From assembly GCA_025055575.1 (NCBI GenBank), contig JANWWP010000018.1:1-38082 (forward strand): a DNA stretch of 38,082 nucleotides, given 5' to 3'. The number at the start of each line of letters is the position of its first letter. The stretch's first letter is position 1. This DNA is from Flavobacteriales bacterium (GTDB taxonomy: Bacteria > Bacteroidota > Bacteroidia > CAIKAF01). The position numbers and the translations under genes were made by a program. The notes under the pieces were generated by a model. That model was not told the origin of the DNA. It did no database searches and was given only the letters and a program-made list of their open reading frames with translations. Shown piece after piece: positions 1 through 38,082 of this stretch.

Positions 1-1956
1 CAAACTTTTAATGGAAATTTCCTGAAAATCTTTAATGCGACACCCTCTGAATATTGGTTTGTGAAAGCCATGGAATATTATATTCAGTATGAGTGGAATC
101 AGTATCAAACTATGCGCCCGCTCAGCATCAGCAGCTGGCCCACATTAGATCCCCTTAGCCATCCTGAGGAAATATTTCCGGACGAGGACACCGCTTCCAT
201 AGACCTGTCCAAGGTTGTGGACGACAACTATCCACCGGGTATTTTTATCAGCTATCATGCCTATCCTTACTATCCCTATTTTGTGAGTTATCAATCGGAT
301 TATCAGCCGTTTTTTGATTATATGGGACCCAATAGCTATTTGGGATATTTAACCGCCCTAAAAACTAAGTATCAGAATTTTCCGCTCATCATCGCAGAGT
401 TTGGTGTGCCTTCGGCTTGGGTGGTAGCCAAATATTCCAGCTCAGGGATGAACCACGGTGGGGAAGATGAATGGGAACAAGGCATTTTCAATCTAAGGAT
501 GCTCAATAATATTCGGTCTGCTAACTGCGGTGGCGGCATCATGTTTGCCTGGATTGATGAGTGGTTTAAACGCACGTGGATTGCGGACCCTTTGGATTAT
601 TTGCCTGACCGGCGGCCGATGTGGCTGAACGAAATGTCCCCAGAGCAGAATTTTGGCCTTTTAAGATTCGACAAAGATCCTGCACCCTTTGTACCCTGGG
701 CTCAGTTTACCAATCCCGGCCAAAAGATTTACCGTGTCTCAGCCTCGGCCACTTATAAAGATTTCAGATTTGTGGTGGTGCCCACATTTCCTTTTTCGGA
801 AATGGATACCATTTTCATTGGAATTGACACCTACGATGACTTTCGGGGCGAGTTCTTATTTCCAACCGGACACACCTCCAACAGCGGCAACGAATTCATG
901 CTAAAAATTACCAATGCCGGAGCTGAATTATTTGTAACCCCAGCCTATGATTTGTATGGCATATGGCATGGAATTTCTCCCCCATCCTCCTTGTATCACT
1001 CTGTGCTGTCCATCGGCGGCGGATGGAATTTGGTGCGTATAAAAAACAATGAACCGGATTACAACATACAATATATAGGGAATTTAAAGATGAATTATTG
1101 CGGCCATTTTCCATCCTCCACGGATGCTGTCATTTTTTGCGCGGACAGCGTGATTGTGAATCTCCCATGGAATCTAATTCATTTTATTGATCCCAGTCAA
1201 AAACGTGTTTTTCATGACTATCGCAGTACCTGGCAGACAGAAGATACCATCAGCACAGGCATCCGTTTAAATATTTTATACAAAAATCAGGTTCTCTCCA
1301 CACCCACCCGCTACGGCTGGGATAACTGGATAGAGCCAGGGCCTTACAAAGAAATCCAAAAAGCCAGTTATACCATCGTTAAAAATGGCCTCCCCCAATT
1401 CAATACCCGGCCGCTGGCTATTTATGATATTTTTAATACCCCTACCAACACCAACGTAGTAAGGACCACACAAAACGGCCCATTGGCCAATGATTTTGAT
1501 TTGGACGGAAATTACTTGTCGTGTGCCATGCAAACAATGCCTTCCCACGGGACTGTTATGCTCACGCCTGATGGTAATATGATTTATACGCCCAATCCCG
1601 ACTTTGTGGGCACAGATCATTTTCGCTATGTGGTATTCGATGGCCAGTCATGGTCTGAACCGGCTTCTATTTTTATTAACGTAGGTGTTGTGGGCCTGGA
1701 TGAAAACCCAAACCATCAACTCCATGTTTTGCCTAATCCGACAAAGGAATACTTCTGGGTGAAATCCTCCGAAAAAATTCGTCAGTTTTTCATCTGGAAC
1801 ACTGACGGACGGCTCATGTATTCTGGAAGCGGATTTCCGGAAGATGAGGAAGAAACCCTGTATAAATTTGATACAAGCCACTTTAAACCCGGAACATATA
1901 TCATTCAGGGTACCAGCGAAAGCAGTTTCTTCATCCGGCGGCTGGTGGTGCTTTAG
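1..1956 (+). CDS. Glycoside-hydrolase-like T9SS cargo protein, 5' partial
   Basis: The frame is open to base 1, so the start lies outside the window; the GTG at 61 is not a convincing start. The first ~210 residues look like the C-terminal half of a TIM-barrel glycoside hydrolase: an IIAEFG segment (near base 390) fits the nucleophile strand of clan-A hydrolases, and GGGIMFAWIDEWFKRTW (bases ~530-580) matches a family of uncharacterised hydrolase-like proteins. A beta-rich region follows, then a Big_9/cadherin-like module (bases ~1450-1680, with a YTPNPDFVGTDHFRY segment). The last ~75 residues (LPNPTKEYFWV to the end) form a type A T9SS sorting domain, so the protein should cross the outer membrane by T9SS and be exported or surface-attached. 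The substrate is unknown. The stop overlaps the convergent murI stop by four bases. Confidence 0.8.
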   Translation, partial: QTFNGNFLKIFNATPSEYWFVKAMEYYIQYEWNQYQTMRPLSISSWPTLDPLSHPEEIFPDEDTASIDLSKVVDDNYPPGIFISYHAYPYYPYFVSYQSDYQPFFDYMGPNSYLGYLTALKTKYQNFPLIIAEFGVPSAWVVAKYSSSGMNHGGEDEWEQGIFNLRMLNNIRSANCGGGIMFAWIDEWFKRTWIADPLDYLPDRRPMWLNEMSPEQNFGLLRFDKDPAPFVPWAQFTNPGQKIYRVSASATYKDFRFVVVPTFPFSEMDTIFIGIDTYDDFRGEFLFPTGHTSNSGNEFMLKITNAGAELFVTPAYDLYGIWHGISPPSSLYHSVLSIGGGWNLVRIKNNEPDYNIQYIGNLKMNYCGHFPSSTDAVIFCADSVIVNLPWNLIHFIDPSQKRVFHDYRSTWQTEDTISTGIRLNILYKNQVLSTPTRYGWDNWIEPGPYKEIQKASYTIVKNGLPQFNTRPLAIYDIFNTPTNTNVVRTTQNGPLANDFDLDGNYLSCAMQTMPSHGTVMLTPDGNMIYTPNPDFVGTDHFRYVVFDGQSWSEPASIFINVGVVGLDENPNHQLHVLPNPTKEYFWVKSSEKIRQFFIWNTDGRLMYSGSGFPEDEEETLYKFDTSHFKPGTYIIQGTSESSFFIRRLVVL

Positions 1957-2774
1957 TCCGGAAGGGAGGACAACGGACTTTCAGTAATTTCTTGATCAGA
2001 GCCCAAGAAAAGCCTGCATAGCTGCCGAAAGGATAGTGTATCCATGGAAAAATGAACCTGGACCGGACTTTCGGATTGTTTATTCTGCCTGGAAACTATT
2101 CGATCGCTCAGTTGCTTCTGCACAGCATGGGCCACAATATGGGGTGTGTCTAAAATAGTGACACGGCCCCAGAAAAAATCATTCAGGTCTTCAAATAAAA
2201 AAGGATAATGGGTGCAGGCCGGAATAAGGCATTCAATGGGGCGAAACAATTCATTTTTCAAATAGTGCCGAATCACTTCCCGGGCCACTGGGGTCCCTGC
2301 AAACCCTTCCTCCACAAGGGGCGCCAAAAGGGGTGTGGCCAAGGAGCGCACATCCAGGTCAGGACGGAGGGCCGCCAGATGTTTTTGATAAATACCGGAC
2401 TGGATGGTGGCCCGGGTGCCAATGATGCCCACACAGTGCAACCGGCTTCTTTGAGCCACTTCTTGCACCACAGGCTCCACCACATCGGTGACGGGCACCC
2501 GAGATCCGGCTTCCTGACGGGCGATATCCCCCGCTACAGCCGAAGCCGAATTGCAGGCAATCACAATGTGGCTGGCGCCGCGATCCACCAAAAAACGAAC
2601 AATACGGCGCGTATAGCTTCGTATCAAATCCGGCGATTTATCGCCGTAAGGCATATGGGCCGTGTCCCCGTAATACACCACCGGGATCTCCGGAAGGCAC
2701 GAACGGATGGCTTTGAGGACCGTCAGCCCTCCGACTCCGGAGTCAAAAATGCCGATGATGGGATCCGCATTCAA
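1953..2774 (-). CDS. murI: Glutamate racemase
   Basis: Interconverts L- and D-glutamate to supply D-Glu for peptidoglycan; cytosolic. The 273-residue length is usual for the family. Visible hallmarks are the N-terminal [10 protein letters not shown] (Asp11, Ser12), the [11 protein letters not shown] loop, and the two catalytic cysteines in ACNSASA (Cys74) and PACTHYPF (Cys187). The start is TTG at 2774-2772, read as TTGA across the sucD stop. The nearby ATG at 2770 is out of frame, so translational coupling to sucD is likely. A weak AGGA lies just upstream inside sucD. Function is secure from the motifs; the TTG start is an inference. Confidence 0.95.
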
Positions 2775-3652
2775 GATCTGTAATCCTGAAGAGCCTGCTT
2801 CATAGTGCGCCCAATATGGGCTGGGGATTCTACCACATGGATGCCGGCCGCTCGCATGATTTTCATTTTGGCTTCTGCGGTGTCTTCCGCTCCACCAATA
2901 ATAGCTCCGGCATGTCCCATGCGCCTTCCCTTAGGCGCGGTTTGACCGGCAATGAAACCCACTACGGGTTTAACGCCATGGCTTTTGATGTACTCCGCAG
3001 CTTCTGCTTCCATTTGTCCGCCAATTTCACCTATCATGATAATGCCTTCCGTTTCAGGATCTTCCATCAACAACTTCACTGCTTCGCGGGTGGTGGTGCC
3101 GATGACCGGGTCTCCGCCAATACCGATACATGTGGACTGTCCCAATCCCACTTTGGTGACCTGATCCACAGCTTCATAAGTGAGCGTGCCTGAGCGCGAC
3201 ACAATGCCAATGGTCCCTTTTTTATGAATGAATCCGGGCATGATACCCACCTTAGCCTCTTCAGGTGTAATAACGCCCGGGCAATTGGGGCCAATAAGCC
3301 GGCATTCAAAAGACTGCAGAAAGTGCTTTACGCGCACCATATCCTGCACAGGGATACCTTCTGTGATGGCGACAATAACCCGAATTCCGGCATCCGCGGC
3401 CTCCATAATGGCATCAGCTGCAAAAGCCGGCGGCACAAAAATGATGCTCACGTCGGCGCCCTCCTTGCGGACGGCTTCTTCCACTGTATTAAATACAGGC
3501 CTGTCCAAATGGCGGGTTCCACCTTTACCAGGGGTGACCCCACCCACGACAGGAGTTCCATAAGCAATCATTTGTTCTGCATGAAAGGTGCCCTCCTTAC
3601 CAGTGAACCCCTGGACAATGACGCGTGAATTTTTATTGACGAGAACGCTCAT
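2771..3652 (-). CDS. sucD: Succinate--CoA ligase (ADP/GDP-forming) subunit alpha
   Basis: Alpha subunit of succinyl-CoA synthetase, which converts succinyl-CoA to succinate with substrate-level phosphorylation in the TCA cycle. The CoA-binding Rossmann start ([18 protein letters not shown]) and the phosphohistidine motif GHAGAIIGG are present; the active His is about residue 247, as in the E. coli enzyme. I chose ATG 3652 (MSVLVNK, 293 aa) because it aligns with family starts; the frame stays open 13 codons further upstream. A TAnnTTTG box sits 25 bases before this ATG. The beta subunit gene sucC is not adjacent and not in the window. murI follows with a TTGA overlap. Confidence 0.95.
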
Positions 3653-3677
3653 GAAAAATATGATTTCCCAAGTGGCG

Positions 3678-3685
3678 CAAAAGTA
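3678..3685 (-). promoter_or_regulatory. Bacteroidota -7 promoter element for sucD-murI
   Basis: Reads TACTTTTG on the minus strand, an exact TAnnTTTG match, 25 bases upstream of the sucD ATG. A clear TTTG at -33 is not visible. The assignment rests on the same box recurring before many genes here. Confidence 0.45.
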
Positions 3686-3819
3686 GAACATGCATTTTAA
3701 GATACGAGATATGCCACCGCTTTCCCGCTTTCATTTTAATGCCCTATTTTTGAGGGGGGTTGTTGAAAGTGATTTTTCGGCAAACTTTTTGATTCCTACT
3801 TTCAGTTCTTTGACATTTA

Positions 3820-4178
3820 GGGGCCGACCGGTTTTGACAGCGCGATGAATGGACCGGTAAGCATGTGGAGGGCTGGCGATACACCTCCTTAATATCCGAT
3901 CGTCAAAAGATACGTGGCGAAAGCTACAACTACGCAATGGCTGCTTAATTAAGCCGCCTTGCCATCCGACTTTGGCCAGCCTGCCGCTGAAGATCCGGGT
4001 GTCATGTATGCAGGCCGGCGGATGCGAGGGGTTTCCGGCGCATCCGACGTATTCCGGAAACAAGGATCGGGCCGCCTGTTCTGCGGCACAGCCCGTTTCC
4101 AAAACCAAAGCAGAACTAAACATGTAGAAAGCCGTTTCATTCCGCGTTTGGACGAGGGTTCGAATCCCTCCGGCTCCA
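3820..4178 (+). ncRNA. ssrA: Transfer-messenger RNA (tmRNA)
   Basis: Rescues stalled ribosomes and tags the incomplete protein for proteolysis, with ClpXP (encoded 1 kb away) a likely consumer. The 5' end GGGGCCGACCGGTTTTGACAG and the 3' end, with T-arm GAGGGTTCGAATCCCTC and then CGGCTCC, are diagnostic. The acceptor stem 3820-3826/4171-4177 pairs over seven base pairs, with a G-U at the third pair, the alanine identity element. The discriminator is A4178 and the next bases are CGCA, so CCA is not encoded. The 359-base length is close to the 363 of E. coli. The tag frame lies at 3916-3948. Several open frames across this gene are shadows of the RNA. Confidence 0.96.
3916..3948 (+). other. tmRNA tag-peptide reading frame, GESYNYAMAA-stop
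   Basis: Starting at a GGC resume codon preceded by TACGT, the frame reads G-E-S-Y-N-Y-A-M-A-A and stops at TAA 3946-3948. The AMAA ending fits the hydrophobic C-terminal degron recognised by ClpXP. The resume codon is inferred by comparison with known tags of the GE..NYA(L/M)AA type. Confidence 0.88.
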
Positions 4179-4209
4179 CGCATTTTCCTGCTTCCTTTCT
4201 GAGGCACTC

Positions 4210-4256
4210 TTTTTTAAAACACTTATGTTCTTAATTTTTTAAAACACCTTGTGTTC
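4210..4256 (+). repeat. Imperfect direct repeat spanning a start codon
   Basis: Two copies with a 25-base period: 4210-4230 (TTTTTTAAAACAC then TTATGTTC) and 4235-4256 (TTTTTTAAAACAC then CTTGTGTTC). The second copy contains the GTG start of the following gene. The first carries an ATG TTC that opens a five-codon frame ending in TAA. The T-run after tmRNA could also act in tmRNA 3'-end formation, but I see no strong GC hairpin. Confidence 0.7.
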
Positions 4257-4442
4257 ACGCCCGGCCGCAGTCTTTTTACTTTGATTTTTGCCCTCGTATT
4301 TCTGGTGGCTCTTATCGTGGCCTACCGTCGGGATGTTTCGTACATAAAAAAGAATTATCCCCGGGTGTGGGTGGTGGTGCTGAGCATTCTACTTTTTTTA
4401 GTGGCCTTCGTTTGGGTGAAACGCCTTGTGATCGGTCGTTAA
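4251..4442 (+). CDS. Small two-helix membrane protein, unknown function
   Basis: A 63-residue protein with two hydrophobic segments (about residues 8-24, FTLIFALVFLVALIVAY, and 42-58, WVVVLSILLFLVAFVWV) joined by a basic loop (RRDVSYIKKNYPR). It probably forms a helical hairpin in the inner membrane. The start is GTG, inside the second copy of a direct repeat. Its last 45 bases overlap the convergent Nudix gene. I do not know its function. Hydrophobicity pattern, charge distribution and position between tmRNA and a conserved operon support a real gene. Confidence 0.65.
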   Translation: MFTPGRSLFTLIFALVFLVALIVAYRRDVSYIKKNYPRVWVVVLSILLFLVAFVWVKRLVIGR

Positions 4443-5069
4443 AATAAAAGCCAGCTCACTGAGAATCATGGCTGTGGCGCCCCAAATCAAGGTGTCGCCA
4501 AGGCGAAAGCAGGGATAGTTTTTAAGCCGTCCGTAAGAAGTCAAAAAATCGGCCTTTTGGCGCACCTCATTTTTCAGGAGTAGCCCCACAGGGAATACGA
4601 GCACTTCAGCTACCTCCTCCGCCTGGATTTGAAAGCTTGGCTTTTCAGCAAGCACGGCCAGAAAGGGATGCACCAGAAAACGACTGGGCGGGATGTATAC
4701 CGGCGTTAACGGGCCGCACACCTGATGTGGATTTATCCTAAGGCCAACTTCTTCTTCGGCTTCACGAAGGGCCGCGAACAGCGGACGCTGATCCCCCGGC
4801 TCCACAGCCCCACCTGGGAGAGCCACCTGGGCGCTATGGACATCCCCAGGCCGGTTCTGACGGCGGATAGCGATAAAATTCCAAACATTGCTTTCAGGAA
4901 AAAGCACCAAGGCCACAGCACCTGGTCGGGCCTGCGGAATTTCAGATGCATATTGCTCCAGCCGCGATAAGCGATCGGGCGGCATCATCAGTTTATGGGC
5001 TTCTAGTCCAGGAAGAGGGTTCTTCAGGCGCTGGGTCAGGAAAAATGCCAGGCGCTCCGGGGAACCCAT
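4398..5069 (-). CDS. CoA pyrophosphatase-type Nudix hydrolase
   Basis: Likely hydrolyses CoA or related nucleotide diphosphates (NudL-like). A complete Nudix box is visible, from LPGGAVEPGD to AALREAEEEVGL, with the REAEEE metal-binding core. It is preceded by PRPGAVALVLFPES, resembling the extra motif upstream of the box in the CoA-pyrophosphatase subfamily. I chose ATG 5069 (223 aa, MGSPERLAFF) because the following LKNPLPGLEAH aligns with usual family N-termini. A GTG at 5105 would add 12 residues and overlap clpX by 29 bases. It is the last gene of the tig-clpP-clpX run, seven bases after the clpX stop if ATG 5069 is used. The 3' end overlaps the small membrane protein gene. Confidence 0.85.
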   Translation of the reverse strand: MGSPERLAFFLTQRLKNPLPGLEAHKLMMPPDRLSRLEQYASEIPQARPGAVALVLFPESNVWNFIAIRRQNRPGDVHSAQVALPGGAVEPGDQRPLFAALREAEEEVGLRINPHQVCGPLTPVYIPPSRFLVHPFLAVLAEKPSFQIQAEEVAEVLVFPVGLLLKNEVRQKADFLTSYGRLKNYPCFRLGDTLIWGATAMILSELAFILTTDHKAFHPNEGH

Positions 5070-5076
5070 CCGAAGA

Positions 5077-6345
5077 TCATGCAGCCCTGCGGTTTCCGAT
5101 TCCACGTTTAAATCGCTCTATCCGGCCGGTCACAAAATCAGACGTGATGCGGACCTCGGAAGGACGTTTGCGGGAGGAAGGCAAATCAAACATCAAATCG
5201 TTCATCACGGCTTCCATCACCGAACGCAGGCCCCGTGCACCCAGTTTGAGTTCCATGGCTGTGTCCACAATGGCATGGAGGGCCGCTTCATCAAATTCCA
5301 GAGCGATTCCATCCATTGCCATCAGTTCTTTATATTGCCGAACGAGCGCATTTTTTGGTTCGGTGAGGATTCTTAATAATATTTCTCGACTGAGGGGTTC
5401 CATGTGGGTGATCACCGGCAGCCGTCCCAAAAGTTCCGGGATAAGTCCAAACTTGCGTAAATCCGCCGAGGTGACATACGCTAAAAGGTGTGTAGTGCCC
5501 GAAACCTTGGCGGGGTCGTTGGGTCTTTTGAATCCAATGGTTTGCTGCTCCAGCCGGCTGGCAATAATGCGTTCCAGACCTTCAAAGGCGCCGCCACATA
5601 TGAACAAAATGTTTTTTGTGTCCACAGGAATGAGCTTCTGTTCAGGATGTTTCCGGCCACCTTGGGGGGCCACCTGCACCACCGATCCTTCCAGAAGTTT
5701 CAAAAGGCCTTGCTGAACGCCCTCACCAGACACATCGCGTGTGATGGAAGGATTGTCTCCTTTTCGTGCAATTTTGTCAATTTCATCAATAAATACAATG
5801 CCCCGCTCGGCTCTCTCCACGTTGTAATTGGCCGCCTGGAGCAACCGCGTAATAATTGACTCTACATCTTCGCCTACATATCCGGCTTCGGTGAGAACTG
5901 TGGCATCGGCCATGGCAAAAGGTACATCCAAAAGCCGGGCAATGGTGCGGGCCAGCAAGGTTTTTCCGGTACCGGTCTCGCCAACCATAATGATGTTGGA
6001 TTTTTCAATTTCCACATCTCCGGCGTTCTCGTTGGTCCTCCCTATGCGTTTGTAATGATTGTACACTGCAACGGACAATACTTTTTTAGCTTCTTCCTGC
6101 CCCACAACGTACTGATCCAAGTACCTTTTGATTTGAATAGGCTTCAATCGTTTCCACAATTGTTCGCCAGTTCCGGCAGCTTTTTCTTTGTTTTCCCCGA
6201 GAAACTGCTGCCACATATTGAAGGTTTCCTGAATACAGGCGTCGCAAATGCGCGCATGGAGGCCGCTCACCAAAAAACGCGCCGCGCCGCTGTCGCGCCC
6301 GCAGAAAGAACAATGTAAGGATCCGGCACCTGCCTTGGAACTCAT
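5077..6345 (-). CDS. clpX: ATP-dependent Clp protease ATP-binding subunit ClpX
   Basis: AAA+ unfoldase that feeds substrates, including tmRNA-tagged proteins, to ClpP. The N-terminal zinc-binding domain has Cys12, Cys15, Cys34 and Cys37 (CSFC and CDAC). Walker A is GETGTGKT (residues 122-129), the pore-1 loop is GYVGED (~155-160), and Walker B is IVFIDEIDK (~183-191). The arginine-finger and sensor region around LLGRLPV is intact. At 422 aa the length is normal. Its ATG overlaps the clpP stop as ATGA, so the two are translationally coupled. Confidence 0.98.
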
Positions 6346-7028
6346 GGCTGCGCCGAGGGCTTAGTTTTTTTTGTTTCTAAAACTTCATCTATCATGCCGT
6401 ATTCTTTAGCTTCAGCGGCCCGCATCCAGTAATCGCGATCGCTGTCTTTGAATACTTTTTCAAAAGGCTGACCGGTGTGGTTTGAAATAATTTGGTACAG
6501 TTCGTCCCGCACTTTCAAGGTTTCGCGGACGGCGATTTCCATATCGCTGGCCTGCCCTTGGGTGCCGCTGAGGGGCTGATGGATCATGATGCGGGCATGG
6601 GGCAGAGCCGACCTCTTGCCAGCTGTCCCGGCGCATAGCAATACCGCCGCCATGGAGGCGGCAAGCCCGGTACAGATGGTCGCCACGTCACAACTGATAT
6701 AATTCATGGTATCATAAATGCCCAGACCTGCATATACAGATCCTCCGGGCGAATTCATATAGATATATATGTCCTTGGAGGCGTCCACACTTTCCAGGAA
6801 TAGGAGTTGGGCCTCAATCACATTGGCCACATAATCATCAATGGCTGTGCCCAGGAATATAATGCGGTCCATCATCAATCGCGAAAACACGTCCATGGCT
6901 ATGACGTTCATTTTACGCTCTTCAATGATGTTGGGGGTCAGGCCCACAATATCCTCGGCATATTTTTCCAGCCACAAGCTGGAGAGTCCTAAATGGCGGA
7001 CGGCATACTTATGAAATTCGTTGTTCAT
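6342..7028 (-). CDS. clpP: ATP-dependent Clp protease proteolytic subunit ClpP
   Basis: Serine peptidase forming the barrel that degrades proteins delivered by ClpX. The catalytic Ser125 is in [10 protein letters not shown], His150 in RIMIHQPL, and the Asp in the DSDRDYWM segment near residue 198. The oxyanion-loop [11 protein letters not shown] is present. The 228 residues include a ~40-residue N-terminal stretch before the core, which may contain a propeptide. It lies 25 bases after tig and overlaps clpX by four bases. Confidence 0.98.
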
Positions 7029-7053
7029 GATATGGGATTAAATAGAAAAATTC

Positions 7054-8382
7054 TCACGCTTGTTCAGAGGGCTGTTCCACTGCTATTTGAAATATATGGT
7101 GCATGATTTTTCTTTCAATCACGCGGCTTCGGGCACGACTGAGTTCCTTTTCATCGCGACGGTATTTCTGTCGCAATTGATCAAAAGTGGCTTGATCCAC
7201 ATTCAATAGGCCCCAGCGCTGCAATTTATTTAGAATATAGTGATCCAAATCTTCCTGAATTTCTTCGGACGTGGCGCTGATTTTTAATTCCTCGGCCATG
7301 CGTTCCACCACCATTTCCATGATGAAGTTGTCTTTATACTTCAAAAATTCCTCTTCCCAGTTTTTTGATTCCTGTGTATTCTCTTCCCGGGCTTTCATCC
7401 AGCGGATGATAAATTTTTCAGGAAGTGGCACCCGCTCCCGGTATGTATTCAGGAGCCAGTCGCGTATCTGCTGCACGGCGCGGTAACGGGCCTCCTCCTG
7501 ATGTCTTTTAACCAGTTCCTGTTTTAAAAATTCTTTGAATTCTTCTTCCGTCTGCAGGGTATCATTGCCCGATTCCTTTTTGAAAAAATCGGCGCTGGGC
7601 TCGGCCGGCACTCTCCTGAGGATTTGACTGATCTCCAAAACCCAATTCTGGCCGGGTTGGCTCAACATTTCTTGCATTCCCTGAGGTATCCGGACATATT
7701 CGAGGGGCGTTTCAAAAAAATCGTTTGGATGCGCAGGAATGCGGTCCCCGGATTTTTTTCCTTTTAAAAAGTTTTGGGATTCTTCTGAACGCAGGGCTCC
7801 CCAGCCAAAGGCGGTGGAAAAGCGTTGGGGCTGAGACCCCTCAGAATCTTCCGAGACGAAGAAATAGCCCTGCACCACATCCCCTTCTCCTTCGATACTT
7901 TCCATTTGCACCGTGTGCCCTGCCAAATAAAGCCGGGCTTTATACGCAGCCTCCACCTGGTCGTCCGTCACGGGCTCCACAGTGAGCTGAAACTGACCTT
8001 TTTCAGGCCATTTCAGTTCAAAATCGGGAAACAAAGCCACCTGAAAATCAAAAAAGTATGTTTTTTCTTCGTCCGGTTTTGCGTCCAGATAATTGGTGCC
8101 TGAAATAATAGGTTCAAAAATGACAGACAATTTTTCCTCCCGAATACGGGCGTCCAGTTTTTGAAGCGAGGTATTGAGGAGGATTTTTCGCAAGAGTTCT
8201 GCTCCCACCTGCTTCAGCACAAGCTGCCGCGGCACTTTTCCTGGTCTGAATCCAGGAATTTGCAGAGTGCGTCCGGTTTTTCGAAGTTCTTTTTCCAGTT
8301 CAGGTTGATATTCCTCAGGGCTGATCTCCACATGCAGCGGAAGAACACCTTTTTCAAGATCGGCTTCGGCTATATAATGCAT
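7054..8382 (-). CDS. tig: Trigger factor (ribosome-associated chaperone)
   Basis: Binds the ribosome exit tunnel and shields nascent chains. The ribosome-binding signature is recognisable in the N-terminal domain as GFRPGKVPRQLVLKQVG (residues ~44-60). It is followed by the peptidyl-prolyl-isomerase-like middle region and a long helical C-terminal domain rich in E/K/R (~260-430). The length of 442 aa is typical. It is the first gene of tig-clpP-clpX, a classic order. A TAnnTTTG box lies 14 bases before the ATG, implying a very short leader. Confidence 0.95.
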   Translation of the reverse strand: MHYIAEADLEKGVLPLHVEISPEEYQPELEKELRKTGRTLQIPGFRPGKVPRQLVLKQVGAELLRKILLNTSLQKLDARIREEKLSVIFEPIISGTNYLDAKPDEEKTYFFDFQVALFPDFELKWPEKGQFQLTVEPVTDDQVEAAYKARLYLAGHTVQMESIEGEGDVVQGYFFVSEDSEGSQPQRFSTAFGWGALRSEESQNFLKGKKSGDRIPAHPNDFFETPLEYVRIPQGMQEMLSQPGQNWVLEISQILRRVPAEPSADFFKKESGNDTLQTEEEFKEFLKQELVKRHQEEARYRAVQQIRDWLLNTYRERVPLPEKFIIRWMKAREENTQESKNWEEEFLKYKDNFIMEMVVERMAEELKISATSEEIQEDLDHYILNKLQRWGLLNVDQATFDQLRQKYRRDEKELSRARSRVIERKIMHHIFQIAVEQPSEQA

Positions 8383-8396
8383 GATTTTTAAGCCGG

Positions 8397-8404
8397 CAAA
8401 AATA
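8397..8404 (-). promoter_or_regulatory. -7 promoter element for tig-clpP-clpX
   Basis: TATTTTTG on the minus strand, an exact TAnnTTTG match 14 bases before the tig ATG. It is divergent from the box at 8435. Confidence 0.45.
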
Positions 8405-8434
8405 ATGCCTCTCTTGCAAAGGCTGCTGAGCTTC

Positions 8435-8442
8435 TATTTTTG
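8435..8442 (+). promoter_or_regulatory. -7 promoter element for the TlpA-like gene
   Basis: TATTTTTG on the plus strand, 15 bases before the ATG at 8458. A CTTG about 18-19 bases upstream could be a weak -33 element. Confidence 0.45.
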
Positions 8443-8457
8443 TCCAGTCTGAATGCC

Positions 8458-9627
8458 ATGAAAAAAAGGCTTTTTTCTATGTTGTATCTAATACTTTCCG
8501 TCCTATTCTTACCAGGCTTACTGGCGCCAATGGCCTGCCAATCGCCTGCGAAAAATCCGCCCTTTCTTCTAGGAAAAGCTGAAAACATGGCTGGCGAACA
8601 TGTTTTTTTGGAAAAAATTTTCCCTGATAAATTGATATTGCTGGACTCCGCCGTTGTCGGTTCGGACTTTGAATTCAAATTTTTCAAAAAACCGGATTCT
8701 TATGGCCATTACCGAGTTCGATTCGGAGGAACGGCCGGTACAGCCCGCCAGGCGCCCTATTCTCACTTAATCTTTCTTTTGACGGACGGCCAGGAACAGA
8801 TCCGGCTCGAAACCAAGGCGCCCCAGCCCGCTCTGAATTGCACCCTCACAGGCTCCGCCCAATCCGAAGATCTTTTAATGCTCCTGAAGCGAAAAGCCCG
8901 GCATGAGAGGCTGGCTGATTCCCTGCGCACCGCGCTGAATACCCGCACTTACGACTCTGACTTTCCACAAAGAGCCCGAACCGCAGACAGCCTTTTCTAT
9001 CACAGCGAACAGCAACTGAAAGGCTTGGCCCGGCAGATGGCAGAAAAACATCAGGGGAATCTGGTTTCCTTAGAGGCGCTGGGATTTCTGAAAATGGAGG
9101 AAGATTTTCCCCTCTTTAAAAAAACCGCCTCGGCATTAAAATCAAAACTTGCGGATAATCCGTTTGTGAAAGCTCTGGTGGCTAATGTGGAAGTGCTGGG
9201 GCGCACGGCTGTTGGCGCAGAGGCCCCGGACATCCGCCAACCTGCGCCCGACGGAACCATTTTGTCTTTGCACAGCCTCAGGGGGAAATATGTACTGCTG
9301 GATTTCTGGGCCTCCTGGTGCCGCCCCTGTCGGGCCGAAAATCCTACCCTGGTGAGGGCTTTTCAAAAATATAAAAACAAAGGCTTTGATATCTTCCAGG
9401 TGTCACTGGACCGGGACAAAACTGCCTGGATGAATGCCATCCAACAGGATGGTTTAAGCGGTTGGCATCACGTGAGCGATTTAAAAATGTGGGAATCGGA
9501 ACCTGCTAAATTGTACAACGTCACTGGGATTCCTAAATCCTTCCTCTTGGATCCGCAGGGCATCATCATTGCCACGGACCTGCGTGGTCCGGCCCTTGAA
9601 GCCAAATTGGCTGAAGTGTTAAAGTAA
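8458..9627 (+). CDS. TlpA/ResA-like thiol-disulfide oxidoreductase
   Basis: Exported thioredoxin-fold protein likely to reduce or exchange disulfides in the periplasm. An N-terminal signal (MKKRLFSMLYLILSVLFLP) is followed by a DUF4369-like beta region (~35-130), a helical linker, and a C-terminal AhpC/TSA-Redoxin domain (from ~250) with FWASWCRPCRAENP, the redox pair being Cys288 and Cys291. A cis-Pro segment, VTGIPKSFLLDP, is present. I chose ATG 8458 over the TTG 8440 because it opens the signal peptide. The Cys in LLAPMACQS could be a lipidation site, but the motif is not canonical. The stop is three bases before the next gene. Confidence 0.88.
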   Translation: MKKRLFSMLYLILSVLFLPGLLAPMACQSPAKNPPFLLGKAENMAGEHVFLEKIFPDKLILLDSAVVGSDFEFKFFKKPDSYGHYRVRFGGTAGTARQAPYSHLIFLLTDGQEQIRLETKAPQPALNCTLTGSAQSEDLLMLLKRKARHERLADSLRTALNTRTYDSDFPQRARTADSLFYHSEQQLKGLARQMAEKHQGNLVSLEALGFLKMEEDFPLFKKTASALKSKLADNPFVKALVANVEVLGRTAVGAEAPDIRQPAPDGTILSLHSLRGKYVLLDFWASWCRPCRAENPTLVRAFQKYKNKGFDIFQVSLDRDKTAWMNAIQQDGLSGWHHVSDLKMWESEPAKLYNVTGIPKSFLLDPQGIIIATDLRGPALEAKLAEVLK

Positions 9628-9630
9628 AAA

Positions 9631-10089
9631 ATGGAAGGGCCCGGCACGTTTATTCTCCGGGTGTATGCCCTGCTTTTGACGGACCAACAGCATATTGTGC
9701 TGGCCCGTGAAAAATTCCAAGGCATGGACATAAATAAATTTCCGGGGGGTGGCGTGCATTTCGGAGAAGGTCTTCGGGAAGCTCTTTCACGCGAAATACG
9801 CGAAGAACTCCACCTTTCGCTGGACCCGGGCGGATGGCTGCACTTTTACACCACCGATTTTTTTCAGCGGTCTGCTTTCAACCCTGCCCATCAGGTGGTA
9901 AGTGTGTATTTTCAATGGCCGGTACCCTGGCGCCATGAAGTATTAAGCTCTCATTTACAACTTCTTCAGCCCGGTCCCGAGAAAAATGAAACATTTTGGA
10001 CCACAGCCCTTAGCCATTTACGCAGCCAAGAATTTACCTTTCCGATAGACCAGCATGTAGCGCATTTAATAACACGGAATCTCCTTTAA
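9631..10089 (+). CDS. Nudix hydrolase, substrate unknown
   Basis: A 152-residue single-domain Nudix protein. The box runs FPGGGVHFGEG to ALSREIREELHL (residues ~37-60), retaining the REIREE metal ligands. The usual glycine near the end of the box (EExGU) is replaced by His, giving EELHL. It starts three bases after the TlpA-like gene, so both probably share one transcript. The substrate cannot be told from sequence. It is clearly different from the CoA-pyrophosphatase-type Nudix gene at 4.4-5.1 kb. Confidence 0.85.
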   Translation: MEGPGTFILRVYALLLTDQQHIVLAREKFQGMDINKFPGGGVHFGEGLREALSREIREELHLSLDPGGWLHFYTTDFFQRSAFNPAHQVVSVYFQWPVPWRHEVLSSHLQLLQPGPEKNETFWTTALSHLRSQEFTFPIDQHVAHLITRNLL

Positions 10090-10097
10090 GGCCCATC

Positions 10098-10138
10098 AAA
10101 AAAATTTCCTTTTCAATTCATTGAGAAGTTGAAAAGGA
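10098..10138 (-). terminator. Probable intrinsic terminator of hppA
   Basis: A perfect 10-bp inverted repeat (TCCTTTTCAA at 10107-10116 and TTGAAAAGGA at 10129-10138) encloses a 12-base loop. On the minus strand it is followed by AAATTTTTTT, so it fits termination of hppA. On the plus strand no T-run follows. Confidence 0.55.
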
Positions 10139-10149
10139 CTACTGACCCA

Positions 10150-12381
10150 CTATTTACAGGTAAAAAAGCAGTTGGTATTCACAGAAGCCAGGGAAACAGA
10201 ACTTTGGGGAGCCTTTGTCATTACGGCGACGGCAGGTGATTTGGAAGGCAAAGCACCATGCAGGCTTTCATTCTTTAAAGAAATATGTGGTGCAATAATG
10301 AGACTCACAATGGACATCAGCTTAATGAGAATATTCATGGACGGTCCGGAAGTGTCCTTAAAAGGATCTCCCACCGTGTCGCCCGTGACGGACGCTTTGT
10401 GGGGTTCAGACTTTTTGTAGTACACCTGTCCATTGATTTCAACGCCTTTTTCGAAGGATTTCTTGGCATTGTCCCAGGCGCCTCCGGCATTGTTCTGAAA
10501 GATACCCATCAGCACCCCGCTGGCCGTGACACCTGCCAGAAGACCGCCAAGCACTTCGGGGCCGAAAAGAAAACCAGTGATGACGGGCACCAATAAAGCG
10601 ATGGCTCCCGGCGCGATCATTTCCCGAATTGAGGCGCGGGTGGAAATTTCAACGCAACGCTCATATTCCGGTCTGGCTTTGTATTCCATAATACCCGGAA
10701 TTTCGCGAAACTGCCGGCGCACCTCATTCACCATATCCATAGCCGCTTTTCCCACAGCTGCAATTGCCAGAGATGAAAAGAGAAAAGGAATCATGGCGCC
10801 CACAAACAGACCTGCCAGCACATTGGCCTTGTAAATATCAATACTTTCAATGCCTGATACGCCACAAAAAGCTGCAAACAGAGCCAAAGAAGTGAGGGCT
10901 GCCGAAGCGATGGCAAACCCTTTTCCTGTGGCCGCCGTGGTATTTCCCACAGCATCCAGGATATCTGTGCGGCCGCGCACTTCTTCCGGCAGTTGGTTCA
11001 TTTCAGCAATGCCACCGGCGTTATCGGCAATGGGCCCAAAGGCGTCAATGGCCAGCTGCATGGCCGTGGTGGCCATCATGCCAGCTGCGGCAATGGACAC
11101 ACCGTATAGACCTGCCAGCTCGTAGCTGCCATAAATTCCGGCTGCCAGCACCAGCATCGGTACCGCCGTGGACTCCATTCCCACGGAAAGCCCACCGATG
11201 ATATTGGTGGCATGCCCTGTGCCGGACTGCCGCACAATGGACAACACGGGCCTCCGCCCCATGGAAGTATAATATTCCGTGACAAGACTCATGACAGCCC
11301 CTACCACAAGACCCAGCACGATGGAATAATACACCCCGTTGCGTGTGAATTCGAAGCCGCGGATATTCAGCGGCCCTTCCGGCAAAATGAATTGAACGGC
11401 GAAATAGGAGGCCAGGGCCGTGAGCACAATGGATCCCCAGTTCCCCAGGTTCAGCGCTTTCTGCACACTATCCCCGTCCGACTTGATGCGGACAAAGGCC
11501 ATGCTCACGATGGAAAAAAGCAATCCCAAACCGGCAGTAAACATGGGCAAAAGGACCGGTCCAATGCCTCCAAACTGATCGTGGGACACCACTTCCCGAC
11601 CCAGTACCATGGTGGCCAGAATTGTGGCCACGTATGAGCCAAAAAGATCCGCGCCCATGCCGGCCACGTCTCCGACATTATCCCCTACATTATCGGCAAT
11701 AGTGGCCGGATTGCGCACATCATCCTCAGGGATGCCGGCTTCCACCTTGCCCACCAAATCGGCCCCTACGTCGGCCGCTTTGGTGTATATTCCACCTCCC
11801 ACGCGCGCAAACAAGGCGATGGACTCAGCACCCAACGAAAAACCCGCGAGCACCTCCAGGGCTTTTTCCATCGGAAGGCCATTGACATCGCCTCCCACCG
11901 ACACCACATATATGTGGTAAAATACAATAAAAAGCGAACCCAAACCCAAAACAGCCAGACCCGCCACTCCAATCCCCATCACCGAACCGCCGGTAAATGA
12001 AACCGCTAAAGCCTTGGCAAGGCTGCTGCGGGCGGCCTGGGTCGTCCGAACATTGGCCCGCGTAGCTATCGTCATGCCAATGTACCCGGCAAAGGCTGAA
12101 AAAACAGCGCCTACAATGAAAGAGAGGGCAATCACTGGACTGCTGTTGGGGACCAGAGTGCCTGAATATCCCAAAAGAAGGGCAGCAATCACCACAAAAT
12201 AGGATAAAATCCTCCATTCGGCTTTCAGGAAAGCTAAGGCGCCTTTAGCAATGTACGAGGCCAGTTCATTCATTTTAGCGTCGCCGCTCTGCTGCCGCAT
12301 CACCCACCTGTATTTTGCCACCATGACCAACAGGCCAATCAGCCCCATGGCGGGAATTAAATAAACGAAGTTCTCTCTCAT
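10150..12381 (-). CDS. hppA: Membrane-bound ion-translocating pyrophosphatase
   Basis: Hydrolyses cytosolic pyrophosphate and pumps H+ and/or Na+ across the inner membrane. Many hydrophobic helices are visible. The catalytic loop holds [18 protein letters not shown] followed by [15 protein letters not shown], and the second acidic cluster contains [16 protein letters not shown]. Near residue 480 the motif is [10 protein letters not shown]. Ala at that position marks the K+-dependent class, whereas K+-independent enzymes have Lys. The length of 743 aa is typical for bacterial enzymes. I prefer ATG 12381 over TTG 12387. Whether the pumped ion is H+, Na+ or both cannot be settled here. Confidence 0.96.
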
Positions 12382-12419
12382 AATCAAATTTTTACAAATT
12401 TTTACCTAAAAAACGGCGG

Positions 12420-12427
12420 CAAAGTTA
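12420..12427 (-). promoter_or_regulatory. -7 promoter element for hppA
   Basis: TAACTTTG on the minus strand, an exact TAnnTTTG match 38 bases before the hppA ATG. No clear -33 TTTG at the usual spacing. Confidence 0.42.
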
Positions 12428-12450
12428 ATGACACAAACTAATTTAGCGAG

Positions 12451-13098
12451 GTGACCTCCAGCCCCATTCAAGCCCTGCTTCTGGACCTGGGTGGGGTAAT
12501 TTTGGACATCCATTACGACCGCACGCTACAGGCATTTAGAAATCTGGGATTCCATGAAATAGAAAAATGGTACGACGGTTACCGTCAAACAGGCATTTTT
12601 GATGACTTTGAGGAAGGCCGTCTGTCCTCAGAAGCCTTTTTAGATACTCTAAGCCAATATTGTCCCCAGGCCCAAAAGCAGCAGATTCTGGAAGCCTGGA
12701 ATGCCATGCTGGGCAGGGTGCCCCCATGGCATGTTCAGGGCTTACAAACCCTCCGAAAATCTTTGCCGGTATATTTATTCAGCAACACCAATGACTTGCA
12801 TTACAGGCAATTCCAAAAAGATTTTCGCGCAGATTTTGGCTTTGATCTCTCCGATCTCTTCGAAATACCTTTTTATTCCCACCTTTTAGGCCTTCGAAAA
12901 CCCAAAACGGAGGCATTCCAGAAAGTAGCCAGCCTGGCAGGTATCCGACCCGAGGCCACTCTTTTCATGGACGATAACCCAGGTCACATCGCGGGGGCTC
13001 AGAAAGCCGGATTTCAAACCTACTGGCTTGATCCAGCCTCTGGCCGGAATTTTTTAGATATTCTGGCAGAAATGGGGATAGGGCTTCAGAAGAAATGA
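12451..13098 (+). CDS. HAD-superfamily phosphatase (YihX-like)
   Basis: A 215-residue haloacid-dehalogenase hydrolase, probably a small-molecule phosphatase. Motif I is LLLDLGGVILD with Asp12 as nucleophile; the usual second Asp is Gly14, as in the YihX glucose-1-phosphatase group. Motif II is FSNTND, motif III the Lys in GLRKPKTEAF, and motif IV LFMDDN. A helical cap lies between motifs I and II. The start is GTG; I see no ATG alternative nearby. A near-match to the -7 box (TAATTTAG, 12439-12446) lies just upstream. Divergent from hppA. The substrate is unknown. Confidence 0.85.
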   Translation: MTSSPIQALLLDLGGVILDIHYDRTLQAFRNLGFHEIEKWYDGYRQTGIFDDFEEGRLSSEAFLDTLSQYCPQAQKQQILEAWNAMLGRVPPWHVQGLQTLRKSLPVYLFSNTNDLHYRQFQKDFRADFGFDLSDLFEIPFYSHLLGLRKPKTEAFQKVASLAGIRPEATLFMDDNPGHIAGAQKAGFQTYWLDPASGRNFLDILAEMGIGLQKK

Positions 13099-13216
13099 TT
13101 TTTCTGCATTCCTCCCGGCCCTCTTCGTTTAGGATGTAGGCCTTTAAAATTCTATTCTGGGGTTTTCGCAAATCATTCGGCATCCGAAACTTCACAGAGG
13201 AAAAGTTCCAGGAAGG

Positions 13217-14710
13217 CTAAGGACAGTCTGCGCAGGAAAGGCCTTTGGCCGTCATCACCCAAGTGAAACGGTGCATGTCTTCATCTCTGATTTGCTGCAG
13301 ATTGGGAACAAAAGCCAAGTGTTCGGCCACGGCAGGATTTATGGTGAGAAGGCCGCCTTCAGGAACATACAAAAATAATTCTATGCTTTGCCCCCGGTAG
13401 GGCATTCCCTGAGGCAATACAAAAGCCTGCGGAAGGTGCAGCCGCGCATCTTGAACCACCACCTCGTAAGGGAGTGCTTCAGCCAGGGAGTTGGCAAAAA
13501 CCCGGGAAAAACCGTAAGATGTTTTTTGCAGCGTGAGGCGCCAGAGGCTGTCCGAGGCGTTTCTGAAAATGTGCAAGCGCACATCGCTCACTAAAAGGCC
13601 TTCCAAATTTTCCGGAGGATCCATCTGAACATGCAAGCGGTGGCCGTGCGGCTTCAAAGACAAAGATTCTTCGCGGGTAGCGGAAGCCGAAAATTGCCTC
13701 AGGACAACCACTCCGCTCCATATCAGGAACCCAACCGACAACAACCAAAGAGAAAAAGATGGAATCAGCATCCAGCCCAGATGAAAGCGCAGTTGAAATA
13801 GGAAGGCCAGGGCGCGTGCCGCCAAAATGATTAGAGGAATTAAAATAAAAATGAACACCGCCACCAGGACGCCCCATCCCTGCCACGCAGAAGGAAATAT
13901 GTACGCAATCCCCTGCGACCAGGATTGCATTTCCACCCCGGCAGCCCCAATTTTTATAAGCGAAGCTTCTCCCAGGGCAAGCTGAATTAATAATACCAAT
14001 AAAAAGAAGGTCAGCAGCAAGATCAAACCGGAAATCACTGTGCCGCCCAGACGTAAAAATTTTCGAACAAGACGCACTAATCTATCCAAAGTAGGCCGCA
14101 GGGCTTCTCCCCAATCCTCCCATCGTTTTCGGGCCTTCATTCCCGAAAGAGTCCCTTCCATTTCGCGGCCAAGACTGGCGCTCAGGTTCCTTAAATCCAC
14201 TGGCTTTCCCTGCATTTCCAGCTTTTCTGCCGGAGTGACGGCTGCCGGCACCACAATCCAAAAAATCAGGTACAAGAGGAGGCCGGTTCCAAAAAAGAAA
14301 AAGAGCACCAACCATCCCAGGCGCAACCACAAGGGATTCAAACCCAGGAAAGCTCCCAAGCCGGCACAAACACCTCCCAGCACGCGTCGTTCCGTGTCCC
14401 TGTACAGACGCTTGCGCATGACTTGTAGAGGGGCTTTGGCCTCTTCACCCTGACCGGTGATTTCCTCCACCTCTCCAAGAATGTCCATAACGGCTTGGGC
14501 ATCCGATAGGGTTACCACCTCCCCTGCCTTTAATCTTTGCCCTAAGAGTTCTGCCACCCGACGCTCAATATCTTCCACCACATCCTGCCCGCCGCGAATC
14601 CGGGAAAAGTGATTTTCAATGGAATGTAAGTAGCGACTCAGAGATTCGTAGGCGTCTTCTTCAAAAGTGAAGGAAACCTTGCCCACGCTGGCTTGAATGT
14701 TTTTTTTCAT
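13217..14710 (-). CDS. PspC-domain membrane protein
   Basis: A 497-residue membrane protein. Residues ~1-90 form an acidic soluble region with a repeated helical look (FEEDAYESLSRYLHSIENHF). Residues ~98-157 are a PspC domain (RKRLYRDTERRVLGGVCAGLGAFLG pattern, split by the strong helix LGWLVLFFFFGTGLLLYLIF). Three or four further hydrophobic segments follow (~215-350), then a C-terminal beta-rich soluble domain (~350-497), presumably periplasmic. It lies 49 bases after padR and is probably co-transcribed. In Bacteroidota such PadR-PspC pairs are common; an envelope-stress role is inferred from the PspC name only. Confidence 0.85.
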   Translation of the reverse strand: MKKNIQASVGKVSFTFEEDAYESLSRYLHSIENHFSRIRGGQDVVEDIERRVAELLGQRLKAGEVVTLSDAQAVMDILGEVEEITGQGEEAKAPLQVMRKRLYRDTERRVLGGVCAGLGAFLGLNPLWLRLGWLVLFFFFGTGLLLYLIFWIVVPAAVTPAEKLEMQGKPVDLRNLSASLGREMEGTLSGMKARKRWEDWGEALRPTLDRLVRLVRKFLRLGGTVISGLILLLTFFLLVLLIQLALGEASLIKIGAAGVEMQSWSQGIAYIFPSAWQGWGVLVAVFIFILIPLIILAARALAFLFQLRFHLGWMLIPSFSLWLLSVGFLIWSGVVVLRQFSASATREESLSLKPHGHRLHVQMDPPENLEGLLVSDVRLHIFRNASDSLWRLTLQKTSYGFSRVFANSLAEALPYEVVVQDARLHLPQAFVLPQGMPYRGQSIELFLYVPEGGLLTINPAVAEHLAFVPNLQQIRDEDMHRFTWVMTAKGLSCADCP

Positions 14711-14759
14711 AATTTAAAGAATTAATTATCAATTTCTTAGCTTTAAAATAGGGGGTTGT

Positions 14760-15080
14760 TTAAATACGATCTATGGCCTCCTTAAGCCTGCGCCATGCTT
14801 CCTGATACTGCCCGGCTAAATCCAGTCCCTTTTCGGTCAAACGGAAATATTTCCGCGGGGGACCAGAGGAACTTTCCTTCCACGAATAGGCCAGATAGCC
14901 CTCATCCTTTAGACGGTTCAGAAGCGGGTACAGGGTGCCTTCAGGCATGTGCAAACCCGCAGATTTCAAACGCTCCACCACATCGGCAGGATAGGCCTCG
15001 CCATCCTTTAAGATGCGGATCACACAAAATTCCAAAAGTCCTTTTCTTAAACTCGTGAAGAGTTTTTCTGTGGAGAGCAT
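14760..15080 (-). CDS. PadR-family transcriptional regulator
   Basis: A 106-residue winged-helix DNA-binding protein. The family pattern is clear: LRKGLLEFCVIRIL, then the GEAYPADVVERL helix, then PEGTLYPLLNRLKDEGYL (the recognition helix and wing), then YFRLTEKG. I chose ATG 15080 (MLSTEKLF) because it is the standard family start; the frame runs 27 codons further upstream without similarity. A TAnnTTTG box sits 16 bases before it. It probably autoregulates and controls the PspC gene downstream; the effector is unknown. Confidence 0.92.
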   Translation of the reverse strand: MLSTEKLFTSLRKGLLEFCVIRILKDGEAYPADVVERLKSAGLHMPEGTLYPLLNRLKDEGYLAYSWKESSSGPPRKYFRLTEKGLDLAGQYQEAWRRLKEAIDRI

Positions 15081-15096
15081 GGTTTCATTTTCAACA

Positions 15097-15104
15097 CAAA
15101 TATA
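15097..15104 (-). promoter_or_regulatory. -7 promoter element for padR
   Basis: TATATTTG on the minus strand, 16 bases before the preferred ATG. It supports the shorter PadR start at 15080, since the longer frame would begin upstream of this box. Confidence 0.42.
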
Positions 15105-15182
15105 GGCCAAAAAAGGTACCTTGTTAAACATACTATCAAAATTTCTTGTTCTTTTAAGCAAGTTGATTCAAGAAAGGAGGTG

Positions 15183-15190
15183 TAATTTTG
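15183..15190 (+). promoter_or_regulatory. -7 promoter element for the cytochrome c peroxidase gene
   Basis: TAATTTTG on the plus strand, 22 bases before the GTG start at 15213. The AGGAGG at ~15176 lies upstream of this box, so it would not be in the mRNA leader. Confidence 0.42.
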
Positions 15191-15212
15191 GGAGATTGAT
15201 AAAAATTTTAAA

Positions 15213-16268
15213 GTGCGCAGGTACATCGTAGCACTCCTATTGGTATTCACAGCTGCATCCGGTTGTCGGGAAAAAACATCCCGCAGCCCCACGCCCTACC
15301 CATTTAAAATTCCGACGGGTTATCCACGACCTTTTGAACCCAAGGACAACCTCACCACGGTGGAAGGGGCCTTGCTAGGGCGATTTTTGTTTTATGATAA
15401 GAAGCTTTCTGTAAATAACAGCATTTCATGTGCCAGCTGCCATGTGCAGGCCCATGGTTTCTCAGACCCGCGCCAATACAGCGAAGGTGCCTTTGGCCAA
15501 AAGACCCGGCGCCACAGTATGGCGCTTGTGAATGTGGCATTCAACCCTTACACGCGATTTTTTTGGGACGGACGGGCCAAAACCTTAGAAGAGCAAGTGC
15601 TGCATCCTATCCGGGATCCGGTGGAGATGGCCTATTCGGTGGCAGAGGTAGAAAAAAGGCTAAGAGCGGACCCCCGGTATCCGGAACTATTTGAAGCTGC
15701 CTTTGGCGACAGCCGTATTGATTCTGTGCGGATTGCCAAAGCCCTGGCCCAGTTTGTGCGCACCTTGATCTCTTTTAATTCGCGTTACGATCGCTGGGTG
15801 CAGGGTCTGGCTACGCTGGACAGCATGGAGTTGCAAGGTTTGCAATTGATTCAGGACAACTATAAAGGCGATTGTTTTCATTGCCATAACGCCGAAGACC
15901 GTTTGTTCAGCAATTATCAATTTCTCAACAACGGCTTGGACTATGAGAGTGAATGGACGGATTTGGGGCTCTTTGAAGTGACCGGAAATCCCAACGATCG
16001 GGCCAAATTCAAAGTGCCTACACTGCGCAATATTGCCGTTACGGCTCCTTACATGCACGACGGTCGGTTTGCCACCTTGGACCAAGTGCTTGTGGACCAC
16101 TACTTGAGCGGGGGCAAAATATCGCCTACCATAGACCCCATGATGGAATATGCCGGCATAGGATTAAATTTATCGCCCAACGACGTTGTGGCCATTAAAA
16201 AATTTCTTCATACGCTCACCGATTCTACTTTTCTATCCAATCCGGAGTTTTCTGATCCTTTTAAATAA
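15213..16268 (+). CDS. Diheme cytochrome c peroxidase (CcpA/MauG family) lipoprotein
   Basis: Periplasmic peroxidase that uses electrons from c-type cytochromes to reduce H2O2, or a related MauG-type oxidase. Two haem-attachment motifs are present: CASCH (Cys73, Cys76, His77) and CFHCH (Cys221, Cys224, His225). Downstream, FKVPTLRNIAVTAPYMHDGRF carries the conserved axial-ligand region. The N-terminus MRRYIVALLLVFTAASGC resembles a lipoprotein signal with Cys18 as lipidation site. Length (351 aa) is normal. The start is GTG; an in-frame stop at 15183-15185 limits any extension. Confidence 0.93.
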   Translation: MRRYIVALLLVFTAASGCREKTSRSPTPYPFKIPTGYPRPFEPKDNLTTVEGALLGRFLFYDKKLSVNNSISCASCHVQAHGFSDPRQYSEGAFGQKTRRHSMALVNVAFNPYTRFFWDGRAKTLEEQVLHPIRDPVEMAYSVAEVEKRLRADPRYPELFEAAFGDSRIDSVRIAKALAQFVRTLISFNSRYDRWVQGLATLDSMELQGLQLIQDNYKGDCFHCHNAEDRLFSNYQFLNNGLDYESEWTDLGLFEVTGNPNDRAKFKVPTLRNIAVTAPYMHDGRFATLDQVLVDHYLSGGKISPTIDPMMEYAGIGLNLSPNDVVAIKKFLHTLTDSTFLSNPEFSDPFK

Positions 16269-16335
16269 AACCTTTCTTCCCTTCGGATTTGATAAATATT
16301 CCAGTAAACCGCCATAAAAAGTTTCTATTTAATTA

Positions 16336-16362
16336 GGAACCCGTTCAGGGTTTTCTTGTTTC
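16336..16362 (+). terminator. Possible intrinsic terminator of the peroxidase gene
   Basis: AACCC (16338-16342) and GGGTT (16348-16352) form a 5-bp stem, extendable by two G-T pairs, with loop GTTCA and then TTCTTGTTT. It is short and lies just before folE, so confidence is low. Confidence 0.35.
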
Positions 16363-16373
16363 CTTTGCACTTA

Positions 16374-16967
16374 ATGTTGTGTATGGAGCCTGATATTGCC
16401 TTAACTCCCATCCTGGAGACAGCCGGATTATATAGGGAAATCATCCGACTTGCTGGAGAAGACCCAAATCGCGAAGGATTGGCGAAAACACCAGAACGCG
16501 CCGCCCGTGCTTTTCACTTCTTAACTCAGGGATACCACCAGAACCCCGAAGCCATCTTGAAGTCTGCACTCTTCGAGCAGAAATACAGTGAAATGGTGGT
16601 GGTGAAAGATATTGAAATGTATTCCCTGTGCGAGCACCACCTCCTGCCTTTCTTTGGTAAAGCTCATGTTGCTTACATTCCAAATGGGAAAATTGTTGGG
16701 TTGAGCAAAATACCCCGCGTTGTAGATGCTTTTGCCAGAAGGCTCCAGGTGCAGGAACGTCTGACGTTTGAAATCCGGGACTGTTTGCATGCCACGCTCA
16801 ATCCTTTAGGGGTGGCCGTGGTGATTGAAGCACGCCATATGTGTATGCAAATGCGGGGGGTGCAAAAACAAAATTCTATCACCACCACCTCGGCTTTTAC
16901 GGGGGAGTTTGAGAAAGATGCCACCCGGCGCGAATTTCTTAGCCTCATCACCGCTAAGCTGGCCTGA
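16374..16967 (+). CDS. folE: GTP cyclohydrolase I
   Basis: Converts GTP to 7,8-dihydroneopterin triphosphate, the first step to folate. Zinc and active-site motifs are present: [20 protein letters not shown] (Cys and His ligands) and [16 protein letters not shown] (second Cys). The [20 protein letters not shown] stretch is characteristic. The start could be ATG 16374 or ATG 16383; a TTG at 16356 is less likely. A near-match to the -7 box (TTCCTTTG) ends at 16367. The DegT-family gene starts four bases after its stop. Confidence 0.96.
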
Positions 16968-16971
16968 AAGA

Positions 16972-18168
16972 ATGGTGCAAGCGGCTTTTAGAATTCCTTT
17001 AATGCGTCAACCTTTCCTCCAGGAAGAGGAGACTCGGCGGGCTTTAGCACAATTCATTCTCACCGCCCCGCGCCTGAGCATGGATGCTCAATGTCAACGC
17101 TTTGAAGAAGCCTTTGCCCAACACCAGCAATGCCGCCATGCCATACTGGTGAACAGCGGCGCCAGCGCCAACCTGATTCTTTTACAGGCCTTAAAAAATT
17201 TGGGGCGTCTTAAAACAGGGGACAAGGTGGGATTTTCGGCCCTCACTTGGAGCACCAACACCATGCCCATAGAACAACTGGGCTTTGTGCCCGTGCCGGT
17301 GGATTGCAATCCAGCCACCATGAACGTGCACTTAGAACAATTGAAAGAACGCCTGCGCGAGGTGCCCGACATGAAAGCATTTTTTACGACAAATGTTTTG
17401 GGATTTGCGGGCGATTTACAGGCGATAAAAAATTTCTGCCATCAGGAAGGCCTAATATTCCTTGAGGACAATTGCGAATCCATGGGCACGGAATTACCCG
17501 AAGGAAAGACAGGCAATTTTGGCCTGGCCTCCACTTTTTCCTTTTTCGTGGCCCACCACATGAGCACTATTGAAGGCGGAATGATATGTACCCAGGATGA
17601 CGAATTGGCCGAAATGCTGCGTATTGTAAGGGCCAACGGTTGGGACCGCAATCTTTCCCCCGAAAGCCAAAAAAAACTGCGTGAACAAAACCAAATCACC
17701 TCCGAATTCAAGAGTAAATACACCTTTTATCATCCGGCATATAATGTGCGCCCCACGGAAATTACGGGATTTCTGGGTCTGAAACAATTGGAATACGTGG
17801 TCGAAACCTATGCACAAAGAGAAAAAAATTATCTTTTTATTGAAGAAAACCTTAAAAATCATCCCCACTTTTCACCCTTTGATCATAGCCATATCAAAGT
17901 CCTTTCCGCCTTTTCACTTTCTTTTTTATGTCGCTCGGAAGAACTTAGAGATCATTATGTGGAGCGTTTCATGAAAAATGGAATTGAAGTGCGGCCGCTC
18001 ATCGCCGGAAATATGGCCCGGCAGCCCTATTACAAAAAATACATCGGTCTGGACTTTTCTCTGCCGGGAGCTGAACTAATGGATGCCTGTGGTTTTTATT
18101 GTGGCAATTATCCTGAAATGTCTGAAGAAGACCTCCAGCTTGTGGTAGAGTGCCTACAACCTCAGTAA
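16972..18168 (+). CDS. DegT/DnrJ/EryC1/StrS-family enzyme with His replacing the PLP lysine
   Basis: A fold-type I PLP/PMP enzyme of 398 aa acting on nucleotide sugars. ILVNSGASANLIL is the phosphate-binding start, and LEDNCESMG holds the cofactor-contact Asp. At the place where aminotransferases have the Schiff-base Lys (SFFxxKNLTTGEGG), this protein has SFFVAHHMSTIEGG, His195-His196. That substitution is the hallmark of the 3-dehydratase branch (ColD, and RfbH/E1), which binds PMP and removes the 3-hydroxyl. RfbH-type Fe-S cysteines are not evident, so ColD-like is the closer guess. ATG 16972 sits four bases after folE; the frame is open upstream through folE but without similarity. No other deoxysugar genes are in the window. 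Confidence 0.85.
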   Translation: MVQAAFRIPLMRQPFLQEEETRRALAQFILTAPRLSMDAQCQRFEEAFAQHQQCRHAILVNSGASANLILLQALKNLGRLKTGDKVGFSALTWSTNTMPIEQLGFVPVPVDCNPATMNVHLEQLKERLREVPDMKAFFTTNVLGFAGDLQAIKNFCHQEGLIFLEDNCESMGTELPEGKTGNFGLASTFSFFVAHHMSTIEGGMICTQDDELAEMLRIVRANGWDRNLSPESQKKLREQNQITSEFKSKYTFYHPAYNVRPTEITGFLGLKQLEYVVETYAQREKNYLFIEENLKNHPHFSPFDHSHIKVLSAFSLSFLCRSEELRDHYVERFMKNGIEVRPLIAGNMARQPYYKKYIGLDFSLPGAELMDACGFYCGNYPEMSEEDLQLVVECLQPQ

Positions 18169-19821
18169 TCAGTTTCTTTGAATCTGTAGGCGATAGAAGA
18201 CGAATGCTTCCTTCAAGTTGTTATAAGTGACTAAGGATATATTATTATTTTCATCAGGAGTTCTGGAAAATAGCCCAATAAATCGTGTTGGATTAATTTG
18301 TGCAAAAATACCCCGTTTGAACCCCCCTTTGAATTCCGTTGTGAAATGACAAGTTACCAAATCTTCCAACTTTGAAGGGGATGGAGCCTCATTCCATGTC
18401 ATCCCGTCGTTTTGCTCCCCATCATTAAAAAAGCCCACAAAGCGGTTGTCGGTGGCTACTATTTGAACTCGAGGAAATGCCTGAGAATTTAAAGGGATGG
18501 CCTGCGTGGTTTTGACTTTCCCATCCGCCAGGGCAGTGCCCACTAGCAGAGCGGATTTGAAAGGGGTTTTATTGACCTCCCGGTAGTGATCTTTGGCTTC
18601 CACGGTGGAATACGACATCACGAAGCCGATTTCCCCACCCTCCGCAAAAACAATATCGCGAAAAGCCCAGAAAGTTGGAAGCAAGTTCACATAATCCTGG
18701 CCGGTTTTATCAAAGGAATAAAATTTCACGGTAGAACTTTTCGCCCCCGGCTTCACGCGGCTTAGAAAATATCCCTGGGGAATGAAATATTCTCCGTTCA
18801 CCCCGCTGAAGGTGCCGGCAATTACAGGTTCTCCTTTTTGGTCAAAACGCAGGACATAACAGGGATAACCATTTTTTGCGGTAAGTTTTGTTCGAGGAAA
18901 AAGCAAACCTTCTTTTTGATAAAAAATATTGGAGCGGGCCGGAATATTTCCCGAAAATGAAATGGAGGTTTTGAGCACTTTAGCCGAATCATTCGGAGGC
19001 AATTTTATGTAATGTAATTTCTGAAAAAAACCATCTTCAGGATTGTAGCGCTCCACCACAAAGTGGGCATGCCCTTGGTTGTCCACCTTGAGTGTACCGT
19101 ACTCATTGGCTGCTCTTAAGAATCCGTCTTCTACATCATGATCGGCCAGCTTGGCGAAGGCCGTGTCAAATATTGTAACCCGATAAATTTCTTTTTCACC
19201 ATTAAAGTTTTTAATGTAGGCCACCGCTGCAAATTGCTGATTTTCGGATACCGCAAAACCAAAATTCGCACGCATGTAATCACGATTGTTTTTAACAGGC
19301 TTACCTATTACCTGGCCTTTGGAGTTGAGAAGCATTTGTGGAGCCCCTGCAATTTCACCCAGTAAAATCGGCTCGTTTTTGTCCACGGTATTGGTTTCAA
19401 TATCCACCCGCAAGGCATACAGTTGTTGTTTGGTCGGCGTGGAAAGCTTGACGATGGCGTACAATTTTTCTCCCAAGGGATACACGCCGGATAAATATCC
19501 CTGCGTGTTTTTCATATCGGCTTTTATGACCACACGACCGCTTGTTTTATTCTCGTCATTAATAAAATAATGCAGAAACCCATTGTTGAGAAACCCTGTG
19601 CATACGTAATAAATTTTATTATTTAAAACACCAAAATTGATGATGCCTCCATCCGTGGAAGGGTTTGCTTTGGCCGTTTCTCCAATTTTTTCCCAATCCT
19701 GAAAAAGCGGCTGGGCACCTGCATGGTAACAAAAGCAAAAAGCCAAGAAGCCTATCTTGTAAAGATGCATCCGGCAAGTTTTCCAATTAAACTTAATAAA
19801 AATGGGAGTATGGAATTTCAT
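18169..19821 (-). CDS. Secreted protein of unknown function
   Basis: About 550 residues with an N-terminal signal (hydrophobic IGFLAFCFCYHAGAQ with AGA-Q as a likely cleavage site). The rest is beta-rich with repeated motifs of the kind NxxIYYVCTG, KLYAIVKLS and NRFVGFFNDG, suggesting a beta-propeller-like or WD-style fold. I recognise no catalytic motif, and no T9SS sorting domain is visible at the C-terminus. ATG 19821 is preferred because the TAnnTTTG box at 19847 is 25 bases upstream. ATG 19770 (MHLYKIGFL) would give a shorter signal peptide. The stop abuts the convergent DegT gene with no spacer. Confidence 0.7.
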   Translation of the reverse strand: MKFHTPIFIKFNWKTCRMHLYKIGFLAFCFCYHAGAQPLFQDWEKIGETAKANPSTDGGIINFGVLNNKIYYVCTGFLNNGFLHYFINDENKTSGRVVIKADMKNTQGYLSGVYPLGEKLYAIVKLSTPTKQQLYALRVDIETNTVDKNEPILLGEIAGAPQMLLNSKGQVIGKPVKNNRDYMRANFGFAVSENQQFAAVAYIKNFNGEKEIYRVTIFDTAFAKLADHDVEDGFLRAANEYGTLKVDNQGHAHFVVERYNPEDGFFQKLHYIKLPPNDSAKVLKTSISFSGNIPARSNIFYQKEGLLFPRTKLTAKNGYPCYVLRFDQKGEPVIAGTFSGVNGEYFIPQGYFLSRVKPGAKSSTVKFYSFDKTGQDYVNLLPTFWAFRDIVFAEGGEIGFVMSYSTVEAKDHYREVNKTPFKSALLVGTALADGKVKTTQAIPLNSQAFPRVQIVATDNRFVGFFNDGEQNDGMTWNEAPSPSKLEDLVTCHFTTEFKGGFKRGIFAQINPTRFIGLFSRTPDENNNISLVTYNNLKEAFVFYRLQIQRN

Positions 19822-19846
19822 GATTTTCAAATTACAACGGAAGGCA

Positions 19847-19854
19847 CAAAAATA
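19847..19854 (-). promoter_or_regulatory. -7 promoter element for the secreted protein gene
   Basis: TATTTTTG on the minus strand, between the unknown secreted protein gene and the dipeptidyl peptidase gene. It suggests the former has its own promoter rather than depending on the peptidase transcript. Confidence 0.4.
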
Positions 19855-19859
19855 AAAGA

Positions 19860-22013
19860 TTAAAGATTGTTAAGAATGAATTGTGTAATTTTTGTGAACA
19901 AGTGGTAGCGGGTAAGTCCCCCATAAATCCCATGGTTTTTGTCGGGATACACAAACATATCAAATTGTTTTCCCTCCGCCACCAAAGCGCTGGCCAACTC
20001 GGCGGCATTCTGAAAGTGCACGTTATCATCGGCCGTTCCGTGAATCAGGAGAAAAGCGCCTTTAAGATTTTTGGCATATCGGATGGGAGATTCCTTATCA
20101 AAGCCTTCGGGATTGGTTTCGAGGGTCCCCATGTAGCGTTCGGTGTAAATATTGTCATAAAACTTCCAATTGGTGACCGGGGCCACGGCTACAGCCGCTT
20201 TGAAAACATCCGCCCAGCGCGTGATGCAAAGAGAGGCCAAATACCCGCCATAGCTCCATCCGAAAATGCCGATGCGCCCAGGATCCACATAAGACTGACG
20301 TGCCAGCCACCGGGCGGCCTCCGCCTGATCGGTGCTTTCCAGGTCGCCCAGCCGGCCGTAAGTGCAGGTGCGGAATTCATACCCACGGCCTCCGGTGCCG
20401 CGTCCATCCACGCTCACCACCAAATAGCCTTTCTGAGCCAGAAGCCTGAACCAGATATAATTGAAGCCGTCGAAATCATTTCCTGCAGTTTGGGATCCTG
20501 GCCCGCCATAAACAAACATCAGGACGGGGTATTTTTTTGAAGGAGAAAAGTTCACAGGCTTTATCATCCATCCGTTTAGGTTCACCCCCTCGCTTGTGGT
20601 GAAGGAAAATAATTCCGGGCCCGACCCATCGAGATTTTGAAGTTTAGTGCGCAAAACGGCATTATCTTCTTTCATATAAAGCATGCGGCCCGTGTTATCA
20701 TGACAAGAGTACACCGGGGGCACACCCAGTGCGCTGTAGCTCTTCATGAAATATTGAAAGCCCGCGGAAAAATCAGCGTCATGGGTCCCCGGCTCATGGG
20801 TCAGCTTTTGCCCATCCCTGCCGTTCAGCCGGATTTTATAGATATGCCTTTCTGTGGGGCCTTCCTGCGTGCTTTGATAATACAAATAGCCTGATTTTTC
20901 ATCGTAGCCATACACTTTGGTTACTTCCCAGTTTCCGGAGGTTATCTGGCGCGGGGTGTTGGCGTTGAGAGAATAGCTCCAGATGTGGAAGAAGCCTGAT
21001 TGTTCTGAAAGCAGAAGAAAGGCGTCTTTGGAAATGAAGATCGGATGCCAGATTTTTTCCAGCTCCACATACCGGGGCGAACGCATTTCTGCCACTTGGG
21101 TGGCCCGGCCGGTGTGGGGGTCGGCCACGTAAATCCGCAGGTGATTCTGAAGCCGGTTGAGGGTGGCTACCATCAGACGTCCATCCGGAAGCCATGTGAT
21201 GCGTGGCAGATATTCATAGGGATCCGGCAACAGGACTCCCTGGGTTTTGTTCAGGCCGACATGATAGACATTCAGCGTGACACGGCTGTTGGCTTCCCCC
21301 ACTTTAGGATATTTGAAGATCTGATTTTGGGGATACAGTTGCCCTTTGTATACCGGCATGGAATAAGACGGTACGGCGCTTTCATCAAAGCGCAGATAGG
21401 CCAGCATTTCGCCTGAAGGACTCCAGGCATATGCCCGCGACATGGAAAACTCTTCCTCATACACCCAGTCCGGAATGCCATTGAGGATTTCCTGGGGTTT
21501 CCCATCCCTTGTGATTTGCTTGATTTCGAGGGATTGTGTATTTTGAATAAATAGATTATGATCCTTCACAAAAGCACACCAGGTCCCCAAGGCATTCAGC
21601 CCGGGTTCCATCACCCAATGGGATTCGGCCAAAGCCAGAGGTTGATTTTTTCCTTTGGGCAGGATCCAGGCTTTCACTTGGCGGGAATGCCGGTAAATAG
21701 GGCGGGAGTCTGATGTGAACAGGATATTTTCTTCCTGACCGTCCAATTGATAGGACTGAATTTCAAAAGGCATTTGCGGGGTAAGGAATCCGGCAGATTT
21801 CCCGGTTTTGAAGGAAAATTTTTCCAGCCGGTTTTCCCGCACCTCAGCATAATGCTCGCCGTCTTTTAAGGGTTGAAATTCATCTATTCCGGCTGGTAGG
21901 TATTCGTACTTAATCCAAAGATCTTCAAGCGTTACCTGGTTTTGACCTGTGACAGACAGCGCAATGAATATACATCCCCAAAAAGCGACAGACAGAAGGA
22001 TATTTCTGCACAT
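19860..22013 (-). CDS. Dipeptidyl peptidase IV family serine peptidase (S9B)
   Basis: Releases X-Pro or X-Ala dipeptides from peptide N-termini. The 717-residue protein has a signal peptide (MCRNILLSVAFWGCIFIALSVTGQ), an N-terminal beta-propeller (~30-480), and a C-terminal alpha/beta-hydrolase domain. The catalytic triad is readable: Ser587 in GWSYGGY, Asp662 in GTADDNVHF, His694 in DKNHGIYGG. The propeller contains the double-Glu motif in WVYEEEFSMSRA, which binds the substrate N-terminus in DPP IV. I chose ATG 22013 because it opens the signal peptide directly; a TAnnTTTG box precedes it by 23 bases. Probably periplasmic. Confidence 0.95.
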   Translation of the reverse strand: MCRNILLSVAFWGCIFIALSVTGQNQVTLEDLWIKYEYLPAGIDEFQPLKDGEHYAEVRENRLEKFSFKTGKSAGFLTPQMPFEIQSYQLDGQEENILFTSDSRPIYRHSRQVKAWILPKGKNQPLALAESHWVMEPGLNALGTWCAFVKDHNLFIQNTQSLEIKQITRDGKPQEILNGIPDWVYEEEFSMSRAYAWSPSGEMLAYLRFDESAVPSYSMPVYKGQLYPQNQIFKYPKVGEANSRVTLNVYHVGLNKTQGVLLPDPYEYLPRITWLPDGRLMVATLNRLQNHLRIYVADPHTGRATQVAEMRSPRYVELEKIWHPIFISKDAFLLLSEQSGFFHIWSYSLNANTPRQITSGNWEVTKVYGYDEKSGYLYYQSTQEGPTERHIYKIRLNGRDGQKLTHEPGTHDADFSAGFQYFMKSYSALGVPPVYSCHDNTGRMLYMKEDNAVLRTKLQNLDGSGPELFSFTTSEGVNLNGWMIKPVNFSPSKKYPVLMFVYGGPGSQTAGNDFDGFNYIWFRLLAQKGYLVVSVDGRGTGGRGYEFRTCTYGRLGDLESTDQAEAARWLARQSYVDPGRIGIFGWSYGGYLASLCITRWADVFKAAVAVAPVTNWKFYDNIYTERYMGTLETNPEGFDKESPIRYAKNLKGAFLLIHGTADDNVHFQNAAELASALVAEGKQFDMFVYPDKNHGIYGGLTRYHLFTKITQFILNNL

Positions 22014-22036
22014 AAAACAAAGAAAAAAAAGACCTG

Positions 22037-22044
22037 CAAATCTA
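22037..22044 (-). promoter_or_regulatory. -7 promoter element for the dipeptidyl peptidase gene
   Basis: TAGATTTG on the minus strand, 23 bases before ATG 22013. A TTTA about 18 bases further upstream could be a weak -33 element. Confidence 0.42.
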
Positions 22045-22148
22045 CAGGGAGGCATAAGTACATAAATTTTTTCGTGTTGGATCCAGGTACTAAAATGTTA
22101 AATACTCGTTATCATGAAAAATAAGGAGCCAGAGGGTAAAATGAACTA

Positions 22149-22156
22149 TACTTTTG
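22149..22156 (+). promoter_or_regulatory. -7 promoter element for the ceramidase gene
   Basis: TACTTTTG on the plus strand, 32 bases before ATG 22189. Together with the box at 22037 it marks a divergent promoter region. Confidence 0.42.
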
Positions 22157-22188
22157 CATTATAGTATGCGTGCATACCTTTATCGATT

Positions 22189-23994
22189 ATGAAAGCTGGA
22201 GCCGGTAAGTCTGAAATTCAGGTGAAGGGATATGGCTACGGGATGATGGGATATGGACGCGAATTCAATGTCGTGCGCGGACAGCATGCACCCCTCTGGG
22301 TGCGTAGTGTGTATTTGGAAGATTCTGAAAGTCAGAGTGTGGTGATCAGTGTGGCCGAAATTTGTTTTGTTCTTCAGGAATTGAAAACCGCGGTGCTGGA
22401 GCGGTTAAATTCAGTCTTTCCCAGCGCCGGACTAAACGATGATAATTTTTTGTTTTCTGCACAACACACCCACAGCGGACCCGGCGGTTATTCGCATTTT
22501 CCTTTTTACAATTGGAGCATTCCGGGTTATAAACCCGATGTCTTTGAAGCCATCGTAGAGGCAACGGTGCGTTCGGTTTCGGAGGCTTTGCTCTCGGCGC
22601 AACCCGCACGTCTGTATTGGGGAAGCGCCGAATTTGCCCCGCACGAGGATGTGGCCTTTCAACGTTCTTTGAAGGCATACCTGAGAAACCCAGGCGTGGA
22701 GCGCTTCTCAGACTACGAAACCCACCTGGCTCTGGAGCGCACTATGTATCTCTTGAAGGTGGAAAATATGGAAGGCCGGCTCCTTGCCACCATCAACTGG
22801 TTTGGGGTGCACACGACCAGCCTGGGCAACAAGGTAGGACTTCTTTCGCCGGATAACAAAGGCTATGCTGCTGCTTTGCTCGAACAGCGCTACCCGGAAC
22901 ATGTAGCCTTGTTTGCTCAGCAATTCGCCGGAGATGTCTCCCCCAATTTTCACGGGAAAGGCAAATCCTGGGTTCAGGGTCGTCGTTACAAAGACCAGGT
23001 AGAAAGCGCTCTTTTTAATGGCCGGTTGCAATATGAAAAGGCCCGCTACATTATGGACAAAGCGTGTCGCCCCGTGGAGGGGCCGATATCGGTCAGGAGT
23101 TATTTAGTACGTCGGGATTTTCATCACATCCCGGTTCCGCCGGAATACGCCGAAGGTCAGGCCCAGGCCCGGACAGTGCCGGCCTGTCTGGGGGCCGCTT
23201 TTCTCCGCGGTACTCCTGTGGATGGCAAAGGCATGCCCCATGGACTTTATGAACTCACCGTGGCGCTGGCCCGATCCGTGAAAGCGACCGAGCTGATGCT
23301 GGCCCGCGTAAAATCTCCTGAATACCGTCAAAGGATCGAAACTAAATATGCGATGCAGGATCCCAAGGATATTGTCTTCGAAACCGGGGAAGGCTTTTTA
23401 TTAGGCTCGCGCGACCTGAAGAACTTTGTGATGCCCGGAATTACGGATGCCGGTATCTGGCAGTTTAAACAAGAGCACCGTCGGGGCGCCTTGCGCACCT
23501 TGCCCTGGACACCGCATGTGCTGCCCCTGCAGCTTATCACCATCGGGCCTATAGCCATTGCGGCCTTTCCTGGAGAAATCACCACCGAAGCCGGACGGCA
23601 GCTGCGCCATCTCATACTGAACCGTGTGCGCCCAGCCGGTATTCACAACATCGTCATCCAAACCTACAGCAATCACTACTTCGGCTATTGCACCACAGTT
23701 GCCGAATACATGGAACAAGCCTACGAAGGTGGCCACTGTGTTTTTGGAAAATACACACATGGCGCTTTTATGAAAGAATTCGAACAATTGGCCACCGCCT
23801 TGGTATCAGGAAAAGTCTTAGACCCAGGTCCTCCCTACGAAACATTTCCGGAGGAAGAAATTAAATTGCGCACCTACGACAGCGAAAAAAATCCCCCCTT
23901 AAGGTCTTACAAAAATCTAGACAAAAAATACCGGCCGGGCTATTCCGCTTCAGAGAATTCCAACCCCCAAAAGCCCAGAAAACAACCCGCATGA
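22189..23994 (+). CDS. Neutral/alkaline ceramidase-like hydrolase
   Basis: Probable N-acylsphingosine amidohydrolase splitting ceramide into sphingoid base and fatty acid. Family hallmarks are clear: QHTHSGPGG (His93 and His95, the former a zinc ligand by analogy), WFGVHTTSLG (His208), AGDVSPNFHG (Ser251, the presumed catalytic Ser), FPGEITTEAG (zinc-ligand Glu), and NHYFGYCTTVAEYMEQAYEGG (zinc-ligand Tyr). The C-terminal immunoglobulin-like domain of secreted ceramidases seems reduced; the last ~60 residues are charged and Pro-rich. The protein begins at the mature domain with no signal peptide, and an in-frame TAG at 22162-22164 excludes an upstream extension. Confidence 0.88.
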   Translation: MKAGAGKSEIQVKGYGYGMMGYGREFNVVRGQHAPLWVRSVYLEDSESQSVVISVAEICFVLQELKTAVLERLNSVFPSAGLNDDNFLFSAQHTHSGPGGYSHFPFYNWSIPGYKPDVFEAIVEATVRSVSEALLSAQPARLYWGSAEFAPHEDVAFQRSLKAYLRNPGVERFSDYETHLALERTMYLLKVENMEGRLLATINWFGVHTTSLGNKVGLLSPDNKGYAAALLEQRYPEHVALFAQQFAGDVSPNFHGKGKSWVQGRRYKDQVESALFNGRLQYEKARYIMDKACRPVEGPISVRSYLVRRDFHHIPVPPEYAEGQAQARTVPACLGAAFLRGTPVDGKGMPHGLYELTVALARSVKATELMLARVKSPEYRQRIETKYAMQDPKDIVFETGEGFLLGSRDLKNFVMPGITDAGIWQFKQEHRRGALRTLPWTPHVLPLQLITIGPIAIAAFPGEITTEAGRQLRHLILNRVRPAGIHNIVIQTYSNHYFGYCTTVAEYMEQAYEGGHCVFGKYTHGAFMKEFEQLATALVSGKVLDPGPPYETFPEEEIKLRTYDSEKNPPLRSYKNLDKKYRPGYSASENSNPQKPRKQPA

Positions 23995-24010
23995 AGGCCG
24001 AATTCCGGCA

Positions 24011-24412
24011 TCAAGGCAGGAGAGCGGGACCGATCTTATACCAAGCCACCTCGCATCCAGCGGACTTGCCCGATAATGCGTAGCGCCGGCGGGCCACCTG
24101 ATCATACAGAAAATCACCCCATGAAACCGGGAAATAACTTATAAAAGCTCCGAACTTCCAGGGCCATGGAAGACTTTTGCAAATGGCCGCTATGGCTCGG
24201 GATTTTGAGTAAATTTTTCCCTGATGGAAAAACAAAAGACTGTCCGGCAATCGGGAGGCTACCTCCGAAGAAATCAATTCCTGGAATGTAGCGCCCAACC
24301 GCGGTGCAAAATATACGTGCCGCGCGGCGCCTATGCGCAACAATAGCCGCACAGAACGGTGACAAAAACCGCAGGTGTTGTCGAAAAAAACAACCGGACG
24401 GTCCATTTTCAC
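24011..24412 (-). CDS. DCC-family thiol-disulfide oxidoreductase-like protein
   Basis: A 133-residue protein of the DUF393/DCC family. The signature [19 protein letters not shown] carries the paired cysteines CGFC near residues 14-17. The family is predicted to have a thioredoxin-like fold, but its substrates are not established. The start is GTG 24412, overlapping the odhB stop as GTGA, or ATG 24406 ([10 protein letters not shown]). It is the last gene of the odhA-odhB unit. Its 3' end is 16 bases from the convergent ceramidase stop. A redox role linked to the dehydrogenase is speculation from position alone. Confidence 0.82.
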
Positions 24413-25701
24413 AGGTCCAAAAGAATTTCTTCGGGCGCCCGCCCTCCGAACAGAATCCGGGCCGGATCTTCTATCATTTCCTTTACTTTGACAAGAAAAC
24501 CCACCGATTCGCGGCCATCTATCACCCGATGGTCGTAGCTGAAAGCCAGATACATCATCGGCCGCACTTCTACTTTGCCCTGGATGGCCACCGGCCGCTC
24601 CTGCACTTTATGCATCCCCAGAATACCGCTCTGAGGAGGATTGAGAATCGGGGTGCTCATCAAGGAACCAAATACCCCGCCGTTGGTGATGGTGAAGGTG
24701 CCCCCGGTCATTTCTTCAATAGAAAGCTTTCCATCTCTGGCCTTTGTGGCTAAAGTTTTAATTTCTTTTTCGATATCCGCCAGGGACTTGCTTTCGGCAT
24801 TGCGAATCACTGGAACCATCAGACCTTTGGGCGTACTGACGGCAATGCCAATATCCGCATAATGGTAAAAAATCTGATCTTCTCCGTCGATTGCGGAATT
24901 GACGGCAGGAAAGTGGCGGAGCGCTTCGGTGACAGCCCGGGTGAAAAACCCCATGAAACCCAGCCCTATGCCATGCTTTTCTTTGAAAGATTCACCATAT
25001 TTCTTGCGCAAATCCAGGATGGCTGTCATATCCACCTCGTTAAAGGTGGTGAGCATGGCGGTTTCATTTTTCACGCTCACCAAACGCTGGGAAATCTTGC
25101 GGCGCAGGGTGGACAGTTTTTTGCGTTCCTCCCGCCGTTCTTCCCCAAAGCCGGATTCTAAAATTGCTGCTTCGGCTGCGGACCGAAACCCAGAGGCCAA
25201 GGCGGCCAGGACATCCTGTTTTGTGATGCGGCCATCGCGGCCGGTGCCTTGCACCTGAGCCGTGGAGAGCCCTTGTTCAGTCATGATTTTAGCGGCGGCC
25301 GGGGAAGCCACATCCGATTTTTTCCGCTGTTCCTGGGCCGGCGGCTCTTTCGGAGGCGCCACCGCACTGAGAGGTTGCGGAGAGGCGGTTGGGGAGGGTG
25401 CCGAGGGCGCCGCTTGCACCTCGCCCGAACCATTGTTCTGGTTAACGTCTTCTGCTGGAACCACGCTGGTGTCGATGCGGGCAATCACGTCGCCTACACC
25501 AATTTTTTTACCTTCAGGCACAAGTATCTGAAGCTTGCCTGAGGCCTCAGCGCTCACAGCCAAAGTGGCTTTATCCGAATCAATTTCACAGATTTCTTCA
25601 TCCTTACGCACCCAATCGCCGTCTTTTTTGAGCCAACTGGCGATTTCTACCTCGCTCACCGATTCCCCCGGGCTGGGCACAATGACATCAATGAATGACA
25701 T
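24409..25701 (-). CDS. odhB: 2-oxoglutarate dehydrogenase E2, dihydrolipoyl succinyltransferase
   Basis: Core enzyme of the 2-oxoglutarate dehydrogenase complex, transferring succinyl from lipoamide to CoA. The N-terminal lipoyl domain has [13 protein letters not shown] with the lipoylated Lys44. An Ala/Pro-rich linker (~95-125) leads to the peripheral subunit-binding domain ([15 protein letters not shown] to [12 protein letters not shown]). The catalytic domain ends with [12 protein letters not shown], active His391 and Asp395. I prefer ATG 25701 ([10 protein letters not shown]) over TTG 25707. The gene follows odhA by 42 bases and overlaps the DCC gene. Confidence 0.97.
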
Positions 25702-25743
25702 GGACAATTAATTTACAGAGAAAGAAGGACACGAAAATACGCA

Positions 25744-28515
25744 TTATACCTGGGCTTCATCCGCAGCGCTGAAAGCCTGATTCAGAATGGCTTCCTGCTC
25801 CAAGGCAGAGCGTTCGGGACTGCCTGTGGCCGGGCTGGCGCTCATGGGACGGCTGATGCTGCGTAAGTTCAGACCACGTAAGGCGGGTGCCTGAAACTGT
25901 TCATTTACAAAGCACCTGGCGCCCATGTTATGAGGCTCTTCCTGCACCCACAGCCAGTCCGTGACCCCTGGAAAAGCATCGCGAATATCCACCACCTGCT
26001 GAAGCGGAAAGGGATACAACTGCTCCAGGCGCACAATGGCGGTGTTCCAGGCGGATCTTTTTTCCCTTTCTTCCAGCAACTCATAATAAATTTTTCCAGT
26101 GCATAGGATCACGCGCTGTACATCCGCTGGTTTGACAAAATCGTCCCCAATCACTTCCATGAACCGGCCTTCCGCAAATTCCTCCGGAGAAGAGACACAT
26201 TTTGGATGCCGAAGCAGAGACTTCGGCGTAAATATGATCAAGGGTTTGCGGAAAGGCCGATGGATTTGCCGTCTTAAAACATGAAACAAATTCGCCGGGG
26301 TGGTGGCATTCACCACTTGCATATTCAGCTCTGCACACAAAAGGAGAAAGCGCTCCATGCGGGCGCTGCTGTGTTCGGCACCCATCCCTTCGTACCCATG
26401 CGGCAGAAGAAGGACAAGCCCGTTTTGGCTTTGCCATTTGTCTTCCGCAGCCGACAGGTATTGATCGATGACGATTTGAGCGCCGTTGGAGAAGTCGCCA
26501 AATTGGGCTTCCCACAGCACCAGGCAATCCGGAGCGCCCAAAGCGTAACCATATTCAAAGCCCATGGCCGCATATTCGCTTAAATGAGAGTTATAAATGA
26601 AAAACTTCCCTCGGGATCCAGGCAGGTTTTGCAGGGGGCAGAATTCCGCTTCAGAGTCTTCCGTTTTGACGATGGCGTGCCGATGGGAGAAGGTGCCGCG
26701 CACGGTGTCCTGACCGGCGAGGCGTACATGAAAGCCTTCGTCCAGAAGGGTGGCATAGGCCAGCAGTTCGCCCATGGCCCAATCCGCACGGCCTTCCTGC
26801 CAGTTTTTGATACGGTCTTCAAAGATGCGCTTGGTCTTTCGGATGAAATTCTTATCTTGGGGCAATGTGTTAATGGCGACGGCAAGCGCATTGAGGCGTT
26901 CTTTAGGGAAACTTGTGTAGGGCGATTCTTCAAAATCGGTTTCATCGGCCACGCGGTACTTGGACCAAATTTCACTGAGAAAAGGCTTCAAGCGGGTTTT
27001 TGTAACCGTTTTGGCCCGTTCATAGTCGGCTTCCAGGCTTTCACTGATATTTTTCTCCATAGCCTCGCCTTGGCCTTTTTCTATCCAGCCCTCGGCAGAT
27101 AATTTTTCTAAATACAAAGCCCTGGGATCAGGATGGCTGTCTATGATTTTGTATAAAATGGGCTGGGTAAACCGGGGTTCGTCGCCTTCGTTATGACCGT
27201 ATTTGCGATAACATAGTAAATCAATAAAGACGTCTTTATTAAACTTTTGACGAAACTCCATGGCCAGCTCCACCGCATGGACTACGGCTTCAGGATCATC
27301 GCCATTAACATGGAATACCGGGGACAAGGTCACCTTTCCGACGTCCGTGCAGTAGATGGAGGACCGGGCTTCGGTATAATTGGTGGTGAAGCCCACCTGG
27401 TTATTGATAACGATGTGGATGGTGCCCCCACAGCGATAGGCATCCAAATGCTGCATCTGGATGAGCTCATACACAACGCCTTGACCGGCAATGGCGGCGT
27501 CCCCATGGATAAGGATGGGACAAATGGCCTCGAGTTGGCCTCCGAACTTATGGTCGTTCATAGCTCTAGCCAAGCCGGCCACCAGAGGACCCACAGATTC
27601 CAGGTGGGAAGGGTTGGGCAGCAGATGCATTTCCACACTGTTGCCCGCATACTCCACCACGGCGTTGTGGCCCAGGTGGTATTTGACGTCCCCATCGTAC
27701 CGACTGTCCTCGTAATCACGGCCTTCAAACTCCACGAAGATGTCGTGGGCCGGCTTGCCCATGATGTTATGCAACACATTGAGCCTTCCGCGGTGGGCCA
27801 TTCCCATGAAAAAGGCTTTCACCCCAAGTTCGGCACCTTTAGCCACCAAGGCTTTCAGGGCAGGTATCAGAGACTCGCCGCCCTCCAGCGAAAAGCGTTT
27901 CTGCCCTACAAATTTTTTACCCAGAAACTTTTCGAATACAACAGCCCGGGTTAATTGCTCCAAAATTTCCAGCTTTTTTTCGCGGCTGAAGCCCCATTCT
28001 CCTTTCAGAGGATCTATTCGGGACTTGATAAAATCCATCTGCTCCGGACTGCGCATGTACATGAACTCATAACCTACGCTTTTGCAGTAGATCTTTTCCA
28101 GAGCGTCCACTATTTCCCTCAACGGTGCGGTTCCAAGCCCCAATTCCATACCTGCCTGGAAGGGGCGATCCAAGTCCTCTGGGCTGAGGCCAAAGTATTC
28201 AATATGAAGCGGAGGACCCCACTTTCGCCGCGTGCGAACTGGATTGGTTTTCGTGAAGAGATGGCCACGGCTCCGGTAAGCCTGGATGAGATTGATGACT
28301 TTAAACTCATCCGGATAGGAAAGGGCCTGGGAAGCCGGCTGAACTTGCCCGTTGTTTTCTTCCGGCAACAACGGGTAGTGCTTGCGTGCAAATTCAATAC
28401 CTTCAAAAAATTTCCGCCAATCCGTTTCCACGCTGGCATTGTCAGCCAAGTACTGCTGATACAAGGCATCCAACGCAGAGGGGTCGGCGTTGCCTACATA
28501 GGTGAATTTGTCCAT
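25744..28515 (-). CDS. odhA: 2-oxoglutarate dehydrogenase E1 component
   Basis: Thiamine-diphosphate enzyme that decarboxylates 2-oxoglutarate and reductively succinylates the E2 lipoyl group in the TCA cycle. Length (923 aa) is typical. Recognisable parts are the N-terminal E2-binding segment (YVGNADPSALDALYQQYL), GMAHRGRLNVLHNIMGKP, the ThDP-binding HGDAAIAGQGVVYE, the YRKYGHNEGDEPRFTQP block, and the transketolase-like C-terminal half with EYAAMGFEYGYALG and LLPHGYEGMGAEHSSAR. The ATG is clear. It is the first gene of the odhA-odhB-DCC unit, with a TAnnTTTG box 16 bases upstream. Confidence 0.98.
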   Translation of the reverse strand: MDKFTYVGNADPSALDALYQQYLADNASVETDWRKFFEGIEFARKHYPLLPEENNGQVQPASQALSYPDEFKVINLIQAYRSRGHLFTKTNPVRTRRKWGPPLHIEYFGLSPEDLDRPFQAGMELGLGTAPLREIVDALEKIYCKSVGYEFMYMRSPEQMDFIKSRIDPLKGEWGFSREKKLEILEQLTRAVVFEKFLGKKFVGQKRFSLEGGESLIPALKALVAKGAELGVKAFFMGMAHRGRLNVLHNIMGKPAHDIFVEFEGRDYEDSRYDGDVKYHLGHNAVVEYAGNSVEMHLLPNPSHLESVGPLVAGLARAMNDHKFGGQLEAICPILIHGDAAIAGQGVVYELIQMQHLDAYRCGGTIHIVINNQVGFTTNYTEARSSIYCTDVGKVTLSPVFHVNGDDPEAVVHAVELAMEFRQKFNKDVFIDLLCYRKYGHNEGDEPRFTQPILYKIIDSHPDPRALYLEKLSAEGWIEKGQGEAMEKNISESLEADYERAKTVTKTRLKPFLSEIWSKYRVADETDFEESPYTSFPKERLNALAVAINTLPQDKNFIRKTKRIFEDRIKNWQEGRADWAMGELLAYATLLDEGFHVRLAGQDTVRGTFSHRHAIVKTEDSEAEFCPLQNLPGSRGKFFIYNSHLSEYAAMGFEYGYALGAPDCLVLWEAQFGDFSNGAQIVIDQYLSAAEDKWQSQNGLVLLLPHGYEGMGAEHSSARMERFLLLCAELNMQVVNATTPANLFHVLRRQIHRPFRKPLIIFTPKSLLRHPKCVSSPEEFAEGRFMEVIGDDFVKPADVQRVILCTGKIYYELLEEREKRSAWNTAIVRLEQLYPFPLQQVVDIRDAFPGVTDWLWVQEEPHNMGARCFVNEQFQAPALRGLNLRSISRPMSASPATGSPERSALEQEAILNQAFSAADEAQV

Positions 28516-28531
28516 GAAACCTATAAAGCTA

Positions 28532-28539
28532 CAAAATTA
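28532..28539 (-). promoter_or_regulatory. -7 promoter element for odhA-odhB
   Basis: TAATTTTG on the minus strand, 16 bases before the odhA ATG. The rest of the 28516-28782 spacer holds no gene I can support. Confidence 0.45.
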
Positions 28540-28782
28540 AGGATTTTGCAAAGGAGGTCTGATCAAGCTTCAGGAAGGGCTTTCTGAATCTTGTTTTCTG
28601 AATTCTATTCATTGCACTTATTCTTCTTTTTGAAGGAACCTTTTGAAACCCCATTTTTTTAAAAATGTTTCGGGGGATGCATGCCACAAAAACTTTCAAC
28701 TGTGGGAGGGCCTCCCCGCTGCTTTTTGAGGCCTCTCAGGAAAATAAATCCGTCCAAGCATCCGGACTCAAAACCTGGGGAT

Positions 28783-29472
28783 TTACACTCTGGCGGGGCC
28801 GTCGCTTTCAATGCTGCCATCCCGAAGCCGGATGACGCGCAAGGCGCGGGCTGCCACATCTTCTTCATGGGTGACGATGACAATCGTATTACCGGCTTTA
28901 TGCAGTTCGCCAAAAAGGTGCAGAATTTCCTCAGAGGTAACGCTGTCCAGATTTCCGGTGGGCTCATCAGCCAACAGGAGCGCCGGTTGATTGATCAGAG
29001 CACGGGCAATGGCGACCCTTTGGCGCTGCCCTCCGGAAAGTTCGTTGGGCCGGTGTTTCATGCGGTCGGCCAAGCCCACCCGTTCCAATGTATCAGCGGC
29101 CCTTTGAAGCCTTATCCGCTGGCTTACGCCGGCGTACACCAAGGGCAGCGCCACATTTTCCAAGGCATTGTAGCGGGGTAAAAGGTTAAATGTTTGAAAA
29201 ACAAAACCAATTTCTTGATTGCGAATACGTGCCAACTCTTTTTCCCTCAGAGTACTTACGTCCCTGCCATTCAGGTAATAATGGCCGGAAGTAGGGGAAT
29301 CCAAGCACCCCAAAATGTTCATCAAAGTGGACTTCCCGGATCCGCTGGGCCCCATCAGGGCCACATATTCCCCCTTTTTCACCTGAAATGTCACATTTTT
29401 AAGAACTTCTAGTGTGAGACGCCCCATCCGAAAGCTTTTGCACAGGTTTTCGGTTCGAATGACGGGGATCAT
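28783..29472 (-). CDS. ABC transporter ATP-binding protein, LolD/MacB type
   Basis: A 229-residue ATPase. Walker A is GPSGSGKST (~41-49), the signature [15 protein letters not shown], Walker [14 protein letters not shown], and the H-loop [11 protein letters not shown]. The TGNLDS form and compact size place it in the LolD/MacB/FtsE group, which works with permeases in lipoprotein release, efflux or division. No permease gene is next to it, so the partner must be elsewhere. Its ATG overlaps the methyltransferase stop by four bases. The exact subfamily role is undecided. Confidence 0.92.
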
Positions 29473-30242
29473 ATGCGTACATTCCAGGTTTCCTGAGCCG
29501 GATAATTACGGCAAAAACTTAAACCCAGGTTAAATAGGTCCAGATGAAGCCGGAGAAAGGCATTCTGCTGTATTTGCCTCCAGGCGGCCAACATTTCCGA
29601 TGACCAGCGGATATCATCCACAGCCAGGGCAAAGGGTGGGCGGCTGTTGGCAATGATGTAATCAATATTTTTTATCGTGGAAAGATAGGTGTGGTCTCCG
29701 TCTATCAAGGCAAAGTCCACACCTCCGAAGGTTTGCATAGCTTTGGGAAGCATTTCCTCAAAAGTACCATTCCATACTTCTACATGTGCGAGGCCTAACC
29801 GGTGGAATGTGTCCTGAGCCAAGGAGGCTAAGCCGGCATGGCCTTCCACCGTGATGATTCGGCTCTCAGGATTGGCCAATGCGAGATACAACGTGCTGAG
29901 GCCTAAGGAGGTGCCTAATTCCAAAATGCGCCCAGGCTTTAACGTCCGAACAGTTTGAAATAAAATACGGCCTTTGGCCGGTGTGATGCTGCTGCGTCGG
30001 GCCACATCTCGGACGGTGCGGGGAGGCTTTATGGCGCGGGGCCCGGCCCCCCAATCCATGCCTTCGGGTAAAGGAGATGTATTTACTAAATACCCCTGAA
30101 AAGTGGTCCGGATAAGGTTGTTTTCTTTATCCGGAAGCGGCAAGGGCCAATTTTCACATACAAGTTTGTAAATCTGAGGGTCCTGAATTTTGGGATGCCG
30201 GACGGAACGGGAGTGCCATCTCAAATATTCCCACAACAGCAT
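29469..30242 (-). CDS. Class I SAM-dependent methyltransferase
   Basis: A 257-residue protein with the Rossmann SAM-binding motif [18 protein letters not shown] and an acidic end of strand 2 (IITVEGHAG). Later comes [20 protein letters not shown], resembling the metal-dependent O-methyltransferase and methyltransferase-24 families. The substrate is unknown. The N-terminal ~90 residues ([19 protein letters not shown]) are basic and aromatic without a clear domain. It overlaps the LolD-type ATPase by four bases, so the two are coupled. A TAnnTTTG box lies eight bases upstream of the ATG. Confidence 0.85.
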
Positions 30243-30250
30243 TACGGCCG

Positions 30251-30258
30251 CAAAAGTA
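30251..30258 (-). promoter_or_regulatory. -7 promoter element for the methyltransferase-ABC pair
   Basis: TACTTTTG on the minus strand, ending eight bases before the ATG at 30242. The transcript would be nearly leaderless. Confidence 0.45.
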
Positions 30259-30386
30259 AAGAGCCCTTAAAAGATCCGGCGCATGTTTTCAAGACTTTTA
30301 TTAAACAGAGCTAAATAAAAATTTTCAGGAAAAAGGATCCATGGGGCGGCCCATCTCCTGCTGGCTAAATCTTCAATTTTAAAGCA

Positions 30387-31088
30387 TTAAGCCAGTTCGC
30401 GGAGCAATCCTTTATCCATGGCATAGCTCACAAGCTCTGCGGCATTCTTACAGGACAACTTTCTTAGGATATTTTTTCTATGTGTGTAAATGGTATGCAC
30501 CGAGAGGAAAAGGTCCTCTGCAATTTCCTTGGCGGACTTGCCGCGCACCACCAGGCGCAGTATTTCCAGTTCACGAATGCTCAGCGGTTGACTGCTCAGA
30601 CCCGGGGGCACGGAATCCGGTGCAGCGCCTCCGGCCACGTTGTGGTCGTAGGTGTAGGCCACAAGCGCGTCCACAATACGTGCCGAGAAGTATTTTTCCT
30701 TGTTTGCAAGCCTGATAACGCAGGACTTTATTTCCTCCACCGGGCTGTCCGTAGTCAGCATCCCCGAAATATCGAAACGGTGAACCCTATAAATAAAATC
30801 TGGCTTGGGTTCTGCCATTACGAGGGTGGGAACGCACCTAAAAATCGTTCGGTTATGCTGCAGATGGGCTTCGGAAAAGAAATCCTCTTTGCGGCCATCC
30901 ACAATGAGTACCCACTGTCCATGCTCTTCAGGAAACAAACTTTCAAACCAACTCTTTAATTCTGAACTGTCGCTGATAACGGATCCCATTACAATAGAAT
31001 CCGACCCTTTGGAAAGATTTTCCCAACCCAGAATTTCCAAAGGGCTAAATCCGGCCACAGCCATGTGCACCAAAGAAAGGTTTTTCAT
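30387..31088 (-). CDS. LuxR/NarL-type regulator with degenerate receiver domain
   Basis: A 233-residue DNA-binding protein. The C-terminal ~62 residues are a LuxR helix-turn-helix (LSIRELEILRLVVRGKSAKEIAEDL then SVHTIYTHRKNILRKL). The N-terminal ~140 residues have the length and ending of a response-regulator receiver (SPVEEIKSCVIRLANKEKYFS). But the N-terminal acidic pair is absent, the phospho-acceptor site is not obvious (IVDGRKED), and the switch Lys is Thr (GMLTTDS). It may act without phosphorylation. The start is ATG 31088, overlapping the glyA stop as TGATG; a GTG just before it (31091) is possible. No histidine kinase is nearby. Confidence 0.85.
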   Translation of the reverse strand: MKNLSLVHMAVAGFSPLEILGWENLSKGSDSIVMGSVISDSSELKSWFESLFPEEHGQWVLIVDGRKEDFFSEAHLQHNRTIFRCVPTLVMAEPKPDFIYRVHRFDISGMLTTDSPVEEIKSCVIRLANKEKYFSARIVDALVAYTYDHNVAGGAAPDSVPPGLSSQPLSIRELEILRLVVRGKSAKEIAEDLFLSVHTIYTHRKNILRKLSCKNAAELVSYAMDKGLLRELA

Positions 31089-32368
31089 CACGATTCGTAC
31101 TGAAATAACGGGTAAGGCTCCATAGTGTTGGCCACCTCCTGCGCGAGTTTTTTAAGAAAAGCATCGTCATGGCGACGCATTAGTGCTTCATCGATCCATG
31201 TGGCCAGCCTGTCCATGTCGTCTTCATTCAGGCCCCGGGTGGTGATGGCGGGTGTGCCGATTCGAATGCCGGAGGTCACAAAAGGCGATTTATCGTCAAA
31301 TGGCACCATGTTTTTATTCACGGTGATATGGACGCGGCCCAAAACCTGCTCAGCCTCCATACCGGTGAGGCCCTTGTTGCGAAGATCTATGAGCAGAAGA
31401 TGGTTATCCGTGCCCCCGCTGGCCAGTTCATAACCTTTTTCTGTAAGATTTTTGGCAAGACGCCGCGCGTTGTGCTGAACGCGCTGCACATAGGCTGAGA
31501 AAGAGGCGTCTAAGGCTTCGTAAAAAGCCACGGCTTTGGCAGCGATGACATGTTCCAAAGGCCCGCCTTGGGTGCCGGGAAAAACAGCGGCATCCAACAG
31601 CGCTGACATCATCTTTAACTCACCTTTTGGAGTTTTTTCGCCAAAGGGATTCGGGAAATCGGCCCCCATCAGAATGGCCCCCCCCCTTGGCCCGCGCAGT
31701 GTTTTATGCGTTGTGGTGGTGATAATGTGGCAATGCGGAAGGGGATTATTCAAAATACCCTTTGCAATGAGACCGGCCGGGTGGGAAATATCCGCCAGCA
31801 AAAGTGCCCCGACGGCATCGGCAATGCGCCGCAACCGGGCATAGTCCCAATCCCGCGGGTACGCCGAAGCGCCGCAGATGATGAGACGGGGCTTTTCCTT
31901 TTCGGCCACTTCTTCCACTGTGTCGTAGTTGATCCACCCCGTGTCTTTTTCCACCCCATAAAACACAGGCCTGTAGAGCTTGCCTGAAAAATTGACCGGG
32001 GAACCATGAGTGAGATGTCCTCCATGGGCCAGGTTAAAACCTAAAATGGTATCGCCGGGTTTTAGACAGGCCAGCATCACGGCGGCGTTGGCCTGGGCGC
32101 CGCTGTGGGGCTGCACATTGACCCACGAAGCGCCAAATAAATTTTTAAGACGTTCGATGGCCAGATTTTCCACTTCGTCCACCACCTCGCAGCCGCCGTA
32201 ATAACGTTTGCCGGGCAACCCTTCCGCATATTTGTTGGTGAGCACGCTGCCCATGGCCCTCAGCACCTGGTCGCTCACATAATTTTCAGAAGCAATGAGT
32301 TCCACTCCCGCCACTTGCCTCTGGTGTTCGCGGGCTATCAGGTCAAATATTTGTGTATCGTTCAACAA
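31088..32368 (-). CDS. glyA: Serine hydroxymethyltransferase
   Basis: PLP enzyme interconverting serine and glycine with tetrahydrofolate, the main one-carbon source. The PLP Lys lies in [15 protein letters not shown]; other family blocks are [14 protein letters not shown] near the N-terminus, [11 protein letters not shown], and [11 protein letters not shown]. Length of 426 aa is typical. No ATG start exists: the frame opens after a TAA at 32374-32372, and the reading is GTT TTG TTG AAC GAT. So translation begins at TTG 32368 or 32365, giving the expected (M)[10 protein letters not shown] TAnnTTTG box is 16 bases upstream. Confidence 0.97.
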
Positions 32369-32384
32369 AACTTAAAATGGGCCA

Positions 32385-32392
32385 CAAAATTA
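32385..32392 (-). promoter_or_regulatory. -7 promoter element for glyA-luxR
   Basis: TAATTTTG on the minus strand, 16 bases before the TTG start of glyA. Its position supports the TTG start. Confidence 0.45.
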
Positions 32393-32463
32393 ACGATGTC
32401 TTTCTTTGTTGGTTTTAAAAGCCCATGGCCTCTGGGGCATCCTAAACACGGCTTACCACCGTT

Positions 32464-33807
32464 TCATCGGCCTACATAGTTATGCGGCGTCCAGCTTTTC
32501 ATTTCGTCTTTGACTTGTGCCGAAAGCGGCAGGGTATCCACAAAATCATGCAGGGACTGAAGGGTGACGACCTTGCCCCGCGTATAATCCCTGAGCATCT
32601 CATAGGCGTTGAGAATGCCTTCCCGCCGCATTAGGGTCTGGATGGCTTCGGCCACGACTTCAGGATGTTTTTCCAGATCGTCATGTATGGTTTGAGAGTT
32701 CACGGAAAGCTTTTCCAAACCCCTCCGGATGCTCTGCAGCGCCACCCAGGCATGGGCAATGGGCACTCCCAGATTGCGCAGCACGGTGCTGTCCGTGAGG
32801 TCTCTTTGCCAGCGGGAAATGGGCAGCTTCAGGGCCATATGTTCCAGAAGCACGCGGGCCAGCCCTAAATTGCCTTCTGCGTTTTCAAAATCAATTGGAT
32901 TCACTTTATGTGGCATAGCCGAAGAACCTACTTCGCCTTCCACGACAGCCTGTGTGAAATAATCAATGGAAATATATAGCCATATGTCCTGGCAGAGATC
33001 CATCAGAATGGTGAGAATTCGTGTGAATCCCTGACACCAGGCGGCCAGCATGTCATAATGATCGATCTGCGTTGTAGGTTGGGACCTTTCCAGACCCAAA
33101 CTTTCAATAAATTCATTGGCGCGGCTGTGCCAGTCGATGTGAGGAAAAGCCGCATAATGGGCATTAAAATTTCCCGTGGCTCCCCCAAATTTTGCAGTAA
33201 AAGGTATTTGCTCCAGAAGTTGAAGTTGTTTTTTCAGACGGCCCGAAAAAACACGGATTTCCTTACCGAGGCGCGTGGGGGAGGCTGGCTGCCCGTGCGT
33301 GCGGGCGAGCATCACCACCTCATCCCATGTACGGGCCTTCGCCTCCAGCCTATTTTCCAGGTCCCATAAAGTGGGATATAAATACTTCTGACAAAATCTC
33401 TTAAGCGCCAGAGGTATAGCCACGTTGTTGATGTCCTGGGAGGTGAGTCCAAAGTGGACCCATTCTCTCAACTCCTCCAAGCCCAGCCCACTCAAATGGT
33501 CTTTCACCAGATACTCCACCGCCTTGACGTCATGGTTGGTGAGGAGCTCTACTTCCTTAACGCGGATGGCATCCTGAAGCAAAAAGTCTTGGAAACGCTG
33601 CTCGGGTTCGGGCAACTGGAACTGATATTTTTCCAAATCTTTACCTAAAGGAAGGCCGATGAGCCACTTCAGGTAAGCCCATTCTACAAAAACCCGGTAA
33701 CGGATCAGTGCGAATTCTGAAAAGAAATGTCCTACCTCCTCCGTACGGCTTCTGTAGCGCCCGTCCACAGGACTGATGGCCAGCAGAGGATGCGCAACGA
33801 TACTCAT
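32464..33807 (-). CDS. purB: Adenylosuccinate lyase
   Basis: Releases fumarate from SAICAR and from adenylosuccinate in purine synthesis. The fumarase/aspartase signature GSSAMPHKVNPIDFEN is present, as are the N-terminal ISPVDGRYRSRT, the HFGLTSQDINNVAIPL block and ARTHGQPASPTRLGKE. Length (447 aa) fits the E. coli-type PurB rather than the shorter Bacillus type. I prefer ATG 33807 (MSIVAHPL) over TTG 33816. The -7 box lies only six bases upstream, suggesting an almost leaderless mRNA. Divergent from the LptF-family gene. Confidence 0.97.
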   Translation of the reverse strand: MSIVAHPLLAISPVDGRYRSRTEEVGHFFSEFALIRYRVFVEWAYLKWLIGLPLGKDLEKYQFQLPEPEQRFQDFLLQDAIRVKEVELLTNHDVKAVEYLVKDHLSGLGLEELREWVHFGLTSQDINNVAIPLALKRFCQKYLYPTLWDLENRLEAKARTWDEVVMLARTHGQPASPTRLGKEIRVFSGRLKKQLQLLEQIPFTAKFGGATGNFNAHYAAFPHIDWHSRANEFIESLGLERSQPTTQIDHYDMLAAWCQGFTRILTILMDLCQDIWLYISIDYFTQAVVEGEVGSSAMPHKVNPIDFENAEGNLGLARVLLEHMALKLPISRWQRDLTDSTVLRNLGVPIAHAWVALQSIRRGLEKLSVNSQTIHDDLEKHPEVVAEAIQTLMRREGILNAYEMLRDYTRGKVVTLQSLHDFVDTLPLSAQVKDEMKSWTPHNYVGR

Positions 33808-33813
33808 AGCTGG

Positions 33814-33821
33814 CAAAGGTA
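33814..33821 (-). promoter_or_regulatory. -7 promoter element for purB
   Basis: TACCTTTG on the minus strand, ending six bases before the purB ATG. It lies inside the longer TTG reading, which argues for ATG 33807 as the start. Confidence 0.42.
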
Positions 33822-33832
33822 AGGGCCCTGCC

Positions 33833-33840
33833 TACTTTTG
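33833..33840 (+). promoter_or_regulatory. -7 promoter element for the lptF-glycosyltransferase operon
   Basis: TACTTTTG on the plus strand, 13 bases before ATG 33854. Only 11 bases separate it from the divergent purB box. Confidence 0.45.
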
Positions 33841-33853
33841 CAGGCGTGCCGGC

Positions 33854-35332
33854 ATGCCCACAGCTTTTCTGAAACGTCTGGATCTCCATACCCTGCGCCG
33901 ATTCCTCGGGCCATTTTTTCTTACTTTCATTATAGCGCTGGTGGTTTTGTTGATGCAATTCATCTGGAAATATATTGATGATTTAGCTGGAAAAGGTTTG
34001 GCCTTGCCCGTGATTGGGGAGTTGTTGCTGTACACATCGGCCACCCTTGTGCCTTTGGCCCTTCCGTTGGCAGTGCTGCTATCCTCGATTATGACTTTTG
34101 GCAGCCTGGCCGAACACCTGGAACTTGTGGCAGCCAAAGCCGCCGGTATTTCTTTGCTGAGGATGATGCGGCCTGTGATGCTGATGGCAGTCGGTTTGTC
34201 GCTGGTGGCCTTTTTTTTCTCAGACCGGCTGATGCCCTTAGCCAATTTGAAAATGCGGGCCCTTATCATGGACATCCAGGATCAGAAACCCGCTATGGAC
34301 ATCAAACCGGGTATTTTTTATCAGGACCTTGAAAAGGTGACCATCCGGGCCGGCCGCGTGGCCCCCGATAAAAAATGGTTATATGACGTGTTAATCTATG
34401 ACCACAGCGATCCGCAATCCGGCAACACGCGGGTGACGCTGGCCTGCTCTGCAAGCGTGGTTGTAACGCCGGACAAAAGGTATTTAATTATCACGCTGCT
34501 GGACGGCCATTCGTATCTGGAGGAAAAATTTTTTCAGAACCGAGATCCGGCCCTGCCTCATTTAACCACGCGCTTTAAAAAACAAGAAATCCGTGTGGAT
34601 ATATCTGAATTTCAGCTGCAGAGGCAAAGCGAATCTCTTTACAGAGGCCACTACACCATGCTGGGCCTGGGGGCTTTGTCTTCAGAAATCCGGCAGCTGA
34701 AAGCTGAGGATGAAGCCCGCACAGAACAGGTTCTGAGCTTCCTACACAAACCCCAAACCCGGCCCCCTTTACCGCCTTCCCACCCTCAGCCATGGCAGGC
34801 TGCCCCCCCGCCGCCGAGTCCTCTATTGGATCCGGCCGCTTTAAAGACTGCCCCATGGTTTGAAAAGCTCTCTTCTGAAGCCCGCGCCTATTTGGAAATT
34901 CAAAGCGGTTTGTGGCTGATGCAATCCAAAGCACGCATGGCGGATCAGCGGAACGAATTCCGCTTCAGGCGTGAAAATTTAGCCCGCTACCAGGTGGAGT
35001 GGCACAGAAAATTCACTCTTTCTGCGGCCTGCCTCCTCATGTTCTTTATCGGTGCACCCTTAGGTGCCATTATCCGAAAAGGCGGTTTGGGACTGCCTTT
35101 AGTGGCGTCCGTGCTGATTTTCATTCTGTACTACATATTGAGCACTTTAGGTGAAAAAGCAGTCAAACAACTCACCTTGAGCGATTGGGCCGGTATGTGG
35201 CTCTCCTCGGCCATTCTTTTGCCTTTGGGCCTCTGGCTCATGCTGAAAGCCAACTACGACAGCCGGATATTTCAAATAGAGACATACCGCCTTCTTTTAG
35301 AAAGAAGCTGGAACAAGTGGCGGAAGCGATGA
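33854..35332 (+). CDS. LptF/LptG-family (YjgP/YjgQ) permease
   Basis: Inner-membrane permease of the LPS export machine, which with LptB2 extracts LPS toward the outer membrane. Of 492 residues, the N-terminal third holds three hydrophobic helices (from ~16, FFLTFIIALVVLLMQFIW; ~55-85; ~105-125). A periplasmic beta-jellyroll-like region follows (~130-260), then a charged, proline-rich stretch, and three C-terminal helices (~390-480). The motif RMMRPVMLMAVGLSLVAFFFSDRLMPLANLK region is typical. ATG 33854 is chosen because it opens the first helix region and follows the -7 box; the longer frame runs into purB. Its stop overlaps the next gene as ATGA. Confidence 0.9.
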   Translation: MPTAFLKRLDLHTLRRFLGPFFLTFIIALVVLLMQFIWKYIDDLAGKGLALPVIGELLLYTSATLVPLALPLAVLLSSIMTFGSLAEHLELVAAKAAGISLLRMMRPVMLMAVGLSLVAFFFSDRLMPLANLKMRALIMDIQDQKPAMDIKPGIFYQDLEKVTIRAGRVAPDKKWLYDVLIYDHSDPQSGNTRVTLACSASVVVTPDKRYLIITLLDGHSYLEEKFFQNRDPALPHLTTRFKKQEIRVDISEFQLQRQSESLYRGHYTMLGLGALSSEIRQLKAEDEARTEQVLSFLHKPQTRPPLPPSHPQPWQAAPPPPSPLLDPAALKTAPWFEKLSSEARAYLEIQSGLWLMQSKARMADQRNEFRFRRENLARYQVEWHRKFTLSAACLLMFFIGAPLGAIIRKGGLGLPLVASVLIFILYYILSTLGEKAVKQLTLSDWAGMWLSSAILLPLGLWLMLKANYDSRIFQIETYRLLLERSWNKWRKR

Positions 35333-36579
35333 GAATTCTGGCTCTGCTCAACAAATTTCCCTTCGGCGTCACCGACGGCGGTTCGGCCGTCAGCAGGGCC
35401 CTGGCTGTTAGTGTACGTGCCCTAGATCCTGACGCCACGATTGTAACGCCCGACACGCCAAAGCATCCCTTTCAGCCTGCCCTGCTTCCTCCAGCGCTTG
35501 CCGCTCCTCCCTGGCAGGCAATTTCCTGCGCCACACACCTCCATCCCTGGGATTTTTTGAAAGCTATTGTCGCCGGGCGTTCTTATCATTTGTGGCGCTA
35601 TCAAAGGCCGGCGTCAGAGTTTCAGCTTCGCAGGTATGTTGAACAGAACGGGCCGGATGTTTGCATACTTGAAGGTATGGCAGGGCTGGCTTTTCTGCCA
35701 TTTATCCGGCGGTATTTCCCGGACTTGCCATGCCTGTACTATGCCCATAATGTGGAATGGAAAGTATGGGAAAGTCTTTACAATAAAATCCCTGCCTGGA
35801 AACCTCAGAAATGGCTTTATAAGCACCTGTATTTACACCTCCAAAGGGAAGAGCTACAGGCCTTGCGCCTGGCCACGGGCGTGAGCGGAGTGAGCGCCGA
35901 AGATGTGCGCTGGTTTTCGGAGGTGGGTGGTATCAGGGCATTACCTGTATGGTATCCCGGCCTGTGGGAGACGCTCCCGGAACCCCGCGCGCCAGAATAT
36001 CGCCAGGGAAGTCCTCTCCGTTTGTACCATCTGGGCTCCATGGACTGGAAACCCACACTGCAGGGCATCTCTTATTTTATCAGAAATATCTGGCCAAGGC
36101 TGAAACGGGCAATCCCCGAGGCCGAACTGCATTTAGCCGGTGCCCATATGCCCAAGTCTTGGTTCACCTATCGCATCCCGGGCTTGTTTGTTCAAGGTCG
36201 TGTAGAATGCCCTGACCAATTCCTGGCGGACAAACATGCCTGCGTTGTTCCAGTCTTCGCAGGTAGCGGCATTAAGATCAAGGTGGTGGAGGCCATGGCT
36301 TATGGAAAACCGGTCATCACAACACAAGTGGGCGCAGCCGGACTTCCCATACTCCCTGGCCAGCACTACCTCCAAGCCGATTCCCCAGGGGAATTTGAAG
36401 CCGCTGTCCGGACGCTCAGGGATAATCCACCCGCTCGCCATGCGCTGGCACTGGAGGGAAGAAAGGCGATCGAGCGTTTTTTTAACCGCGTCCATGCCAC
36501 GGAAGCTCTCAAAAAGCTTTTGTATAGCCTCGGCACGGGCCCACCTCCTACCTTTGAACTTCACCGCACGAAGGAATGA
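35329..36579 (+). CDS. Glycosyltransferase, family 4-like (GT-B)
   Basis: A 416-residue GT-B glycosyltransferase, probably building an envelope glycan. The N-terminal Rossmann half starts MRILALLNKFPFGVTDGGSAVS, and LPCLYYAHNVEWKVWESL is typical of group 1 enzymes. The C-terminal nucleotide-sugar half has LYHLGSMDWKPTLQGISYF and the ExxxxxxG-type motif KIKVVEAMAYGKPVITTQVGA, with acceptor-site Glu. ATG 35329 is preferred (ATGA overlap with the permease gene); the frame is open further upstream but reads through the permease. The donor and acceptor are unknown. Confidence 0.92.
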   Translation: MRILALLNKFPFGVTDGGSAVSRALAVSVRALDPDATIVTPDTPKHPFQPALLPPALAAPPWQAISCATHLHPWDFLKAIVAGRSYHLWRYQRPASEFQLRRYVEQNGPDVCILEGMAGLAFLPFIRRYFPDLPCLYYAHNVEWKVWESLYNKIPAWKPQKWLYKHLYLHLQREELQALRLATGVSGVSAEDVRWFSEVGGIRALPVWYPGLWETLPEPRAPEYRQGSPLRLYHLGSMDWKPTLQGISYFIRNIWPRLKRAIPEAELHLAGAHMPKSWFTYRIPGLFVQGRVECPDQFLADKHACVVPVFAGSGIKIKVVEAMAYGKPVITTQVGAAGLPILPGQHYLQADSPGEFEAAVRTLRDNPPARHALALEGRKAIERFFNRVHATEALKKLLYSLGTGPPPTFELHRTKE

Positions 36580-37742
36580 AAATTCTTGTGCTCACACCCC
36601 GGTTTCCATATCCCTTGGACAAAGGGGACAAATTGCGGGCTTTTCACCAAATCCGCCTATTAAGTGAACACCATGATATTGCTTTATTTGCTCTGAGCGA
36701 TCGGCCTGTCACTGCAGCCCATACAGCACAGTTGAAACCTTATGTAAAAGCCTTGCACGTGGAGCCGCTCCACCCTTTGCAAATTTTGAAGTCTCTATTG
36801 ATAGCCCTGCCCTCCAAGTATCCTTTTCAGGTGGCCTATCACACCCACCCACGGGCGCTTCGGAATTTCCGCCAATTTTTAGAAGCTTTCAAACCCGACA
36901 TCGTTTATTTTCAGCTTTTGCGCACTCTGGCTTACATTCAAGAAGCCAAAGGTTACAAGTTGGCGCTGGATATGATGGATCCCTTTGCCAAAAACGTACA
37001 CCTTCGCCTGCCTCATACTTCTTTTTGGCTCAGACCTTTCCTTGCAGAAGAAGAGGCCCGGTTAGACTACGCCGAGCGCATAGCCTTTGAACGATTTGGC
37101 CGGGTGGGTATCATCAGCCCGCGCGATAGGGAGGATATTCGCAGCCCTGCCCGAGCCGAGGCTTTTATTATTCCTAACGGGATTGATACTACCTATTATC
37201 AACCCATGGAAACCCCCAAAAAATGGGATGTATGCTTTGTGGGCTCCATGCGGTATCCTTCCAACATCGAAGCCGCACTTTTCCTGGCCGAGCAGGTGAT
37301 GCCCCGCGTTTGGGAAACCCTGCCTCAGGCCTGTCTTGTACTTGTGGGCGCCGACCCGCCCCGCCGTATCCGCCGCCTGAGGAACAGCCGCATTGAAGTG
37401 ACGGGCAGGGTCCCGGACACCCGGCCTTATTACGCAGGGTCCAAAGTTTTCTGCGCACCCATGTACCTGAATACCGGCATTCAGAATAAAATTCTGGAAG
37501 CCATGGCCATGGGCTTACCCGTGGTCACCACTTCGCGGGCCAATGAATCATTACAGGGCCAGCCGGATGCGCATCTTTTCGTGGCGGACGATGCAGAGAT
37601 AATGGCGCACGCCGTTTTGAAACTACTGTTTGATTCAGACCTATGTGAGCACATGGGAAACCTGGGCAGAAAATTTGTCCTTGAAACTTTTAGTTGGGAC
37701 AAAACAGCCGAGGCCCTTCAGGCTTTCTTTGAACTGGCATGA
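36576..37742 (+). CDS. Glycosyltransferase, group 1 / GT-B, second of pair
   Basis: A 388-residue GT-B enzyme, distinct from but similar to the preceding one. It begins MKILVLTPRFPYPLDKGDKLR, the start typical of PEP-CTERM/XrtA-associated and sugar-transferase families (Stp1-like). The donor half contains VCFVGSMRYPSNIEAALFLAE and the Glu motif IQNKILEAMAMGLPVVTTSRA. It overlaps the previous gene by ATGA, making a coupled trio with the LptF-family permease. This suggests a role in LPS or another surface polysaccharide. Substrates cannot be assigned from sequence alone. Confidence 0.9.
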   Translation: MKILVLTPRFPYPLDKGDKLRAFHQIRLLSEHHDIALFALSDRPVTAAHTAQLKPYVKALHVEPLHPLQILKSLLIALPSKYPFQVAYHTHPRALRNFRQFLEAFKPDIVYFQLLRTLAYIQEAKGYKLALDMMDPFAKNVHLRLPHTSFWLRPFLAEEEARLDYAERIAFERFGRVGIISPRDREDIRSPARAEAFIIPNGIDTTYYQPMETPKKWDVCFVGSMRYPSNIEAALFLAEQVMPRVWETLPQACLVLVGADPPRRIRRLRNSRIEVTGRVPDTRPYYAGSKVFCAPMYLNTGIQNKILEAMAMGLPVVTTSRANESLQGQPDAHLFVADDAEIMAHAVLKLLFDSDLCEHMGNLGRKFVLETFSWDKTAEALQAFFELA

Positions 37743-37887
37743 AAAAGCACCTTGATATCATTTTTAATTCGGCGACTCTTCAAATATAATTAGGGGGCAT
37801 TTATTCAGAACGCCCTTCAGGAATCCTATCTCAAATGACCTTTTTGTATTTGATATTTTTAATTTTATCCTCTCAAAAACATTTTTT

Positions 37888-38082
37888 ATGAGCTTTAAAA
37901 AATTTTCTGGAAAACTTTTACTGCTGGTTTCCCTTTTTTCTATCAGCCTGCTTTTTTCGTGTAAGAAAGATTGGACCTGCGAATGCAAAACCGATTTAGG
38001 AGGTGGTACCACAATCACGACCAGCACCACCATTGCCAATAAGACCAAAAAAGACGCCCGCGATATTTGCAATAAAAGCGAT
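37888..38082 (+). CDS. Small lipoprotein, 3' partial
   Basis: An open frame of 65 codons running off the window end. The N-terminus MSFKKFSGKLLLLVSLFSIS then LLFSC is a lipoprotein signal, with Cys25 as the probable lipidation site followed by KKDWTCECK. The remaining visible part is Thr-rich (GGGTTITTSTTIANKTKKDA) with further Cys. Short Cys-containing lipoproteins of this layout are common in Bacteroidota, but I know no function. The 145 bases upstream after the glycosyltransferase stop are AT-rich, with no clear promoter box. An opposite-strand frame over the same bases (37764-38072) is a shadow. Confidence 0.72.
   Translation, partial: MSFKKFSGKLLLLVSLFSISLLFSCKKDWTCECKTDLGGGTTITTSTTIANKTKKDARDICNKSD

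Follow-up and report, generated by a model that had tools for sequence, protein, structure and literature searches.

The gene that follows folE in this Flavobacteriales genome very probably (at a rough probability of 0.85) encodes a ColD-like C3-dehydratase acting on GDP-4-keto-6-deoxymannose, as part of a colitose-type 3,6-dideoxysugar route with its partner enzymes encoded elsewhere in the genome. A DegT-fold enzyme with histidine at the position of the catalytic lysine, found beside folE, would thereby be explained as part of a 3,6-dideoxysugar pathway that has come to lie away from the rest. We infer the substrate, the cofactor cycle, the final sugar and the SDR of the last step from homology and gene linkage. 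The window, meaning the whole stretch of 38,082 nucleotides that was analysed, had the following features at this locus.

16356..16967, + strand: folE, GTP cyclohydrolase I (Pfam GTP_cyclohydroI, 4.4e-76)
16972..18168, + strand: ColD-like DegT-fold protein of the His type, 398 aa (open reading frame, Pfam, structure match and tree)
17554..17559, + strand: codons of His195 (17554-17556) and His196 (17557-17559), with His195 at the position of the Schiff-base lysine and matching His188 of ColD

The gene behind folE and its active site

The open reading frame of the DegT-fold protein was intact, running from an ATG at 16972 to a stop codon at 18166-18168 (398 residues), and its product matched Pfam DegT_DnrJ_EryC1 at 6.1e-61. 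It contained the motif SFFVAHHMSTIEGG, the first histidine of which is residue 195. This confirmed the original prediction of a DegT-family enzyme having two histidines at the PLP-lysine position, as His195 aligned with His188 of ColD and with the lysine of all seven Lys-type rows in our alignment. The spacing of four bases between the two genes, also read from the sequence at that stage, was correct, with folE ending at its stop codon at 16967. As for the claim that no other deoxysugar genes accompany the enzyme, this held for the window, where the 23 proteins scanned against Pfam included no further deoxysugar enzyme, but not for the genome, in which gmd and fcl-like genes were found on contig C59. 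Also encoded in the window were two glycosyltransferases at 35257-37742, a MauG/MbnH-like di-haem peroxidase just upstream of folE (15213-16268) and a neutral/alkaline ceramidase-family protein at 22189-23994 (Pfam 6.8e-90).

DegT relatives were drawn from genomes, viral contigs (the best 80 of 250 relatives in the viral scan), plasmids and phages, giving 108 rows, of which 88 were distinct and 77 remained after removal of near-copies; 55 of the 77 were used for the tree. Histidine occupied the residue-195 column in 70 of the 77 rows, a share inflated by rows having been gathered mostly with the window protein as query, and lysine occupied it in the other seven. This is exactly the column at which the ColD H188N chain 3b8x differs. 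His195 was kept by the orthologue L006, at 73-74% identity, and by the 18 further members of its clade, and dN between the DegT genes of the two genus members was 0.20 with dS saturated, so that His195 is not a chance substitution. All 24 aligned relatives furthermore had the histidine, and no lysine was invariant among them; the best-kept lysine, K179, was found in 17 of the 19 members of the clade and in 27 of the 70 His rows. An aldimine formed by some other lysine, which the original prediction had named as counting against it, thus found no conserved site among the 24 relatives, the clade or the His rows.

Family placement and linked genes in relatives

Among PDB-chain sequences the window protein matched ColD best (2gms, 1.7e-61), then E1 (3bcx, 6.6e-34) and GDP-perosamine synthase (3bn1, 8.1e-28). 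The four structures most similar to its predicted model (pLDDT 95.3) were all ColD (Z 50.7-49.6, rmsd 1.9-2.1), with 2gms at Z 50.7 and rmsd 1.9 over 381 residues, followed by E1 (Z 46.7 and 46.5) and then by Lys aminotransferases from 46.2 down. In a maximum-likelihood tree of 55 rows the His rows were split from the Lys rows (100/99), and a GDP-type group of 44 rows (100/97), including E. coli ColD, left E1 and three E1-branch rows outside. This group comprised three clades: that of ColD with 13 rows, a phage-rich one with 12 (support 87/36 with a long-branched cyanophage row and 100/98 without it) and the 19-row clade of the window protein (100/99), which lay beside the ColD clade, not inside it. 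The alignment and tree proposed with the original prediction hence placed the protein with the His-type dehydratases and apart from the Lys aminotransferases. Its reading as a ColD/E1-like PMP-dependent 3-dehydratase was supported by this tree, by the lack of a conserved lysine, and by structure and sequence being nearer to ColD than to E1.

With ColD of E. coli O55/O111 and Yersinia pseudotuberculosis, the window protein shares the fold, the histidine at the lysine position, the absence of Fe-S cysteines and, through its relatives, a gene neighbourhood with gmd and an SDR of the ColC/Fcl type. It differs from ColD in being 31-32% identical and belonging to a separate clade, and in that its gene stands alone behind folE in the genus, where no ColC-type gene was found.

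All four cellular orthologues read outside the genus (L007 from a Prochlorococcus, and L027, L028 and L029 from Bacteroidia; 53-58% identical) had an Fcl/ColC-like SDR directly upstream. Such an SDR was present in the locus in 14 of the 19 clade rows, directly adjacent in 13, with gmd there too in four, and the five rows having neither gmd nor SDR in the locus read were the window gene, L006, L051 (cut 48 bp upstream), L055 and L058. On a Streptomyces plasmid gmd was followed by DegT and then by a gene annotated as GDP-L-fucose synthase. The SDR-DegT pair was also present in a 642-kb record of an uncultured phage, and in E. coli O111 ColC adjoins ColD with gmd close by.

Every SDR encoded in one locus with a His-type DegT protein (30/30) had the Cys109, Tyr136, Lys140 and His179 known from E. 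coli Fcl, and 29 of the 30 also kept Ser107. In GDP-fucose synthase the Cys/His pair is described as the epimerisation dyad and the tyrosine as the acid of the reduction (PMC12362431). Residue 135 was proline in nine of ten unlinked Fcl rows (serine in L148) and in none of the 30 linked SDRs (Gly 23, Ala 3, Ser 2, Met 2), which is suggestive of a mark separating the two; the unlinked rows in this comparison included none from L134, L137, L145, L146, L149 or L153. Cys164 was dropped as a ColC mark, being found in 19 of the 30 linked SDRs but also in three unlinked Fcl rows (L142, L143 and L144).

Pathway genes in the genome and the proposed route

The genome of the window (G000; 84 contigs, completeness 99.83) carried, on contig C59, a gmd gene that reached 592 bits against a cut-off of 415 for the GDP-mannose dehydratase model, next to it fcl1 (482 bits with the Fcl model, which has a cut-off of 500) and thereafter fcl2 (L016:11963-12967, 406 bits on the Fcl model). 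A ManC domain was present on contig C68 and also in the sister genome G015. The genome search suggested at the outset, for gmd, colC-like and GDP-mannose genes, thus found gmd, fcl1, fcl2 and ManC but no ColC-type SDR, all the matches in G000 (two) and G015 (one) being of Fcl descent. ColC would be a partner of the dehydratase, however, and is no trait of the enzyme as such. Of the two options that the original prediction had offered, a scattered pathway was borne out, with gmd and the fcl-like genes on C59 and the window being C61, whereas a different substrate was not supported. The window enzyme might still have a different substrate because the genus has no ColC-type partner recognisable by sequence. 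Three other genomes (G045, G082 and G179) had a linked ColC-like SDR plus a separate Fcl, and G395 had the linked SDR only. The gmd gene was found in seven of seven genomes carrying the dehydratase gene, against 231 of 295 class genomes; its presence alone is weak evidence because so many class genomes have it, and its co-occurrence was dropped as an argument.

In fcl2, Cys109 was replaced by tyrosine, with Tyr136, Lys140 and His179 kept. The gene grouped with the fcl1 genes of the genus (99/97) in an SDR tree of 34 rows and is therefore taken as a local duplicate; the tree left out L068, L072, L091, L112 and L118, and five of nine Fcl loci tried passed the motif filter. It was absent from G015, where fcl1 is followed by non-coding DNA up to the next gene.

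ColD, E1 and SpnQ are described as having histidine in place of the catalytic lysine, with a [2Fe-2S] cluster in E1 and SpnQ but not in ColD, which remakes PMP with glutamate (PMC8987622). In the route that we propose, Gmd would convert GDP-mannose to GDP-4-keto-6-deoxy-D-mannose, and glutamate, by homology with ColD, would convert the enzyme-bound PLP to PMP. The PMP would form a Schiff base with the C4 ketone of the GDP-4-keto-6-deoxy-D-mannose, His195 would remove a proton of the cofactor methylene with departure of the C3 hydroxyl, and hydrolysis would free PLP and an enamine, giving GDP-4-keto-3,6-dideoxymannose and ammonia, all presumably without need of an iron-sulfur partner for the dehydratase. 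An Fcl/ColC-type epimerase-reductase would thereafter give the final GDP-3,6-dideoxyhexose for a surface polysaccharide. GDP-L-colitose is the most likely product, although the final sugar may also be a different 3,6-dideoxyhexose or a heptose. The steps would be dispersed in G000 between C68 (ManC), C59 (gmd-fcl1-fcl2) and C61 (the dehydratase behind folE), and, since no ColC-type gene was found, the last step would fall to fcl1, fcl2 or an unrecognised SDR.

The folE-DegT pair was also found in L006, apparently the record of the sister genome G015. With the window protein as query, the gene was present at E<=1e-60 in two of 16 genomes of the order, both from the genus of the window, in at least six of 395 class genomes, with up to four candidates scored per genome, and in two of 386 cyanobacterial genomes. 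Eight folE loci read in further genera of this family (L156-L163, with flanks of 1.5 kb) did not show the dehydratase gene, and folE there lay beside what we take, by eye and from family motifs, to be PTPS/QueD-like or FabD-like genes. The folE gene is thus a genus-specific neighbour, and a functional link to it was unsupported, in view of those eight loci and of the SDR being the neighbour in all four cellular orthologues read outside the genus. The simplest account is that the dehydratase gene came to lie behind folE in this genus.

Alternative readings and distribution

It is conceivable, though doubtful, that the colitose route has been rewired in this lineage. The dehydratase would then have left ColC. 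In G000, fcl2, having no Cys109, would reduce the 3,6-dideoxy-4-keto product while leaving C5 unepimerised, so that a D-3,6-dideoxyhexose on GDP (similar to tyvelose, or its C4 epimer) would arise by a GDP instead of a CDP route. The sister genome bears against this, having the dehydratase yet no fcl2; the fcl2 gene might also just be in decay or act on a different substrate. It is at the same time a concrete case in which to ask how a duplicated fucose synthase could become a 3,6-dideoxysugar reductase.

It is also improbable that the enzyme performs the same chemistry on another sugar, through 3-deoxygenation of GDP-6-deoxy-4-keto-heptose or another GDP-4-keto sugar with Gmd- and Fcl-like partners working on heptose. 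The ColD-related C3-dehydratases of C. jejuni HS:5/HS:11 are described as carrying out PLP/glutamate-dependent C3-dehydration of a GDP-4-keto-6-deoxy sugar that is a GDP-heptose (PMC10440746); they differ from the window protein in this heptose substrate, and are likened to it by description, not by sequence. The clade of the window protein is moreover distinct from E. coli ColD, which differs at 18 positions conserved within that clade. Against a heptose substrate, the Gmd of G000 well exceeded the cut-off of the GDP-mannose dehydratase model, and the linked SDRs retained the Cys/His/Tyr/Lys set of the hexose-acting Fcl/ColC enzymes.

An enzyme of the E1 (AscC)/RfbH type, acting as a 3-dehydratase on CDP-4-keto-6-deoxyglucose with an iron-sulfur reductase, is very improbable. 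E1 shares the DegT fold and the histidine at the lysine position and was the next relative after ColD, and the curated RfbH model was the best curated family match of the window protein (no ColD-specific model was among these matches), but its score of 202 bits fell far short of the cut-off of 423. E1 has an Fe-S cluster and an E3 partner (PMC8987622), whereas the columns of its Fe-S cysteines held R, L, S and L in the window protein and cysteine in none of the 19 clade members, as in ColD. These missing cysteines and the RfbH score led us to reject an E1-type enzyme; the E1 rows also stood outside the GDP-type group, the linked genes were GDP-sugar genes, and G000 held a separate E1-branch protein. 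The latter (L017:8454-9674 on contig C60) was a second His-type DegT protein, itself without the E1 Fe-S cysteines. Its gene ended about 80 bp before what we take, by eye, to be an nqrA-F operon; NqrF is an iron-sulfur flavoprotein reductase.

An aminotransferase working without lysine, giving an amino sugar such as perosamine, is equally remote: the DegT fold is common to many Lys aminotransferases, and the ColD H188N crystal holds GDP-perosamine (3b8x title), so that His-site mutants are able to hold an aldimine, but the invariant histidine, the position of the His rows opposite the Lys rows and the lack of a conserved lysine led us to reject a Lys-type aminotransferase, and the linkage in the loci read was to epimerase-reductases, not to acetyltransferases. 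Perosamine synthase uses GDP-4-keto-6-deoxymannose; this enzyme and the ArnB/WecE aminotransferases share the fold, but formed their own separate branch, with lysine at the His195 position as read in ArnB and WecE.

Colitose pathways are already known, and the window protein, as a ColD-like dehydratase, adds a member from a clade that has received less study. L-colitose is described, in a survey based on completed genomes, as occurring across many phyla and as absent from TACK archaea (PMC7725333), and ColD and ColC are among the annotated proteins of an environmental endosymbiont (PMC8204192). Our data indicate a second clade of GDP-sugar 3-dehydratases, spread over Bacteroidia, a Prochlorococcus, a Streptomyces plasmid and phage contigs. 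For colitose together with cyanophage, or for DegT with histidine and colitose, nothing was found among the open-access papers searched.

His-type DegT genes flanked by gmd and/or Fcl-like genes were common both in IMG/VR contigs and in Synechococcus phages (49 of 50 phage records matched), as seen in L050-L129, the best 80 of 250, and in L131 and L132, which suggests that 3,6-dideoxysugar synthesis is encoded by phages. Five of the viral contigs (L082, L085, L089, L096 and L109) carried an E1-branch DegT gene and a GDP-type His DegT gene a few kb apart, and the E1-branch rows of L082 and L096 retained the Fe-S cysteine columns.
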